Part shown: in pieces, positions 1 to 64,000 of the stretch
Position numbering within the stretch: position 1 is the first letter of the stretch
Layout: the number at the start of each line of letters is the position of its first letter
Source of the DNA: Cardiobacteriaceae bacterium
GTDB taxonomy: Bacteria > Pseudomonadota > Gammaproteobacteria > Cardiobacteriales > Cardiobacteriaceae
Reading direction: 5' to 3'
Assembly (NCBI GenBank): GCA_030529365.1
Contig: JAUMXB010000002.1
Location: 62,001 to 126,000 of the forward strand
DNA: 64,000 nucleotides
The notes under the pieces: generated by a model
Database searches by the model: none
What the model was told of the DNA's origin: nothing
What the model saw: only the letters and a program-made list of their open reading frames with translations
Made by a program: the position numbers and the translations under genes

Positions 1-21
1 CTTGAACCGGGGAGATGCCGC

Positions 22-1302
22 ATGATCATCGCCACCTTTTTGATCGTACTGCTGGCCGCCATTCTTGCCGGCGTGCCGGTCGCCTTTGCGCTGCTGCTCT
101 GCGGCGTGGCGATGATGATCCATCTCGACATGTTCTCCACCCTGATTCTCTCCGAGAACCTCGTGGGCGGCGCGGACAATTTCTCGCTGATGGCCATTCC
201 CTTCTTCATTCTCGCCGGCGAAATCATGAACGCGGGCGGACTCTCGCGGCGCATCGTTGAATTGCCGATGAAGCTCGTCGGCCACAAGCAGGGCGGGCTG
301 GGCTATGTGGCGATTATCGCCGCGATGATCATGGCAAGCCTGTCCGGTTCGGCAGTGGCGGATACGGCAGCAGTGGCCGCCATGCTGGTGCCGATGATGA
401 AAGCGGCGGGCTACCCTGAGCACCGCTCCGCCGGTCTGATTGGCGCGGCAGGCATTATCGCGCCCATCATTCCGCCCTCCATCCCCTTCATCATCTTTGG
501 CGTGACCAGCGGCGTTTCCATCACGCGGCTTTTCATGGCGGGCATCGTGCCCGGCATTCTGATGGGGGTTGCGCTTGCCGTGCTCTGGTCATTCCAGGCG
601 CGGAAAATGTCGCTGGTTTCTTATGACAAAGCCACGCGCGCCGAAGTGTGGCAGGCGACGAAAAACGGCTTCTGGGCGCTGCTCCTGCCCGTCATCATCA
701 TCGGCGGTTTCCGCGCGCGCATTTTCACGCCCACCGAAGCGGGTGCGGTCGCCGCCGTTTACGCGCTGTTCGTTGCCATGGTGATTTACCGCGAAATGAA
801 ATGGCGCGATCTCTATCCGGTGTTTCTGGCGTCCGCGAAAACGACAGCCGTGGTCATGCTGCTGGTTGCCGCGGCCGGTGTATCCGGCTGGCTGATTACC
901 GTGGCGCAATTGCCGCAAATGCTCACCGAGCTCCTCTCGCCGCTTCTCGATTCGCCGAAATTGCTGCTTGCTGTGATTATGATTGCGGTGTTCGTGATCG
1001 GCATGGTGATGGATCTGACGCCTACGGTGCTGATTCTCACCCCCGTGCTCATGCCGCTGGTGAAAAGCGCCGGTATCGATCCCGTGTATTTCGGCGTGCT
1101 CTTCATCCTCAACTGCTCGATTGGCCTGATTACGCCGCCGGTCGGCAACGTGCTGAACGTGATTACCGGCATCACCAAACTGCCGTTTGATCGCGCTGCG
1201 CGCGGCATGCTGCCCTATGTAGCGCTGCTGGTCGGCCTGCTCGTTGTTTTCATTCTCTTTGAAGATCTCATTATCGTGCCCTACAAGTTCCTGATGGGCT
1301 AA
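22..1302 (+). CDS. TRAP transporter large permease subunit (DctM/YiaN type)
   Basis: This is the 12-TM-class membrane subunit of a tripartite ATP-independent periplasmic transporter, which imports an organic acid using an ion gradient. The 426-residue length is normal for the family. The protein is strongly hydrophobic and shows the DctM signatures NFSLMAIPFFILAGEIMN near residue 52, GSAVADTAAVAAMLVPMM near 107 and an IAPIIPPSIPF loop near 145. The start has a GGGGAG ribosome site. The small permease (DctQ) would lie just left of the window edge. Both binding-protein genes follow within 30 bp and an L-xylulose kinase lies downstream, as in the E. coli yiaMNO-lyxK region. The substrate is therefore probably a sugar-derived acid such as 2,3-diketo-L-gulonate; that is inference. 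Confidence 0.93.
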   Translation: MIIATFLIVLLAAILAGVPVAFALLLCGVAMMIHLDMFSTLILSENLVGGADNFSLMAIPFFILAGEIMNAGGLSRRIVELPMKLVGHKQGGLGYVAIIAAMIMASLSGSAVADTAAVAAMLVPMMKAAGYPEHRSAGLIGAAGIIAPIIPPSIPFIIFGVTSGVSITRLFMAGIVPGILMGVALAVLWSFQARKMSLVSYDKATRAEVWQATKNGFWALLLPVIIIGGFRARIFTPTEAGAVAAVYALFVAMVIYREMKWRDLYPVFLASAKTTAVVMLLVAAAGVSGWLITVAQLPQMLTELLSPLLDSPKLLLAVIMIAVFVIGMVMDLTPTVLILTPVLMPLVKSAGIDPVYFGVLFILNCSIGLITPPVGNVLNVITGITKLPFDRAARGMLPYVALLVGLLVVFILFEDLIIVPYKFLMG

Positions 1303-1330
1303 ATTTTTTCCACACCACAGAGGTAATGCC

Positions 1331-2308
1331 ATGAAACGCAAACTGCTCTCCACCCTTGCTGCCGCCGTCGCGCTCGCCGTCCTGCCCGCGCAGGCCGCGA
1401 CCCAGCTCAAATTCGGCTATGAAGCGCCGAGAACGGATACCCAGCACATTGCCGCGGAAAAATTCCAGGAACTGCTGAAAGAAAAAAGCGGCGGCGAACT
1501 GGATCTTGCGCTTTTCCCGGACAGCTCGCTCGGCAACGCCCAGGCCATGATCAGCAGCGTGCGCTCCGGTACGCTGGATATTGAAATGTCCGGCTCGCCC
1601 AACTTCACCGGCCTCGCCTCGCGCCTGAACGTGATCGACATCCCCTTCATGTTCCGCAACCGCGAGCATGCCTACCGCGTGCTCGATGGCGAGATTGGCG
1701 CCGATCTGGCCGACGATCTGGAAAGCCAGGGTTTGAAAGTGCTGGCGTGGTGGGAAGTGGGCTTCCGTGCCATTTCCAACTCCAAGCATCCGGTCAACAA
1801 GCCGGAAGACGTGAAAGGCATCAAAATCCGTACCAACCAGAACCCGATGTATATCAAGGCATTCGAGATTCTCGGTGCGAACCCTGTGCCGATGCCGCTC
1901 TCCGAACTCTATACCGCGCTGGAAACCAAAACCGTGGACGCGCAGGAGCACCCCGTCGGCATTCTCTATTCCGTGAAGCTCTATGAAGTGCAGAAATATC
2001 TGTCGCTTACCAATCACGGCTACACCCCGCTGCTCGTCGTCATGAACAAGGCGAAGTTCGATGGCCTGCCTGCCGCGCAACAGCAAGCCTTGCTGGCAGC
2101 GGCCAAGGAAGCTGGAGATTACCAGCGCCAGCTCAATGCCGAGAAGGAAAACGGCATGATTGCGGAAATGGAAAAAGAAGGGCTGGAAGTGATCCGCGAA
2201 CTGGATGTTGCGCCGTTCCGCGCTGCCATCGAGAGCCAGGTGCGCGAAATGTTCATCAAGAACAATGGCGATGAATTGCCGAAAGCCATTGATGCCCTTG
2301 CCGAATAA
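1331..2308 (+). CDS. TRAP transporter substrate-binding protein (DctP/YiaO type), copy 1
   Basis: Periplasmic solute receptor of 325 residues with a signal peptide ending near AQAA. Family marks are the LKFGYEAPRTDTQH start of the mature protein, the KIRTNQNPMYIKAFEILGA segment carrying the conserved carboxylate-binding Arg, and PLSELYTALETKTVDAQEHP. It starts 28 bp after the large permease, preceded by an AGAGGTAAT ribosome site, and the next gene is a near-copy of it. N- and C-terminal thirds are virtually identical between the two copies, while residues roughly 80-170 differ. The pair probably serves one permease, perhaps with different ligand preference; the ligand itself cannot be read from the sequence. 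Confidence 0.93.
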   Translation: MKRKLLSTLAAAVALAVLPAQAATQLKFGYEAPRTDTQHIAAEKFQELLKEKSGGELDLALFPDSSLGNAQAMISSVRSGTLDIEMSGSPNFTGLASRLNVIDIPFMFRNREHAYRVLDGEIGADLADDLESQGLKVLAWWEVGFRAISNSKHPVNKPEDVKGIKIRTNQNPMYIKAFEILGANPVPMPLSELYTALETKTVDAQEHPVGILYSVKLYEVQKYLSLTNHGYTPLLVVMNKAKFDGLPAAQQQALLAAAKEAGDYQRQLNAEKENGMIAEMEKEGLEVIRELDVAPFRAAIESQVREMFIKNNGDELPKAIDALAE

Positions 2309-2317
2309 GGTGAGTTT

Positions 2318-3292
2318 ATGAAGCAGAAACTGTTTTTTGCGATAGCTGCCGGCCTTGTGCTGGCAGCGCAAGCGCAGGCCGCGACCCAGCTCAAATTCGG
2401 CTATGAAGCGCCGCGCAACGATACCCAGCACATTGCCGCGGAAAAATTCCAGGAACTGCTGAAAGAAAAAAGCGGCGGCGAACTGGATCTTGCGCTTTTC
2501 CCGGACAGCTCGCTCGGCAACGCCCAGGCCATGATCAGCAGCGTGCGCTCCGGTACGCTGGATATTGAAATGTCCAGCTCATCCAACTTTACCGGCCTTG
2601 CGCCCAGGCTGAACGTGATTGACATTCCCTTCATGTTCCGCAACCGCGAGCATGCCTACCGCGTGCTTGATGGCGAGATTGGCGCCGATCTGGCCGACGA
2701 TCTGGAAAGTTCGGGCCTGAAAGCGCTGGCATGGTGGGAAGTCGGCTTCCGCACGCTCACCAACTCCAAGCATCCGGTCAGCACGCCTGACGAGCTGAAA
2801 GGCATCAAAATTCGCACCAACCAGAACCCGATGTATATCAAGGCATTCGAGATTCTCGGTGCGAACCCGGTGCCGATGCCGTTGTCGGAACTCTATACCG
2901 CGCTGGAAACCAAAACCGTGGACGCGCAGGAGCACCCCGTCGGCATTCTCTATTCCGTGAAGCTCTATGAAGTGCAGAAATATCTGTCGCTTACCAATCA
3001 CGGCTACACCCCGCTGCTCGTCGTCATGAACAAGGCGAAGTTCGATGGCCTGCCTGCCGCGCAACAGCAAGCCTTGCTGGCAGCGGCCAAGGAAGCTGGA
3101 GATTACCAGCGCCAGCTCAATGCCGAGAAGGAAAACGGCATGATTGCGGAAATGGAAAAAGAAGGGCTGGAAGTGATCCGCGAACTGGATGTTGCGCCGT
3201 TCCGCGCCGCGATTGAGTCTCAGGTGCGCGAAATGTTCATCAAGCAGAATGGCGACGAATTACCGAAAGCCATTGATGCGTTAGCGAAGTAA
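2318..3292 (+). CDS. TRAP transporter substrate-binding protein (DctP/YiaO type), copy 2
   Basis: Tandem paralog of the preceding gene, 324 residues, starting 9 bp after its stop codon. The signal peptide is different and ends AQAQAA. From the mature N-terminus the DNA is identical for long blocks, then differs by silent and amino-acid changes over about residues 80-170 (SSSSN for SGSPN, FRTLTNSKHPVSTPDELKG for FRAISNSKHPVNKPEDVKG). It becomes identical again from the KIRTNQNP segment almost to the end. This mosaic pattern suggests a recent duplication with gene conversion at both ends. Having two receptors for one permease could widen substrate range. Confidence 0.93.
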   Translation: MKQKLFFAIAAGLVLAAQAQAATQLKFGYEAPRNDTQHIAAEKFQELLKEKSGGELDLALFPDSSLGNAQAMISSVRSGTLDIEMSSSSNFTGLAPRLNVIDIPFMFRNREHAYRVLDGEIGADLADDLESSGLKALAWWEVGFRTLTNSKHPVSTPDELKGIKIRTNQNPMYIKAFEILGANPVPMPLSELYTALETKTVDAQEHPVGILYSVKLYEVQKYLSLTNHGYTPLLVVMNKAKFDGLPAAQQQALLAAAKEAGDYQRQLNAEKENGMIAEMEKEGLEVIRELDVAPFRAAIESQVREMFIKQNGDELPKAIDALAK

Positions 3293-3339
3293 TACCGGAA
3301 ATCTGCAACTGCTCTCCCCGGGACAGGCAGAACGACAGC

Positions 3340-3484
3340 AGGCTGGTGGTGAGCGATAAGCGAACCCCAGCCTGGATGGCAAAAATGTTGGGGTTCGTGC
3401 TACGCACTCACCGCCAACCTACCGTCCGCTCTATCTGTTTATCTGGGATTTGCTATGGATTTTCAGGTTGAATAACTATAGTGT
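3340..3484. repeat. decayed copy of the TATAGC-type dispersed element
   Basis: Holds both halves of a dispersed inverted module: GGTGGTGAGCG with CGAACCCCAG, then TGTTGGGGTTCG with CTCACCGCCAACCTACC. It ends in TTGAATAACTATA, which matches the right terminal repeat of the complete copy at 41236-41494. No clear left terminal repeat is visible. Confidence 0.6.
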
Positions 3485-3572
3485 GATGAGAAATTTTCTC
3501 ATGATGAAGCGCTTATTGCGAGAAAATTTATCACGATAAGCGCTTCATAATGGTAAAAAATCACTATAAAAG
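3478..3572. repeat. AAGCGCTT dispersed palindromic element, copy 1
   Basis: Two AAGCGCTT cores at 3505 and 3536 (31 bp apart) in an AT-rich palindromic setting. Arms are GAGAAATTTTCTC on the left and GGTAAAAAATCACTATA on the right; the outer ends TATAGTG and CACTATA are inverted repeats. The element lies between the binding-protein gene and lyxK, just before the lyxK ribosome site. Confidence 0.8.
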
Positions 3573-3580
3573 GCATAAAA

Positions 3581-5065
3581 ATGGAATACTGGATCGGGCT
3601 GGACTGCGGCGGCACTTTCATCAAGGCGGCCGCTTTTGACGTGCATGGCAACAGCGCGCACCTCTCGCGGCGCAACGTGCCCGTCATCAGCGACCATCCC
3701 GGCTATGCCGAGCGCGACCCTGAAACCTTGTGGCAAGTGTGCGCCGACGTCATCCGCGACATCACCGCCGCCATTCCGGCCGAAAGCATACGCGGCATCG
3801 GCATTTCCGCACAGGGCAAAGGGCTGTTTTCGCTCGATAAAGACGGCAATGCCCTGGGCCGCGGCATTCTGTCTTCCGACCAGCGCGCCTTGCCCATCGT
3901 CAAGCGCTGGCAGGCGCAGGGCATTCCCGACGCGCTCTATGCCAAGACGCGGCAAACGCTGTGGACCGGGCATCCCGTTTCCATTCTCCGCGCCCTGAAA
4001 GAGTCAGAACCTGACCGTTATCAACAAATTGCCGCCATCCTTATGGCGCACGACTATCTGCGCTACCGCCTGACCGGGCAAATCGCCTGCGAAGAAACCA
4101 ATATTTCCGAATCCAATCTCTATCATTTCGGGCGCGGCGACTATGATCGCGCGCTGGCGCAAACCCTTGGCATTGAAGACATCTTCGATGCCTTGCCGCC
4201 GATTGTCGGCGCCACGCAAATCGCCGGCCACGTTCACGAAGAAGCCGCCAGGGCGACCGGCCTTCTGCCCGGCACGCCGGTGGTCGGCGGCCTGTTTGAC
4301 GTGGTCTCCACCGCGCTGTGCGCCGGTCTGGAAGATGAAAACGTGCTCAACGTCGTGCTTGGCACCTGGTCGGTAGTGACCGGCATGACCGACCATATCG
4401 ATGACAGCCAGACGCTGCCCTTCGTGTACGGCAAATCGGCGCAGGCCGGGGAATATATCGTGCACGAGGCCAGCCCCACCTCCGCCGCCAACCTCGAATG
4501 GGTGAACCATCTCCTCGGCGATGAGGATTACCGCGCGATCAATGAACAAGTCGCGGCCCTGCCCAAGGCGGCGGGTAGCGTGTTCTTCCTGCCCTTCCTC
4601 TATGGCAGCAATGCCGGGCTTGGCATGCAGGCCGGATTTTACGGGCTGCAATCCTTCCATCAAAAAGCCCATCTCTATCAGGCCGTTTACGAAGGCGTGC
4701 TGTTCAGCCTGATGACGCATCTTGAGCGCATTGCCCATCGCTTCCCCAGCGCGGATACCCTGCGCGTCACCGGCGGACCGGCGAAATCGGCCGTCTGGAT
4801 GCAAATGCTCGCCGACATCAGCGGCAAAACCGTGGAAATCCCGGCCGTGGAAGAAACCGGCTGCCTCGGCGCGGCAATGGCGGCGATGGTCGGCACCGGC
4901 GCGTACCAGGACGTGAAAAGCGCAAGCCGCGCCATGCAGGGCGAACTCGCCCGCTATCATCCCGATCCCGCCTGTGCGGAGGCTTACCGCAGCAAATACC
5001 GGCGCTACCGCCTGCTCGTTGAAAAGCTGCAAGCCTTCAACCAGGCATTGCAGCAGGATTCCTGA
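3581..5065 (+). CDS. lyxK: L-xylulose kinase (FGGY family)
   Basis: Predicted to phosphorylate L-xylulose (or the related 3-keto-L-gulonate) with ATP in the cytoplasm. The 494-residue length matches E. coli LyxK (about 498). The sequence closely follows it from memory: LGLDCGG-type phosphate-binding start (IGLDCGGTFIKAA), ISAQGKGLFSLDKDGNAL, KTRQTLWTGHPVS, CEETNISESNLY, GTPVVGGLFDVVSTALCAG and the FGGY signature region RVTGGPAKSAVWMQMLADI. Its position after a YiaNO-like TRAP transporter repeats the E. coli yia cluster, but the other yia/sgb enzymes are not present within the window. A dispersed palindromic element sits directly upstream, so promoter elements may lie in or near it. Confidence 0.9.
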   Translation: MEYWIGLDCGGTFIKAAAFDVHGNSAHLSRRNVPVISDHPGYAERDPETLWQVCADVIRDITAAIPAESIRGIGISAQGKGLFSLDKDGNALGRGILSSDQRALPIVKRWQAQGIPDALYAKTRQTLWTGHPVSILRALKESEPDRYQQIAAILMAHDYLRYRLTGQIACEETNISESNLYHFGRGDYDRALAQTLGIEDIFDALPPIVGATQIAGHVHEEAARATGLLPGTPVVGGLFDVVSTALCAGLEDENVLNVVLGTWSVVTGMTDHIDDSQTLPFVYGKSAQAGEYIVHEASPTSAANLEWVNHLLGDEDYRAINEQVAALPKAAGSVFFLPFLYGSNAGLGMQAGFYGLQSFHQKAHLYQAVYEGVLFSLMTHLERIAHRFPSADTLRVTGGPAKSAVWMQMLADISGKTVEIPAVEETGCLGAAMAAMVGTGAYQDVKSASRAMQGELARYHPDPACAEAYRSKYRRYRLLVEKLQAFNQALQQDS

Positions 5066-5076
5066 CGGAGGCAGAC

Positions 5077-5409
5077 ATGAAACTCTATGGCATCGCCAAC
5101 TGCGACACAGTGAAAGCCGTGCGCAAACAACTGGATGGCAGGGATTACACCTTCATCGACTTCAAGCACACGCCGCCCGCACCGGCAGATATTCGCCGCT
5201 GGCATCAGGCGCTTGGCGACAGGCTCGTCAACCGGCAAAGCCGCACCTACCGCGAGCACAAGGCCGAACTGGAAGCGGCACAGGCGGCAGGCGAGGCGGA
5301 GTGGTTTGCCGCATTGGCCGCGCATCCGCTGGTGCTGAAGCGCCCGATCGTGGAAACGGAGCAGGGCGTGGCAGTGGGCAAAAATGCTTTGGTTGAGTTG
5401 GGAATATAG
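5077..5409 (+). CDS. ArsC-family thioredoxin-fold protein (YffB/Spx-like)
   Basis: Small cytoplasmic protein of 110 residues with the ArsC/Spx fold signature MKLYGIANCDTVKAVRKQLD. It carries the single catalytic-type Cys9 in NCDTVK, a conserved Arg-containing RQSRTYRE segment, and the LVLKRPIVE motif near residue 84. The family resembles E. coli YffB, which binds glutathione; arsenate reduction is not established for it. It starts 11 bp after lyxK with a GGAGG ribosome site and may be co-transcribed. In other gammaproteobacteria this gene is usually beside dapE, so the position here looks incidental. Confidence 0.85.
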   Translation: MKLYGIANCDTVKAVRKQLDGRDYTFIDFKHTPPAPADIRRWHQALGDRLVNRQSRTYREHKAELEAAQAAGEAEWFAALAAHPLVLKRPIVETEQGVAVGKNALVELGI

Positions 5410-5410
5410 A

Positions 5411-5458
5411 GATTTTTTCTCACCGATAAGCGCTTACAACGATAAAAAATTACTATCG
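5411..5458. repeat. AAGCGCTT dispersed palindromic element, copy 2 (single core)
   Basis: One core in ATAAGCGCTTAC, with arms TTTTTTCTCACC on the left and GATAAAAAATTACTAT on the right. It begins 2 bp after the stop codon of the ArsC-like gene. Confidence 0.75.
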
Positions 5459-5860
5459 TGGCGCGGGCGTTAATTCGTTATCTATCGTAGGGTGGGTGTT
5501 AATCCGCCGTTCATGCGGTTTTACCGTTGGCCGTCAATGGCTGACCTGCAATCGCTGCGCGACGGTGGGTTGACACCCACCCTACTTCTTAACATGGCGT
5601 GCGGCGTTGCCTTGGTGGTGGGCGTAGGTCGGGCACTTTGTGCCCGACATGTTTTACCGTCGGCCATCAATGGCTGACCTACAATCGTTTCGCGATGGAC
5701 GTTGCAGGCAACGTCCCTACACCCAATCGCTCCGCCGTCGTGCAGCACACCGTAGGTTGGTGGTGAGGCGTCAGTCGAACCTCAACATTTTTGCCATTCG
5801 CACCAGCCAGGCTTCGTTGCATACTTGTCGATCATGAATGGATGGTTTGAAAAAAAACAG

Positions 5861-5947
5861 AAAAATAGTCATTTTTTCTCATCAATAAGCGCTTGTTGAG
5901 ATAAAAAATATCCATAAAAGCGCTTAAAAATGATAAATTTTATCATT
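5861..5947. repeat. AAGCGCTT dispersed palindromic element, copy 3
   Basis: Cores at 5887 and 5918 (31 bp apart). The left arm is AAAATAGTCATTTTTTCTC, and the right side ends GATAAATTTTATC. Confidence 0.78.
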
Positions 5948-6011
5948 CCTGTAGGGTGGGCTTTAGCTCACCATCGCCGTTATCGCGCGGGTTTTGTGTC
6001 GCGCGTTTTCC

Positions 6012-7289
6012 CTATGCGAACAATCCCGGCAACCACAGCGCCAGCGTCGGGAAGAAGATGATGGCGAGCAGCACCACCAAGGCGACGGCGACGAACGGCC
6101 AGATGGTTTTGAAGAGATCGAGAATATCGAGTCTGCTCACGGCCGCTGCCACATAGACGCAAGCGCCCATCGGCGGCGTGATCAGCGCGATGGTGATGTT
6201 GAGCGTCATCACGATGCCGAGATGCGTGGGATCGATGCCGGCAGCAATGGCGGCAGGATAGAACACCGGCGTGAGCAGGGTGAGCGCCGAGACTTCTTCC
6301 ATGAACATGCCGGTGATGAAGGTCATCAGGCTGATGAGCAGCAAAATGGCGGTGCCGTTATCGGCGAAAGGCGCGAGCAGTGCGCCGAATTGCGCCGGGG
6401 CCTGCACATAGGCGAGCAGCCAGCTCACCACCGACGAGGCGGCGATGATGAGGAAAATCGCCGAGGTGAGGCGAGCGCTTTCCTTGAATGCCTGCCAGAT
6501 GCCGCGCAAGGTGAGGGAGCGCAGCACCAGTCCGCAAATGGCGACGTAGATGGCGGTGAGCGCGCCGGATTCGGTCGGCGTGACTTTCCCCATCACAATC
6601 CCGGCGACGATGATGAACGGCGCGACCAGCGCGGGCAGCGCAAAAAACACGGCGCGCATGAGCGTGCCCCAGCCTGCCCATTGCGCGCTTTTCGGCAGAT
6701 GGTGACGCCATGCGTACCACGCGTTCATCACCATGAAGGCGAGGCCGAGGAGCAGGCCGGGGATGACGCCTGCGAGGAACAGGTCGCCCACCGAGGTATT
6801 GGTGAGCGCGCTGTAGAGAATCATGAAAATCGAGGGCGGAATGATGGGGCCGATGAGGGAGGATCCGGCGGTGAGACCGGCGGCAAAGGCGGTGGAATAG
6901 CCGTCCTTGCGCATGGCGGGCACGAGGAGCGAACCGAGCGCCGAGGTATCGGCCACGGCGGAGCCGTTGACGCCTGCGAAAAACACGCTGCCGACCACGT
7001 TCACATGCCCCATGCCGCCGCGCCAGTGCCCGACCAGCGCGCGCGCCACGTCCATCAGGCGGTTGGTCATGCCGCTTGCGTTCAGCAGGTTGCCGGCGAG
7101 GATGAAAAGCGGAATGGCCATCAGGGAAAAGACGTTGATGCCGGCGAAAAAGCGCTGCGGCAACTGTTGCAGCGCCAGCGCGGGATCGACGAAGAAAAAG
7201 CCGGCCACGGCAGTGGCGAGCAGGGCGATGAAGAGCGGCAGGCCGAGCAGGACGTGAATGACGAACACGACGAACATGGTGATCAGCAT
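6012..7289 (-). CDS. TRAP transporter large permease subunit (DctM type), second system
   Basis: Membrane subunit of a second TRAP transporter, 425 residues from the ATG at 7289. Marks of DctM: a hydrophobic N-terminus, NVFSLMAIPLFILAGNLLNASG near residue 51, VNGSAVADTSALGSLLVP near 107 and GPIIPPSIFMI near 143. A longer upstream frame exists but overlaps the small-permease gene in another frame, so the chosen start, 1 bp after the DctQ stop, is preferred. The order binding protein, DctQ, DctM is normal. It is clearly different in sequence from the system at the left edge, so the substrates probably differ. Confidence 0.93.
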   Translation of the reverse strand: MLITMFVVFVIHVLLGLPLFIALLATAVAGFFFVDPALALQQLPQRFFAGINVFSLMAIPLFILAGNLLNASGMTNRLMDVARALVGHWRGGMGHVNVVGSVFFAGVNGSAVADTSALGSLLVPAMRKDGYSTAFAAGLTAGSSLIGPIIPPSIFMILYSALTNTSVGDLFLAGVIPGLLLGLAFMVMNAWYAWRHHLPKSAQWAGWGTLMRAVFFALPALVAPFIIVAGIVMGKVTPTESGALTAIYVAICGLVLRSLTLRGIWQAFKESARLTSAIFLIIAASSVVSWLLAYVQAPAQFGALLAPFADNGTAILLLISLMTFITGMFMEEVSALTLLTPVFYPAAIAAGIDPTHLGIVMTLNITIALITPPMGACVYVAAAVSRLDILDLFKTIWPFVAVALVVLLAIIFFPTLALWLPGLFA

Positions 7290-7290
7290 G

Positions 7291-7764
7291 TCATTCTCCC
7301 GTTTGCTGCGGCAGCGCTTTCGGCCCGCGCAGGAGCACGGCCAGCGCGAAAAGGGCAAAGCCCGCAGGCATGGAAAGCATGGGCAGGGTGCGCGATATGC
7401 CCAGCCCCTGTGAGCGGAACATCGATACCGACCACGCATAGCGCCAGGTGAGCCAGCAGCCAACCAGCGCGATGGCCAGCGTGAGCAGCCACTGGTAGAA
7501 CACGACGATGCGGGTGAGATGCGCGGGCAAGAAGCGCTCGGCAAGCGATACGCGCATATGCTCGCCGCAAAGCCAGACGCCGCCCATGGCGAGCATGGCC
7601 GTGGCAATCATGGCATAGCGCGCGAGTTCGTCCGTCCAGATTGGCGCGCCGCCCACCACGTAGCGGGTGATCACGCCATACATCACCACCGAGACATTGA
7701 CGATGAGCAACAAGGCGGCGACGGCAATGCTGGCCGTGGTGATGAATTTCAGTATGGTTTTCAT
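7291..7764 (-). CDS. TRAP transporter small permease subunit (DctQ type)
   Basis: A 157-residue protein with four predicted membrane helices, the usual size for DctQ. The family features are an early helix, the WTDELARYAMIATAMLAMGG motif near residue 43 and EHMRVSLAERFLP near 67. It stops 1 bp before the large permease and is therefore translationally linked to it. A 465-bp gap with a dispersed element separates it from the binding-protein gene upstream, so it may have its own promoter or depend on read-through. Confidence 0.92.
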   Translation of the reverse strand: MKTILKFITTASIAVAALLLIVNVSVVMYGVITRYVVGGAPIWTDELARYAMIATAMLAMGGVWLCGEHMRVSLAERFLPAHLTRIVVFYQWLLTLAIALVGCWLTWRYAWSVSMFRSQGLGISRTLPMLSMPAGFALFALAVLLRGPKALPQQTGE

Positions 7765-7773
7765 TTTTTAATT

Positions 7774-7860
7774 AAAAATAGTGGTTTTTTACCATGATAA
7801 AGCGCTTATCATGAGAAATTTTTGCACGATAAGCGCTTATGAGTGAGAAAAATTTTCATT
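7774..7860. repeat. AAGCGCTT dispersed palindromic element, copy 4
   Basis: Cores at 7799 and 7831 (32 bp apart). The left arm is AAATAGTGGTTTTTTACC, the middle is ATGAGAAATTTTT and the right arm is GAGAAAAATTTTC. It sits directly upstream of dctQ. Confidence 0.8.
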
Positions 7861-8039
7861 GGTAATTGGTGAGGCGGGGTAACCCGCCATCAATGCAAGT
7901 ACGGTTAGCGGCAAAGGCGCGTAACCGTATGCAAGCAGCGAACCATCCATATGGTTGCGCCAACTGTACCGACATTATCTGCCCGCATCCTGCGTAGGGT
8001 GGGTGTCAACCCACCATAGCCAAGCTCCTGCGAACGGAT

Positions 8040-8219
8040 GCAGCTTGGATGAGGCTTTGCCGAACCCCAGCATTTTTTGCGATCTGCGCTGGCGTTCGCT
8101 TATCGCGAAGCGCCGGGTTCCCATGACAATGCGGTTGTTGTTCATGGAAACCCGCCAGCCGACTTTTTCCACTTGTTTTTGGAGAGTCGATGCAGATGTT
8201 GTTGGCTTGAATGGCTATA
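8040..8219. repeat. decayed copy of the TATAGC-type dispersed element
   Basis: The segment CGAACCCCAGCATTTTTTG, then GGGTTCCCATGACAATGCGG, CATGGAAACCCGCCAGCC, and the end TTGAATGGCTATAG follow the right half of the complete element at 41236-41494. The left end is not recognisable. Confidence 0.6.
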
Positions 8220-8228
8220 GAAAGCCGC

Positions 8229-9224
8229 TTACTGCCCCAAATCCTTTTTCGCGGCATCGAGATAGCTTTGCTCGATCTTCTGCTCGGCGAGGAATTTTTC
8301 ATAGGCCGGGGCGGCGAGATCGCGGAAAGCGGCGAGCTGCGCCTCATCCGGGCGGATGACTTCCATGCCCTTGTCGGCGAGGAAGGCAATGCGTTTTTCC
8401 ACCTGTTCTTCGTTCAGCTTGCGCGCGTTGGCATTGGCTTCGGCCACCGCTTCGTCAAAGGCCTTGCGCGTTTTCTCGTCCCACGAGGCGAGCATGGCGG
8501 CATTGCCAACGAGGAACTGGTCGGAATACTGGATATTGGCAAGCGTCAGATATTTCTGCACTTCATGCAGGCTACCCATGATGATGTACATTGGCGGGTT
8601 CATCTGGCCGTCGGCCACGCCCGTTTTCAGCGCCATATAGACTTCCGTCCAGGGAATCGGCGTGCCGGAAGCGCCGAAGGCCTCATAGAGCGCAACCTGG
8701 CTCGGATCCATGGCGCGGAAGCGCAAGTCCTGGAAATCCTGCGGGCCGTGGATGGGCTTTTTGCTGTTGGTGAAAGCCAAAAAGCCGCCTTCCTCGACTA
8801 CCGCCAGCAGCTCGACGCCGGCGCGCTCCTTCATCGCCGCTTTCACCATTTGCCAGTAGCTGCCTTCATCAAAGAAAGTGCGCGCCTGGGCAAAATCCTT
8901 GAACATGAAGGGCGTGGCGCTGACATACACTTCCGGCACCACCGGCGATACCCCGGCAAAAGACGCGATATTGAGATTGGGGCCGCTCATGGTCTGCTCC
9001 ATGCGCGCTTCTTCTTCGCCGAGCATGGAATTGGGATAGAGCTTGAGTTCGATCTCGCCGCCGGTTTTCTCCTTGACGAGAGTGGCGAGGTTTTCGGCAA
9101 AGGCGTGCACCGCATTGGTTTCGGCATCGGGCGCGCCGTTGTAAGAGAGATTGATGGTCTGCGCGGCCAGGGCAAAAGGCGCGATGGCCACAACAGCAGC
9201 CGCGAGCAGGGTTTTCTTCAGCAT
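8229..9224 (-). CDS. TRAP transporter substrate-binding protein (DctP type), second system
   Basis: Periplasmic solute receptor, 331 residues from the ATG at 9224. That ATG follows a GAGGAG-like ribosome site and begins a normal signal peptide (MLKKTLLAAAVVAIAPFALA). An upstream in-frame Met at 9257 would add 11 residues before the signal peptide and is less likely. Family features: VKEKTGGEIELKLYPNSMLG near residue 46, the RFRAMDPSQVALYEAFGA segment with the conserved Arg, and WTEVYMALKTGVADGQ. Substrate unknown. A perfect 12-bp palindrome lies about 54 bp upstream and could be an operator. Confidence 0.93.
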   Translation of the reverse strand: MLKKTLLAAAVVAIAPFALAAQTINLSYNGAPDAETNAVHAFAENLATLVKEKTGGEIELKLYPNSMLGEEEARMEQTMSGPNLNIASFAGVSPVVPEVYVSATPFMFKDFAQARTFFDEGSYWQMVKAAMKERAGVELLAVVEEGGFLAFTNSKKPIHGPQDFQDLRFRAMDPSQVALYEAFGASGTPIPWTEVYMALKTGVADGQMNPPMYIIMGSLHEVQKYLTLANIQYSDQFLVGNAAMLASWDEKTRKAFDEAVAEANANARKLNEEQVEKRIAFLADKGMEVIRPDEAQLAAFRDLAAPAYEKFLAEQKIEQSYLDAAKKDLGQ

Positions 9225-9277
9225 GGTTATCTCCTCGTTATAGGGGAGAGAAAACATAGGGGAAGGCAGGGGAGCTT

Positions 9278-9289
9278 GTCAATATTGAC
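9278..9289. promoter_or_regulatory. 12-bp perfect palindrome upstream of the TRAP binding protein
   Basis: GTCAATATTGAC is perfectly self-complementary and lies 54-65 bp upstream of the dctP start codon, a usual operator position. No regulator gene for this transporter is adjacent, so the cognate protein is unknown. Confidence 0.4.
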
Positions 9290-9334
9290 GCGTGTCTGCG
9301 CTTGCGAAAGAAAGCGGTGCAGCTTTGCAGGCTA

Positions 9335-9595
9335 CTACAGGCAATAGATGCCGTCCGGCGTTTTATCGCCAAGGCTGTATTGCAGGCTATCTACAGGCAG
9401 AGGATAGGCGCGCAGATCGTCCTCATGCTTGTGGACAAGGCGGGCAAGCTGCGCCCAGCAGGCTTCAAACTGGCCACGGGAAGCTGTAAAGAGAAAGGTG
9501 CTGTTTTGCAGGGGAATGGCATATTCGCAAAGATGCCTGTGCACTTTTTGCAGGCGTTTGGGAGAGGCGATGTCATAGACGATCAGGTAGTGCAT
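9335..9595 (-). CDS. cas2: CRISPR-associated Cas2 (second copy, distal)
   Basis: An 86-residue Cas2 with the ferredoxin-fold start MHYLIVYDIASPKRLQKVHR. The Asp in VYDI is the usual metal-site residue, and it is followed by the CEYAIPLQNSTF strand. Cas2 dimers bridge Cas1 dimers in the spacer-integration complex. The gene lies 8 bp downstream of cas1 and is the last gene of the adaptation operon. A different Cas2 homologue is encoded on the other side of cas1, so the module is cas2-cas1-cas2. The two Cas2 proteins differ widely and are not a recent duplication. Confidence 0.9.
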   Translation of the reverse strand: MHYLIVYDIASPKRLQKVHRHLCEYAIPLQNSTFLFTASRGQFEACWAQLARLVHKHEDDLRAYPLPVDSLQYSLGDKTPDGIYCL

Positions 9596-9603
9596 GGTTA
9601 TGC

Positions 9604-10611
9604 CTAGATTCTGCGGGGTTCTGCCTCTTCTTCGAATGCGTTATCCAGAACATGGCGGCACAAGCGCGGATGCCGCATGGCAGCGTTGCCAAGCGCATGC
9701 AGAAGGGCAAGGCAGTGTTCGCGCATTTCCTTGCGCCACTCGCGTGCAGCCTGTTCGAAGGCGGGATAGAAACGGGCACGAGCGCTTTTGCCCATGTGGC
9801 AGGCCTGGCCGCGTTTTGAGAAATCTTCCGGGCGCAGGGTGCGCTGATGGAAGAGATCAATGGCGAACTGATCGACATGCGGGCGCATGGGCTCGACAAG
9901 ATCGCAGGCAAGCGATTCCCGCCCGTGCGCCAGCCCGTGATAGAAACCGATGCATGGATCCAGACCGACCAGATGGATTTGTCGCACCATTTCAAAGTGC
10001 AACAGCGTATAGCCGAGAGAAAGCACAACATTGAACGGATCGCGCGGCGGCTGGCGATTGCGCTCATGGAACTCGAGACTTCCCGGGAGATAGCTGGCAA
10101 GCCCCGCAAAATAGGCGGCAGCGGCACTGCCTTCCACGCCGCGCAAGGCCGGGATGGAAACGACAGCGGCAATGCCCGCCAAAGCATTTTCCAGGCGCTT
10201 CAGGGGGCGATGAAGCGTATTGATGGCAACATGGGGCTGCTGCGCACAATGGAGCAGCAGCTGGTATTGCCGGTGAATCTTGGTCTCTACCCAGCTTTTT
10301 GCCCGCGCAAGGGCAAAAGCGGCATCCACGGAAAAATGGGCCTGGGCAAGGCGGCGCAAGGCATCCTTGCGGGCGTTTGGCATGAAAAGGGCCGCATGGC
10401 GGTTATGGCCGGAGAGCACCACAACGCCGATGCCGTGATCGCCCAGCTTGCCCAACACACTGGCGCTCAACGCCAGATCGCCCCTGATGCAGATGCGCTC
10501 AATGATGGCGAGCGGCATTGTGGCGCTGCGCTGACCGTTTTCGTGAAATACCAGCGCATTGCCAGCGATGTTCAGAGAGAGATTCTTGCGATCGATAATA
10601 AGCGTGCTCAT
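9604..10611 (-). CDS. cas1: CRISPR-associated integrase Cas1
   Basis: Metal-dependent DNA integrase that inserts new spacers; 335 residues. The N-terminal beta domain (LIIDRKNLSLNIAGNALVFH) is followed by the helical catalytic domain. Candidate metal ligands are visible: Glu in GVEGSAAAAYF near residue 160, His in CIGFYHGLAHG and Glu in DLVEPMRPHVDQ. All expected positions look intact, so it should be active. It starts 1 bp after the stop of the upstream cas2 and lies on the far side of the array from the effector genes but on the same strand. No reverse transcriptase fusion is present. Confidence 0.95.
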   Translation of the reverse strand: MSTLIIDRKNLSLNIAGNALVFHENGQRSATMPLAIIERICIRGDLALSASVLGKLGDHGIGVVVLSGHNRHAALFMPNARKDALRRLAQAHFSVDAAFALARAKSWVETKIHRQYQLLLHCAQQPHVAINTLHRPLKRLENALAGIAAVVSIPALRGVEGSAAAAYFAGLASYLPGSLEFHERNRQPPRDPFNVVLSLGYTLLHFEMVRQIHLVGLDPCIGFYHGLAHGRESLACDLVEPMRPHVDQFAIDLFHQRTLRPEDFSKRGQACHMGKSARARFYPAFEQAAREWRKEMREHCLALLHALGNAAMRHPRLCRHVLDNAFEEEAEPRRI

Positions 10612-10612
10612 G

Positions 10613-10894
10613 TCAGATCATCAAAAGCGGAGCATAAGAAAGGGCTTTGGCCTTGCCGAGGAGGCGGGGCTCGGTTTGCCCGGTCAGGCGGAAAACATGC
10701 AGGCGATCCGCTTCGGGATGCAGCGTGGCCGCCAGCACACCCAGCACATGGCGGAATTCCGCCTTCGTCAGCCAGCATTCAAACATCGACTGCTGCCCGC
10801 CGGAAGCATAGCCGCGCAACAGTTTGCGCGCCTGGCGCTGCCGGGCCGGACAGGCAATATCGTAAGCAATGATATAAGGCGTGCGTTCGGGCAT
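10613..10894 (-). CDS. cas2: CRISPR-associated Cas2 (first copy, proximal)
   Basis: A 93-residue Cas2 homologue: PYIIAYDIACPARQRQARK at the N-terminus with the Asp of AYDI, SMFECWLTKAEF as the second strand, and a C-terminal TGQTEPRLLGKA segment. The ATG at 10894 has a GAGGTGCC ribosome region; a longer open frame upstream to 11011 runs into repeat sequence and is not credible. It is followed at once by cas1. Low similarity to the other Cas2 at 9335-9595 suggests that the two may form a heterodimer or have separate roles, which is inference. Confidence 0.9.
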   Translation of the reverse strand: MPERTPYIIAYDIACPARQRQARKLLRGYASGGQQSMFECWLTKAEFRHVLGVLAATLHPEADRLHVFRLTGQTEPRLLGKAKALSYAPLLMI

Positions 10895-10929
10895 GGCACC
10901 TCGCCATAAAATGAAAAAATAGACAAAGC

Positions 10930-11048
10930 ACTTCGCGGTGGCGGAGCGCGTAGCACAAACTCCAATATTTTTTAAGCTTGTGTTGGGGTTCGCTCTGCGG
11001 CTCACCACCAACCTACTTCATTGTTCCGATTTTTATTGAGTTCGACTA
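10930..11048. repeat. decayed copy of the TATAGC-type dispersed element
   Basis: Two inverted halves (GGTGGCGGAGCGCGTAGCAC and TGTTGGGGTTCG with CTCACCACCAACCTAC) and an end ...GACTATAG resembling the terminal repeat of the complete copy. It lies upstream of the cas2-cas1-cas2 operon and may have displaced its promoter. Confidence 0.55.
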
Positions 11049-11054
11049 TAGATG

Positions 11055-11109
11055 CAAAAAACGCCCCTGCCCAGCATGACAAATTTGTTGTCGATCAGGG
11101 CAGGGGCGT
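11055..11109 (-). terminator. intrinsic terminator of the CRISPR array transcript
   Basis: A perfect 12-bp stem (GGGCAGGGGCGT / ACGCCCCTGCCC) with a 25-nt apical region is followed on the minus strand by six T. It lies about 140 bp beyond the degenerate last repeat, on the side expected if the array is transcribed leftward. The apical region contains the 14-bp motif TGACAAATTTGTTG and an inner GACAA/TTGTC stem, so this is an unusually elaborate terminator. Confidence 0.75.
11077..11090. promoter_or_regulatory. shared CRISPR-locus motif TGACAAATTTGTTG, site 1
   Basis: A 14-bp near-palindrome with the perfect core ACAAATTTGT, located in the apex of the array terminator. Exact copies occur at 14786-14799 and, inverted, at 24476-24489. 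It could be a protein-binding site that lets a regulator influence termination, or an inherited fragment of an operator. Confidence 0.5.
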
Positions 11110-11250
11110 GGCATGCGAAATAACGGAAAATCTCTTTGGGGCGAGAGCAATTAATCTTGCAAATAATTTAAAGATATTACAAATCGTACGATGGGTGTAA
11201 GCCCATGCGGATGTTTATATTTCGTTACTACATTTGGCGGGACCTGAACT

Positions 11251-13447
11251 GTCTTAATCCCTTGTATTGCAGGGATGTTTTTGAATCTCTATTTTAAGGC
11301 AGAATCCTACTCGCTCGCGTCCGTCTTAATCCCTTTTATTGCAGGGATGTTTTTGAATTGCGGTACGAACTCGAAGAGCTGGAACACTGGAGGTCTTAAT
11401 CCCTTTTATTGCAGGGATGTTTTTGAATTTTCCTGCTGTGGACGGAAGAGCAGGCAGCATTGTCTTAATCCCTTTTATTGCAGGGATGTTTTTGAATGCA
11501 AACAAAATGGAGAAACAACATGGAAATCAAGTCTTAATCCCTTTTATTGCAGGGATGTTTTTGAATCTTTCGTGGCAAAGAACGAGCGCGGCATCACCGG
11601 TCTTAATCCCTTTTATTGCAGGGATGTTTTTGAATGGAGTGGGACGATGACCCAATTGATGTTCTGGTCCGTCTTAATCCCTTTTATTGCAGGGATGTTT
11701 TTGAATCGCCCAGCAAACGTATGTGAAGCGCGACTGGTCGTCTTAATCCCTTTTATTGCAGGGATGTTTTTGAATGAATAATGAAAGAGAAGCTATAAGA
11801 GCCGAAAGGCGTCTTAATCCCTTTTATTGCAGGGATGTTTTTGAATGGAGGACGAATACAACGATGGCGCAAGAATGCCGTCTTAATCCCTTTTATTGCA
11901 GGGATGTTTTTGAATAATCCAAATAGGAGTGTCTATGCGTATAGTCAAGTCTTAATCCCTTTTATTGCAGGGATGTTTTTGAATGCTACGCTTGCGCGCA
12001 TCTGTTACCTGCTGATTTGTCTTAATCCCTTTTATTGCAGGGATGTTTTTGAATTTATCTACGAACGTAGATACTTTGAGTGAATACTGTCTTAATCCCT
12101 TTTATTGCAGGGATGTTTTTGAATGGCAAAGGAAAGCGAAATGACACGCGAAGAATTTGTCTTAATCCCTTTTATTGCAGGGATGTTTTTGAATAGAGAA
12201 GGCTGCGGCCTTCCTTAACGTGAAAATGTCTTAATCCCTTTTATTGCAGGGATGTTTTTGAATACCGATGCTTGAGCACAAAAAAGCCGCCCCGAGTCTT
12301 AATCCCTTTTATTGCAGGGATGTTTTTGAATACCGTTCCGCGAACAAGATTACACGGGGGATCTGTCTTAATCCCTTTTATTGCAGGGATGTTTTTGAAT
12401 TGTATTCCTCAATGAAGTTTCTTAATGCCGGTTGTCTTAATCCCTTTTATTGCAGGGATGTTTTTGAATCATTGTGGGCGACCGCGCATTGGCGCAAAAC
12501 ACCGTCTTAATCCCTTTTATTGCAGGGATGTTTTTGAATACAAACGCCGGATAGTCCGGCAAGGAGAAAACAGTCTTAATCCCTTTTATTGCAGGGATGT
12601 TTTTGAATCGTTACTATGCAGAGGTTCACAATGAAACATATTGGTCTTAATCCCTTTTATTGCAGGGATGTTTTTGAATCAAAGATTCGTGCGGAATCAA
12701 GACTAAAAGCTCTTGTCTTAATCCCTTTTATTGCAGGGATGTTTTTGAATGGATGTTCAAAGGAGCTATAAATAAGTTGGTATCTGTCTTAATCCCTTTT
12801 ATTGCAGGGATGTTTTTGAATGATTTCCAGAATTATTGGACGCTTTCATTCCCTGTCTTAATCCCTTTTATTGCAGGGATGTTTTTGAATTTCTAACAAT
12901 GATATATCAATCATGCCCAAAAATGTCTTAATCCCTTTTATTGCAGGGATGTTTTTGAATGAAATGAAAAAATCTATCCATCTTACCAACGAAGTCTTAA
13001 TCCCTTTTATTGCAGGGATGTTTTTGAATACAGATGAGGCCATAACCGGATACTATGACAGTGTCTTAATCCCTTTTATTGCAGGGATGTTTTTGAATGC
13101 ATCTTACTGGCATAGAACGTTCCTTCTTAATATGTCTTAATCCCTTTTATTGCAGGGATGTTTTTGAATCACATATGAATACAAAGAAGAGGAAGAAACC
13201 GCAGTCTTAATCCCTTTTATTGCAGGGATGTTTTTGAATTTTATCAACTTTACTATGCAGAGGTCAGAACATGTCTTAATCCCTTTTATTGCAGGGATGT
13301 TTTTGAATCTTGGGATTAACTGCACATCAGAAGCGTATCTGGTCTTAATCCCTTTTATTGCAGGGATGTTTTTGAATAAGAAATCCTCGTCATGCTGAGC
13401 TCACTCGCTGGGTCTTAATCCCTTTTATTGCAGGGATGTTTTTGAAT
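11251..13447 (-). CRISPR. CRISPR array, 32 repeats and 31 spacers
   Basis: Repeat length is 36 bp; spacers are 32-36 bp. On the plus strand each repeat begins GTCTTAATCCCTTTTATTGC and ends AGGGATGTTTTTGAAT. The inner ATCCCT / AGGGAT forms a 6-bp hairpin with an 8-nt loop. The repeats at 11323 to 13412 are identical by eye; only the first (11251) differs, with T to G at position 14, which marks the old, leader-distal end. On the minus strand the repeat ends ATTAAGAC, like the usual 8-nt 5' tag of type III crRNAs, so the array is transcribed leftward from a leader at about 13450-13660, toward the terminator at 11055-11109. All spacers can be read as plus-strand coding sequence in one frame. Confidence 0.99.
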
Positions 13448-13662
13448 AGTCTGGGGTGTTTTTTTCTATCATGATCATTGTGTTATATATGTGGTTTCCA
13501 AGTTTTTTCATGTGCGAATAGCTAAAGCAGATTTACTGTGAAAAGGTGAGGGTATTGTAGTGGTGCGGGATGAGGTGTCAATGTTTAAAACGGAAGGTGT
13601 GTTTTGTTTTTGATGCTCTGCCAAAGGGCGCAGAGGATTCTTGGTGAGAAAATGGTATGTGG
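13448..13662 (-). promoter_or_regulatory. CRISPR leader region
   Basis: AT-rich 215 bp between the newest repeat and the stop codon of the neighbouring unknown gene. A TATATA hexamer on the minus strand near 13484-13490 could be the -10 box of the array promoter, but no good -35 box is visible. A small hairpin CTCTGC / GCAGAG (minus strand, near 13615-13640) follows the upstream gene. The orientation is supported by the degenerate repeat at the opposite end. Confidence 0.6.
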
Positions 13663-14199
13663 TTATGAGTTGCGATCAATAAGTTTGCCATTGATAACAT
13701 GAAGGCCGTTGCCCAAGTTGCCGTCGCAGCTTTCTTCGATATATTGAAGGAAGGTTGGCCAGATGTTATAGCTGGTATTATGCGCGGTATGGCTGTTGTC
13801 TTTTTCAAGGCTTATGGAGTTATCAGTTTTCATGGAGGAAGGTTCTTCCAGAATTTCCCAGGGGGGTATGGGATTGGTCAGGTAATGCCTGTGTTCTGCG
13901 GAGTCGAGGCCGTAGTAAGCGATGATGACGTCTTCTACTGAGAGTTCGGTGTAGTTTATGTAGTCTTCTATGGCATAGCCGTAACGAATGTAGTCGATGT
14001 AGCTTCGTCTGTTGCTGCCGTAGAGTTCCCAGATTTCGTCATTTGCGTAGCGTTGTGAGATTATCCATTTTTTGCCGTTTTTAAAATAGTTTGCGCCACC
14101 AGGAACATTTTCGTCTGCTACTCGCTGGTAGCCAAGCCAGCGGGCTATAAGGATGCTGTGATATTCGTAGTCGTGCAAGAGGCGTGGGGAGCTGGTCAT
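13663..14199 (-). CDS. unknown protein, paralog B, between type III genes and the array
   Basis: No known family recognised. It has 178 residues from the ATG at 14199 (a TTG at 14229 would add 10). It is a diverged paralog of the gene immediately upstream: both share ARWLGYQRVADEN / AQWLGYVRVEDKN, YFKNGKKWI / YIKNGKKWI, YIRYGYAIEDYI / FIRHGYAIEDYL, a YYGxDS element, and a C-terminal IEE-C-G-LG-G block. It lacks membrane segments and a signal peptide, and is acidic. A low-complexity Ser/Asp/His insertion (about residues 125-145) separates the two conserved parts. GC content is visibly lower than the cas genes. Its place, directly next to the leader and on the cas strand, suggests an accessory role, but cargo status is possible. 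Confidence 0.75.
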   Translation of the reverse strand: MTSSPRLLHDYEYHSILIARWLGYQRVADENVPGGANYFKNGKKWIISQRYANDEIWELYGSNRRSYIDYIRYGYAIEDYINYTELSVEDVIIAYYGLDSAEHRHYLTNPIPPWEILEEPSSMKTDNSISLEKDNSHTAHNTSYNIWPTFLQYIEESCDGNLGNGLHVINGKLIDRNS

Positions 14200-14256
14200 G
14201 ACTCGCTTTTCCTGATTATTGATTGGCAAAGAGATTTCAGAGGAATAGAAGGTGTC

Positions 14257-14718
14257 TCATGGACGATCTTCGTAGATGGAGCCTCCGGAAATACGCATGC
14301 CGTCGCCAAGATAGCCGCCGCATTCTTCTTCGATAAGGCTCATGAAGGCGTCGTAGCTTCTGTTAAGCATATCTTCAAAATCTTCTTCATGTTGTGTGCG
14401 CTGTTGCTCAATGCGTTCAGCGCGTTGTGCCATGTAGGCGCGGTATTGTTCGGAATCCGTGCCATAGTAGATTTGGAGCATTTCTTCAATGGAGGTGTTG
14501 TGGAAGAGAAGGTAGTCTTCAATAGCATAGCCATGGCGGATGAAGTCGAAATGGCAGGTGGCACCCAGCTTTTTGCCAAGTGCTTCGAGGTTGTAAATCC
14601 ACTTTTTACCGTTTTTGATGTAGTAGGCACCCATGAAGGCATTTTTGTCTTCCACGCGCACATAGCCCAGCCATTGGGCTTGTTCGATGCTGGATTGGTA
14701 GTCGCTGTGGAAGCTCAT
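14257..14718 (-). CDS. unknown protein, paralog A, between type III genes and the array
   Basis: A 153-residue soluble protein of no recognised family. Order of visible parts: an N-terminal helix with WLGYVRVEDKN, a GAYYIKNGKKWI strand pair, a FIRHGYAIEDYLLFHNTSIEEML helix block ending IYYGTDSEQY, a charged helix (about residues 95-115, many Glu/Gln/Arg) and a C-terminal LIEEECGGYLGDGMRI tail. It precedes its paralog by 57 bp. One of the three TGACAAATTTGTTG sites lies 68-81 bp upstream of the start, close to the spacing seen at cas10, so the pair may share control with the CRISPR operon. The function cannot be given. Confidence 0.78.
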   Translation of the reverse strand: MSFHSDYQSSIEQAQWLGYVRVEDKNAFMGAYYIKNGKKWIYNLEALGKKLGATCHFDFIRHGYAIEDYLLFHNTSIEEMLQIYYGTDSEQYRAYMAQRAERIEQQRTQHEEDFEDMLNRSYDAFMSLIEEECGGYLGDGMRISGGSIYEDRP

Positions 14719-14785
14719 GGTCGTGGTGCATAGGAGTAGTTGCGATGGCGCTATTCTGGCAACGTACGGGCGGGCTTGTCTTTTC

Positions 14786-14799
14786 TGACAAATTTGTTG
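14786..14799. promoter_or_regulatory. shared CRISPR-locus motif TGACAAATTTGTTG, site 2
   Basis: An exact copy of the 14-bp motif, 68-81 bp upstream of the paralog A start codon and downstream of the csx2 gene. The core ACAAATTTGT is perfectly palindromic. It is a candidate operator for expression of the unknown gene pair. Confidence 0.5.
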
Positions 14800-14812
14800 T
14801 TTGCCAGGATGT

Positions 14813-14830
14813 ATCCCTTTTGAACAGGGA
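14813..14830 (-). repeat. CRISPR-repeat-like solo hairpin
   Basis: Plus-strand ATCCCTTTTGAACAGGGA resembles the hairpin part of the array repeat (ATCCCTTTTATTGCAGGGAT): nine bases identical at the left and CAGGGA at the right, so the stem is nearly preserved with a slightly shorter loop. The flanks do not match. It lies between csx2 and paralog A. It may be a decayed repeat or a Cas6-recognisable mimic in the operon mRNA. Confidence 0.4.
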
Positions 14831-14858
14831 GAAATCGGTTGTTAAAGATCGTGCTGAC

Positions 14859-16088
14859 TTAGAGCGTCAGAGTTTTGAGATGATGCAGGCAGTCCTTGAG
14901 GGTTTGGGCGAGTTTCTCTTCGTTGTTGAGGATGGCGCGGATTTGTTCGTCTTCTTCACCATGGGCAAGCATGTTGCGGATTTTTCGCTGTGCATGAAAG
15001 TGATGAGAGATTTTTTTGTTGTTTTCTGCGCCGAGTTTCAGAGTTTTTAGTTTTTTAATGTAGTCCATGACTTCTTTGTTGCGTTCTGTGTATTCATCAG
15101 AGTCGAATCCGATGTGTTCGAGGATGCGTTCGCAGATGGCTTCGTGGCCGTAGAGGGCGGCGCGAAGGTAGTCTTTGTGTTTGAGGGCTTGTTCGGCCAT
15201 GTGGAAGCGCTGGTGCCAAGGGGGGCTGTTCTTGTCGAGGCTGAGGCGCTGGTGCAGGGTGGGGCGAATGAGGGAGAGGAGTTCGCTGTCGGGTTCTTTG
15301 CCGAGGAGGGCAAGGAAGTTCTGGATTTTGTCGCGGCTTTGGCGGAGGTTGTGGGTTTGTTCGGCAAAGGCGGCTTGCTTGAGAATGCGGATGGCAGCTT
15401 CGCTGATGCCGATATTTTCGAGGATGGGAGCGAAGACGGCGATGTTGCCGCTGTAGTCGTACACGGCGAGTGCGTTTTGCCATTGGTTGATGATTTGCAG
15501 GCCGTCCAGGCGCATGACGGGGGTTTTGTCGTTGGGAGATGGCGGGGTGAGGTCGAGGGCGCCGTAGTAGATGCCTTCGATGCGGGTGCTGCGCAGGGTG
15601 GGGAGGAGGTTGGCGACTTGTTCGATGAGCATGGGGAGGTGGCGCAGGCCGTGGGTGACGTCGAGGATGGCGCTGTCTCCCGGGGCGAAGTGGCCGAGGA
15701 TTTGGCTGATGGTGGCGGTTTGTTCGGCTTCGGTTTTGCCGTAGGGGATGAGCTGGCAGTGGATGTGCTTGCCGAGTTGGCGGCTGGCGGCTTGGGCAAG
15801 AGGTTCGAGATGTTCGGTGCTGACGGCATCCTGGCTTTGCGCTTCGATGAGGGCAAGGAGGGCTTCTTCGTGGCAGGTGAGGCCGATTTGCTGGAAGAGG
15901 TTGTCCCACATGCTGGCACTGGTGCCGAGGATGATGAGTTGGTCGCTTTGGATGTGGCGATCAAGGGCGAGGCCGATGTAGGCGGTTTCGATGATGGTGC
16001 CACCGTGCGGGGTGAAGTCGTAGCGGGCTTTGCGATAGTCGCCGTTTTGCTGGGCTTTGCCGAGGAGGGTGATGAGTTTGCGGGGCAT
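14859..16088 (-). CDS. CARF-HEPN ribonuclease of the Csx2/TM1812 (Csx1-like) family
   Basis: Predicted RNase switched on by cyclic oligoadenylate made by Cas10 during phage infection; 409 residues. The N-terminal CARF half shows LIILGTSASMWDNL near residue 51 and the ligand-site motif DVTHGLRHLPM at about 143-153, typical of TM1812 proteins. The C-terminal HEPN domain has RNMLAHG, an R-x4-H catalytic motif at R371 and H376. Length and both motifs are intact. The gene follows the Csx16 fusion by 15 bp with an AAGGA ribosome site, at the distal end of the type III operon. HEPN proteins of this class degrade RNA broadly in the cell, causing dormancy. Confidence 0.92.
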   Translation of the reverse strand: MPRKLITLLGKAQQNGDYRKARYDFTPHGGTIIETAYIGLALDRHIQSDQLIILGTSASMWDNLFQQIGLTCHEEALLALIEAQSQDAVSTEHLEPLAQAASRQLGKHIHCQLIPYGKTEAEQTATISQILGHFAPGDSAILDVTHGLRHLPMLIEQVANLLPTLRSTRIEGIYYGALDLTPPSPNDKTPVMRLDGLQIINQWQNALAVYDYSGNIAVFAPILENIGISEAAIRILKQAAFAEQTHNLRQSRDKIQNFLALLGKEPDSELLSLIRPTLHQRLSLDKNSPPWHQRFHMAEQALKHKDYLRAALYGHEAICERILEHIGFDSDEYTERNKEVMDYIKKLKTLKLGAENNKKISHHFHAQRKIRNMLAHGEEDEQIRAILNNEEKLAQTLKDCLHHLKTLTL

Positions 16089-16103
16089 GGGTTTTCCTTG
16101 GGG

Positions 16104-16886
16104 TTAAATGGCCTGGATATGAAAGCGTTTGAGGCTGACGCCCATGCGGGTCATGTCTGTGGCGCTGTATTCGCTGCCGCGCTTATCGGCTTTCTGTGGG
16201 ATTTGCAGGAAGTAGAAAGCGGCTCCACGGGCGCAGATGGCAGCAGCGAGGTGCACGGGGAGGGTGCCGAGTACGGTGTCGCCGGGTTGGATGTCTTCAG
16301 GGTTGAGGTGGGAGACGATGTGGTCGATGTGCCAGCCGGGCTGTTGTTTGATCCAGTCGATGGCGCCCGGGTGGCGGGAGATGAACCAGGTTTTGCCTGA
16401 GTGGGTTGGTTGGGGGCGGAATTTGTCGAGTTCGTCGGGGTGATCAAGGTAGATGGGCAGTTCGTTGCGTTCGCCGTTGCGCACGGCGGCAACGGCACCA
16501 AGGAATTCGGGTGTGGCAAGGTAGGGGATGTTGTAGCTTGCGGTGCTGCTGTCGCTCAGGATGCCCTTGATTTCCTGGCGGGTGCACAGGGTGCGGGGGA
16601 TGGCGATGCAGTGGCTGGCGGCGGGGGCGTTGCGCAGTTGCAGGCAGAGGGTGACGGTTTCGCGGTCGAGTTGTTGGCGGCGGCGCTGGGTGAGGTAGTT
16701 GGCGAGGGAGAAGTAGAGGGTGAGGGGGAGGACGAAGACGTTGGCGATGCTGAGGGTGATGTCGATGAAGCCGGCATGGCTGCGGTAGAGGGCGCCATGG
16801 CGCCAGGCGACTATCAGCAGGAACAGGTAGGGAATGACGATGAGGATGGCGGCTGTTAACAGGGGGCGGCGCGGTTTTTCAGGCAT
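16104..16886 (-). CDS. csx16: membrane-anchored Csx16 (VVA1548-family) fusion protein
   Basis: A 260-residue two-part protein. Two hydrophobic helices (about residues 11-30 and 42-65) are followed by a linker of roughly 95 residues containing a SYNIPYLATPEFLGAVAAV segment. The C-terminal 98 residues are a recognisable Csx16 domain (TWFISRHPGAIDWIKQQ, VSHLNPEDIQPGDTVLGTLP, AAAICARGAAFYFL). Csx16 usually occurs alone as about 100 residues in type III loci, and recent work groups it with ring nucleases that destroy cyclic oligoadenylate. The membrane part is unusual. It overlaps the end of cas6 by 8 bp, so expression is coupled. Either a membrane-tethered off-switch or a membrane effector is possible; activity is inferred only. 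Confidence 0.85.
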   Translation of the reverse strand: MPEKPRRPLLTAAILIVIPYLFLLIVAWRHGALYRSHAGFIDITLSIANVFVLPLTLYFSLANYLTQRRRQQLDRETVTLCLQLRNAPAASHCIAIPRTLCTRQEIKGILSDSSTASYNIPYLATPEFLGAVAAVRNGERNELPIYLDHPDELDKFRPQPTHSGKTWFISRHPGAIDWIKQQPGWHIDHIVSHLNPEDIQPGDTVLGTLPVHLAAAICARGAAFYFLQIPQKADKRGSEYSATDMTRMGVSLKRFHIQAI

Positions 16887-17826
16887 GGGGGGTGTCCAGT
16901 GTGTAGCGGCCAAGACCGAAGGTGGTGTTTTTGCCGAGATGCAGCCATTGGCCGATTTGCAGGGCGCGGCTGTGTTCAGGGGTGAGGTTGGCAAGGTGCC
17001 AGTGTCCCATGAGGCCGCCGAGTTGCATGCTTTGCTTTTGGCGGTTGGAGTAGCGGGTCCAGTCGTGCCAGTGGAGGTCGTGATGGCTTTCGACTTCGGC
17101 AGCGCGGGCTTTGAGGGCGGCAAAGTCGGCTTGCGGAGTGAGGTTGAAATGGAGCTGGCAAACGAGTGAGAGGCGGCGCAGCATGTGGGTGAGGAGGGTT
17201 TGCGCGTCGATGCGGTGGGTGCCGAGGGCTGTGCCGTTTTGTTGCAGGCGCAGGGGGGTGCGCAGGTGGAGGGTGAGGGTGTTTGGGGTTTCTGAGGGGA
17301 GGCGGATGGTATTGGCATGTTCTTCCACGCGCTCGCCGTCGTAGATGCTGTACCAGTGGTTATCGCGTTCGATGGCGATGTCTGCAAGTTCGCCCTGGCC
17401 GTGGGCGATGCCGTCCCTGCCGCGGAATGCCTGCTGCCAGGCGTAGCTGATGAGGGGGAGGTAATGGCGGGCCTGGCCAAGGAGCACCATGTCGAACTGG
17501 TAGCGGCTGCCGGGCAGGTAGTCGCGGCTTTCGCCAAAGGCGACGGGTTCGATGAGGTAGGGGGGCGGGATGGTGGCCGGGTTGGCAAGGCCGATGTCGG
17601 GGCGCGGGGCGGGCTCGAAGAGCTGCGCGTAGGGGCTGCTCGCAAGGAGTTCGGGCACGATTTTGTGGGCGCGGGGGACGCTGGCGCGGCGCAGGGCATG
17701 GCCGAAGGCACCGCGCAGGGCGGAGCCGGCATAGACAGGGGCGCGCAGGGTGCGGGTGATGGTGAAGGTGTAGCGGTAGCGGGCGATGGGGAGCTCGTCC
17801 GGCAGGGCAAGGATATTGTGGTTCAT
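16879..17826 (-). CDS. cas6: CRISPR RNA endonuclease Cas6
   Basis: Cuts the array transcript inside each repeat to give crRNAs with an 8-nt repeat tag. About 315 residues from the ATG at 17826; an in-frame ATG at 17844 is also possible but lies inside the dispersed element. The C-terminal part carries the Cas6 glycine-rich RNA-binding loop, GLLMGHWHLANL followed by IGQWLHLGKNTTFGLGRYTL at the very end, and the N-terminal part has a YAGSALRGAFGHALRR helix. The repeat in this locus has a 6-bp hairpin suited to such an enzyme. A three-core AAGCGCTT element of about 120 bp separates the gene from csm5. Confidence 0.9.
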   Translation of the reverse strand: MNHNILALPDELPIARYRYTFTITRTLRAPVYAGSALRGAFGHALRRASVPRAHKIVPELLASSPYAQLFEPAPRPDIGLANPATIPPPYLIEPVAFGESRDYLPGSRYQFDMVLLGQARHYLPLISYAWQQAFRGRDGIAHGQGELADIAIERDNHWYSIYDGERVEEHANTIRLPSETPNTLTLHLRTPLRLQQNGTALGTHRIDAQTLLTHMLRRLSLVCQLHFNLTPQADFAALKARAAEVESHHDLHWHDWTRYSNRQKQSMQLGGLMGHWHLANLTPEHSRALQIGQWLHLGKNTTFGLGRYTLDTPHA

Positions 17827-17942
17827 GATGAGAAAATTTCCCATTCTGAAGCGCTTGGAGTGAGAAAAAACAACGATATAAAGCGCTTAATATAGTAGTT
17901 TTTTATCGTCATAAGCGCTTCTTTATGAGAAATTTTCTCATA
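17823..17942. repeat. AAGCGCTT dispersed palindromic element, copy 5 (three cores)
   Basis: Cores at 17849, 17881 and 17913, exactly 32 bp apart, ending in the arm GAGAAATTTTCTCAT. It is the longest copy in the window and the only one inside the CRISPR operon, between csm5 and cas6. Confidence 0.85.
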
Positions 17943-17956
17943 TGGGGCGAGCGGGG

Positions 17957-19615
17957 TCATGCTTCGCCCCGCAGGGTTTTCAGGATGCTTTTCAGCCCGG
18001 TTTCCTTTTTGCCGGTGATGAGCCCTTTGCAGGCGTTTTGCAGGGTTTTGAGCGAGGCTTTTTCGGCAAGGCGCTTTTGCGCGGCGCTGTCGAGTTCGCT
18101 CGCGGCCTGTTGCAGGGTGTCGATGATGTGGCTGTAGAGGGTGTTGTTTTTTTCCTGATTGCGTTCGGAGAAGGTTTTGCTGTGTTCGGCAAGGCTTGCC
18201 AGAAGTTCTGCGGCAATGCGTTCTTCGGGGGGCAGAGCAGCGATGCGGGCTTTTTCCGCTTCGATGGCTGCTTTTTCACAGGCTTCGCGCTCGGCTCGTT
18301 CGGCGGCTTCGCGCGCTTGCTGTGCCTGTGCCTCGGCGGCTTGTTCGAGCGCGGCCTGGCGCTTTTCATGCAGCGCGGCGATTTGTGCTTGCGCGGCGGC
18401 AAGTTGCTCGCCATTTTTTGTGCACCATGTTTGCAGGGCGGGGTTGTCGGATTGCGGGTCGATTTCGATCAGCGACCAACCGAAGGGGAGGAGGTTGTGG
18501 TCGGCATGGTTGGATGGCGAGGCGAGCCAGAGGGTTTTGGTGGTTTTTTCATAAGTCGCCCTTGCGCCCCTGGCTCCCATGATTTTGATTTGCGCATATT
18601 TTTCGAGCGTTTTGCTTTCCGCGCCGCCATTCTTGCCAAGGCGGACGAGGAGGATTTGTCCGCTTTCCAGTTGCGCTTTCAGGGCGTTTAAAAGCTGGTG
18701 GGTGCTGGTGAGCCATTGTTCATTGACAAGGCGGCGTTCGGCGAGGATGTGCGCTTCCTTGAGAAATCGGGGAAGATGGTAGCGGTTGCTGGCGATGGCA
18801 AGTTCGGCAAGGGAAAGCTGGCGTTGGGCAGGCAGGTTTTGCTGCGGATTTTTGATATGGGGTTTGTGGTCAAGGATAAGGTTTTGCAGGGTGCATTCGC
18901 CACGGAAGGCGCGATATTGCCCATGCAGGATGGTTTCGCGGCGGCCGGTGACGCCTTTTCCCGTGACGATTCGGCCATCTTTGACGATGCGTTTTTTCTT
19001 GTGGTTGGTGGCGTACTGGATATGGGTGGCGATGTGGCCGCAGGCGCTGAAGTCGGCGGGCTTGAAGAGGCGCAGGAGGTCGGTGGCAAAGCTGCCCAGA
19101 TAGTCGCGTTCAAATTGCGCGGCTATTCTGGCGTCAGGCTTTTCACCTTTGTGATCTACGCTTTTTTCTTCGAGCAGCGCGGTGCGGATGCAGCCTTTGA
19201 GGGCACTGCCAGGGATGTAGGGCGCGTGAGTTTGCGGATTGGTGGCGGTGCGCTCGATCTGGAAACGGTTCAGGACCTGACGATGACTGTTTTCACGTTG
19301 CACCACTTCGCCGAAATTATCCGCGTACTCTTTGTTCAGGGCGTTGCTGGTGCTACTGATGCTGTGAGCAACAGCGATAAAGGGCTCGGGATATTTTCGG
19401 AAAAAACGCTGGATGGCTTGCAGGTCGGCACGTTTGCCAGCTTCAAGGAGATCGTTGCGCTGGGCGGGCGTGAGGATGGCCTGCGCTGGATTGAAAGCAT
19501 AGAGAATGCTGTCAGCGATGACGTAGTTGGTGGGTTCGTAGTCTTCGCCGGTACCAAGATGCAGGGGCGAAAGGGGGGTGAGATGCAGTGTGTGGCGGCT
19601 CAAGAAGGCGGTCAT
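17957..19615 (-). CDS. csm5: type III-A RAMP protein Csm5 with a long C-terminal extension
   Basis: End-capping RAMP subunit of the Csm complex, needed for crRNA 3' maturation. The N-terminal RAMP marks are LTPLSPLHLGTGEDYEPTNYV at the start and PYIPGSALKGCIRTALLEEK near residue 132. The family core is usually about 350-400 residues. This protein has 552 because the last 155 residues form an Ala/Glu/Gln-rich coiled coil (about residues 400-460) plus a Lys-rich tail ending in a GLITGKKETGLKSILK segment. The start overlaps the stop of csm4 by 4 bp (ATGA). The extension may recruit a nuclease or bind RNA; that is inference. Confidence 0.9.
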   Translation of the reverse strand: MTAFLSRHTLHLTPLSPLHLGTGEDYEPTNYVIADSILYAFNPAQAILTPAQRNDLLEAGKRADLQAIQRFFRKYPEPFIAVAHSISSTSNALNKEYADNFGEVVQRENSHRQVLNRFQIERTATNPQTHAPYIPGSALKGCIRTALLEEKSVDHKGEKPDARIAAQFERDYLGSFATDLLRLFKPADFSACGHIATHIQYATNHKKKRIVKDGRIVTGKGVTGRRETILHGQYRAFRGECTLQNLILDHKPHIKNPQQNLPAQRQLSLAELAIASNRYHLPRFLKEAHILAERRLVNEQWLTSTHQLLNALKAQLESGQILLVRLGKNGGAESKTLEKYAQIKIMGARGARATYEKTTKTLWLASPSNHADHNLLPFGWSLIEIDPQSDNPALQTWCTKNGEQLAAAQAQIAALHEKRQAALEQAAEAQAQQAREAAERAEREACEKAAIEAEKARIAALPPEERIAAELLASLAEHSKTFSERNQEKNNTLYSHIIDTLQQAASELDSAAQKRLAEKASLKTLQNACKGLITGKKETGLKSILKTLRGEA

Positions 19616-20607
19616 GGGGTGGGCTCCTCGAAGTCGAGCGTGAAGGGGAGAACAGGGGCATAACCCTGGTGCACGGCTTGCGGCTGGCTCGCCGAGATGC
19701 CAGCAATGCCCTGGCCAATGAAGGGATGGTGCGGAGCGGGGCTGAAGACGGCAGCGGTTTGCGCCATCAGTACGGGCTTTTTGAAAGGCTGGCCGGCCGT
19801 GGCCTGCACATTGCCGTGGCGTCCAAAGCGGGTGAGGGTGTTGTAGTAGCTGTGCGCGGCGTCGTATCCCAAGCCTTGCGGACAGGAGGCGGCAAGTGTC
19901 ATGCAGGCATTGCCTTGCGTGCGGGCGAGGGTGCCGGTCGCGGCGAGTTCGATCAGGGTGTATTTGCCCAAGCCCACGCTGGCATCGCGGCCATAGCCGG
20001 TGCAGCCGATATTGGCGAGGAGAACGCGCAGTTCGTCGCAGGAAATGCGCGATTCATCAAGCAGCAGGTAGATTTGCCAGCGGCTGCCCGGTGCATACCA
20101 GATTTGTTCGCTTTCATAAGGGGCAAAGCCGTTTTCGCCAGTGGTGCCAGTTTGGCGGTTGATGCTGTTGTGCGGCTGGCTGTGGGCACTGCGCAGGTGG
20201 CGATTCTTGTCTTTGTATCCGGTTTCGCCGTGCTTTTCTTTTTTCCGGGCGGCCAGCTCCGTGGCAAGATCGGCGTCGCTTTTGGCGTGCTGCTGCCATT
20301 CGCGCACGGGCAATGCCAGTGCGCTTTCCGGCAGCCAGACGCGTTTCTTGAGTTTCTTGCGGTCAGTTTCCGTGCCTTGCGTCCAAAAGGACGACGGCAG
20401 GGTGGGCAGCGGCAGATGGCCTTCGGGGAAAGCATCGGAGACGACGAGGAAGGGCTTGCCTTCGGTATAGCCTTGAAGGCAGTCCGTGAGGCGGGCTTCG
20501 CCGTATTGTTCGGCGATGGCCCAGCAGAGTTGCCCGAAGAGCGTATCGCCGACCAGAGGCGTGCCGAAGGCGGTTTGCGGTTCGAGGGTGAGTTTGAGCG
20601 CTTGCAT
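19612..20607 (-). CDS. csm4: type III-A RAMP protein Csm4
   Basis: RAMP subunit that holds the 5' tag of the crRNA and contacts Cas10; 331 residues from the ATG at 20607. It shows the Cas5-like start LTLEPQTAFGTPLVGDTLFGQLCWAI, an internal SAHSQPHNSINRQTGTTGE segment, and a glycine-rich CTGYGRDASVGLGKYTLIE loop near residue 215, as expected for Csm4. An upstream in-frame Met would overlap csm3 deeply and is not used. The gene starts 4 bp after csm3 and overlaps csm5 by 4 bp, so the csm genes form a tightly coupled operon. Confidence 0.92.
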   Translation of the reverse strand: MQALKLTLEPQTAFGTPLVGDTLFGQLCWAIAEQYGEARLTDCLQGYTEGKPFLVVSDAFPEGHLPLPTLPSSFWTQGTETDRKKLKKRVWLPESALALPVREWQQHAKSDADLATELAARKKEKHGETGYKDKNRHLRSAHSQPHNSINRQTGTTGENGFAPYESEQIWYAPGSRWQIYLLLDESRISCDELRVLLANIGCTGYGRDASVGLGKYTLIELAATGTLARTQGNACMTLAASCPQGLGYDAAHSYYNTLTRFGRHGNVQATAGQPFKKPVLMAQTAAVFSPAPHHPFIGQGIAGISASQPQAVHQGYAPVLPFTLDFEEPTP

Positions 20608-20611
20608 GGCA

Positions 20612-21313
20612 TCAACCGAAGGGTTTGATTTGCGCGAAGGCTTCGCTGAGGTCTTTGCCGTCGAGCATGAGGTTTGCAAAGCGGATCTTGCCGTAGCCGC
20701 GCGAACCGGAGCCGCCGAGGCTGTCCCATTCCAGGAGCTTCAGGCCTTGCAGCAGGGTGTCGCGCAGTTCTTCCCCATCGCCTGCAAAGGCTTTCAGGGT
20801 GAGGCGGAATTTGAAGACGGCACCGGCAGGTACGCGTTCCGTCTGGCGGGGATGTTCAGCTGTGCCGGCAATGCGGTTGATGCGGTTTTCGCTTTTGGCT
20901 TCGGTAAAGGGGAGGTTATCGTGGCGCATTTGTTCGGCGTAGTTCGGGCAGAGCGGGCAATCCCAGAAGGCGAGGCGGGTGTGGCCTATCGTTTTCTGGA
21001 AATCTTCCTTGCTGTCGCCGCTGATACCGAAAAGCTGGAGGATAGGCTTGATGAGGTGCTGCTTTTCGGGAAACTCGCGATATTCTTTCTGCCCGAGCGG
21101 GTTTTCCTGCACGGCGCCGCTTTTCCATTCGAGCAGGCTTCTGATCTTGCCTTTCAGGCTGCTGCCGGGGATGTAGGGTTCGCCGGTCACGGGATGCTTG
21201 ATAACGGTGTTGTCGATACCGCCGATGTGGATTTCGCCATCGCCCGCGCCAATGTGCAGGCCGGTTTGCAGGATGAGGTCGGCTTCAAGAGTGTGGATAT
21301 TGGTCAGTTGCAT
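20612..21313 (-). CDS. csm3: type III-A backbone RNase Csm3
   Basis: Repeated backbone subunit that binds crRNA and cuts target RNA every 6 nt; 233 residues. The catalytic Asp is present in IGGIDNTVIKHP (about D34), and the RAMP motif YIPGSSLKGKIRSLLEW follows. A CPLC pair near residue 119 and a glycine-rich LGGSGSRGYGKIRF loop near 199 are also typical. The length is normal and the cleavage site intact, so target RNA cleavage should work. An AAGGA ribosome site lies before the ATG; csm2 ends 21 bp upstream. Confidence 0.95.
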   Translation of the reverse strand: MQLTNIHTLEADLILQTGLHIGAGDGEIHIGGIDNTVIKHPVTGEPYIPGSSLKGKIRSLLEWKSGAVQENPLGQKEYREFPEKQHLIKPILQLFGISGDSKEDFQKTIGHTRLAFWDCPLCPNYAEQMRHDNLPFTEAKSENRINRIAGTAEHPRQTERVPAGAVFKFRLTLKAFAGDGEELRDTLLQGLKLLEWDSLGGSGSRGYGKIRFANLMLDGKDLSEAFAQIKPFG

Positions 21314-21334
21314 GATGGTTTCCTTGTTTGCAGA

Positions 21335-21790
21335 TTATTTGCTTTCGGCGGCTTTGCGGAAGCCAAGCATGGCTTCAAAGAAGAGTTTGGCGTGGTGTAG
21401 GGTGCCGGGGTCATTTATTTGTGTGATAAGGCGATTAAAAATTTTGCAGAAATCTTCATTTACATGCTCGCGGGATTTTGCATAAGCAACTTTGGCCTTG
21501 AGCATATGAATAAAAGGGGCAGCCTTGTCATATTCTGCTTGGCGGCTTTCTTGATTGAGAGGACGATGAATTTTGCTGTCCCACATGGCAAGTTCGTCAT
21601 AAAACTTTCGTAGTTGGGTACTTTTATTATGGCTTTCATATATGGGGTTTCCGTCTCTATCATGTTGCAGTCTTCCCTGCCTATCCCTTTTCTGATGGGG
21701 ATGAATGTACTTTGCGGCCTCTTCGGCAATATCGGAAAAAATGGCAGGGTTTCTGTCGATATCCTTCAGGGTGATTTTTTGCAGATCCAT
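21335..21790 (-). CDS. csm2: type III-A small subunit Csm2
   Basis: Small helical subunit of 151 residues forming the inner filament of the Csm complex. The helix NKSTQLRKFYDELAMWDSK near residue 54, PFIHMLKAKVAYAKSR near 92, and a final CKIFNRLITQIN helix are characteristic of Csm2. A charged, Gln/Asp/Arg-rich segment (about residues 30-50) precedes the core. It starts 3 bp after the cas10 stop. Its presence, rather than Cmr5, fixes the subtype as III-A. Confidence 0.93.
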   Translation of the reverse strand: MDLQKITLKDIDRNPAIFSDIAEEAAKYIHPHQKRDRQGRLQHDRDGNPIYESHNKSTQLRKFYDELAMWDSKIHRPLNQESRQAEYDKAAPFIHMLKAKVAYAKSREHVNEDFCKIFNRLITQINDPGTLHHAKLFFEAMLGFRKAAESK

Positions 21791-21793
21791 GAC

Positions 21794-24418
21794 TTATTTC
21801 TCTCTCAGTAAATAGAAGTGGTTGAACAGGGGAATGCGGAAATGGCTGCCCAGTTTGGCAATGCCGTTTTGCTGGAAGGCTTCGATGAGCTGGGCGTAGG
21901 CGTTGTCCTTGGCGCTTAGCTTCTGGCTGTTGACGAAGCGGCGGGTTTGGTAAAAAAAGCGGCTGCGCCACATGCTGGCCTGAATATCGCCTGTTTTTTC
22001 TTTCTGCGCCAGATCGCAGAAGTGCAGCATGTTGTAGAGATAGGCGCTGCTCAGGCCGTAGCTTTCGCGCAAGGCATCAATGCGCGCAAAGGATTCCTGC
22101 AAGTCAGGCCAGCTTTCCCATGGCACGGTTTCACCATAAAGCGACAGGGCGTTTTTCTTTCTGTCGCCTGCGGTGTAGGCCTTGGCATCTTCCAGCGCTT
22201 CTTCCCCGTATTGGGAGAGTTTGGGTAGCGGCAGGCCGGGCTTGCTGATGGCGATGCCGGCGCTGAAGGTGATGTCGGGGTTTCGGGCGACATAGGCGGC
22301 AAAGTGAGTGCGCATGTCGGCAGCAAGCTGCTGGATTTGCCGCCACGGGCCGATCATGAAGAAGTCGTCGCCACCGGCAAAAACGGTATAGGTATCGGGA
22401 TATTTTTCTGCGCAGCGGGCAGGCAGCCAAAGGGTGAAGAAGTGGTTCATCTGCCGCGAGAGTCCGGCCATTTTCGCGAATGTCGGTTCGGCAAGGCCGC
22501 GCTGGAAAATGGTGCCGAGGTTGTCAACATCGCCTTTCAATGTGGCGATGGCCACTTTGCCAAGATAACGTTCACCGTCTTTATCCCGGTAGCGTTCTTC
22601 GCAGGCGAGGTGATTGAAAGTTTTGATGTCGCCAGGATTGCCGGCGCGTTCCTCTGCGGGCAGGACGGCGTATTTTTCGCCATCCACATGTTCGCCGAAG
22701 CGGGGGACATAGGCATTGATGAAGCGCCGGGCGTAGCCGTGCCACAAGGTATCTTCGCCGGAGTTGGGCAGGGAGAAATCCCAGCAGCGCAGCAGCTGCC
22801 CATTGCGTGCCGCTTCGCCGAAATGACCGGTGATGTCATCAGCACCCGTGAAGGCGATATGGAAACCGAAGATGGGCAGTAGCAGGCGTTGTGTTTGGCT
22901 GGTGTCGAAGATGGTTTCGGCGTTGTCAGAGACCAGCAGGCGGTCTTTTTTGGTGAGGTGTTCGCCGATGGTGATTTGATCGGCGGAAATTTTTGCCAGT
23001 TTGCGGCCGTCTTTTTCCGTATCGCTTGCAGGGAGATGGTGATCGTAAGGGCAGGCACCGAAGGGATATTCGGCGGAGAGTACGGTTTGGGCGTCGCCAG
23101 TGAGATTGAAGCGCTGGAGTTTGGCGGTTTCCAGTACGGCAAAGGACTGGGTGATCAAGTCCTTGAAGCGCTTTTTGTCGATAAAGTCGTTGCAGCTTGC
23201 TTCCTGGGTGGCAAGGCCGAGGGCGACCTGGCCAAAGCAGTGATCGAGGAACCATTGGTTGATGTCGCCACGTACGGTTTCGACCGCCTTGCGGACGGCT
23301 TCGGTATTGGGCGCGACGATCATGAATTTGCCGGCGGCATTCAGGATTTGCGAAGTGGGTGGCAGCTGGCAGGCGCGCAGGATTTTGAGGGCGGCCAGTT
23401 CGGCAAAGAGCGAGACCTGGAAGGATCGGCCGCGCAGCAGTTTGGCCGCCTGTTTGTTGGTATCGCTACCGGCGGCAAAGATGAAGTTCTGGATGCCGAA
23501 GAAATCGCCCTGGATGAGGAGGATTTTTTGGGTTTCCCAGTCGCTGCGTTCGCGCAGGCGGGCAATGGCATCATTGTCCGTTTGGCCTTCGGCATCGTGC
23601 CATAACCACAATGCAGTAGCGAAGGCAGCAGTGCTTTTGCTGTGATCATAGAGCGAGACTTCTGCCTTGCTGCCAAAGGCGGTGGCAGAGGGGATGGCAT
23701 GGGTAAAGCATTGCCAGAGAGTATCGAAATGATCCAGCCACAAATGCCAGTTTTGGTGGTGGGATTCGGGGATTTGCTCAAGGCCTTTGATGAAGGCTTG
23801 CCAGAGGGAGAGGTATTGCGCCTGGGCGGTTTTGTTGTCGGCTGGTTCGCCTTCTTCGCGCAGTATGGGGAAAACACTTTTCGGGGAGAGTGCTTGCAGG
23901 GGGTAGCAATATTTGATTTCGCCAAGTGATTTGGCCCTGGAGTCATCATGAAGACGGATTTGCTCCAGAAGCGGGAGGAGGCGGGCACGATAGTGGCTTG
24001 GCGCTTCGTCTTGCTGGTTGTACTGCTCGAATTGCTCGCGTTCAAAGCCGGAAGCGACACGGTCAGCAGTGGCGATGATCCATTGCAGGAAGGTGTCCGG
24101 GCGATGGTGCATGGCGGCAGCATTTTGCAGGGAGTCGGTCTTGTCTTCGCCTGCATCACGGGAGGCAAAGGGCGTCATGTCGCCGCGCACCAAATCGGGC
24201 AGGTTTTTTTCGATCAGATCCCAGGCGAGAGCGGTGTAGGCAGCGTGGACATGACTGTAATAACGGAATTGCCCCTGCTCGTCCTTGACGCGGGGGCAAT
24301 ACATTTGCTTGTGGATATCCAGAGTATTCTTGTCGAAATCCAGACGGGCGCGTTCGGCAAACTTGCCCAGATCGTGCAGAAAAGCGGCAAAGGCTATCCT
24401 GCTGGCAGCATTGTGCAT
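21794..24418 (-). CDS. cas10: Cas10/Csm1, type III-A large subunit with HD nuclease and cyclase domains
   Basis: An 874-residue signature protein. The N-terminal HD nuclease motif HDLGKF (H15, D16) is intact, as is an HVHAAYTALAW His motif further on, so single-stranded DNA cleavage is expected. The second palm domain carries FAGGDDFFMIG with GGDD at about 682-685, the site for cyclic-oligoadenylate synthesis. Its product should activate the Csx2 and NE0113 proteins encoded nearby. The ATG follows an excellent AGGAGG ribosome site. A TATACT -10 box on the minus strand near 24445-24450, and the 14-bp motif further upstream, mark the operon promoter. Confidence 0.97.
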   Translation of the reverse strand: MHNAASRIAFAAFLHDLGKFAERARLDFDKNTLDIHKQMYCPRVKDEQGQFRYYSHVHAAYTALAWDLIEKNLPDLVRGDMTPFASRDAGEDKTDSLQNAAAMHHRPDTFLQWIIATADRVASGFEREQFEQYNQQDEAPSHYRARLLPLLEQIRLHDDSRAKSLGEIKYCYPLQALSPKSVFPILREEGEPADNKTAQAQYLSLWQAFIKGLEQIPESHHQNWHLWLDHFDTLWQCFTHAIPSATAFGSKAEVSLYDHSKSTAAFATALWLWHDAEGQTDNDAIARLRERSDWETQKILLIQGDFFGIQNFIFAAGSDTNKQAAKLLRGRSFQVSLFAELAALKILRACQLPPTSQILNAAGKFMIVAPNTEAVRKAVETVRGDINQWFLDHCFGQVALGLATQEASCNDFIDKKRFKDLITQSFAVLETAKLQRFNLTGDAQTVLSAEYPFGACPYDHHLPASDTEKDGRKLAKISADQITIGEHLTKKDRLLVSDNAETIFDTSQTQRLLLPIFGFHIAFTGADDITGHFGEAARNGQLLRCWDFSLPNSGEDTLWHGYARRFINAYVPRFGEHVDGEKYAVLPAEERAGNPGDIKTFNHLACEERYRDKDGERYLGKVAIATLKGDVDNLGTIFQRGLAEPTFAKMAGLSRQMNHFFTLWLPARCAEKYPDTYTVFAGGDDFFMIGPWRQIQQLAADMRTHFAAYVARNPDITFSAGIAISKPGLPLPKLSQYGEEALEDAKAYTAGDRKKNALSLYGETVPWESWPDLQESFARIDALRESYGLSSAYLYNMLHFCDLAQKEKTGDIQASMWRSRFFYQTRRFVNSQKLSAKDNAYAQLIEAFQQNGIAKLGSHFRIPLFNHFYLLREK

Positions 24419-24439
24419 AAATCCTCCTGGTTGATGGCA

Positions 24440-24489
24440 GAGGAAGTATAACGAATTTTAATTTTTACGAAAGGGCAACAAATTTGTCA
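24440..24489 (-). promoter_or_regulatory. promoter of the csm operon with shared motif site 3
   Basis: On the minus strand CAACAAATTTGTCA reads as TGACAAATTTGTTG at 24489-24476. It is followed by a weak -35 (TTTCGT), a 16-bp spacer and TATACT (24450-24445), then about 25 bp to the AGGAGG site. The motif sits just upstream of the -35, a position typical of an activator site or of a repressor that overlaps it. Confidence 0.55.
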
Positions 24490-24573
24490 TGTGAAAATCC
24501 AGCAGGATCAATGTTGCCAGCATCCAGGGCTGCTGAAACGAGAGGGATAGACTCGGTCTAGCTCACAAGCACT

Positions 24574-25677
24574 CTATAACAGGGAGTGAATATTTTTTCT
24601 AAATGAAAACTGTCGGCTACTGGCGTTTAACGTGTAGCTGCGATTGTTGTTGCGGCCGCTGCCGACGATGCGAAAGTGTTTGGCCCGCTGTTCGCCCAAC
24701 GTCTTGCTCAATTTGCGGTAAATCTGCGAGGAGGCTTCCTGCAAAATGCGTAACATGTCTGCATAGTTGTTCTTCGTCAGCCTTTCTTGCAGTTGTTGGG
24801 ATGTTTCCGTTGGCGATACAGGATAAAACCGGATATAGCGCTGCAACAGGTACGCCATATCTTCCGGCATACGACTGCTGATGCTCCTATCTTCCATTTT
24901 CAGGGAGACCATGGCGGCATACAGGGCAAATTGTTGTGGAGTCAGAAGGATAATTTGCGAAGCACAACGCAGGGTGTGGGATTCGCTGTCAATTTCTATG
25001 TGCCAGTCATCCATGTGACGCTGGGTTTGTTCGACGGCCTGCAAATATGTCCAATCGCTTTCCGATGCAACATGCGGCAAATCGTCGCGCATACGCACAA
25101 AGGGAATGTCGGCGAGCATGACTTGGGCATCGCGAGCATCGATCATGCCGGAAGATGTTGCAATCCAATGAGTTGACCGGGTAGGGTAGAAAAAGTCCGG
25201 GTGATTCTCGAAAGGTTCGTTGACCAGTACATGTGACAGCCTGTCGCGGCGACGCCCGAAGAGCGACAGGGCATAGCCGATGTAAAAGCCCATGGATTTG
25301 CGGCCACCGGCAATGGAAACGTGCAGCTCGGTATCATCCTGCGCGCAAAGGTCATGCACAAAACGCACAATCATGTCGGCGGCGAGGTTGTTTTGCGCGG
25401 GGGTGCGAATATCATCCAGCACGGTGTTCTGCTCGTCTTTGATGAGATGAATGTGGCTTGGGGAGAAAGCAATGGCCGGCGTGCCATACTCTTTGCAGAA
25501 ACGTGGGAAATGACCGTTTTCACCAAACAATGTGGTGTTGATTCGTTCGGCACCCAGGCGAGTGGTAAGCACATGGATTTCATCGGGAATCCACTGATGA
25601 CGTGTGACCAGGGCAAAGAGGGTTTCCGTGACAATTTGTGGCGACATGCCGGTTACCGCAACGAGAATTTTTTTCAT
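24574..25677 (-). CDS. CARF protein of the NE0113 (TIGR02584-type) family
   Basis: CRISPR-associated sensor protein of about 367 residues from the ATG at 25677, where the conserved fold starts (KKILVAVTGMSPQIVTETLFAL). In-frame Met codons upstream, to 25749, could lengthen it. The CARF domain continues with LHVSIAGGRKSMGFYIGYALSLFG, the typical nucleotide-pocket segment. The C-terminal part (ISSRMPEDM to IYRKLSKTLGEQRAKHFRIVG) looks like a helical or winged-helix region, not an HEPN domain, as no R-x4-H pair is seen there. It lies upstream of cas10 on the same strand but beyond the cas10 promoter, directly after prmC. A role as a cyclic-nucleotide-responsive regulator or ring nuclease is possible; I cannot decide. 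Confidence 0.85.
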   Translation of the reverse strand: MKKILVAVTGMSPQIVTETLFALVTRHQWIPDEIHVLTTRLGAERINTTLFGENGHFPRFCKEYGTPAIAFSPSHIHLIKDEQNTVLDDIRTPAQNNLAADMIVRFVHDLCAQDDTELHVSIAGGRKSMGFYIGYALSLFGRRRDRLSHVLVNEPFENHPDFFYPTRSTHWIATSSGMIDARDAQVMLADIPFVRMRDDLPHVASESDWTYLQAVEQTQRHMDDWHIEIDSESHTLRCASQIILLTPQQFALYAAMVSLKMEDRSISSRMPEDMAYLLQRYIRFYPVSPTETSQQLQERLTKNNYADMLRILQEASSQIYRKLSKTLGEQRAKHFRIVGSGRNNNRSYTLNASSRQFSFRKNIHSLL

Positions 25678-25754
25678 GCCATTTTGTGCAGATTGGTGAT
25701 AGGGAATAATGTCTGTATTTTGGGTATGAAACATGGCGTGAGCAGCCATTCTCC

Positions 25755-26582
25755 TTATTTCATCTTGCTCTGCAATAGACAAACACGCCAGTTGCCGCCG
25801 TAGTCTTTTGCAAATGCCATGGATTGCCAGCAGGGATCGGCCAGCGCGGCGATGGCTTCGCGCTGGTCGTAGCCATGTTCGAAGAGCAGCCAGCCGCCCG
25901 GGCGCAGCACGCGCGGCGCATCATGGAGGATGGCGCGGATGTCGGCGAGGCCGTCGGCGCCGGCGGTGAGGGCGGTTGCGGGTTCGAAGGCGAGGGCGGG
26001 CAGGTGTGCGTCGTTCGTCGCGATATAGGGAGGGTTGCTGACGATGATGTCGGCGCAATGGTCGGCAAAGGCATCCAGCCAGCTGGCGTTGACGAAATGG
26101 ACGTTATGGAGGCGGTGGCGGCGGGCGTTGCCGTGGGCGACGGCAAGCGCTTCCGCGCTGTAATCGCTGGCGATGACGCGGGTGTGCGGGCGATGTTTGG
26201 CGATGGCGAGCGCGATGGCGCCGCTGCCGGTGCCGAGATCGAGTACGGTTGCCGTGCTGTCGGCGGGAAGGCGTTGCAGGGCGGCTTCGACGAGGATTTC
26301 CGTGTCGGGGCGGGGGATGAGGGTGGCGGGGGTTACGCGCAGGTCGAGGTCGTAGAAAGGCTGATGGCCGAGAAGGTAGGCGACGGGTTCGCCACGGGCG
26401 CGGCGCGCGGCGAGGTCGTTGAGGCTGTGCAGGGCGGCGGCATCGAGTTCGCGTTCGCTGTGCAGGCGCTGTGCGGTGGGCGACAGGCCGGTGACGTGTT
26501 CGATGAGGAGGCGCAGGTCGAGGTCGGCGCTGTCGGAAGGCAATTGGCTGCGCCAATGCTGTTGCCAGTCGTATATGTTCAT
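25755..26582 (-). CDS. prmC: peptide chain release factor N5-glutamine methyltransferase
   Basis: Methylates the GGQ glutamine of release factors RF1 and RF2 with S-adenosylmethionine. 275 residues from the ATG at 26582. It shows the SAM-binding LDLGTGSGAIALAIA motif near residue 112 and the substrate-glutamine motif NPPYI near 183, with the PRPDTEILVE segment before them. In most gammaproteobacteria prmC follows prfA directly. Here it lies 3.2 kb further downstream, separated by a persulfide-dioxygenase gene, a SulP gene and an ArsR gene on the same strand. It ends just before the CARF gene. Confidence 0.95.
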   Translation of the reverse strand: MNIYDWQQHWRSQLPSDSADLDLRLLIEHVTGLSPTAQRLHSERELDAAALHSLNDLAARRARGEPVAYLLGHQPFYDLDLRVTPATLIPRPDTEILVEAALQRLPADSTATVLDLGTGSGAIALAIAKHRPHTRVIASDYSAEALAVAHGNARRHRLHNVHFVNASWLDAFADHCADIIVSNPPYIATNDAHLPALAFEPATALTAGADGLADIRAILHDAPRVLRPGGWLLFEHGYDQREAIAALADPCWQSMAFAKDYGGNWRVCLLQSKMK

Positions 26583-26598
26583 GTTTGCGCGGAAAGGG

Positions 26599-26913
26599 TT
26601 ACGGTTTTTCGGGGTTGGTTGCCTCGTCGCGGCAGAAAAAGCCGTGCAGGAGGGCAATGGTGTCGCGCACGCGCGCATCGGCCAGATGATACAGGCGCTG
26701 GCGATGCTGCACTTCGCAATCGACAAGCCCCGCTTCGCGCAACAGCGCGAGCTGGCTTGACATCGCCGCCTGCGGCATGCCGGTGCGTTCGGCGAGTTCG
26801 TTCACGCAGCAGGGGCCTTCGAGCAGGGTGCAGAGCACGGCGAGGCGGTTGCGGTTGGCGAGCAGTTTCAGGAAGGCGGTGGCTTCGTCGCATTTGGCGA
26901 GGAGGTTTTCCAT
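26599..26913 (-). CDS. ArsR-family regulator, BigR/YgaV/SqrR type
   Basis: A 104-residue winged-helix repressor: KLLANRNRLAVLCTLLEG, then CVNELAERTGMPQAAMSSQLALLREAGL as the DNA-binding helix-turn-helix. Cys28 (in AVLCTL) and Cys94 (in GFFCRD) match the two sensing cysteines of sulfide/persulfide sensors such as YgaV and BigR. Additional cysteines at 8, 35, 36 and 66 are unusual. It starts 1 bp after sulP, in an operon headed by a persulfide-dioxygenase-type gene, which supports a role in sensing reactive sulfur and controlling this operon. Confidence 0.85.
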   Translation of the reverse strand: MENLLAKCDEATAFLKLLANRNRLAVLCTLLEGPCCVNELAERTGMPQAAMSSQLALLREAGLVDCEVQHRQRLYHLADARVRDTIALLHGFFCRDEATNPEKP

Positions 26914-26914
26914 G

Positions 26915-28720
26915 TCAGTGTCCGGTGGGGTGGGGGATGGCCTGCCAGGCGGCGTGCGCGCTCAGGAAGATGTGGCCGTGGATGGCGCGGGTGAAGCCGA
27001 TGCGTTGCAGGCGGTCGTGCACCGGGCCTTTGACTTCGGCAAGATGCAGGGCGACGCCGGCGTCGTGCAGGCGCTGGTTGATGGTGTAGAGGCTGTCGAG
27101 GCCGGAGGTGTCGATATGGTTGATGGCCGAGCAGACGAGGACGAGATGGCGCGCCTCGGGATAGTTGGCAAGCGCTTCGCTGATGCGGTTTTCGACATGG
27201 CGCACGTTGGGAAAATAGAGGCTTTCGTCCACGCGCATGAAGATGATGTCAGGGCGGGTGAGCACGCGGTGGCGGCGGATGTTGCGGAAATGTTCGCTGT
27301 CGGGCATGCGGCCGAGGATGGCGATATGCGGTTTGCCGGTGCGGTAAAGGTGCAGGGCGACGGAGAGGGCGACGCCGGCAATGAGCCCGCTTTCCACGCT
27401 GTGCCCGAGGGTGAGGAGCACGGTCAGCACCAGGGCGGAAAAATCGGCGCGGTTGTAGCGCCAGCTGTGCGCGAAGACGTGGCGGTCGATGAGCGGCACG
27501 ATGGCGACGATGATGGTCGCGGCCAGGGTGGCGCGTGGCAGGTGGGCGAGCCACGGCGTGAACCAGAGGATGACGGCGAGAATGCCGATGGCGGTGAAAA
27601 CGCCTGCGAGCGGCGTTTGCGCCCCGGCGTCTTCGTTGACGACGGAGCGGGAAAAGCCGCCAGTTACCGGCATGCCGCCGCTGAAGGCAGCGCCGAGGTT
27701 GGCAGCGCCAAGCCCAAGCAGCTCCTGATCCGGCACGATGTGCTCGCGGCGCTTGGCAGCGAGCGTCTGCCCGACGGAAACGCTTTCCACGAAGCCGACG
27801 AGGCTGATGAGCAGCGCGCCGATGGCGAGTTCGCGCGCGAGTGACCACGGAATGTCGGGCAGGGTGAAGGGCGGCAGGCTCGCAGGGATATTGCCGACCA
27901 CGGCCACGCCCGCCTGTTGCCAGTCGAAGCGCCAAACGAGAAGCGTGGTGAGGATGACGACGATGATGGGCGCAAAGCGGCGGCAGAACTGGATGAGAAT
28001 GTCCGGGGCGTTGCGGCGGCGCAACCACGGCGGCAGCGCGCTGCGCGCAAGATAGAGCAGGGCGATGCTGAGCAGGCCGATGAAAAGGGTGAGGCCGTGG
28101 CTTTGCGGCAGGTTGATGGCGAGATCGCGGAGAAGCGGCCACAGGGTGCTGCCCTGCGCGGGGATGCCGAGAAGGTGCCGGATTTGGCTCAGGGCAATGA
28201 GCACGGCGGAGGCGCTGATGAAGCCGGCAATGACGGGATGGCTCAGGAAATTGGCAAGAAAGCCCAGGCGCAACAAACCCATGGCGAACTGGATCAGGCC
28301 GGAGAGCAGGGCGAGCACGAGCACGATTTGCAGATACTCTGGCGAATCGGGCGGGGCGAGGGCGGATGCGGTGGCGGCAGTCATCAGGGCAATGACGGCA
28401 ACGGGGCCGACGGCGAGCGCGCGGCTGCTGCCGAAAAGCGCGTAGCAGACAAGCGGGGCGATGCTCGCATAGAGGCCGACTTGCGGCGGCACGCCAGCGA
28501 GAAGCGCATAGGCGAGCGATTGCGGCACGAGCATGACGGTGACGACGAAGGCGGCGAGCAAATCTTCGCGCAGGGTCGCGCCACGATAGGCGGGCAGCCA
28601 TTGCAGGATGGGGAGATAACGTTTCAGGAACATGGCAAGGGATTGCGTGGCATCGGAAAAAATGGCGCGACTGCTTTGGGAAAGCGGTTGGCGGGTATGC
28701 TTTGCGGGATGGGCTTGCAC
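26915..28720 (-). CDS. SulP-family anion transporter with STAS domain
   Basis: Inner-membrane sulfate/bicarbonate-type transporter, 601 residues. Many hydrophobic helices span residues 50-450, with the SulP mark VPQSLAYALLAGVPPQVGLYAS near residue 65. A cytoplasmic STAS domain follows (about 480-590, HLVLVCSAINHIDTSGLDSL). The GTG start at 28720 follows an AGGATAG ribosome site; an internal Met (residue 30) is an alternative. It sits between a persulfide-dioxygenase-type gene and a BigR-type regulator, so export or uptake of an oxidised sulfur anion such as sulfite, thiosulfate or sulfate is likely. The exact substrate is inferred. Confidence 0.9.
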   Translation of the reverse strand: MQAHPAKHTRQPLSQSSRAIFSDATQSLAMFLKRYLPILQWLPAYRGATLREDLLAAFVVTVMLVPQSLAYALLAGVPPQVGLYASIAPLVCYALFGSSRALAVGPVAVIALMTAATASALAPPDSPEYLQIVLVLALLSGLIQFAMGLLRLGFLANFLSHPVIAGFISASAVLIALSQIRHLLGIPAQGSTLWPLLRDLAINLPQSHGLTLFIGLLSIALLYLARSALPPWLRRRNAPDILIQFCRRFAPIIVVILTTLLVWRFDWQQAGVAVVGNIPASLPPFTLPDIPWSLARELAIGALLISLVGFVESVSVGQTLAAKRREHIVPDQELLGLGAANLGAAFSGGMPVTGGFSRSVVNEDAGAQTPLAGVFTAIGILAVILWFTPWLAHLPRATLAATIIVAIVPLIDRHVFAHSWRYNRADFSALVLTVLLTLGHSVESGLIAGVALSVALHLYRTGKPHIAILGRMPDSEHFRNIRRHRVLTRPDIIFMRVDESLYFPNVRHVENRISEALANYPEARHLVLVCSAINHIDTSGLDSLYTINQRLHDAGVALHLAEVKGPVHDRLQRIGFTRAIHGHIFLSAHAAWQAIPHPTGH

Positions 28721-28759
28721 CTATCCTGCAAAGAGATACCAGCCATTTTCCGATAGGAT

Positions 28760-29629
28760 TTACAGGAGATTGACCGGCACTTTCAGATAGACCTCGCCAT
28801 TGTCTTCCGCGGGCGGCATTTGCCCGGCGCGCATATTGACCTGCACCGAGGGTATGATGAGCTTGGGCATGGCCAGCGTGGCATCGCGCGCTTCACGCAG
28901 GGCGACGAATTCCGCTTCGCTCACGCCTTCGCGGATGTGGATGTTGTGGCGGCGCTCGTCGCCGATGGTGGTTTCGTGCACGTAATGGCTGCGACCGGCT
29001 GGCAGGTAGTCGTGGCAGAGGAAAACGCGGGTGGCATCGGGCAGGGTGAGCAAACGCTGCACCGAGCGGTAGAGGGTGGCCGCGTCGCCGCCAGGGAAAT
29101 CGCAGCGCGCCGTGCCGTAATCGGGCATGAACAGGGTATCGCCGACAAAGACGGCATCGCCGATGAGATAGCTCAGGCAGGCGGGCGTGTGGCCGGGGGT
29201 GTGCAGCACTTCCGCATGCAGGCCGCCGATGGCGAAGGTGTCGCCGTCGTCGAAAAGGCGGTCAAACTGGCTGCCGTCGCGGGCGAATTCTGTGCCGGCA
29301 TTGAAGACTTTGCCGAAGATGTTCTGCACGTCGATGATATGGCGGCCGATGCCGATCTCTCCGCCGAGTTTTTCCTGCAAATAGGGGGCGGCGGAGAGGT
29401 GGTCGGCATGGGCGTGGGTTTCGAGAATCCAGATGACGTCGAGCTTTTCGCGCGCAATGTGGGTGATGAGTTCGTCAGCGGCGCGGGTATCGGTGCGGCC
29501 GCTGGCGTAATCGAAGGCGAGCACGGAATCGACAATGGCGCAGGCCGAAGAATCGGGATCGCGCACGATGTAGGTAAAGGTGTTGGTGGGTTCGTCGAAA
29601 AAGGCGGTGACGTGGGGCTGAGGCGACAT
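28760..29629 (-). CDS. metallo-beta-lactamase-fold persulfide-dioxygenase-type protein (Blh/ETHE1-like)
   Basis: A 289-residue MBL-fold enzyme with ETHAHADHLSAAPYLQ (the H-x-H-x-D-H metal motif) near residue 71, HTPGHTPAC near 139, GDTLFMPDYGTARCDFPGG near 158, and a final His in FLCHDY. The TARCDFPGG part is shared with ETHE1-like persulfide dioxygenases and with Blh of BigR operons. It probably oxidises glutathione persulfide to sulfite. It is the first gene of the operon with sulP and the ArsR regulator. The AATCT / AGATT inverted bases in the AT-rich upstream region (about 29650-29685) might be the operator, but this is weak. Confidence 0.87.
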   Translation of the reverse strand: MSPQPHVTAFFDEPTNTFTYIVRDPDSSACAIVDSVLAFDYASGRTDTRAADELITHIAREKLDVIWILETHAHADHLSAAPYLQEKLGGEIGIGRHIIDVQNIFGKVFNAGTEFARDGSQFDRLFDDGDTFAIGGLHAEVLHTPGHTPACLSYLIGDAVFVGDTLFMPDYGTARCDFPGGDAATLYRSVQRLLTLPDATRVFLCHDYLPAGRSHYVHETTIGDERRHNIHIREGVSEAEFVALREARDATLAMPKLIIPSVQVNMRAGQMPPAEDNGEVYLKVPVNLL

Positions 29630-29709
29630 GACGGGCTCCTGGGCTGTGATAAATCTGATATGTGAAAAAGATTATATGAGAGAGACAGGGGTGTCAATGC
29701 AGATATGAA

Positions 29710-29797
29710 CATAGTGTTTTTTTCTCACCAATAAGCGCTTATAGTGAGAAAATTTCTCGCAATAAGCGCTTCTCGGTGGTAAAAAATTACTATTTTC
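29710..29797. repeat. AAGCGCTT dispersed palindromic element, copy 6
   Basis: Cores at 29733 and 29764 (31 bp apart). The left arm is ATAGTGTTTTTTTCTCACC, the middle is GAGAAAATTTCTC, and the right arm is GGTAAAAAATTACTATTTT. It lies between prfA and the sulfur operon and may insulate them. Confidence 0.8.
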
Positions 29798-29824
29798 AGA
29801 GTATTTTTGAAATGATGACTGACG

Positions 29825-30907
29825 TCAGGGTTGTTCTTGCAAAGCAAGAAGGGCGGCGGCTTCCTGTTCCTGTTGCAGGGGCTGGATGACGAGGTCAAGC
29901 TGGCCTTCGAGGATGTCGGCAAGGGCGTAGAGGGTGAGGTTGATGCGGTGGTCGGTGAGGCGGCTTTGCGGGTAGTTGTAGGTGCGGATGCGTTCGCTGC
30001 GGTCACCGGAGCCGACCAATGATTTGCGCTCGGCGGCCTGTTCGCTCTGCGCTTTTTGCCGTTCGGCGTCGAGCAGACGCGCGGCGAGGAGGTTCATGGC
30101 CTTGGCGCGGTTTTTGTGCTGCGAGCGTTCTTCCTGGCATTCGACGACGGTGCCGGTGGGGATGTGGGTGATGCGGATGGCGGAGTCGGTTTTGTTGACA
30201 TGCTGGCCACCGGCGCCGGAGGCGCGGTAGGTGTCGATGCGCAGATCGGCCGGGTTGATAGCGATGGCTTCGATGTTTTCGCTTTCGGGGAGGATGGCGA
30301 CGGTGGCGGCGGAGGTGTGGATGCGGCCGCCGCTTTCGGTTTCCGGGACGCGCTGCACGCGGTGCGCGCCGGATTCGAATTTGAGGGTGGAATAGACGTT
30401 TTGCCCGGAGATACGGCTGATGATTTCCTTGTAGCCGCCATGTTCGCCCGGGTTTTCCGAGAGGATTTCCAGTTGCCAGCGTTTGCTTTCGGCGTATTTG
30501 TGGTACATGCGGAAGAGATCGCCGGCGAAAATGGCGGCTTCGTCGCCGCCGGTGCCAGCGCGGATTTCGAGATAGACGTTGGCTTCGTCGAGCGGATCCT
30601 TGGGGATCATCAGGCGCTCGAGCGTTTTTTCGCAGGTTTCGCGCGCGACGATGAGCTGCGGGCGTTCTTCATGGGCAAGGGCGGCGAGTTCGGGGTCGTC
30701 TTTCAGGGCGTCCAAAGCAGCGAGTTCGTCATCAAGGCGCTGGAGTTCCTGGTATTGCTCGACGATGGGGGCGAGTTGCGAGAGTTCCTGGCCGTATTTG
30801 CGCAGAAGGTCGCTGTTTTCGGCAGTGGCAGGGTCGGCAAGAAGGTGGCCGAGTTCTTCATGGCGCTCGCAGAGGGTGGCGAGTTTGGCAAGGAGCGATG
30901 GGTGCAT
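29825..30907 (-). CDS. prfA: peptide chain release factor 1
   Basis: Terminates translation at UAA and UAG; 360 residues, the usual length. The hydrolysis motif GGQ is in [18 protein letters not shown] near residue 230, and YRASGAGG precedes it. The central [21 protein letters not shown] segment and the C-terminal [20 protein letters not shown] are diagnostic. Its start codon overlaps the hemA stop (TGATG), so the two genes are coupled as in E. coli. The usual partner prmC is not next to it here. Confidence 0.97.
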
Positions 30908-32181
30908 CAGGGCTTGGCGTCGGTGGTGAAGGTGTCGGCGATGATGGCGAGCCAGTCTTTGTGATCGGGCGGAATGGCGTGGATCATGGCGCTCGGGGAA
31001 TGGAGGAGTTTGCGGGTGAGCTTGTAGCTCATTTGCTCGAGGATGGCGGCCGGATCATCGCCATGCGCAAGGCGGCGATAGGCTTCCTGCAAGAGTGCAA
31101 CGCGGATGTTTTCGCCGTTTTCGCGGATGCGGCGCACCAGTTGCTGCTGCGGCCTGGAATGCAGCCAGCCGATGAAGTCGTCGCTGTAGAGTTTGACCAT
31201 GAGTTCGGCTTCGCGCGCGGCGCTTTTGCGCGCTTCGCGGTTGTGGTCGAGGATTTGCTCAAGGTCGTCGATGCCAAAGAGGAAAGCTTGCGCGACGTCG
31301 TTGACGTCGGTGGAGAAATTGCGCGGAATGCCGAGATCGACAAAGACTTGCATTTGCTTGCGGCGCTTCATCGCCATTTTTGCCTGGTCGCCGGTGATGA
31401 GCGCGACATCGGTGCGCGCGGTGCCGAAGATGAGGTCGGCGTCATGGAGATGCTCGGCGATTTGCCCGAGACCGATGGCAAAGCCGCCGGTTTCTTCGGC
31501 AAGCGTTTGTGCGTTGGCGAGAGTGCGGTTGGCAATGATGAGGCGGCCGATGTTGAGATCGCGCAGGTATTTGGCGCAGAGCTGGCCAGTATCGCCCGCG
31601 CCGATGACGAGGGCGGTGCGGCGGTGATGGTCGTCAAAAAAGCGGTGGGTGAGCTTGACGCCGGCAAAGGCGACGGAGACCGGATTTTCGCCAATCGCGG
31701 TGCTGTGGCGCACCTGCTTGGCAATGGCAAAGCTCTGCTGGAACAGGCGGTCAAGCATGGAACCGACACTGCCCTGCAATTTGGCGAGACGGTATGCCTG
31801 TTTGAGCTGCCCGAGGATTTGCGGTTCGCCGAGGATGAGAGAATCGAGACCACAGGCGACGCGGTACATGTGGCGCACGGCGTCGCGCTCTTCATGGCAG
31901 AAGGTGATGGCGTTCAGCGTGGCTTCGTCCATGCCGGCAAAGCGGGCAAGCCAGGCGACGAAATCCGGGGTGTGCGTGGCAGCGGCGTAGAATTCGGTGC
32001 GGTTGCAGGTGGCGAGGATGGCAAGTTCGTCCAGCGCCAAACTTTCCTGACCATCTTTTAAGGCACGCGCCACCATTTCCGGCGAGAATGCCAGCTTTTC
32101 CCGTTGCCGGGTGTTTGCCGTCTGATGACTGATGCCAAATGCGAAAATGGATTTGACTTGCGTGCACTCACTATTCAACAT
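30907..32181 (-). CDS. hemA: glutamyl-tRNA reductase
   Basis: First step of tetrapyrrole synthesis, reducing glutamyl-tRNA with NADPH to glutamate-1-semialdehyde. 424 residues from the ATG at 32181. The catalytic Cys is in [11 protein letters not shown], followed by [19 protein letters not shown] near residue 100 and the NADPH-site [15 protein letters not shown] near 185. A much longer open frame extends upstream but runs antisense through the TPR gene and is not used. It is followed with overlap by prfA and is divergent from the TPR-lolB pair. Confidence 0.97.
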
Positions 32182-32229
32182 ATCGTTCTTGTTATGAATC
32201 TGTCCCGTTATTTTAAGCGATCCTGACTT

Positions 32230-33912
32230 ATGTTTCAGCCGACTTTGTCCCGTTTTCCGCGCTGTTTGGCGGTTGTGCTGGCCTTTTGCGGCCTTTCCGG
32301 CACGTTGCGGGCGGAAACCCAGGAATGGCTGGACAGCTCGCACTGGCTGTATGAAGCGCTTTCCGCGCGTTTCCAGGATCATGCGGGCGACTATCAGGGC
32401 GCGATGGAAAGCATCGCCGATGTCGCGGAAAGAAGCGGAGAATATCAGGCTTTTGAATACAGTTACAGTCTGGCGCTGGACACCATGCATCTGGAGCGGG
32501 CGGAAACGATTGCCCGCAACTGGCTGAATTATTATCCCGAGGACAGCGAAGCCCTGCTGGCGCTGTTGCGCGTGCTTCTGATGGCCGGCAACGTCAACGA
32601 ATCCGTGATGTGGATGCAGAAGATGCTGATCAAGGATGCCGGGCCGCAGAATATTGCGCAGATTGCGCGCATGCTGGCGTACCTGCCTGATGACGAGCAG
32701 CGGCTGGATATTCTCAGCCAGCTGACGATGGAATTTCCCAAGAATCCATATCTTTATTATTACAAGGGCTTGCAGGCCAAGGAGCAGGGAAAGGTTTCCC
32801 TGGCCATCGAAACTTTCGATCGCGCGCTGCAAATCGATGGCAACTGGACGCAACTCGAGCTCTTGCAGGCGGAAACGCTTGCCAGCATTGGCGACATGCG
32901 CCGCGCGGGCGAGCTGCTCGACAGGCTGCTTGCCAAACGCCCCAACGACGTTAACCTGCTCTCCACGGCGGTGGATATTTTCGTCGATCATTACCAGTGG
33001 GAAAAAGCGCTTGCCCTGGCTAAGCATTGGCAAACGCTGCAAGGCGATGTGCGGCTGCGCCAATTACTCGCCTGGCTGCACGCCAATGCCGGGCATTACG
33101 AGCAGGCGCTCATCGCCTATCGGGAACTGCTGGACCAGCACATCATCGAGTACGACGAATACCTGTTCCAGACGGCGCAGGCGAGCGAAAAGGCAGGCTA
33201 CATTGGCCGCGCCATTGCCCTGCTCGGCAGTATTGCAGCGGACTCGCGGCAATACATGATGGCGCGCCAGCAAATTGCGCTGCTGACTTTCCGCGCGGGC
33301 GATGTTGCCCTTGCCCAGCAGTATTTCAGAATCCTGCGCCAGAAGTTTCCCGACTACCGCCTGGAAATGTATCTGGTGGAAGCTGCGCAGCTCGACCGGC
33401 AAGGTGCGTGGCGGCAGGGCAGCATGATTCTCGATGAGGCGCTGCGCGCCTTTCCCGATCAGGTGGACGTGCTGTATGCGTTTGCCGAGCATCATGCCGC
33501 GCAAGGCAATATCGCGCTTGCCGAGACGGTGTACGAAAAAATTCTCATGCTGGATCCGGCCAATATCGACGCGCTGAATGCCTACGGCTATTTGCTGCTC
33601 ACGCATACCGAGCAGCAGGAAAGGGCCGCGCGCATGTTGCGCGAAGCCATTATTGCCTACCCGGATTCTCCCGCCATTCAGGACAGCTACGGCTGGCTTT
33701 TGTACCAGCAGGGGCATCTCGACGAAGCGCTTTTATGGCTGCGGCGCGCGTATGCCGCGTACCGCCGCGGTGACATCGTGTCACACTATATCGAAGTCCT
33801 CTATGCCAGCGGCAATCCGCAGCTGGCCAAAGAGGTTTATCACATGGAAATCAAAGGACAACCGGATAATGAAAGTCTCCGCGAACTGGGCAAGCGCCTG
33901 CCGCTCCAGTAA
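32230..33912 (+). CDS. secreted TPR-repeat protein
   Basis: A 560-residue protein with a signal peptide (cleavage near LRAET) and tetratricopeptide repeats over most of its length. Clear repeats include KNPYLYYYKGLQAKEQGKVS near residue 174, ALAEHHAAQG-like FAEHHAAQGNIALAETVYEK near 420, and SYGWLLYQQGHLDEALLWLR near 490. It lies just upstream of lolB, overlapping it by 44 bp, as a TPR gene does in several gammaproteobacteria. It probably acts as a periplasmic scaffold; the partner is unknown. Confidence 0.85.
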   Translation: MFQPTLSRFPRCLAVVLAFCGLSGTLRAETQEWLDSSHWLYEALSARFQDHAGDYQGAMESIADVAERSGEYQAFEYSYSLALDTMHLERAETIARNWLNYYPEDSEALLALLRVLLMAGNVNESVMWMQKMLIKDAGPQNIAQIARMLAYLPDDEQRLDILSQLTMEFPKNPYLYYYKGLQAKEQGKVSLAIETFDRALQIDGNWTQLELLQAETLASIGDMRRAGELLDRLLAKRPNDVNLLSTAVDIFVDHYQWEKALALAKHWQTLQGDVRLRQLLAWLHANAGHYEQALIAYRELLDQHIIEYDEYLFQTAQASEKAGYIGRAIALLGSIAADSRQYMMARQQIALLTFRAGDVALAQQYFRILRQKFPDYRLEMYLVEAAQLDRQGAWRQGSMILDEALRAFPDQVDVLYAFAEHHAAQGNIALAETVYEKILMLDPANIDALNAYGYLLLTHTEQQERAARMLREAIIAYPDSPAIQDSYGWLLYQQGHLDEALLWLRRAYAAYRRGDIVSHYIEVLYASGNPQLAKEVYHMEIKGQPDNESLRELGKRLPLQ

Positions 33913-34465
33913 AACCCTTCTCGTGCTTGCTGCTGCCCTGACGGTGGCAGGCTGTACGTCCACACCGTCGCGCCCTGAACCGGGGGCGGATACGGAAGTG
34001 GTGTACGTGCCATTTGATCCCAACCACTTCCAGGCCGACGGCAAAATGGCGATGCGCTATCCGCGTTGCAACAAATACCGCGGCTGCGAGGATGAGGCGG
34101 TGAATGTCGGTTTGCGCTGGGTGCACAGCGGCGGACGCGAAATCCTTTCGCTCTATGATCCGCTGGGGCAGGAGGCCATGGCGATCGATTATCACAACAA
34201 TCTTGCCACCGTGCGCGAGAACGGCAAGGTTCGCCAGGTAACCCGCGAGGAAATGGTGGCCGATTTCGGTCTGCCGGTGCCGTTCGAAGCAATGGCGGGC
34301 TGGATCACGACCGAGCGCGCCGACACAGAATTCAGCGAACAGGGCTGGAAAGTGCGTCTGGCGGACTGGAAAGGGCATTACTACCGCAGCATGCGCGTGG
34401 ATCAGGCGCCCTACCACATGCGCGTGATCCTCGATGAAGTCTATCCGCTCGGCGTGGAAAAATAA
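33869..34465 (+). CDS. lolB: outer-membrane lipoprotein receptor LolB
   Basis: Receives lipoproteins from LolA and inserts them in the outer membrane. 198 residues with a lipoprotein signal and lipobox (LTVAGC). The mature part has QADGKMAMRYPR and a LRWVHSGGREILSLYDPLGQ strand region, with MVADFGLPVPFEAMAGWI later, consistent with LolB. Its start lies within the end of the TPR gene (44-bp overlap in another frame). LolB is normally followed by ispE; here a terminator and a different gene follow, so the lolB-ispE pair is broken. Confidence 0.85.
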   Translation: MKVSANWASACRSSKTLLVLAAALTVAGCTSTPSRPEPGADTEVVYVPFDPNHFQADGKMAMRYPRCNKYRGCEDEAVNVGLRWVHSGGREILSLYDPLGQEAMAIDYHNNLATVRENGKVRQVTREEMVADFGLPVPFEAMAGWITTERADTEFSEQGWKVRLADWKGHYYRSMRVDQAPYHMRVILDEVYPLGVEK

Positions 34466-34579
34466 CGCATTGAAACCGATAGAACGGAATGTTTTCTGTC
34501 GGAAGCGCTTGGCAGCTTCAATGGAAGCGTTGCCAGGCGCACCATCCTTCGTCTGACCATTTTCGCGATACCAAGCAAC

Positions 34580-34603
34580 ACACCCGCAGATGGCGGGTGT
34601 TTT
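34580..34603 (+). terminator. intrinsic terminator after lolB
   Basis: ACACCCGC / GCGGGTGT stem with a 5-nt loop, followed by TTT. It lies 115 bp after the lolB stop. Confidence 0.55.
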
Positions 34604-34654
34604 CATGTCTGCTGTCGCAACGAAAATAAAAAATTTTCTCATCCGCAAAGATAA

Positions 34655-34669
34655 TGTTATTCTATAACA
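34655..34669. promoter_or_regulatory. Zur-like box before the DUF4198 gene
   Basis: TGTTATTCTATAACA is an inverted repeat that matches the gammaproteobacterial zinc-uptake regulator consensus (TGTTATANTATAACA) at all defined positions but one. It lies 24 bp upstream of the start codon and overlaps the likely -10 region, so zinc-bound Zur would repress the gene. Confidence 0.6.
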
Positions 34670-34692
34670 CCCAATTCAAACGCGGAGATCCC

Positions 34693-35421
34693 ATGATTCT
34701 GAAGAAGCCCCTCGTCCTGCTGGCAGCGTTGTTTGCCGCGCAAAGCGTCCATGCGCACGCCACCTGGATTGCGCAGCGCCTTGACCAGCCGACCATTATT
34801 TATGGCCATGGCGGTGAGGACAACGCTTACGGCGGCAAAACCGTTTCCCACCTGACCGGCCTCGACAAGGACGGCAAGGCAATCGCCCTTGCCATGGAAA
34901 AGCACGAGCACAACGTGACGCTGAAAGCCGATGACAGCCATTTTGCCGCCGCTTATGTGATCGATAACGGTTTCTGGACGAAAACCAAGGACGGCAAATG
35001 GGTGAACAAGCCCAAGCACGAAGTGGAAAATGCCGAACGCGCCTCGCATTCCATCAAAACGGCGCTGGGTATCCTGCATGGCGGTGGCAAGGTGGATGCT
35101 GCGGCATTGGGCGATTTGAAGCTGGTTGTCGTGCCGCTGGCCGATGTTGCTGCCAGCCATATGGGCGACAAGGTGGCCGTGCAGGTGCTGTTTGAAGGCA
35201 AGCCGCTGGCCGGCGCGAAAATCATCGGCGATTATGTCAACGACAGCGAAAATGTTGTCGCCACCACCGATGCCGACGGCAAGGCGGACGTGACGGTGCG
35301 CAATGCGGGCTGGAACGTGTTTGCCGTTGGCCACAAGGTCGATCTGCAAGACGACAAGAATGCCGATGCGGTTTCCTACACGGCAACGCTTTCTTTCAAC
35401 AACACCCACCACGAACACTGA
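34693..35421 (+). CDS. DUF4198 periplasmic metal-linked protein
   Basis: Secreted protein of 242 residues from the ATG at 34693 (GGAG ribosome site 6 bp before). The signal peptide ends near VHAHA, and the mature protein begins with the HATWIAQRL type of start common in DUF4198/NikM-like metal-uptake proteins. It is rich in His near the start, in EKHEHN, and at the C-terminus (NNTHHEH). A carboxypeptidase-regulatory-like domain with VTTDADGKADV-type residues (ATTDADGKADVTVRN) is near residue 200. The Zur-like box upstream points to zinc, while the family is most often linked to nickel or cobalt. It may deliver metal to an outer-membrane or ABC importer not present in the window. Confidence 0.8.
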   Translation: MILKKPLVLLAALFAAQSVHAHATWIAQRLDQPTIIYGHGGEDNAYGGKTVSHLTGLDKDGKAIALAMEKHEHNVTLKADDSHFAAAYVIDNGFWTKTKDGKWVNKPKHEVENAERASHSIKTALGILHGGGKVDAAALGDLKLVVVPLADVAASHMGDKVAVQVLFEGKPLAGAKIIGDYVNDSENVVATTDADGKADVTVRNAGWNVFAVGHKVDLQDDKNADAVSYTATLSFNNTHHEH

Positions 35422-35538
35422 ATTCGGCGCCGGCTGGCGTCAGCAGTCTTTTTGGCATGCCCTGTCTTTGGATAGGGCTTTTTTATACCCGCTGCGCGGC
35501 AAAACGGGGATATGCCCTGTTCGGCAGCTTTTTATATG

Positions 35539-35628
35539 AAATGGGAAATTTTCTCATAAATAAGCGCTTGTATAGAGGTTTTTTCTCGTAACAAGCGCTT
35601 ATTTGTGGTAAAAATACGCTATATTTTA
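35539..35628. repeat. AAGCGCTT dispersed palindromic element, copy 7
   Basis: Cores at 35562 and 35593 (31 bp apart), with GGGAAATTTTCTC on the left and GTGGTAAAAATACGCTATA on the right. It lies between the convergent DUF4198 and corC-type genes. Confidence 0.8.
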
Positions 35629-35633
35629 GTGTT

Positions 35634-36917
35634 TTATGAATCTCCTTCTTCGGCAATCACTTGCACTTCCGCGTGCCCGATTACGCCGCTGTCAAAGCTC
35701 AGCACCCGCACCATGCAGCCGGGCAATGCCACTTCCGTGCCCGCTTCCGGGAAATTGCCCAGCGTTTCGATAATGAGTCCGTTCAGGGTGTTGGGGCCGT
35801 CGAGCGGCAGTTTGAGGCCGAGTTCGCGGTTGAGCGAGCGCAGGCTGATTGTGCCTTCCACGTCGTAGAGATTTTCGCCGCGCTGCACGATTTCCGGCGG
35901 CTCGTCTTCATCATGTTCGGAAACCACGTCGCCGACGATATGGGTGAGGATGTCTTCCAGCGTGATCAGGCCCTGAATATCGCCGTATTCATCGACGACG
36001 AGGCCGCTGCGCACGCGCTGCGCCTGAAATTGCAGCAATTGCTGGCGTAGCGGTGTGCCTTCCGGCACGAAAACGCACGGGCGCAGCACTTTCTGCAAGG
36101 CGCTTTTGTTCAGGCGGTTTTCATGGAAAAGACTGATCACATCGCGCAGATGCAGCATGCCGATGACCTTGTCGATATGGTCGCGATAGGCGACGAGGCG
36201 GCCGTGGCGGCTGTTCAGAATCTGCTTCAGGATCTCGTCCCAGTCGTCGGCAAAATCCACGCCCTCGATTTCCTTGCGCGGAATCATCGCCTCATCCACG
36301 GATACGTCTTCCAGCTCCAGCACGCCCATCAGCATGTCCTGCCTTTCAGGGGAAATGGATTGCACGGAAGAACTCTGCACCAGCGTTTTCAGCTCCTCGC
36401 TGGTAATCGCGTCATCACCGCTTTCGCCGGTGCGCAGACCGAAAGGACGCAACATCAAAGACACGAAATAATTGATCAGCCCAACCACCGGATAAAAAAT
36501 GCGCACAATCCACTGCAACGGCAGAGATACCGCGAGCGCCAGCCGCTCGGAATAAATCGCGGCCAGCGTTTTCGGCATCACTTCGGCAAAAATCAGCACA
36601 ATCACGGTGAGCACGATGGTGGCGAGCACCACGCCAAAATCGCCGTACAGACGAATACCGATAATCGTGCCCAGCGAGGTGGCGGCGATGTTGACGAAAT
36701 TGTTACCGAGGAGAATGGAGCCGAGCAGGCGGTCAGGGCGTTTCAGCAACTGGGCGACGCGTTTTGCCGCCGGCTTTCCCGCCTCCACCTGATGCTTCAG
36801 GCGATAGCGGTTGATCGACATCATCGACGTTTCCGAAGACGAAAAAAACGCCGACATCATCAGGCAAACCAGCAAGGCAAGAATCAGCACCCACAAGGGA
36901 ATTGCGTCCACAAGCAC
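35634..36917 (-). CDS. CNNM/CorC-family membrane protein with CBS pair (YfjD/CorB type)
   Basis: A 427-residue protein with an N-terminal DUF21/CNNM membrane domain (SAFFSSSETSMMSINRYRLKH near residue 23, ILLGNNFVNIAATSLG near 69). Two CBS domains cover about residues 195-320 (EAMIPRKEIEGVD, VIGMLHLRDV, GDIQGLITLEDILTHIVG), and a CorC_HlyC domain ends the protein. It is linked to magnesium or cobalt homeostasis. The GTG at 36917 is used; a GTG 6 bp later has a better-spaced GAGG site and may be the true start. It follows ypjD as in the E. coli ffh-ypjD-yfjD cluster. Confidence 0.9.
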   Translation of the reverse strand: MLVDAIPLWVLILALLVCLMMSAFFSSSETSMMSINRYRLKHQVEAGKPAAKRVAQLLKRPDRLLGSILLGNNFVNIAATSLGTIIGIRLYGDFGVVLATIVLTVIVLIFAEVMPKTLAAIYSERLALAVSLPLQWIVRIFYPVVGLINYFVSLMLRPFGLRTGESGDDAITSEELKTLVQSSSVQSISPERQDMLMGVLELEDVSVDEAMIPRKEIEGVDFADDWDEILKQILNSRHGRLVAYRDHIDKVIGMLHLRDVISLFHENRLNKSALQKVLRPCVFVPEGTPLRQQLLQFQAQRVRSGLVVDEYGDIQGLITLEDILTHIVGDVVSEHDEDEPPEIVQRGENLYDVEGTISLRSLNRELGLKLPLDGPNTLNGLIIETLGNFPEAGTEVALPGCMVRVLSFDSGVIGHAEVQVIAEEGDS

Positions 36918-36920
36918 CTC

Positions 36921-37703
36921 TTATTGAATCACAAACTGCAAAACCACATTGCTCAGCACATAGCCCGCGAGCAACAAGGCATACGCCAGCATCAGCTTGT
37001 ACGCGAGACGCATGCCGCGCTCGCGGCGCACCAGCCAGGCGAACAGCGTCCACAGCACCACCAGCCAGGAGAGCATCGTCAGCACCGTCTTGTGCCACAA
37101 ATGCTGGGTAAACATGTCCTCGATAAACACCAGCCCCGACGCCAGCGATGCTGTCAGCAGCAATGCACCAATCGCCGTCATCACCATCATCACCCGCTCG
37201 ATGCCGACCAGCGCAATCGGCGCGCCGCCGGTCAGCTTCTTGCGCTTCAGGAGCTGGAATACCCAGGCATACAGCAGGGCATGGACGAAGGCGAGCGAAA
37301 GCACCGGCCATGCCGCCACGGATACCAGAATATGGAACACCATGCCCGGCGGCAGTGCATGCAGAAACGGCTTCTCGCTCACGAAAACCACCGGCAGCAA
37401 CACGCAGAGCGCATTGATCAGCGAAATCACCATGCCCGGCAGGGCCTCGGCGCGGCGCCACAGGCCAAAAAACGCCACCACCGCAATCGCCCAGGCGTAA
37501 ATCGATACCACATTGAACACGGAAAGATTGAGCGCTTCACCGGCGCGCACCGACTGGATCAGCACCAGCGCATGCCCCTGGCACACCAGCACCATCGCGC
37601 CCAGCGCGACCAGCGGAGACAACTTTTCCCGATAAACCCTGAAAAACAATGCGGCACAAAGCAGATAACCGGCCGCAACAAATAAAGGCAGCCAAGGCTG
37701 CAT
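36921..37703 (-). CDS. ypjD: inner-membrane cytochrome c assembly-like protein YpjD
   Basis: A 260-residue protein with about eight hydrophobic helices and the CcsA/CcmC-like WWD-related segment near the end (FTQHLWHKTVLTMLSWLVVLW). It carries conserved histidines in PPGMVFHILVSVAAW and QHLWHK. The family is close to heme-handling proteins but lacks other c-type maturation genes nearby. It lies divergent from ffh and just before the CorC-type gene, as in many gammaproteobacteria. A role in magnesium or heme-linked membrane processes is suggested in the literature on ypjD/corE, not shown here. Confidence 0.88.
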   Translation of the reverse strand: MQPWLPLFVAAGYLLCAALFFRVYREKLSPLVALGAMVLVCQGHALVLIQSVRAGEALNLSVFNVVSIYAWAIAVVAFFGLWRRAEALPGMVISLINALCVLLPVVFVSEKPFLHALPPGMVFHILVSVAAWPVLSLAFVHALLYAWVFQLLKRKKLTGGAPIALVGIERVMMVMTAIGALLLTASLASGLVFIEDMFTQHLWHKTVLTMLSWLVVLWTLFAWLVRRERGMRLAYKLMLAYALLLAGYVLSNVVLQFVIQ

Positions 37704-37773
37704 AGACTTTCCTGCAAGATTGAAAAACTTACGGGTATAATACAACACTTTACGCCGATAAGGACGCCAGCCC

Positions 37774-39132
37774 ATGTTTGAGAACCTTTCCGCGCGCTTG
37801 CAGGCCACCGTCAAGAAACTCAAAGGCCAGAGCCGCATCACCGAAGAAAACATCCAGGAAGCGCTGCGCGAAGTGCGCATGGCGCTCATCGAAGCCGACG
37901 TCGCCCTGCCGGTTGTCAAAGACGTCGTCGAAGCCATCAAGACAGCCGCCGTCGGCCAGGAAGTCAGCGCCAAACTCTCGCCCGACCAGCATTTCATCAA
38001 AATCGTGCAGGGCGAACTCACCCGCATCATGGGCGAGGAAAACGAAAGCCTGAATCTTGCCACGCAACCGCCCGCCGTCATCCTCATGGCCGGTCTGCAA
38101 GGTTCGGGCAAAACCACCTCCGCCGCCAAACTCGCGCGCAAGCTTATCAACGACAAGAAAAAAGTCGCCGTCGTCTCCGCAGACATCTACCGCCCCGCCG
38201 CCATCGAGCAATTGAAAACGCTCGCTGACCAGGTCGGCGCCACCTTCATTCCTTCCAGCCGCGAGGAAAGCCCGGACGCCATCGTCACCCGCGCGCTCGA
38301 TCACGCGAAAAAACAATTCTTCGATGTGCTCATCGTCGATACCGCCGGCCGCCTGCACGTCGATGCCGAGCTCATGGATGAAATCAAGCGCATCCATGCC
38401 ATCGTCAAACCCATCGAAACGCTCTTCGTCGTGGACAGCATGACCGGCCAGGACGCTGCCAACACCGCCAAGGCCTTCCACGATGCCCTGCCGCTCACCG
38501 GCATCATCCTCTCGAAAATCGACGGCGACGCCCGTGGCGGTGCCGCGCTTTCCATCCGCCACATCACCGGCAAACCCATCAAATTCCTCGGCGTCGGCGA
38601 AAAAACCGACGCCCTCGAAGCCTTCCATCCCGAGCGCATCGCCTCGCGCATCCTGGGCATGGGCGACGTTTTGAGCCTGATCGAAGACCTCGAACACCAG
38701 GTGGACGAAGACAAGGCGAAAAAGCTCGCCAAAAAAATGGCGCGTGGGCAAACCTTCGATCTCGACGATTTCCGCGAACAGCTCCACCAGATGCTGCAAA
38801 TCGACATGGACAAAATGCTCGAAAAAATCCCCGGCATGGGCAACATCCCGCAGGACATCAAAAACCAGCACCTCTCGCCGAAGAAAATCAAGCAGCAGGA
38901 AGCCATCATCCTCTCCATGACGCCGGCCGAACGCAAAAACCCGGACATCATCAAAGGCTCGCGCAAACGCCGCATCGCTGCCGGTTGTGGCCTCGAAGTG
39001 CAGGACGTGAATCGTCTCCTCAAGCAATTCATGGAAATGCAGCGGCAAATGAAAAAATTCCGCACCGGAAAACTCGCGAAAATGCTGCAACGCCGTGGCC
39101 CGCTGCCGATGGGCAAACTCCCCTTCAAATAA
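37774..39132 (+). CDS. ffh: signal recognition particle protein Ffh (SRP54)
   Basis: GTPase that delivers membrane proteins to FtsY. 452 residues. The N domain is followed by the G domain with LMAGLQGSGKTTSAAKLA near residue 101 (P-loop), DTAGRLHVDAELMDEI near 190 and KIDGDARGGAAL near 248. A methionine-rich M domain (QLHQMLQIDMDKMLEKIPGMGN and later ...FMEMQRQMKKF) binds 4.5S RNA. All motifs are intact. It is flanked by a strong terminator and is divergent from ypjD. Confidence 0.98.
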   Translation: MFENLSARLQATVKKLKGQSRITEENIQEALREVRMALIEADVALPVVKDVVEAIKTAAVGQEVSAKLSPDQHFIKIVQGELTRIMGEENESLNLATQPPAVILMAGLQGSGKTTSAAKLARKLINDKKKVAVVSADIYRPAAIEQLKTLADQVGATFIPSSREESPDAIVTRALDHAKKQFFDVLIVDTAGRLHVDAELMDEIKRIHAIVKPIETLFVVDSMTGQDAANTAKAFHDALPLTGIILSKIDGDARGGAALSIRHITGKPIKFLGVGEKTDALEAFHPERIASRILGMGDVLSLIEDLEHQVDEDKAKKLAKKMARGQTFDLDDFREQLHQMLQIDMDKMLEKIPGMGNIPQDIKNQHLSPKKIKQQEAIILSMTPAERKNPDIIKGSRKRRIAAGCGLEVQDVNRLLKQFMEMQRQMKKFRTGKLAKMLQRRGPLPMGKLPFK

Positions 39133-39152
39133 GCGGGCAAGCGAACTGACCA

Positions 39153-39185
39153 CAAAAAAACGCCACTCTTGGGTGGCGTTTTTTA
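39153..39185. terminator. intrinsic terminator after ffh
   Basis: ACGCCAC / GTGGCGT stem with a 6-nt loop, followed by six T and preceded by seven A, so it could act on both strands. It lies 20 bp after the ffh stop. Confidence 0.85.
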
Positions 39186-39189
39186 TGGG

Positions 39190-39275
39190 TTGAGAAATTT
39201 TCCCATCTTGAAGCGCTTGTTGCGAGAAAATTTCTCATAATAAGCGCTTATTAGTGATAAAAAATAACTATTTTT
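39190..39275. repeat. AAGCGCTT dispersed palindromic element, copy 8
   Basis: Cores at 39211 and 39242 (31 bp apart). GAGAAATTTTCCC is at the left, GCGAGAAAATTTCTC in the middle and GTGATAAAAAATAACTATTTTT at the right. It lies directly after the ffh terminator. Confidence 0.82.
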
Positions 39276-39336
39276 GGTCAATTAATGATTTAAACGTCGT
39301 GCAAAACGGTTTTCGCACCTATCCTGTCGCAAGCGC

Positions 39337-40152
39337 TTACGGCGTAATCTCGCCGCGCGTGCCGTAAAAGGCAAAATCGTCGTTATTCAAGCCAAGCGTC
39401 ACAGTACCGATCACTTCTTCCGCATTCGGACCACTCAGGATAACGCTGTAACCACCGCTGCCATGGCTGGTACTTTTTGCTGTCCCATCAAACTCGTAAT
39501 GAGGATTGCCTGAAAAGTTGCTTTTCCGAAGCGTTTCTTTCTCCAACACTATCGCCGAATGATAAGCATTGGCAGCAATTGCTCCACTCCCTGTTTTTGT
39601 TCCGAAGTCAACGTGATAAGAGAATCCTGCGGTGTTGTCGGCCTGCGGGCCAAACGCATTGCCATAATAAGTGGTACGACCACTGTTTGGCAGTCCGCTT
39701 TCAGGCGTCGCGGAGAAGTACCACAAATCCAGATCGAATCCACCAGGATCTGAAGCGATTTGAATCGTGTGCTGCTTCTCGCTGATCATCGTGCCGGAAT
39801 AAAAACCGCGATAGGAACGTGCGCGCACATCTTCGCTTACTGTTGTACCGTCCGCCTTGCGCGCAAGAATGCGCAAAGTCTGCTCACCCGACAAACCACG
39901 CGGCAACACATTGGGATCAATAACAACACGGCTCTCGGCATCGCTGATATATGCATAACGTCCGCCATGAATCATCAAATCAAAATGCGGATGATTGAAA
40001 TAGCTATTCTGATCAATATGTACAATAAACAGCGGATCACGCGCGCCATCATTCGGGCGCGGGGTTTGTTGATCGACAACGGCATTGTTGTCACCACCGC
40101 CACATGCCGCGAGCAGTAGGGCAAATGCCAATAAAGAAAGTTGCTTTTTCAT
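39337..40152 (-). CDS. predicted Slam-type surface lipoprotein (271 residues)
   Basis: Lipoprotein with signal MKKQLSLLAFALLLAAC and a GGGDNN linker. The C-terminal half resembles the eight-strand barrel of TbpB/fHbp-like Slam-exported lipoproteins: GFSYHVDFGTKTGSGAIAAN, LRKSNFSGNPHYEFDGTA and the terminal ILSGPNAEEVIGTVTLGL, the usual GPxAxEvxG signature. A longer upstream frame is not used. It is divergent from another lipoprotein gene with the same C-terminal signature. No slam gene is in the window. Surface exposure and a role in host-factor binding are inference. Confidence 0.78.
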   Translation of the reverse strand: MKKQLSLLAFALLLAACGGGDNNAVVDQQTPRPNDGARDPLFIVHIDQNSYFNHPHFDLMIHGGRYAYISDAESRVVIDPNVLPRGLSGEQTLRILARKADGTTVSEDVRARSYRGFYSGTMISEKQHTIQIASDPGGFDLDLWYFSATPESGLPNSGRTTYYGNAFGPQADNTAGFSYHVDFGTKTGSGAIAANAYHSAIVLEKETLRKSNFSGNPHYEFDGTAKSTSHGSGGYSVILSGPNAEEVIGTVTLGLNNDDFAFYGTRGEITP

Positions 40153-40374
40153 GTTTTTCCTTGGGTTGCGCTGAAAAGTGCGCAGTGTAGCGGAAAACCA
40201 TTTTTCCACAAGCGCGTTACGGCATCGAAGCATCAGGTAAAAAGTCACGAAGTGAAAGAAATTGATATTTTTCCGGAATTTTTCTGTTTTGCCCAAAGAA
40301 GATTCAATCTTATTTACACTCTCAATCATATTGCCTAAAATTGTTGCCGGTTTTTTCAACCCACAGGAAAATAC

Positions 40375-41157
40375 ATGAAAACATCTCTCAAATTGAGCGC
40401 TCTGCTTGCTTCTGCCCTGCTGTTGACCGCTTGCGGCGGCAGCGACAACAATAACGATGCCAGCAAGGATCAGCCGCAAGGCAAACCGCCGGTTGCCGGC
40501 AAAATCAGCGGCCATATCCAGAAGCCGGGTGGCGGACATGAGCCTGTCAAGGCCAATGATCTGGATCAAACCACCTACAACGGCAATATCGTGGTTTCCC
40601 TGCGCAAGCAAGATGCCTTGATGGACATGGAAAAACAGCCGAAAGAGCGCGGCGGCCAGGATGTGGATGGCGATTACCTCGGCATCAAGCTTGGCAACGG
40701 TATGGGTGGTTTGCACATATACAATGATCTGAGCTATGCCCGTTTTGGTGATATTTCCGTATATGACACGAAAAACCGCACGCTTACTGACACTGTCGGA
40801 TTCTTCCAGGGTATTCCCACCGAAGTGTTGCCAGCTAGCGGTGTCATCAACTATGAAGGTACTGCCTACCAGTTCGGCAAGACTGCTGCCGGCAAGCCCA
40901 TTTCCGATTACAAGGGCAAGCTGAAAGCTGCGGCTGACCTCAGCAATGCAAAAATCAATATCAAGCTCAGCAATGTAACGGTGCCGATTGAGGCCAATGC
41001 CACGATTCGCGGCAATATGTTCATCGAGCACAGCGTTGTACCGGGACGCGGGCTGATTGGCGGCTTCTTTGGCCCCAATGGCGCGGAAATCGCCGGTATC
41101 GTCCAGCAGACCAATAACGGCGAATGGACGGCCACTTTCGGCGGCAAGCGCGAGTAA
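40375..41157 (+). CDS. predicted Slam-type surface lipoprotein (260 residues)
   Basis: Lipoprotein with signal ending LLLTACGGS, then a Gly/Lys/Pro linker. The N-terminal part is unlike its divergent neighbour (QKPGGGHEPVKANDLDQTTYNG), while the C-terminal part has the barrel pattern AADLSNAKINIKLSNVTV and the signature GGFFGPNGAEIAGIVQQ. The start follows an AGGA ribosome site. A clean terminator follows. The two lipoproteins are only distantly related and probably bind different targets. Confidence 0.78.
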   Translation: MKTSLKLSALLASALLLTACGGSDNNNDASKDQPQGKPPVAGKISGHIQKPGGGHEPVKANDLDQTTYNGNIVVSLRKQDALMDMEKQPKERGGQDVDGDYLGIKLGNGMGGLHIYNDLSYARFGDISVYDTKNRTLTDTVGFFQGIPTEVLPASGVINYEGTAYQFGKTAAGKPISDYKGKLKAAADLSNAKINIKLSNVTVPIEANATIRGNMFIEHSVVPGRGLIGGFFGPNGAEIAGIVQQTNNGEWTATFGGKRE

Positions 41158-41173
41158 TCCTCACGCATTCGCA

Positions 41174-41203
41174 TGAAAAACCCGGCATTTGCCGGGTTTT
41201 TTG
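41174..41203 (+). terminator. intrinsic terminator after the lipoprotein gene
   Basis: AACCCGGC / GCCGGGTT stem with a 4-nt loop, then TTTT. It begins 17 bp after the stop codon. Confidence 0.85.
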
Positions 41204-41235
41204 CGTCTGGCCATGCCACTTCGCCCGCACGGCGA

Positions 41236-41494
41236 TATAGCCATTCAATCTGAAAACCAAGATTCGATCTCCGATAAAAAGACGAGCAAGTGCAGGTTGG
41301 TGGTGAGTGCGTAGCACGAACCCCAACATCTATTAAATCATCATCTATTAAATCATTATGTTGGGGTTCGCCTGCGGCTCACCACCGGGCTCCCATAAAA
41401 ATGCGGCTGCATTTTTATGGGAAACCCGCCAACCTACTCTCTGCATTCGTGTTACTTATTTTTTGTCGAAAGACACCTTGATTGAATAGCTATA
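41236..41494. mobile_element. TATAGC-type MITE-like element, complete copy
   Basis: A 259-bp non-coding unit bounded by 14-bp terminal inverted repeats, TATAGCCATTCAAT on the left and ATTGAATAGCTATA on the right (13 of 14 matching). The interior has two inverted halves, AGGTTGGTGGTGAG / CTCACCACC and CGAACCCCAACAT / ATGTTGGGGTTCG, with a hairpin CCCATAAAAATGCGGC / GCATTTTTATGGG. The ends begin with TA, as for IS630/mariner-type elements that duplicate TA, but a transposase is not in the window. Confidence 0.7.
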
Positions 41495-41528
41495 AAATGA
41501 CGCAATTCTTTCTTTCTCGCGGGCTCAC

Positions 41529-41999
41529 ATGCATATTGAAATCATCGCCGTCGGCCAGAAAATGCCGGACTGGGTCAATCAGGGCTTTGCCGACTATGCC
41601 AACCGCTTTGCCGCCGACATCACGCTCAAGCTCACGGAAATCCCCCTGCAAAAACGCGCAAGCGCCAGCCAGCTGGCGAGCGCGCAGCAAAAAGAGGCTG
41701 CGCAAATTCGCGCCGCCGTGCAGGGCTTTGACCATATCGTGATTCTCGATATTCCCGGGCGCGAGCATTCCAGCGAAAGCCTCGCCAGACGTTTGCAACA
41801 CTGGCAGGAAACGAGCCGACGCGTGGCGCTCATCATCGGCGGCCCGGAAGGCATCGCGGCGGATATCAAGGCATTGGCGCAGGAAAGCTGGTCGCTCGGC
41901 AAGCTCACCTTGCCGCATCCGCTGGTGCGCATTGTGGTGGCGGAAGCGCTGTATCGCGCGTGGTCGATCAATCGCAACCATCCTTATCATCGCGCCTGA
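41529..41999 (+). CDS. rlmH: 23S rRNA pseudouridine1915 N3-methyltransferase RlmH
   Basis: Methylates the pseudouridine in helix 69 of 23S rRNA using S-adenosylmethionine; SPOUT fold, 156 residues, normal length. Signature parts are MHIEIIAVGQKMPDWVNQGFADYA at the N-terminus, IIGGPEGIAADIKALA near residue 103, and the C-terminal LVRIVVAEALYRAWSINRNHPYH. It is commonly beside rsfS in other species, but here it stands alone behind the mobile-like element. Confidence 0.96.
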   Translation: MHIEIIAVGQKMPDWVNQGFADYANRFAADITLKLTEIPLQKRASASQLASAQQKEAAQIRAAVQGFDHIVILDIPGREHSSESLARRLQHWQETSRRVALIIGGPEGIAADIKALAQESWSLGKLTLPHPLVRIVVAEALYRAWSINRNHPYHRA

Positions 42000-42002
42000 G
42001 GT

Positions 42003-42089
42003 GATAGTGGTTTTTTCTCAACAACAAGCGCTTATTGTGATAAATTTTCTCACAACAAGCGCTTGTTGTTGAGAAAAAACTGCTATTTT
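42003..42089. repeat. AAGCGCTT dispersed palindromic element, copy 9
   Basis: Cores at 42026 and 42057 (31 bp apart). The left arm is ATAGTGGTTTTTTCTCA and the right arm is GAGAAAAAACTGCTATTTT, close to a full palindrome. It starts 4 bp after the rlmH stop. Confidence 0.85.
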
Positions 42090-42107
42090 GCGATGTTTTC
42101 TGTAACC

Positions 42108-42135
42108 AAAAAAGAAGCCCTGCTGGCAGGGCTTC
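42108..42135 (-). terminator. intrinsic terminator after ettA
   Basis: On the minus strand GAAGCCCTGC / GCAGGGCTTC forms a 10-bp stem with a 2-nt loop followed by six T. It begins 7 bp after the ettA stop. Confidence 0.85.
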
Positions 42136-42141
42136 CGGGTT

Positions 42142-43806
42142 TTACTGGATTTTCTTGTATTTGATGCGGTGCGGCTGGTCGGCGTCATCACCGAGGCGGC
42201 GTTTGCGGTCGGCTTCATAATCCGAGTAGCTGCCGCTGAAGAACAGCACTTCCGAGTCGCCTTCAAAGGCGAGGATGTGCGTCGCGACGCGGTCGAGGAA
42301 CCAGCGGTCGTGCGAGATGACGAGCACGCAGCCGGGGAAGGCGAGGATGGCTTCTTCCAGCGCGCGCAGGGTTTCCACGTCGAGATCGTTGGTGGGTTCG
42401 TCAAGGAGCAGCACATTGCCGCCGCTTTTCAGGAGCTTGGCGAGGTGCAGACGGTTGCGCTCGCCGCCGGAAAGGTCGCCGACGCGCTTTTGCTGGTCCG
42501 CGCCTTTGAAGTTGAAGCGTCCGAGATAGGCGCGGCTGGGGATGGTGTAGTTGCCGACGACGATGTTGTCCAATCCGTCGGAGACTTCTTCCCACACGGT
42601 TTTCTTGTCATCTAGCGCGTCGCGCGATTGATCGACGAAAGCGAGCTGCACGGTTTCGCCCACGGTAATCGTGCCCGCATCGGGGGTATCGCGACCGGCG
42701 ATGAGGTTGAAGAGCGTGGATTTGCCCGCGCCGTTGGGGCCGATGATGCCGACAATCGCGCCCGGCGGCAGATTGAAGTTCAAATCGGAATAGAGCATTT
42801 TGTGCTCGTATCCTTTGCTGACGCCTTCGGCGATGATGACTTTGTCGCCGAGGCGCTCACCTGGCGGGATGTAGATTTCCTGGGTTTCGCTGCGTTTCTG
42901 GAATTCGCGGCTCGCGAGTTCGTCGAAACGCGCGAGGCGCGCCTTGCTCTTGCTTTGCCGCCCTTTAGCATTGCTGCGCACCCATTCGAGTTCCTGCTTG
43001 AGGGCGCGGCGGTGGGCGGATTCCTGTTTCTCCTCGGTGGCGAGGCGTTTTTCCTTCTGATCCAGCCAGGAAGAATAATTGCCCTGCCACGGAATGCCCT
43101 GGCCGCGGTCAAGTTCGAGTATCCAGCCCGCGACGTTGTCGAGGAAATAGCGGTCGTGGGTGACGGCTACCACAGTGCCCGGAAAATCATGGAGATAGCG
43201 CTCGAGCCATGCCACGGATTCGGCGTCCAGATGGTTGGTGGGCTCGTCGAGGAGCAGCATGTCGGGATTGGAGAGCAGCAAACGGCAAAGCGCGACGCGG
43301 CGTTTCTCGCCACCGGACAAAGTGCCGGTTTTCTGATCCCACGGCGGCAAACGCAGGGCATCGGCGGCAATATCCATGCGGCGCTCGGCATCATGGCCGC
43401 CGCCGGCGGAGAGTTTGTTTTCCAATTCGGCCTGACGCGCGGAAAGCGCATCAAAATCGGCATCGGGGTCGGCATAGGCGGCGTAAACCGCGTCCAATTC
43501 TTCCTGCAAGCCTTTCATGTCGCTCATGGCCTCTTCCACGACTTCGCGCACGGTTTTCTCGGGATCGAGCTGCGGCTCCTGCGGCAAATAACCAATGGAA
43601 ATGCCGGGTTGCGGACGCGCTTCGCCGAGAATATCGGTATCCACGCCGGCCATGATGCGCAGCAAAGTGGATTTGCCCGCGCCGTTCAGGCCGAGAATGC
43701 CGATCTTCGCGCCGGGGAAGAAGGACAGGGAAATGTCTTTCAAAATATGCTTGCCGGGCGGGACGACCTTGCCCACGCGGTTCATGGTAAAAACGTATTG
43801 GCTCAT
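42142..43806 (-). CDS. ettA: energy-dependent translational throttle EttA (ABC-F ATPase)
   Basis: Ribosome-binding ABC-F protein that gates the first peptide bond according to ATP/ADP; 554 residues. The two ATPase domains have Walker A at GILGLNGAGKSTLL (about residue 35) and GIIGPNGAGKSTLF (about 350), LSGGEKRRVALC and LSGGERNRLHLAKL signatures, and LLLDEPTNHLDAESV and LLLDEPTNDLDVETL Walker B motifs. The N-terminal MSQYVFTMNRVGKVVPPGK start and the arm region are like E. coli EttA. It is divergent from ubiA. Confidence 0.96.
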   Translation of the reverse strand: MSQYVFTMNRVGKVVPPGKHILKDISLSFFPGAKIGILGLNGAGKSTLLRIMAGVDTDILGEARPQPGISIGYLPQEPQLDPEKTVREVVEEAMSDMKGLQEELDAVYAAYADPDADFDALSARQAELENKLSAGGGHDAERRMDIAADALRLPPWDQKTGTLSGGEKRRVALCRLLLSNPDMLLLDEPTNHLDAESVAWLERYLHDFPGTVVAVTHDRYFLDNVAGWILELDRGQGIPWQGNYSSWLDQKEKRLATEEKQESAHRRALKQELEWVRSNAKGRQSKSKARLARFDELASREFQKRSETQEIYIPPGERLGDKVIIAEGVSKGYEHKMLYSDLNFNLPPGAIVGIIGPNGAGKSTLFNLIAGRDTPDAGTITVGETVQLAFVDQSRDALDDKKTVWEEVSDGLDNIVVGNYTIPSRAYLGRFNFKGADQQKRVGDLSGGERNRLHLAKLLKSGGNVLLLDEPTNDLDVETLRALEEAILAFPGCVLVISHDRWFLDRVATHILAFEGDSEVLFFSGSYSDYEADRKRRLGDDADQPHRIKYKKIQ

Positions 43807-43841
43807 GGAATTTTGCTCAAGAAAGGAAGCGGGGTATTCTA

Positions 43842-44726
43842 TTGAAACCTTTCCTTGATTACCACTTGCCCATGCTGCAAAAACTCTCCGTTTACGCGCG
43901 CCTGATGCGCCTCGATCGCCCGGTCGGCACCCTGCTGCTCGCCTGGAACAGCCTGTGGGGGTTGTGGCTCGCAGGCCATGGTCAGCCGCCCGCGCGCATC
44001 GCCTTCATCATGCTGCTCGGCACCTTTACCATGCGTTCGGCCGGCTGCGTGATCAACGACTTGGCCGATCGCCGCTTCGACGGCCACGTGAAACGCACCA
44101 ACCACCGCCCGCTCGCAACCGGCGAAGCCAGCGTCAAGGAAGCCCTGTGGCTTGCCTTCTGGCTCTTGCTGGCAAGCCTCATCCTCGCCCTCATGCTTAA
44201 CTGGCAAAGCGTGCTGCTCGCCTTCGCCTGCGCAGGCGTGACCGTCATCTATCCGTTCTGCAAGCGCTTTTTGCCCACGCCGCAAGCCATGCTCGGCATT
44301 GCCTTCGCGAGCGCCATTCTCATCGCCCACACCGCCATCCTCGGGCGCGTCACCCTGCCCGCCTTTTTCCTCTTTCTCGCCGGCGCTTTCTGGGCGCTGG
44401 TCTATGACACGTTCTACGCCCTCGTCGATCGCGATGACGACATCCCCCTCGGCCTCAAATCCTCCGCCATCTTCGCGCAAGGGCGCGAAATGCGCTTTAT
44501 TGCGGCGATGGCGGCGGCAATGGTCGTTTGCCTCGTGCTTGCCGGAGCGCTTGCCCATCTCAACGGCTGGTATTACCTCGGCGTTGGCGTTGCTGCCCTG
44601 CTGATGGCAGACGAAATCCGCACGGCCAGAAGCCTCGATCGCGACGCCTGCTTTGCCGCCTTCATGCACAGCAACTGGGTGGGCGCGACCGTCTGGGCGG
44701 GGCTGGTGCTCGCGTATCTGCCGTGA
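43842..44726 (+). CDS. ubiA: 4-hydroxybenzoate polyprenyltransferase UbiA
   Basis: Integral membrane enzyme attaching the isoprenoid tail in ubiquinone synthesis; about 294 residues, eight or nine helices. The first Asp-rich motif is in NDLADRRFDGHVKRTNHRPLATG near residue 69, and the second in YDTFYALVDRDDDIPLGLKSSA near 189. The TTG at 43842 has a purine-rich GGAAG site, while the ATG at 43872 has none, so the TTG start is preferred. The gene is divergent from ettA, with 35 bp between starts. ubiC is not adjacent. Confidence 0.93.
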   Translation: MKPFLDYHLPMLQKLSVYARLMRLDRPVGTLLLAWNSLWGLWLAGHGQPPARIAFIMLLGTFTMRSAGCVINDLADRRFDGHVKRTNHRPLATGEASVKEALWLAFWLLLASLILALMLNWQSVLLAFACAGVTVIYPFCKRFLPTPQAMLGIAFASAILIAHTAILGRVTLPAFFLFLAGAFWALVYDTFYALVDRDDDIPLGLKSSAIFAQGREMRFIAAMAAAMVVCLVLAGALAHLNGWYYLGVGVAALLMADEIRTARSLDRDACFAAFMHSNWVGATVWAGLVLAYLP

Positions 44727-44834
44727 GCTATCGTTGGCAGGGTGTGTGAACGCGGTTCACGCACGCAGTTTGCGATAACGTTTCCCGCGTGCGTGTCGGC
44801 GTTGTCGCCATGCGTCCCGCGGTTAATAATTCAT

Positions 44835-44931
44835 AAAAATCATTTTTATGGATGTTTTTTACCACAATAAGCGCTTATCAATGGCAAAAAATAATGATAT
44901 AAAGCGCTTATGATAGTCATTTTTTACCACA
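44835..44931. repeat. AAGCGCTT dispersed palindromic element, copy 10
   Basis: Cores at 44869 and 44902 (33 bp apart), with TTTTTTACCAC arms on both sides and AATGGCAAAAAATAATGATAT in the middle. It lies just before the ribosome site of the next gene. Confidence 0.8.
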
Positions 44932-44943
44932 GGGAATTCAGGC

Positions 44944-46038
44944 ATGGAAATGCTGCTGCCGCTAACTTTCGCCGTACTCTGGGGCGCCTTTGGCTATTTC
45001 CCCGGGCAGGTCGAGATGCCGCAATATGCACAAGCGCTTGAAGCGGCGCGTGCGCCCGTTTCTGGCGACAACGGCGCGGAGGCGCTCTTTGCCCTTGATC
45101 AACTGCCGGACTGGCCCAGGGATTTGCCGCGCTGCCAACGCGATCAGGATTGCGTGGCGCTGGCGCGCGAGCATCTTGCCGCCTATCGCGCCCTGCCCGA
45201 GAGCGAACGCGAAGCCTTGAGCGCCTACGATGCCGCGTTGGCTGACTTGAGCCGCTACGGCCATTTTCGCTATTTCGTGGCCATCGATGAACCATTTCCC
45301 CCGTTTCACAAGCTGATTGCCGCCACCAGCTTGAATGCCTACCGCCATGCCGATGGCGACGTACAAACCGCCCTGCAATCGGCATGTACCTCGGCAGGCA
45401 TCGCCCGTACCTTGCTCGCGAGCCAAAACAACCTCATCGACAGCATGATCGGCCATGCCCAGCTCTTGAATGATACGCGCCTGATCGCGCACATCCGCGC
45501 CGAGCATCCCGCGCTGCCGTGGCCTGCCGCCTGTGATGATGTGCAACCCTTGCCGCGCGAGCATTTTGCGCTGTGCCCGGTGCTGTATGGCGAGTGGTAT
45601 ATGGTGAGCAGCAGCATGGGGGACATCATGGCCCTGGAATACTCGGACAATGCATGGCAGGCGCTTGCCGCCGGCGGCATGGCGCACGTTTGGGAGAAGC
45701 AGCTCGTTGCCAATGCCGGTTACCGGATGAGCCGCCATTGCGAGGCGGACATGCTCGCGGCCGTGGCGCGCGATGAAGTGGCCGCGCCAGTATTCACCGC
45801 GCAGGAAGCGCGCAAACACTGCGCGCCTTTCAATGTGCTGTGCGGAATAGCGGTATCGGATTATGCGGGCTATCAGACGCGGCTTTTGAACGCGCACCGC
45901 GCGCTGACCGCCTTCGATGCCCTGCGCCATCCTGAAAAACCCTTGCCGAACTATCTGCAACGCGATGGCAAGCAGCTGATTCTGCATCTGCATCCCGACC
46001 GCGACCGCGCCACAAAGATGGTCTTGCCCTTGCCATAA
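44944..46038 (+). CDS. unknown exported or membrane-anchored protein
   Basis: A 364-residue protein of no recognised family. The N-terminus (LLPLTFAVLWGAFGYF) is a short hydrophobic segment, a signal peptide or anchor. The rest is soluble, with several Cys (CQRDQDC near residue 60, CPVL, CEAD and the last pair AR-HCAPFNVLC) that may form disulfides, so an envelope location is likely. A good ribosome site (CAGGGA) precedes the ATG. It stands alone between repeat-rich gaps. The last residues, HPDRDRATKMVLPLP, are tidy and the frame is intact, so it is probably a real, lineage-restricted gene. Confidence 0.75.
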   Translation: MEMLLPLTFAVLWGAFGYFPGQVEMPQYAQALEAARAPVSGDNGAEALFALDQLPDWPRDLPRCQRDQDCVALAREHLAAYRALPESEREALSAYDAALADLSRYGHFRYFVAIDEPFPPFHKLIAATSLNAYRHADGDVQTALQSACTSAGIARTLLASQNNLIDSMIGHAQLLNDTRLIAHIRAEHPALPWPAACDDVQPLPREHFALCPVLYGEWYMVSSSMGDIMALEYSDNAWQALAAGGMAHVWEKQLVANAGYRMSRHCEADMLAAVARDEVAAPVFTAQEARKHCAPFNVLCGIAVSDYAGYQTRLLNAHRALTAFDALRHPEKPLPNYLQRDGKQLILHLHPDRDRATKMVLPLP

Positions 46039-46534
46039 GTCAAACCGGTGGCGGCCACCAAGTGCCCGATCGACGACGCTATATTCAATTAAACAAACGA
46101 AGCAGCGTAGGTTGGCGGTGAGTGCGCAGCACGAACCCCAACATCCATTAAATCATCATGCTGAAGTTCGCCTACAGCGCACCACCAGATTCGTTTTGCT
46201 TATTTTTCAAAAGAGTATCTGAAGATTTCCGAGTGGAAGGGCTATCAGCCAAACCATGTCGGCCACAAAGTGGCCGACCTACAAACTGTAGTCATCAAAT
46301 GTACGGTTATGCCCTGCGGGCTAACCGTACCTGCATCGCTGCATCTATTCTTTCCTTGGTACACGACAAAACTTAAAACATCCGAAAATTCAAAGCCCCT
46401 CCCCCACCGGGGGAGGGGCTTTGAGGCTCCCTTTCAACACAAAGGGAAAATTTTGTCGTGCACCAAGATTTTCCCCTAAAAATAGTGATTTTTTACCGCA
46501 ATAAGCGCTTATCAATGGTAAAAAACTACTATTT
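46039..46534. other. 496-bp non-coding region rich in repeats
   Basis: Holds a decayed TATAGC-type element (46078-46246), GGCCACAAAGTGGCC near 46260, a GTACGGTTA / TAACCGTAC hairpin near 46301-46330, the perfect 14-bp-stem hairpin AAAGCCCCTCCCCC / GGGGGAGGGGCTTT near 46395-46425, and an AAGCGCTT element. No gene. Confidence 0.7.
46078..46246. repeat. decayed copy of the TATAGC-type dispersed element
   Basis: The left end GCTATATTCAATTAA resembles the terminal repeat. The interior has GTAGGTTGGCGGTGAGTGCG and CACGAACCCCAACATC, as in the complete copy; the right end is degenerate. Confidence 0.55.
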
Positions 46535-46538
46535 TTAG
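46476..46538. repeat. AAGCGCTT dispersed palindromic element, copy 11 (single core, near-perfect)
   Basis: The best palindromic copy: CTAAAAATAGTGATTTTTTACC on the left mirrors GGTAAAAAACTACTATTTTTAG on the right around a core at 46503, about 63 bp in all. Its right end contains the araC-family gene's TAA stop. Confidence 0.88.
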
Positions 46539-47347
46539 TCCATCAATGGAATATGTAGATCGCTGCGCTGTTCGCGCGGCGAGGTGTCGCGGGCATAGGT
46601 GAGGTATTCGTTGATGGAGGGGCGGTCGTCACGCATGGTGAAGCCGCTTTGCGGCAACCAGATTTCTTCCAGCCAGTGATAGGCGTGGTCGATTTCCGCG
46701 GCAGGGCCGCAATGGCGCAGCACGGCGTAGCGTCCGCCGCGGATGTGTTCGCGGATCAGCGGCGGCTCGATCCGGCGCGGCTTGCCGGCGACGGCAATGC
46801 AGGCGCGCAGCTCTTCTTCGCTTGTGGTGGCCGGGTCGCAGTATTGCAGGGAAAAGATGCGCGGTGCGTCCGGCATTTGCCCGCGCAGGCGCAGGATGGC
46901 CTCGAGTTTGGCGTAGCTGTCGCCGAGGCGCTGGTAGTCGCCGCGATGTTCGAGGGCGATCAGGGCAATGTCGGGCAGGGTGACGATCTCCACCGGATAG
47001 CTCACGGGGCGGTTTTGCTGGCGGTATTGGTGCGGGGTGAGGCCGTAGAGGCCGCGGAAGATGCGGGCAAAGGATTGCGCATTGCCGCCGTAGCCGCATT
47101 CGCGGGCGATGTCGGCGATGCTTTTGTCGCTGTTGCCGAGCAGCCAGGCGGCGCGGTGCAGGCGCATCCAGCGCTGGGTGGCGTGCGGGGTTTCGCCCAT
47201 GAGCTGGTGATACAGGCGGTGCCAGTGCCAGGGCGACAGGTGGGCTTCTTCGGCCAGGCGGTGCAGATCGCTGTCGCACTGGTAATGGCGGCAGAGATGG
47301 TCGAGGGCGCGGGTAAAGCGCTGTTCATGGCGGAGCAGGTTTTTCAT
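46535..47347 (-). CDS. AraC-family regulator with GyrI-like ligand domain
   Basis: A 270-residue regulator from the ATG at 47347. The two helix-turn-helix units are in the first 110 residues (LHRLAEEAHLSPWHWHRLYHQLMGETPH and SIADIARECGYGGNAQSFARIFRGLYGLTPHQYRQ). A C-terminal GyrI/Rob-like domain follows (VEIVTLPDIALIALEHRGDY, RYAVLRHCGPAAEIDHAYHWLEE). This architecture resembles Rob and SoxS-type or multidrug-responsive activators that sense small molecules. No target gene is obviously adjacent. An upstream frame to 47446 is read-through in repeat DNA. Confidence 0.9.
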   Translation of the reverse strand: MKNLLRHEQRFTRALDHLCRHYQCDSDLHRLAEEAHLSPWHWHRLYHQLMGETPHATQRWMRLHRAAWLLGNSDKSIADIARECGYGGNAQSFARIFRGLYGLTPHQYRQQNRPVSYPVEIVTLPDIALIALEHRGDYQRLGDSYAKLEAILRLRGQMPDAPRIFSLQYCDPATTSEEELRACIAVAGKPRRIEPPLIREHIRGGRYAVLRHCGPAAEIDHAYHWLEEIWLPQSGFTMRDDRPSINEYLTYARDTSPREQRSDLHIPLMD

Positions 47348-47843
47348 GCCGGCATGATAAAGGGAGTGGGGGAGACGTTTCTTGCGATTTCGTGCGCGTG
47401 CAGAAGGGTTTGCAGAATTTTGCCAAAAATAGTGTATTTTTACCAATAATAAGCGCTTGTGGTGAGAAATTTTCTCATGATAAGCGCTTCGAAATGCACT
47501 GCTGTTCGGAGTGATTCTTAAATTGAATCAGAAGAGTAAGGAATCTGCACAAAAATTGAAGATTACACCCAAAATCTCTTCCTACATGGGACTGGAACAG
47601 CTCGCGCGGCGAGAAATGCCCCGAAGAGGCAGAGAAAAGATTGTCCGAAGGTCAATAATGTTATCAACATCAGTATATTGTTTGCTGCCCTTACCCCAAC
47701 CCCTCTCCCACAGGGAGAGGGGCTTGATTTCGCGGTCATTTTTCAATTTGAATACTTTTTCATCATATTGTTTTTGATGAATGACTATTCCGGGCAATAG
47801 TGTTTCGGAACGGTAGAAAACGCTATTGTCCGATGGTCGGTAT
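47348..47843. other. 496-bp non-coding region
   Basis: Contains an AAGCGCTT element (47424-47490), the hairpin CCCCTCTCCCACAGGGAGAGGGG near 47698-47723, and inverted GGCAATAG / CTATTGTCC near 47795-47832. It includes AT-rich stretches and no credible gene; the araC promoter lies at its left end. Confidence 0.65.
47424..47490. repeat. AAGCGCTT dispersed palindromic element, copy 12
   Basis: Cores at 47451 and 47482 (31 bp apart). AAAATAGTGTATTTTTACC is at the left and GTGAGAAATTTTCTCATGA in the middle; the right arm is missing. Confidence 0.8.
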
Positions 47844-49061
47844 TCAGCCGCGATATGTTGGCACGGGGATGCTGGCGGCGCCCGGCCAGTATGCGCCGGG
47901 CACGGGATAGCTGCCGGGTACGAGGATGTCGCGGCCGACGTTGCGGATGTCGGTATGGCCGCAGAAGGCCATGCTGGTATCCATTTCGTGGTAGAGGATT
48001 TCGAGGCAGCGGCGCACGCCGTCTTCGCCGTAGGCGCCGAGGCCGTAGAGGAAGGCGCGGCCGATCATGGTGCCTTTGGCGCCGAGGGCGATGGCTTTGA
48101 GGACGTCCTGCCCGCTTCTGATGCCGCTGTCGAGCCAGACTTCGATGCGGCTGCCGGCCGCGCTGACGATATCGGGCAGGGCGCTGATCGATGACGGCGC
48201 GCCATCGAGCTGGCGGCCGCCGTGATTGGAGACGACGAGGGCGTCGGCGCCGCTTTGCGCGGCTTTTTCCGCGTCTTCGGCGGTCATGATGCCTTTGATG
48301 ATGAGTTTGCCGCCCCAGAGGTCCTTGATGCGCGCGACATCATCCCAGGACAGGCGCGGGTCGAACTGTTCCGCCGTCCACGAGGACAGGGACGACAGGT
48401 CGCCGACGTTTTTGGCGTGGCCGACGATGTTGCGGAAAGTGCGGCGCTCGGTTTTCAGCATGTTGAGGCCCCATTCCGGCTTGGTGGCGAGGTTGATGAG
48501 GTTGAGCAGGGTGGGTTTCGGCGGCGCGGAGAGGCCGTTTTTGATGTCTTTGTGGCGCTGGCCGAGCACTTGCAGGTCGGCGGTGAGGATGAGCGCCGAG
48601 CATTTGGCATCTTTGGCGCGGCGGATGAGGCTTTCCATGAAGTCGCGGTCGCGCATGACGTAGAGCTGGAACCAGAAGGGCGCGCTGGTGTTCTCCGCGA
48701 CGTCTTCAATGGAGCAGATGGACATGGTGGAGAGCGAGAAGGGGATGCCGAATTTTTCCGCGGCGCGCGCGGCATGGATTTCGCCGTCGGCATGCACCAT
48801 GCCGGTAAAGCCGGTGGGCGCGATGGCAACGGGCATTTTCACGTGTTGCCCGATCATGGTGGTTTCCAGGCTGCGGCCGCTCATGTCAACGAGCACTTTC
48901 TGGATGAACTTGATGCGGTGGAAATCCTGGCTGTTTTCGCGCAGCGTGGTTTCCGTCCACGAGCCGGAGGCGACGTAGTCGTAAAACATTTTCGGTACTT
49001 TCAGGCGCGCGATGCGACGCAGGTCTTCAATGGAGGTGATTTTGTTGAGGTTCTTTTTCAT
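47844..49061 (-). CDS. FMN-dependent alpha-hydroxy-acid dehydrogenase (L-lactate dehydrogenase type)
   Basis: Oxidises L-lactate or a similar 2-hydroxy acid with FMN and passes electrons to the respiratory chain. 405 residues from the ATG at 49061. Family motifs: APTGFTGMVHADGEIHAARAA near residue 80, FQLYVMRDRDF near 128, the active-site VSNHGGRQLDGAPSS near 277, and DSGIRSGQDVLKAIALGA near 310. The length slightly exceeds E. coli LldD (396). The regulator and permease of the lld operon are absent. Lactate is a sensible host substrate; the precise acid is inferred. Confidence 0.92.
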   Translation of the reverse strand: MKKNLNKITSIEDLRRIARLKVPKMFYDYVASGSWTETTLRENSQDFHRIKFIQKVLVDMSGRSLETTMIGQHVKMPVAIAPTGFTGMVHADGEIHAARAAEKFGIPFSLSTMSICSIEDVAENTSAPFWFQLYVMRDRDFMESLIRRAKDAKCSALILTADLQVLGQRHKDIKNGLSAPPKPTLLNLINLATKPEWGLNMLKTERRTFRNIVGHAKNVGDLSSLSSWTAEQFDPRLSWDDVARIKDLWGGKLIIKGIMTAEDAEKAAQSGADALVVSNHGGRQLDGAPSSISALPDIVSAAGSRIEVWLDSGIRSGQDVLKAIALGAKGTMIGRAFLYGLGAYGEDGVRRCLEILYHEMDTSMAFCGHTDIRNVGRDILVPGSYPVPGAYWPGAASIPVPTYRG

Positions 49062-49494
49062 GGCGGTGTGGTGGCAGTGGAGAAGGGCGGTATTGTCGCG
49101 CATTGTGGCGGGGATGGGCAAAGGGCTGTGGTGTTTTTATGGAGTGTTGACAATTCATGCGTTGACACAATGAACTCCAAGTAAAGCAGCGAATTAAAGC
49201 CCCTCTCCCTCGAGGGACTCGTCAGAGCTCGCGAAGCGAGATTGGGGTTGGGGAGAGGGGGATAGAGAAAATCGCGCAGCGACGAAACTATCGATATTTC
49301 AAATATTTTCTGAGACCTTGTAAACCCTGGTTGCGAATTGTCAACAGCCCCTAGACCGTTTTTGGTGAGAATATTTATCGTCATAAGCGCTTTTTTCTGA
49401 GAAATTTTCTCATCATCCCTTGCGGGTATGGCGATGCTGGCGCGGGCGCGAGCCTTCCAGTATGCTTGCCGGCTTCTTTCCAGCAAGGCTAGCG
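49062..49494. other. 433-bp divergent intergenic region
   Basis: Between the divergent lldD-type and carbonic anhydrase genes. GTTGACAATTC (49146-49156) and GAATTGTCAAC (49335-49345) form an 11-bp perfect inverted repeat enclosing about 180 bp with a CCCCTCTCCCTC / GGGGAGAGGGG hairpin. An AAGCGCTT element follows at 49359-49413. No gene. Confidence 0.65.
49359..49413. repeat. AAGCGCTT dispersed palindromic element, copy 13 (single core)
   Basis: Core at 49385 with GGTGAGAATATTTATC on the left and GAGAAATTTTCTCATC on the right. It lies about 80 bp before the carbonic anhydrase start. Confidence 0.78.
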
Positions 49495-50148
49495 ATGAAG
49501 AAAAAACATATCGAAGCGCTTCTCGCCAACAATGTGCGGTGGGCCAACCAGTTTGCCAAGGATCATCCGGGCATTTTCGAGGCGCTGTCGCGCCAGCAGT
49601 CGCCGCAATACTTGTGGATAGGCTGTTCCGACAGCCGCATTCCCGCCAACGAGGTGATGGGGCTGCTGCCCGGCGAGGTGTTTGTGCACAGGAACGTCGG
49701 CAATCTCGTCTATGCCATGGATATCAATTGCCACAGCGTGATCCAGTTCGCGGTGGAGAATCTGAAGGTGACGGATATCATCGTCGGCGGCCATTACGAT
49801 TGCGGCGCGATCAAGGCGGCGCTGTCGATGGAGGATTTTGGCATGATGAACAACTGGTTGCGCGGCATCAAGGACGTCTATCAGAAATATCACCGCACTT
49901 TCCATTATCTCGAGGGCAAGGCGCTCATCAACCGCATGTGCGAGCTGAACGTGATCGAGCAGGTGCGCAATGTCTGCATGTCGCACGCGGTGCAGCGCGC
50001 CTGGGTGAAAGGCCAGCCCCTTGCCGTGCACGGCATGATTTACGGCGTGCATGACGGGCTTCTCAAGGATCTCGATGTTTCGGTGGACAGCAACGACGTG
50101 CTGGAAGAAATCTACCGCCTGCGTCTGGATTCGGGAGAGGAGGCATGA
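49495..50148 (+). CDS. can: beta-class carbonic anhydrase
   Basis: Interconverts CO2 and bicarbonate; 217 residues from the ATG at 49495. Zinc ligands lie in CSDSR (near residue 43) and in GGHYDCGAIKAAL (near 99), and HRNVGNLVYAMD is typical of the beta class. Bicarbonate would feed the PEP carboxylase encoded 8 kb away, among other reactions. The stop overlaps the start of the PAP2 gene by 4 bp (ATGA). An upstream frame to 49420 lacks a ribosome site. Confidence 0.95.
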   Translation: MKKKHIEALLANNVRWANQFAKDHPGIFEALSRQQSPQYLWIGCSDSRIPANEVMGLLPGEVFVHRNVGNLVYAMDINCHSVIQFAVENLKVTDIIVGGHYDCGAIKAALSMEDFGMMNNWLRGIKDVYQKYHRTFHYLEGKALINRMCELNVIEQVRNVCMSHAVQRAWVKGQPLAVHGMIYGVHDGLLKDLDVSVDSNDVLEEIYRLRLDSGEEA

Positions 50149-50741
50149 CGCGAACCTGCGCCGCGCTTGCCCTGCTGTTTGCGGGCGTGGTGGCGTGGCT
50201 TGCGGCCAGTCTGCCCGCGCCGTTTGCCTTTGAGGAAGCGCTGATCGGCGAGATCGGTATGCAGCGCAACGAGGCCACGCTCGCGCTGGCCTTTGCCCTG
50301 CATTATTTCGGCAAGTTTGCCGCGGTTGTCGTGGCGGTAGTGGCAGCGGTGTATTTTTATCGCGGCGAGAAGCGCATGGCGGGGTATGTGGTGAGCGTGC
50401 CGGCGCTTGCCGCCTTGCTGAGTTATCTGCTGAAAAACGTGTTCGAGCGCGTGCGCCCCGATGTGCTCACCCATCTGGTGCATCAGGCCGACGCCTCTTT
50501 CCCGAGCGGGCACAGCACTTTTGCCGCCGCTTTTGCCATGTTTTTCATGCTGCGCTATCCGCGCCCGGGCGTGATCGTGACCGGGATTGCCCTGATTGTG
50601 GGCATGGGCTGGTCGCGCCTGTTGCTTGGCGTGCATTATCCGGTGGACGTGCTCGCGGGCTGGAGCGTGGGCGCGATGATGGCCCTGCTGGTCTATGCCG
50701 TGTATCCGCCGGTTATGGAAACAAAAAATCCTTTTTTATAG
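50145..50741 (+). CDS. PAP2-family membrane phosphatase
   Basis: A 198-residue membrane protein with the three-part phosphatase motif: KNVFERVRPD near residue 99, FPSGHSTFAAAFAMFF near 123, and RLLLGVHYPVDVLAGW near 165. All catalytic residues (K, R, H, H) are present. Such enzymes dephosphorylate undecaprenyl diphosphate or phosphatidylglycerophosphate (PgpB-like). It overlaps the carbonic anhydrase gene by 4 bp, so the two are co-translated, although no functional link is known to me. Confidence 0.9.
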   Translation: MTRTCAALALLFAGVVAWLAASLPAPFAFEEALIGEIGMQRNEATLALAFALHYFGKFAAVVVAVVAAVYFYRGEKRMAGYVVSVPALAALLSYLLKNVFERVRPDVLTHLVHQADASFPSGHSTFAAAFAMFFMLRYPRPGVIVTGIALIVGMGWSRLLLGVHYPVDVLAGWSVGAMMALLVYAVYPPVMETKNPFL

Positions 50742-50793
50742 TGGTTTTTTACCGCGTTAAGCGCTTCATGGTGGTAAAAAATCATTATTTCTA
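50737..50793. repeat. AAGCGCTT dispersed palindromic element, copy 14 (single core)
   Basis: Core at 50759. The arms ATAGTGGTTTTTTACC and GGTAAAAAATCATTAT form a near-perfect 57-bp palindrome. It overlaps the stop codon region of the PAP2 gene. Confidence 0.83.
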
Positions 50794-50863
50794 GATATTT
50801 TATAATGGCTTATGATTCTGCTATGATGCGCGGCAATATTTTCCCCAAGCCAAGGAGCAAAAG

Positions 50864-51070
50864 ATGAAAAGCGTGACGATTCATATTGATGGCATGACGT
50901 GCAATGGCTGCGTGAAAGGCGTGGTGCGCGCGCTGGAAGCGCTGCCGGTGGCCGAGGTTGACGTGAGCCTTGCCGACAAGCGCGCGACGCTTCAATACGA
51001 TGACAGCAAAACCAGCGTGGAAGCGCTGATCGAAGCGATTGAAAACGCCGGTTTCGACGCCCATGCCTGA
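50864..51070 (+). CDS. copZ: copper chaperone, HMA domain (CopZ-like)
   Basis: A 68-residue heavy-metal-associated domain with the copper-binding motif GMTCNGC near residue 10 and the usual ferredoxin-like pattern ending IENAGFDAHA. It is preceded by AAGGAG. It overlaps the start of copA by 8 bp, so it is translated together with the ATPase and likely hands copper to it. Confidence 0.93.
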   Translation: MKSVTIHIDGMTCNGCVKGVVRALEALPVAEVDVSLADKRATLQYDDSKTSVEALIEAIENAGFDAHA

Positions 51071-53186
51071 GCAAACCCTGCGCCTGCGCATCGAGGGCAT
51101 GAGCTGCCAGGCCTGCGCGACGCGCATCGAAAAAGTGCTGGGCAAAAAGGAAGCGGTGCTGGCCGCGAGCGTCAATTTCGCCAATGAGGAAGCGCAGGTG
51201 CGCTTCGAGGGCGCGAAGGCCAGCGCGGAAGACGTCATGGGCTGGATTGCGCAGGCCGGTTTTGCCGCAAAACCGGCCGCAGAAGCGTTGCCCGAGCCGG
51301 AGACTGCGCCCGTACCGTGGCGCTTGTGGCTGCTGCTCGTCAGCGCCCTCGTCTTTTTGCCCGGCATGATCGGCATGATGGCCGGGCATCACCGCTGGAT
51401 GCCGCCCATCGCCGTGCAATTCGCGATTGCCAGCGTGGTGCAGCTGTGGCTGGCGGTGCCGTTTTACAAAAGCGCGCTCGCTTCCATTCGCGGCGGGCTT
51501 GCCAACATGGATGTGCTGGTCAGCCTCGGCACGCTCGCGATTTATGGCTATTCCGCAGTGATGGCCTGGCGGCATGGCAGCCATGCGCCGGTCTATTTCG
51601 AGGCGGGCGTGATGGTAATCACGCTGGTCAGCCTCGGCAAATTTCTGGAAAAGCGCACCACCCGCCACAGCCTGAACAGCCTCGGCCTGCTGATGCAAAT
51701 GACGCCGGACAGCGTCACCCGCGACGATGGCGCCACGGTGGCGCTGGCCGACGTGCAGCCCGGCGACCGTCTGCTTGCCCGCCATGGCGAGCGCATTGCC
51801 GCCGACGGCATCCTGCGCGACGGCGAAATCTGGTGCGACGAAAGCCATCTGACCGGTGAATCACGGCCGATGACGCGCCGCCCGGGCGACAAAGTGCTGG
51901 CGGGCGCGCTGGTTGGCGGCGGCAGCGGCGTCTATGAAGCGCAGGCGCTCGGCAGCGCAACCCTGCTCGGCGACATGATGCAGGCGCTGGCCGAAGCGCA
52001 AGGCTCGAAAGCGCCGATCGCGCGTCTCGCCGACAAGGTTGCGGCGGTTTTCGTGCCGGCGGTGCTCGCCATTGCGCTGCTGACGCTGGGGCTGACCTGG
52101 TGGCTGCGCGATTTCGCCACCGCCCTCAACCATGCCGTTGCCGTGCTGGTGATTGCCTGCCCGTGCGCCCTGGGATTGGCAACGCCTGCCGCCATCATGG
52201 CGGGACTCGGGCAGGCCGTGCGCCACGGCATCTGGTTCCGCAACGCCGCCACGCTGGAAGCGGCTGGCGGCGTGAACAGCGTCGTGCTCGACAAAACCGG
52301 CACCCTTACCGCAGGCAGGCCGCAAGTCGTCGCCATCTGGACGGCGGATGGCACGGACGAAGCCGCGCTGTGCGCTATCGCTGCCGCCATCGAGAAACAC
52401 AGCAACCATCCGCTCGCGGCCGCCATTATTGCCACCGCTCCCGACAGCGCGCTTGCTGTGAGCGACGTGGAAAGCGTGGCAGGGCAGGGGCTTGCCGCGC
52501 AAGTGGCGGGATATGGCGCAGTGCGCCTCGGCAAGCCCGATTACGCGGGCGTCACCCTGCCCGAAGGCTTGCCGGAAGTGTGGCAGATTGCCAGCGTGGT
52601 CGCTGTCAGCAGTGGCGGCAGGGCGCTCGGCGCTTTCGCCATCGCCGATGCCCTGCGCGAGGACAGCGCCCCCGCCATCCGCGCCCTGCACGAGATGGGC
52701 ATCAAAGTGCACATGGCGAGCGGCGACCGCGCCAGCGTGGTCGATCACATCGCCGCCGGACTCGGCATCGATGACGCGCGCGGCAACCTCTCCCCGCGCG
52801 ACAAGGCGGAATGGATCGCGGCGCTCAAGGCGCAGGGCGAAAGCGTCGCCATGGTGGGCGACGGCATCAACGATGCCCCGGCACTGGCTGCCGCCGATTT
52901 GGGGCTTGCCATGAAGCACGGCACCGACATCGCCGAAAACAGCGCCGGCGCGACCTTGATGCAGGGCAGCCCGATGCAGATTGCCACTGCCCTGCGCATC
53001 GCCCGCGCCACCCTGAAAAACATCCGGCAAAATCTGTTTTTCGCGTTTTTTTACAACGTGCTCGCCATTCCCTTTGCCGCCTTCGGCTTGCTGAGTCCGA
53101 CGCTCGCTGCCGTGGCCATGGCGCTGAGTTCGCTTTCCGTAGTGGGCAACGCCATGCGCCTCAAGCGCATGAGCTTCGCGGAATAG
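51063..53186 (+). CDS. copA: copper-exporting P1B-type ATPase CopA
   Basis: A 707-residue ATPase from the ATG at 51063. It has one N-terminal HMA domain (GMSCQACATRI), a CPC metal motif in VIACPCALGLATPA near residue 365, the phosphorylation site DKTGTLTAG near 410, SNHPLAAAI (nucleotide binding) near 450, and GDGINDAPALAAADLG near 598. It exports cytoplasmic Cu(I) to the periplasm, where azurin, encoded 4 kb away, is a copper protein. No cueR-like regulator is adjacent. An in-frame Met at 51039 would overlap copZ more and is less likely. Confidence 0.95.
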   Translation: MPEQTLRLRIEGMSCQACATRIEKVLGKKEAVLAASVNFANEEAQVRFEGAKASAEDVMGWIAQAGFAAKPAAEALPEPETAPVPWRLWLLLVSALVFLPGMIGMMAGHHRWMPPIAVQFAIASVVQLWLAVPFYKSALASIRGGLANMDVLVSLGTLAIYGYSAVMAWRHGSHAPVYFEAGVMVITLVSLGKFLEKRTTRHSLNSLGLLMQMTPDSVTRDDGATVALADVQPGDRLLARHGERIAADGILRDGEIWCDESHLTGESRPMTRRPGDKVLAGALVGGGSGVYEAQALGSATLLGDMMQALAEAQGSKAPIARLADKVAAVFVPAVLAIALLTLGLTWWLRDFATALNHAVAVLVIACPCALGLATPAAIMAGLGQAVRHGIWFRNAATLEAAGGVNSVVLDKTGTLTAGRPQVVAIWTADGTDEAALCAIAAAIEKHSNHPLAAAIIATAPDSALAVSDVESVAGQGLAAQVAGYGAVRLGKPDYAGVTLPEGLPEVWQIASVVAVSSGGRALGAFAIADALREDSAPAIRALHEMGIKVHMASGDRASVVDHIAAGLGIDDARGNLSPRDKAEWIAALKAQGESVAMVGDGINDAPALAAADLGLAMKHGTDIAENSAGATLMQGSPMQIATALRIARATLKNIRQNLFFAFFYNVLAIPFAAFGLLSPTLAAVAMALSSLSVVGNAMRLKRMSFAE

Positions 53187-53225
53187 CGGGCGCAACATTT
53201 TGAATGTATTTACAAAAACCGTCTT

Positions 53226-53280
53226 TATAGACGTTTTTTACCATCAGAAAGCGCTTATGGCGGTAAAAAACCGTTATAAA
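53226..53280. repeat. AAGCGCTT dispersed palindromic element, copy 15 (single core)
   Basis: Core at 53249, arms ATAGACGTTTTTTACC and GGTAAAAAACCGTTAT. It lies between copA and the HIRAN gene. Confidence 0.8.
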
Positions 53281-53408
53281 AACATTTGAAATGGTAAAAA
53301 CAAATAGCAAACTGGCTTGCGCCATCTGCGGTGCAAGCCAGCCTGCTGAAAAATGGCACGTTTGTTGCATAGTTATCAGCATCTTTGACTGACTTTACGA
53401 GAACGACC

Positions 53409-53759
53409 ATGTGGCAAATGATGAAACGCTGTCTTGCGCGCGGCCCGCAAGCCATTGCCCGCAAAATTCCCATCGCCGGCCTGCAATACTATCGCGCCAA
53501 TGAGCTTGCCGACTGCATGCGCCGTGGCGATACCCTTGATCTGGTGCCGGAAAGCGGCAATCCCTACGATCCGCACGCCATCATGGTGCTGTGGCACCAG
53601 AACAAGATTGGCTATGTGCCGGGCGAGCAGGCCAGGGCGCTGCACGATTTGCGCTGCCAGATGCGCGATCTGAAAGGCAGGATCGTCGCCATCAGCGCGG
53701 AGCGCGGTCAGGTGCCGCGGCTGTCGTTCGATATTTATCGCGACCGTCATCTTTGCTGA
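53409..53759 (+). CDS. stand-alone HIRAN-domain protein
   Basis: A 116-residue protein from the ATG at 53409 (an upstream TTG would add 8). The HIRAN pattern is IAGLQYYRANELADCMRRGDTLDLVPESGNPYDPHAIMV and IGYVPGEQARAL. HIRAN domains bind damaged or 3'-ended DNA in helicases such as HLTF. As an isolated domain the role is unknown. A strong terminator follows 25 bp later, so it forms its own unit. Confidence 0.8.
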   Translation: MWQMMKRCLARGPQAIARKIPIAGLQYYRANELADCMRRGDTLDLVPESGNPYDPHAIMVLWHQNKIGYVPGEQARALHDLRCQMRDLKGRIVAISAERGQVPRLSFDIYRDRHLC

Positions 53760-53778
53760 ACCTGTTGGTTGGGTGCAT

Positions 53779-53809
53779 CAAAAAGACGCAGCTTGCTGCG
53801 TCTTTTTTT
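53779..53809 (+). terminator. intrinsic terminator after the HIRAN gene
   Basis: AAGACGCAGC / GCTGCGTCTT, a 10-bp stem with a 2-nt loop followed by five or more T. Confidence 0.9.
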
Positions 53810-53888
53810 GTGCCCGACATCAAATCCCTGCCGGCCATGATGGCCAATCGACGTAAGGCGGGCTGAAGTTCACTCCAAGAATATTTTC

Positions 53889-53977
53889 TAAAAAATAGTA
53901 GTTTTTTACCATTATCAAGCGCTTATATTAAGAAATTTTATCGATATAAGCGCTTATGAGTGAGAAAATTTCTCATG
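53889..53977. repeat. AAGCGCTT dispersed palindromic element, copy 16
   Basis: Cores at 53917 and 53948 (31 bp apart). AAAATAGTAGTTTTTTACC is at the left and GAGAAAATTTCTCAT at the right. It lies after the HAD phosphatase stop on the minus strand. Confidence 0.83.
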
Positions 53978-53999
53978 TATGACTGATGGCATTTGCCCG

Positions 54000-54791
54000 T
54001 CAGGGAAAGCAGCTGTCGATGATGTCGGCAAAGCCGCATTCATGGTGCGCGGCGGTGACGCGGTGCGCCTGCGCCTTGACGCTGTCTTCGGCGTTGTCCA
54101 TGGCTACGGCAAGGCCGGCACGCTGGAACATGTCGAGATCGTTGTCGTTGTCGCCGAAGGCGATGCAGGCGGACAGCGGCACGCCGTAGCGCCCGGCGAG
54201 GAAGGCCATGGCGTTGCCCTTGCCGGATTCGGGATGGATGACTTCGAGGTAGCAGCGGTGCGAGCGCAGGATGCCGTAGCCGGGCAGCGCTTCGCGCAGC
54301 ACGTGTTGCAGGGCGAGGATGCTGTCCGCGTCGGCGCAGATGAGGATTTTGTGGACGCTGCGCAGGTTTTGCGTGTCCAGCCGTGGTGCGCGGCCGGTGA
54401 TGCGTTGTTCAAAATAGACGCTTGGATGTTCAGCGTTGTCGCTGAACCAGTCTTCGTAATGATAGTAATTGATGGAAAAATCGGGATGGTTGCGCGGCAG
54501 AAAGTGCTGGATATGGCAGAGTTCGTCGTCGCTGAAGGTGACGGAGCGCAGGGGGCGTTGCCGCTCGTCAAGAATCAGGGCGCCGTTCATGCTGATCATG
54601 TCGCCGCCGCCGATGTCGCGGTGGTAGTCGAGCATGGAGAAGAAGGGGCGGCCGCTCGCGAGGCAGAAAGGGATGCCGAGCGCCTGCAAACGGGCAATGG
54701 CGGCACGGTTGCGCGGCGGGATGCGGTGTTCGCGGTCGAGCAGGGTGCCGTCCATGTCGGAAAAGACGGCGCGGTAGGGCAGTTCGGCCAT
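54000..54791 (-). CDS. Cof-type HAD-superfamily phosphatase
   Basis: A 263-residue phosphatase from the ATG at 54791. Motif I is FSDMDGTLLD, motif II lies in LASGRPF, Lys in the ESGKGNAMAFL segment is motif III, and FGDNDNDLDMF is motif IV. The large cap domain is type C2B, so substrates are probably sugar phosphates or nucleotides such as FMN or PLP. A longer upstream frame runs across slyX and is not used. Confidence 0.9.
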   Translation of the reverse strand: MAELPYRAVFSDMDGTLLDREHRIPPRNRAAIARLQALGIPFCLASGRPFFSMLDYHRDIGGGDMISMNGALILDERQRPLRSVTFSDDELCHIQHFLPRNHPDFSINYYHYEDWFSDNAEHPSVYFEQRITGRAPRLDTQNLRSVHKILICADADSILALQHVLREALPGYGILRSHRCYLEVIHPESGKGNAMAFLAGRYGVPLSACIAFGDNDNDLDMFQRAGLAVAMDNAEDSVKAQAHRVTAAHHECGFADIIDSCFP

Positions 54792-54853
54792 GGTGTGCGG
54801 AGGGGATGGATGGTTTTTTGCTGCATGCCGCAGGGCGGTAAAAAATTCCGTGT

Positions 54854-55063
54854 TCAGTAGTGCGGCGGTTTTTCCTGCGCAGGAGCAGCGTTGCCGACCG
54901 CGCTCAGGCGCTGCTGGCGCAGTTCTTCCTGCAAGGCGGCAATGCGCCGCGCCTGTTCGCCGAGCTCGCGGTTGAGCGCGGCGACGGTCTGGTTCAAGGA
55001 TTCGAGCAGGTCGGTCTGCCAGGCGAGCTGGATTTCCAGTTGCTCGAGGCGCTCGTCCGTCAT
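54854..55063 (-). CDS. slyX: SlyX protein
   Basis: A 69-residue coiled-coil protein: RLEQLEIQLAWQTDLLESLNQ and LNRELGEQARRIAALQEEL heptads, with the proline-rich tail ending KPPHY typical of SlyX. The function is unknown in E. coli too. Its start overlaps the stop of ppiD by 4 bp. Confidence 0.9.
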   Translation of the reverse strand: MTDERLEQLEIQLAWQTDLLESLNQTVAALNRELGEQARRIAALQEELRQQRLSAVGNAAPAQEKPPHY

Positions 55064-56817
55064 GGCTGCGGCAGGTTGTCTTGATAGATTTTGACTTGTC
55101 CGGCCTGTTCGAGCCAGCGCGCCATGGCGTCTTCATTGGCCTGCTGGCTGGCGATTTGCCATTGCGCCTTGAGGAGCTGGCGGATGTCGTCGGGCAGGCG
55201 GCTCGCGTCGCCGGGGCGAACCTGGTCGAGATGGGTGATCAGGCGGTCGCCGTTATCCGCGGTGGCGGTGCTGATGCGGCCTTGCTGCGCGAGGAGGTCG
55301 CGCGCGAGTTCCGGGCTGATGTTTTCCGGCGGCAGGAGATGGTTGACGCCTGTGAAGCTCTGGCGTTCGCCGCCATATTGCTCGACGAGGGCATCGATGC
55401 TGTTGCCGCTTTCCCAGGCTTTGGCAATGGCGGCGCTGCGTTCATCGAGCAGTTTGGCGGCTTCGCTGTTGCGCCAGGCGCTTTCGGCAGCTTGGGCCAC
55501 CGCTTCGAATGGCTGCGGCGCGGGCAGGGTGCGTTCGGTGATTTCGTAGAACACGCTTTGGCCAGGTGTCAGTTCCACCGGTTCGGCGACTTTGCCGGTT
55601 TCCGCGCCGCGTTCGCCAAAGAGGCTTTGCTGCACTTTGGCGTTGGCCGCCCAGTCGTCGGCAACGGTTTGCGGGGTGAGGCCTTCCAGCGTCTGGATGG
55701 TTTGCCCGGTGAGGTCGGCGATCTGGCTGAGCGGTTTGTTGCTGAGTGCGGCATCGAAGGCTTTTTCCGCCAGTTCGGCATAGCGCGCCGCACCGGCTTC
55801 GCGGGCGAGCGCGGCTTTCGCGTCGGCATCTGCGGCTTTGCGCTCGCTTAGGATAACGAGCATGGCATTGAAGTTGTCGGAGGTGAGCACGGGTGAGATG
55901 TCGCCTTCGCGGGCAAGGGCGAAGAGGGCATCATCGACGACGGGATCGACGCCTTTGCCGTGCAGTTGCAGGGGCAGGTCGCCGCTTTCTCCGGCAATGC
56001 GGCCGGCGTGGATGTCGGCGGCGATGTCGGCAAAGGTTTTGTCGCCGTTGGCGATGGCCTGTGCCGCGCTGTCGGCGGCGGCGCGGTCATCGAAAATCAG
56101 GTATTGGCCGGCGCGCTGCTCGCCGAGCTTATCAAGGGCATCGGCGCTGGCAAGGGTGGCGCTGTCGAGAATGAAGTAGCGCACGTTGACGCGTTCGGGC
56201 GTGAGGAACTGGTCGGGATGCGCGTCGTAATGGGCGCGGATGGCGGCCGGGTCTGCATTGAGGCTTTGCGACAGGGGTTCACGCGGCAGGCGGATGACGG
56301 TGTAGTCGTGCTCCTGGGCGAAGTCGGCGAGGAGTGCATCAAAGAGCGGGCTTTCCGCCGGAGCGCTGGCAGCAAGGGTTTGGTAATAGCTGCGGATGCC
56401 CTGGCTGACACGCAGGCTTTCCTGATAGTTTTTCGCCGACATTTGCCGGTCGCGCAGCCATCGTTCGTAGGCGGCGTTGTCGCCGAACTGGTGCTGGATG
56501 TCTTCGCGCAAGGCGCTGTCGGGGTAAGTGAAATTGCTCTTCCGGGCGTGTTCTTCGAGGAGTGCCTGGCGCACGAGCTGGGTGAGCGCCTGTTGTTGCA
56601 GGAGGGCGCGGTCAAGGTTCGGGAATTGCCCTTGCAGGTTGGAGGCGGCGTTGTTCAGTTGCGCGACGCTGATGTCCTGCTCGCCGACGCTTGCCACGGT
56701 TTGGCTGCGGTCGTGCTGGAAAGGGTTGACGTCGAAAAGCAGCATGCCGAGTCCGGCTGCGCCGATGAGGGCGTAGGCCCAAAGGTTGGTTTTTTTGTTG
56801 GCTTGTTCGTCGGACAT
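55060..56817 (-). CDS. ppiD: periplasmic chaperone PpiD (SurA-N / PPIase-like)
   Basis: Inner-membrane-anchored chaperone for proteins leaving the Sec translocon. 585 residues from the ATG at 56817. A single N-terminal helix (LWAYALIGAAGLGMLLF) is followed by a SurA-N-like region (VGEQDISVAQLNNAA, QQALTQLVRQALLEEHARK). The central parvulin-like domain lies at about residues 235-340 (ANGDKTFADIAADI), and a second SurA-like part ends the protein. As in other PpiD proteins, the parvulin domain is divergent. Co-translation with slyX is indicated by the 4-bp overlap. Confidence 0.9.
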   Translation of the reverse strand: MSDEQANKKTNLWAYALIGAAGLGMLLFDVNPFQHDRSQTVASVGEQDISVAQLNNAASNLQGQFPNLDRALLQQQALTQLVRQALLEEHARKSNFTYPDSALREDIQHQFGDNAAYERWLRDRQMSAKNYQESLRVSQGIRSYYQTLAASAPAESPLFDALLADFAQEHDYTVIRLPREPLSQSLNADPAAIRAHYDAHPDQFLTPERVNVRYFILDSATLASADALDKLGEQRAGQYLIFDDRAAADSAAQAIANGDKTFADIAADIHAGRIAGESGDLPLQLHGKGVDPVVDDALFALAREGDISPVLTSDNFNAMLVILSERKAADADAKAALAREAGAARYAELAEKAFDAALSNKPLSQIADLTGQTIQTLEGLTPQTVADDWAANAKVQQSLFGERGAETGKVAEPVELTPGQSVFYEITERTLPAPQPFEAVAQAAESAWRNSEAAKLLDERSAAIAKAWESGNSIDALVEQYGGERQSFTGVNHLLPPENISPELARDLLAQQGRISTATADNGDRLITHLDQVRPGDASRLPDDIRQLLKAQWQIASQQANEDAMARWLEQAGQVKIYQDNLPQP

Positions 56818-56887
56818 GATGAGGAGAGATATGGAGAAAATGAGGCTGGATTGTAAGGGTTTCGCGGGGGTTCGGCAATATTGGCAG

Positions 56888-56926
56888 GGCAACAAAAAAG
56901 CGGCATGAAGCCGCTTTTTTGTTGCC
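56888..56926. terminator. 17-bp perfect bidirectional terminator
   Basis: GGCAACAAAAAAGCGGC pairs perfectly with GCCGCTTTTTTGTTGCC around a 5-nt loop, so both strands carry a stem with U tracts. It separates azurin (minus) from the downstream ppiD region. Confidence 0.9.
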
Positions 56927-56938
56927 AGGGTCGGGGAA

Positions 56939-57388
56939 TTATTCCACGACGACTTTGCCTTTCATGATGGCGTAGTGGCCAGGGAAAGAGCAGAAGAAAT
57001 CGTAGTCGCCGCCAACTTCCAGCGCATCGGTCTTGAAGGTGACGCTGTCTTTCTCGCCGCCGCCGATGACTTTGGTGTGGGCGATGACGCGCTCGTCGTC
57101 AGGCTTGACGTATTCTTTGTCGAGGCCGGCAGCAATGCCGTCAGTGGCAACGGCCTGGGTGTCGGCAGCCTTGGTGATGACGATGTTGTGGCCCATCGCG
57201 GCTTTCGGCAGTTTGCCGACGTGGTTGATGGTGACTTCGAACTCGGGGCAGTCGGCTTTTTTGATGACGATTTTGTCGCTGTGGAATTTCATGGCGTCGT
57301 CGCCGTCAACAGTGACTTTGCAGGCGTCCTGTGCGAAGGCGGCGCTGCCCATGAGGGCAAATACGGCAGGGATAATCAATTTCTTCAT
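56939..57388 (-). CDS. azu: azurin (type 1 copper protein)
   Basis: Periplasmic electron carrier; 149 residues with a signal peptide cut near AFAQ. The copper ligands are in AMGHNIVI (His), and in FFCSFPGHYAIMKG near the C-terminus (Cys, His, Met). A disulfide pair is likely between the Cys of DACKVTV and that of KKADCPEFEV. The length and spacing match azurins. It probably donates electrons to a nitrite reductase, cytochrome c peroxidase or oxidase encoded elsewhere. Confidence 0.95.
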   Translation of the reverse strand: MKKLIIPAVFALMGSAAFAQDACKVTVDGDDAMKFHSDKIVIKKADCPEFEVTINHVGKLPKAAMGHNIVITKAADTQAVATDGIAAGLDKEYVKPDDERVIAHTKVIGGGEKDSVTFKTDALEVGGDYDFFCSFPGHYAIMKGKVVVE

Positions 57389-57513
57389 GGATTGCTCCTT
57401 ATTGACAATGTGCGAAAGTGCGCGGCTATCTTAATGCGTGGTCTGCGGCGTGGCAATGATTTTGGTCAAATTCGGGTGTCGGTGTGTTCACGATAATGGT
57501 GCGGGAAATGGAT

Positions 57514-57595
57514 TGGTATTTTTTCTCATTAATTGGCGCTTATATTGAGAAAAATTCTCACGATAAGCGCTCATAAATGGTAAAAAATAACTATT
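57514..57595. repeat. AAGCGCTT dispersed palindromic element, copy 17 (degenerate)
   Basis: Degenerate cores TGGCGCTT at 57534 and AAGCGCTC at 57565 (31 bp apart), with a GAGAAAAATTCTC middle and a GGTAAAAAATAACTATTTT end running into the T16 tract. The spacing is preserved although the cores have decayed. Confidence 0.7.
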
Positions 57596-57802
57596 TTTTT
57601 TTTTTTTTTGTATTTCTTTGAGTGGTTATTGGGTGCGGTTCGACGTTGCCCGCAAGGATTCGTCGCGAAGTGATACCGGTGCCAGCACCCGAAGCGCGGC
57701 GTAGCGGGGGTATGGCATGTTTGACCGGGACGTAGCAGGCTACGTCCCTGCAATCGCTGCGCGATGACGCGATGGTGGGTTGACACCCACTCTGTGGAAT
57801 TC

Positions 57803-57888
57803 GAGAAAATTTCTCATCATGAAGCACTTAGCATGCAAAATTTTCTCACAATAAGCGCTTATTGGTGGTAAAAAACAACTATTTTCAG
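57803..57888. repeat. AAGCGCTT dispersed palindromic element, copy 18
   Basis: Cores AAGCACTT at 57822 (one change) and AAGCGCTT at 57853 (31 bp apart), with GAGAAAATTTCTC on the left and GGTAAAAAACAACTATTTT on the right. It lies next to the ppc stop. Confidence 0.78.
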
Positions 57889-57898
57889 CATTTTCTTG

Positions 57899-60655
<2,757 letters not shown>

Positions 60656-60789
60656 ATTTTCTCCTGATTCAAAAAACGGGACGGATACATGCTGCGGCAT
60701 TTCGGCAGGCATTGCGGAATGCCTCCAGCGGATGACCGTAAAAGTTTGCTAGAATACGCCAGTTTTTTGTACCTCGACAGGATTTTCAT

Positions 60790-63090
60790 ATGAGCGATTC
60801 TTTTAAGGAAGAAGCCCTTCGTTTTCATCGGTTTCCGGTTCCAGGCAAGATTTCCGTCGTCCCCACCAAGACGCTTGCCAACCAGCGCGACTTGTCGCTT
60901 GCCTATTCGCCGGGCGTTGCTTACGCCTGCCAGGCGATTGAAGAAGATCCGTTGCAGGCCGATTTCCTGACGGCGCGCGCCAATCTGGTGGCGGTGATTT
61001 CCAATGGCACGGCTGTTCTCGGTCTTGGCAATATCGGTGCGCTTGCCGGCAAGCCGGTCATGGAAGGCAAGGGTGTGCTGTTCAAGAAATTTGCGGGAAT
61101 TGATGTTTTTGATATTGAAATCAATGAAAGAGATCCGGAAAAATTCATTGATATTGTTGCCAGTCTGGAGCCCACTTTCGGCGGCATCAATCTGGAGGAC
61201 ATCAAGGCGCCGGAATGTTTTGAAATCGAAAACCGACTGAAAGAGCGCATGAATATTCCGGTTTTCCACGATGACCAGCATGGCACCGCGATTATCGCGG
61301 CGGCAGCGCTGATCAATGCGCTGCGTATCCAGGACAAGGACATCGGCAAGGTGAAAGTCGTGGCTTCCGGTGCGGGAGCGGCGGGCATGGCCTGCCTCGA
61401 CATGTTCGTCAGCCTTGGCGTAAAAAAGGAAAACATCATCGTCTGCGATTCGAAAGGGCCGATTTATGAAGGGCGTCCGGGCGCAATGGATGGTCGCAAG
61501 GCGGAGTTTGTGGCGAAAACCGATGCGCGCACGTTGGGCGAGGCGATGGTGGGTGCCGATGTGTTTCTTGGTGTTTCGCAGGCTGGTGTGCTCAAGCAGG
61601 AGATGGTTGCCACCATGGCGGCAAAACCCCTCATTCTTGCGCTGGCCAATCCCACGCCGGAAATCATGCCGCACGAGGTGCAAGCGGTGCGTGACGATGC
61701 CATCGTCGCCACGGGTCGCTCCGATTTCCCCAACCAGGTCAACAATGTTCTCTGCTTCCCCTATCTGTTCCGCGGGGCGCTCGATGTGGGTGCGACCACC
61801 ATCAACGAAGAAATGAAACTGGCGGCCTGCCATGCCATTGCCGATCTTGCCAAATCGCCGGCAGGCGAGGAAGTGATTGCGGCCTATGGCGGGCAACGAC
61901 TGGCCTACGGCCCGGAATACGTGATTCCCAAGCCGTTTGACCCGCGCCTGATTGCCGTGATTCCGGTTGCGGTGGCCAAGGCGGCGATGGACAGCGGCGT
62001 GGCACGCCGTCCGATCGAAGATCTTGCTGCCTATCGCGAAAAACTTGACGGCATGATGAACCGCCAGGGCTTTATCATGAAGCCTATCGTCGATCGGGCG
62101 CGCGCCAATCCGCTCAAGGTGGCTTTTGCCGAAGGCGAAGATTTGCGCGTGTTGCGTGCGGTGATTGCCTGCTTGCAGGAGGGCGTTTGCAAGCCGATTC
62201 TGATTGGACGCCACAAGCGCATTGCCGAGCGCATTGCCGAATACGACATGCCCATCGATCTGGAACGCGATGTGGAAGTCATCGAGCCGATGAACAATCC
62301 GTATTACAAGGAGTGCTGGGAAGGCTATCACGCATTGCGCAGCCGTGAAGGCGTGGATCCGCAGGAAGCGCGCATCCATATGAACACGCGTCCGACCGTG
62401 CTGGCCGCCATGCTGGTCAAGCTCGGCTATGCCGACACCATGGTGTGCGGTGCGATTGGGCGTTATGACCGTCATCTGCGCCGTATTCGCGGAATTTTCG
62501 GCACCATGGATGGCGTGAAAGATCCGTCGGCAATGAACATGATTCTGACGTCCAAGGGCACTTTCTTTATTGCCGATACCCATGTGCAGCAGGAGCCGGA
62601 TGCCGAAGCGCTGGCAGATATTGCCCTGCTCGCGGCAGATACGGCAGGGCGTCTGGGCATCACGCCTAAGGTGGCGCTGGTGTCGCACTCCAACTTCGGT
62701 TCGCGGGTTACCATGCACAGTTCGAGAGTGATGCGCGAAGCGCTGCCGATTATCCGTGCGCGTGCGCCGGATCTGATGGTGGAAGGTGAAATGCATGCTG
62801 ATGCCGCGCTTGCCGAAGAAGTGCGCAATATCACCATGCCGAACAACTGCCTGGAAGGTGCGGCCAATATTCTCGTCATGCCCAATATCGATGCGGCGAA
62901 TATCAGCTACAACCTGCTGAAAGTGATGTCGGACGGCAATGTGGTTGGCCCCATCCTCATGGGATTGCGCCGGCCGGTAGCGCTGATGACCAAGGTTGCC
63001 ACGGCACGACGCATCTTCAACATGACAGCCATCGCCGTGACCGAAACCCAGGCCTACTATGCCCGCCAGGCGGAGTGCGGGGAAGAATAA
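60790..63090 (+). CDS. maeB: NADP-type malic enzyme fused to a phosphotransacetylase domain
   Basis: A 766-residue two-domain protein like E. coli MaeB. The malic-enzyme half (residues 1-420) shows [51 protein letters not shown] and [15 protein letters not shown]. The C-terminal half (about 430-760) is a Pta-like domain ([55 protein letters not shown]) thought to regulate the enzyme. It makes pyruvate and NADPH from malate. It is divergent from ppc, with 134 bp between starts. Confidence 0.96.
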
Positions 63091-63117
63091 ACCGCAGCAA
63101 TCAAGGAAGCGATAAGG

Positions 63118-64000
63118 ATGAGCGAATTAGCACTGGTCAAGCTGGCCGATTACACCCCACCGGCGTTTACCACGGATCATCATGATCTGCACTTCACCCT
63201 GGATGGCGAGCGGGTGGTGGTGCGGCATGAGCAGAATTTCCGCCGCATCGAGCCCAAAGAGGATGAAATCGGCTGGCGTCGGGAGCAGGTTCGTGATTTG
63301 GTGCTGGACGGCGAAGGGCTGGATGTGCAGTCCGTGCAGATGGACGGGCGGGAGCTGTCTCATGAAGAATATCGTTATGAGAACAACAAGCTCACCCTGT
63401 TCAAGGTGCCGGACAGCTTTACCCTGACCACCACTGTTCATCTGCGCCCGGATGACAACCGCGAACTTTCCGGCCTTTACCGTTCGAACGGCATTTACTG
63501 CACGCAGTGCGAGGCGCAGGGCTTCCGTCGCATCACCTTCGCGCTCGACCGCCCCGATGTGCTTGCCACCTACCGCGTGCGCATCGAGGCGAACCGGGCG
63601 GAAAATCCGGTGCTGCTCTCCAACGGCGATCTGGAAAAATCCGGCAATCTTGGTGAAGAACACCATTATGTGCAGTGGTACGATCCGCATCCCAAGCCGA
63701 CCTATCTTTTTGCCCTGGTGGCGGGCGATCTTGCCATGGTCAACAAGCGCATCACCACACCGCTCGGCAAGCAAATCGAATTGCGCATCTACACCGAAGC
63801 GCCTTTCATCGACCAGACCGATTTCGCCATGCAGTCGCTCATCGAATCCATCCAGTGGGACGAGAAGCGCTTCGGCCTTTCCTACGATTTGCAGCGCTTC
63901 CACATCGTCGCGATCAGCGATTTCAACATGGGTGCGATGGAAAACAAGGGGTTGAACATCTTCAATACCAAATACGTCATCGCCAATACCGACACCGGCA
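63118..64000 (+). CDS. pepN: aminopeptidase N, 5' part (cut by the window edge)
   Basis: M1-family zinc aminopeptidase. About 294 residues are visible from the ATG at 63118 with an AAGG ribosome site. The N-terminal beta domain has DRPDVLATYRVRIEANR near residue 144 and PKPTYLFALVAGDLA near 192. The exopeptidase motif GAMEN is in FNMGAMENKGLNIFNTKYV near residue 272. The zinc motif HExxH would be just beyond the edge. It follows maeB by 27 bp and could be co-transcribed with it. Confidence 0.95.
   Translation, partial: MSELALVKLADYTPPAFTTDHHDLHFTLDGERVVVRHEQNFRRIEPKEDEIGWRREQVRDLVLDGEGLDVQSVQMDGRELSHEEYRYENNKLTLFKVPDSFTLTTTVHLRPDDNRELSGLYRSNGIYCTQCEAQGFRRITFALDRPDVLATYRVRIEANRAENPVLLSNGDLEKSGNLGEEHHYVQWYDPHPKPTYLFALVAGDLAMVNKRITTPLGKQIELRIYTEAPFIDQTDFAMQSLIESIQWDEKRFGLSYDLQRFHIVAISDFNMGAMENKGLNIFNTKYVIANTDTG

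Follow-up and report, generated by a model that had tools for sequence, protein, structure and literature searches.

Two paralogous small proteins of a type III-A CRISPR locus appear to share a control site with the CRISPR machinery

The locus studied here raises the question of what two small genes of no named family are doing between the leader of a CRISPR array and an RNase gene of a type III-A system. In the window, a stretch of 64,000 nucleotides from a Cardiobacteriaceae bacterium, this system comprises cas1-cas2, the array, genes B and A, a CARF-HEPN gene, a Csx23-like/Csx16 fusion, cas6, the csm genes, cas10 and a NE0113-family CARF gene. The minus strand carries cas1 (9604-10611), cas2 (10613-11011), the array (11251..13447), gene B (13663..14199), gene A (14257..14718), the CARF-HEPN RNase gene adjoining gene A (TIGR02221, 14859..16088), the Cas10/Csm1 gene (21794..24418) and the NE0113-family gene (PF09623, 24574..25677, in a reading frame open to 25782). 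The orientation of the array is our own reading of its repeat, whose handle-like ATTAAGAC end falls on the minus strand, which would place the leader at 13447-13662. Genes A and B lie on the cas strand, with the CARF-HEPN gene on one side and the leader on the other, as a preliminary description of this DNA had placed them. In the fusion protein of the same locus (260 aa, 16104-16886, minus strand), PADLOC recognizes a membrane part resembling Csx23 and a ring nuclease of the Csx16 type, so that an effector and the factor that switches it off form one protein; a similar fusion is encoded in the relative G009 (L023 16441-17292).

Gene A encodes an acidic protein of 153 aa and gene B its paralogue of 178 aa, which carries a disordered linker; for gene B the ATG at 14199, preceded by AGGA, is the preferred start, while a TTG at 14229 would give 188 aa. 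In a whole-genome search the two proteins aligned along 142 residues with 42% identity (E 2.2e-23), a paralogy far beyond chance, and no third copy of this type was found in the 2.3-Mb genome. The preliminary description gave a faithful account of the pair itself: both reading frames are on the minus strand at the place indicated, the shared motifs WLGYxRVxDxN, Y(I/F)KNGKKWI, IRxGYAIEDY and YYGxDS and the C-terminal C-G-LG-G block are all present, and the GC content is lower than that of the window (0.489 for A and 0.464 for B vs 0.574). Its statement that the proteins match no known family also agrees with our searches, which gave no credible match in Pfam, NCBIfam, PADLOC or PHROGs, none in a fold library, and none in the PDB by sequence, where a profile of 11 members likewise gave nothing significant.

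The strongest evidence for a link between these genes and CRISPR is a 14-bp motif, TGACAAATTTGTTG, with the palindromic core ACAAATTTGT. With up to one mismatch allowed, it has three matches in the 2.3-Mb genome, at 11077, 14786 and 24476, all of them in this locus, and its reversed control has no match in the genome; the locus-specific motif previously reported upstream of the first gene is thus verified. The predicted operators lie before cas2-cas1 (11077..11090), before gene A (14786..14799) and before cas10 at the head of the csm operon (24476..24489), and they are followed by the -10 hexamers TATAGT (11045-11050, at 26 nt), CAGAAT (14753..14758 on the minus strand, a weak one, at 27 nt) and TATACT (24445-24450, at 25 nt), respectively. 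Genes A and B therefore appear, on the evidence of this shared site, to be co-switched with the CRISPR machinery.

The geometry of these promoters proved to be fixed. For the 17 sites whose core has no more than one mismatch, all read along the direction of the locus, agreement with TATAAT shows its peak at a distance of exactly 26 nt past the 14-mer, with a mean of 3.88 of 6 positions vs an all-spacing mean of 1.95 (sd 0.42); none of 5000 AT-matched draws reached this peak, and the opposite strand of the 17 sites shows no such peak. The operator centre therefore lies near -45, a position that would suit an activator, and the -35 boxes of these promoters are poor.

Members of the A/B family are found in type III-A-linked loci of four genomes from two bacterial groups, namely the window, Cardiobacterium hominis, G1212 and G1310, and the other three also have the ACAAATTTGT core, in most cases with a -10 hexamer exactly 26 nt downstream of it. 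In C. hominis NCTC 10426 (G004), which belongs to the same family as the window's genome, the homologue (39-40% identity) overlaps the start of the NE0113 gene and is separated by about 1.1 kb from an array of some 32 repeats, across which there is a cas2-like ORF; the core is upstream of the homologue's operon, and Cas10 is 834 kb away. Between this array and the homologue, in the same direction, is a gene for a 129-aa protein without a Pfam family (L006:15997-16386, minus strand), and the csm locus of C. hominis contains two tandem Card1-like genes (L024 17510-18640 and 18812-19945), the second with an interrupted reading frame. G1212 and G1310 (2.0-2.3 Mb; our guess is that they are Pasteurellaceae) belong to the order of G440 and carry the homologue inside their type III-A loci, in the order csm genes, cas6, csx16, Card1, NE0113, homologue, 281-284-aa protein and cas2-cas1, with an SSB gene between the homologue and the 281-aa gene in G1310. 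The core stands there before csx16, the homologue, the 281-284-aa gene and the SSB gene. The SSB gene and the 281-284-aa protein, which has no Pfam family, are encoded at L055 9295-9726 and 9802-10647 and at L054 8517-9371, each with its own ACAAATTTGT site.

The preliminary description had proposed that the pair is an undescribed CRISPR-linked component, for example a partner, inhibitor or immunity factor of the HEPN RNase. The CRISPR link is real, given the type III-A-linked loci of three further genomes and the operator that gene A has in common with csm and cas1-cas2, and it is not exclusive, as the homologues discussed below indicate. The specific tie to the HEPN RNase is not supported. 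Three of the four CRISPR-linked genomes (G004, G1212 and G1310) have no TIGR02221 CARF-HEPN gene, and the gene occurs without the A/B family in G009 (intact) and G007 (apparently broken), so that co-occurrence speaks against a partnership and a HEPN-specific role is disfavoured.

A NE0113-family protein, in contrast to the CARF-HEPN RNase, is present in all four CRISPR-linked genomes, and these NE0113 proteins group together in the sampled tree. They match PF09623 and TIGR02584, that is, a CARF domain without an effector domain, and NE0113 has been predicted to regulate transcription directly (PMC4012209). Counting gives only a modest significance for the co-occurrence with the A/B family: searches of 395 genomes in the order of G440 found NE0113 in 22, the A/B core domain in five and both in two (P 0.027), and in the window's family the corresponding numbers are three, two and two of 12 (P 0.045). 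More telling is where the core occurs. Two NE0113 type III loci that lack the A/B family, L097 and L098, contain two and three exact cores (0.03 expected in each), and the core is missing from all twelve comparison loci, which mostly hold non-CRISPR family members or members of the tail module; NE0113 is therefore a better fit for the DNA-binder than A or B, and ACAAATTTGT may be the operator of this CARF regulator. In L097 (6588-7377) and L098 (9218-10007) a pair of small genes with a site upstream is convergent with NE0113.

Outside CRISPR, the family keeps varied company. In G440, a homologue directly follows rdrA-rdrB of a RADAR system on the same strand (L032:7105-7440) and faces a type I restriction gene; it is possibly a third RADAR gene in that genome. 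STM3752, from the SPI-3 region of Salmonella, lies near a PtuA-like (Septu-like) ATPase and either RhuM or, in one subspecies, AbiGi, and further homologues occur near SymE in a P4-like island, past the integrase at the edges of prophages, and in the genomes G1276 and G1385. Neither SymE nor AbiGi proved to be a constant partner, the neighbours varying from locus to locus. Homologues lying mostly away from CRISPR had been named in advance as evidence against a CRISPR role, and the neighbourhood survey bore this out by half, with about six independent non-CRISPR loci that mostly adjoin other defence genes. Since some relatives stand next to unrelated anti-phage systems, the proteins look like general-purpose defence accessories.

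The family is rare. Apart from the window, one of 96 close and class-level relatives has a homologue; 369 class-level and 399 phylum-level genomes gave none besides the window's own; in the order of G440 it was matched in six of 395 genomes, one of them by the C-terminal module alone; the Salmonella copy was the only homologue in the phage and plasmid collections; and two E. coli searches with DNA of other family members found nothing. On the best tree the CRISPR-linked members fall into two groups, and a single clade is not firmly rejected (p-AU 0.095).

What kind of proteins these may be was approached through their models and alignment. Structure prediction and structure-based searching, suggested in the preliminary description, yielded AF2 models and no fold for A: the model of A, built from five sequences (pLDDT 85, pTM 0.59), has an alpha/beta core, a helix of 44 residues and, at the C-terminus, three strands, that of B has the same order of secondary structure plus the disordered linker, and Foldseek with the model of A returned nothing below E 0.1 from the PDB and BFVD. 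The core domain, recognized in the 11-member alignment and in profile matches by its invariant A, G, D, K, W-I, Y and Y, contains the residues A14, G18, D24, K35, W40, I41, Y64 and Y69, a set that is not suggestive of an active site. Most members have a clear C-terminal YLSDGMWLxPDG module; it has diverged in A and B and is absent from the G1212 and G1310 proteins. Because of this absence, and because elsewhere it caps unrelated small proteins, the core is taken as the constant part of the family. A module of this kind, of about 35 residues (LYxxLxxxxGxxVYLSDGxWLxxDG), ends otherwise unrelated small proteins of islands and phage contigs (L052 10714-11223, L056 6250-6528, L101 2602-3099 and L107 1234-1572). 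All five proteins measured are acidic (pI 4.2-5.2), and one homologue has a weak match to MADS5 (1.8e-4). Being small, acidic and without a conserved catalytic set, A and B are probably non-catalytic binding proteins.

Taken as a whole, the explanation that we favour, with some reserve, is that A and B are accessory proteins of gammaproteobacterial defence loci which here belong to a type III-A regulon run by NE0113. On finding target RNA, Cas10, the proposed source of the signal, would make cyclic oligoadenylate, which would be sensed by the NE0113 CARF protein; this would act at the ACAAATTTGT operators centred near -45 to turn on csm, cas1-cas2 and A-B, and the induced A and B proteins would then bind some target without catalysis, most likely in a second-line antiviral or modulator function. 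As relatives adjoin RADAR, restriction and other systems, this function would not be tied to one effector. We put forward more tentatively, as something that may well turn out otherwise, the wider proposal of a second-messenger-driven transcriptional branch in bacterial type III-A systems, in which NE0113 would be a cyclic-oligoadenylate-responsive activator that recognizes ACAAATTTGT 26 nt from the -10 and induces csm, the adaptation genes, SSB and a small-protein family found also beside RADAR and restriction systems. Counting against the favoured explanation are the -10 of gene A, among the weakest of the set, the lack of an operator at the C. hominis csm operon, which is away from the homologue locus, the lack of a helix-turn-helix by Pfam in the NE0113 C-terminus, and the absence of the core from most other sampled NE0113 loci, so that the sites would have to differ among NE0113 groups.

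Other readings of the same observations were considered. A and B might protect the cell by blunting the type III effectors, as an antitoxin or off-switch would, for instance if they bind a nuclease or sequester the second messenger, and their small size, acidity and control in common with csm, as well as the relatives near the toxic systems RADAR, SymE and AbiGi, speak for such a role. However, the effectors vary by locus (CARF-HEPN and Csx23-Csx16 here, Card1 elsewhere), a ring nuclease is already supplied by Csx16 (PMC12409355), and the neighbours of the non-CRISPR homologues have no toxin in common; we consider this reading unlikely. Less probable still is that the pair has no role in type III immunity and was captured next to the array, as hitch-hiking cargo of defence islands or as the anti-defence genes of some mobile element. 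The lower GC, the rare and patchy occurrence of the family and the homologues at prophage edges and in the P4-like island speak for this; against it are the locus-specific operator common to A-B and the cas operons and the fact that the family turns up together with NE0113 and type III genes in each of two bacterial groups. The preliminary description had itself allowed that the pair might clearly belong to another mobile cassette, and because of the operator we do not favour this as the sole explanation.

It is also conceivable that A or B is the DNA-binding regulator of the locus and acts at its own operator, auto-regulation being common and each of the four family-bearing CRISPR loci having the sites. 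Two NE0113 loci from which the family is absent have the sites as well, however, and the non-CRISPR loci of the family lack them; the proteins are also acidic and gave no match to a DNA-binding fold, and we regard this reading as very improbable. The account of A and B as accessory proteins under NE0113 control is the one retained here, and they may be best described as a CRISPR-regulated, not CRISPR-exclusive, accessory family.

So far, type III CRISPR signalling has mainly been understood from enzymes on which the second messenger acts directly as an activator. With an operator mapped and its promoter geometry fixed, a transcriptional output of this signalling in bacteria becomes open to direct test, and its candidate regulon can be named; the operator is the most useful product of this work, as it turns the NE0113 prediction into an experiment. 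The analysis also flags an unannotated family of small proteins, called here the STM3752-like family, which is repeatedly found next to genes of type III CRISPR, RADAR and restriction systems and of prophage edges and includes STM3752 of Salmonella, a protein that appears in few papers and is named there merely as a locus.

Among the closest known systems, STM3752 belongs by sequence to the family of A and B (E 9e-7 to 1e-6 with A), with the core motifs in common and a C-terminal module that has diverged in A and B, and it differs from A and B in its shorter linker and its location outside a CRISPR locus. Like the type III ancillary proteins Csx1/Csm6, Card1, Csx23 and the ring nucleases, A and B are products of accessory genes of the same loci; unlike in them, neither profile nor fold searches detect a CARF, SAVED, HEPN, nuclease or membrane domain in A and B. 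For NE0113 the counterpart, compared by description, is the archaeal CARF-winged-helix protein Csa3, also a CARF protein without an effector domain, for which control of cas and adaptation genes through palindromic sites has been proposed (PMC9704534, PMC8844856). A review from 2022 names archaeal Csa3, a transcriptional regulator, as the sole experimentally characterised non-nuclease CARF effector (PMC9704534); NE0113 differs from it in being bacterial and in belonging to a type III-A locus.
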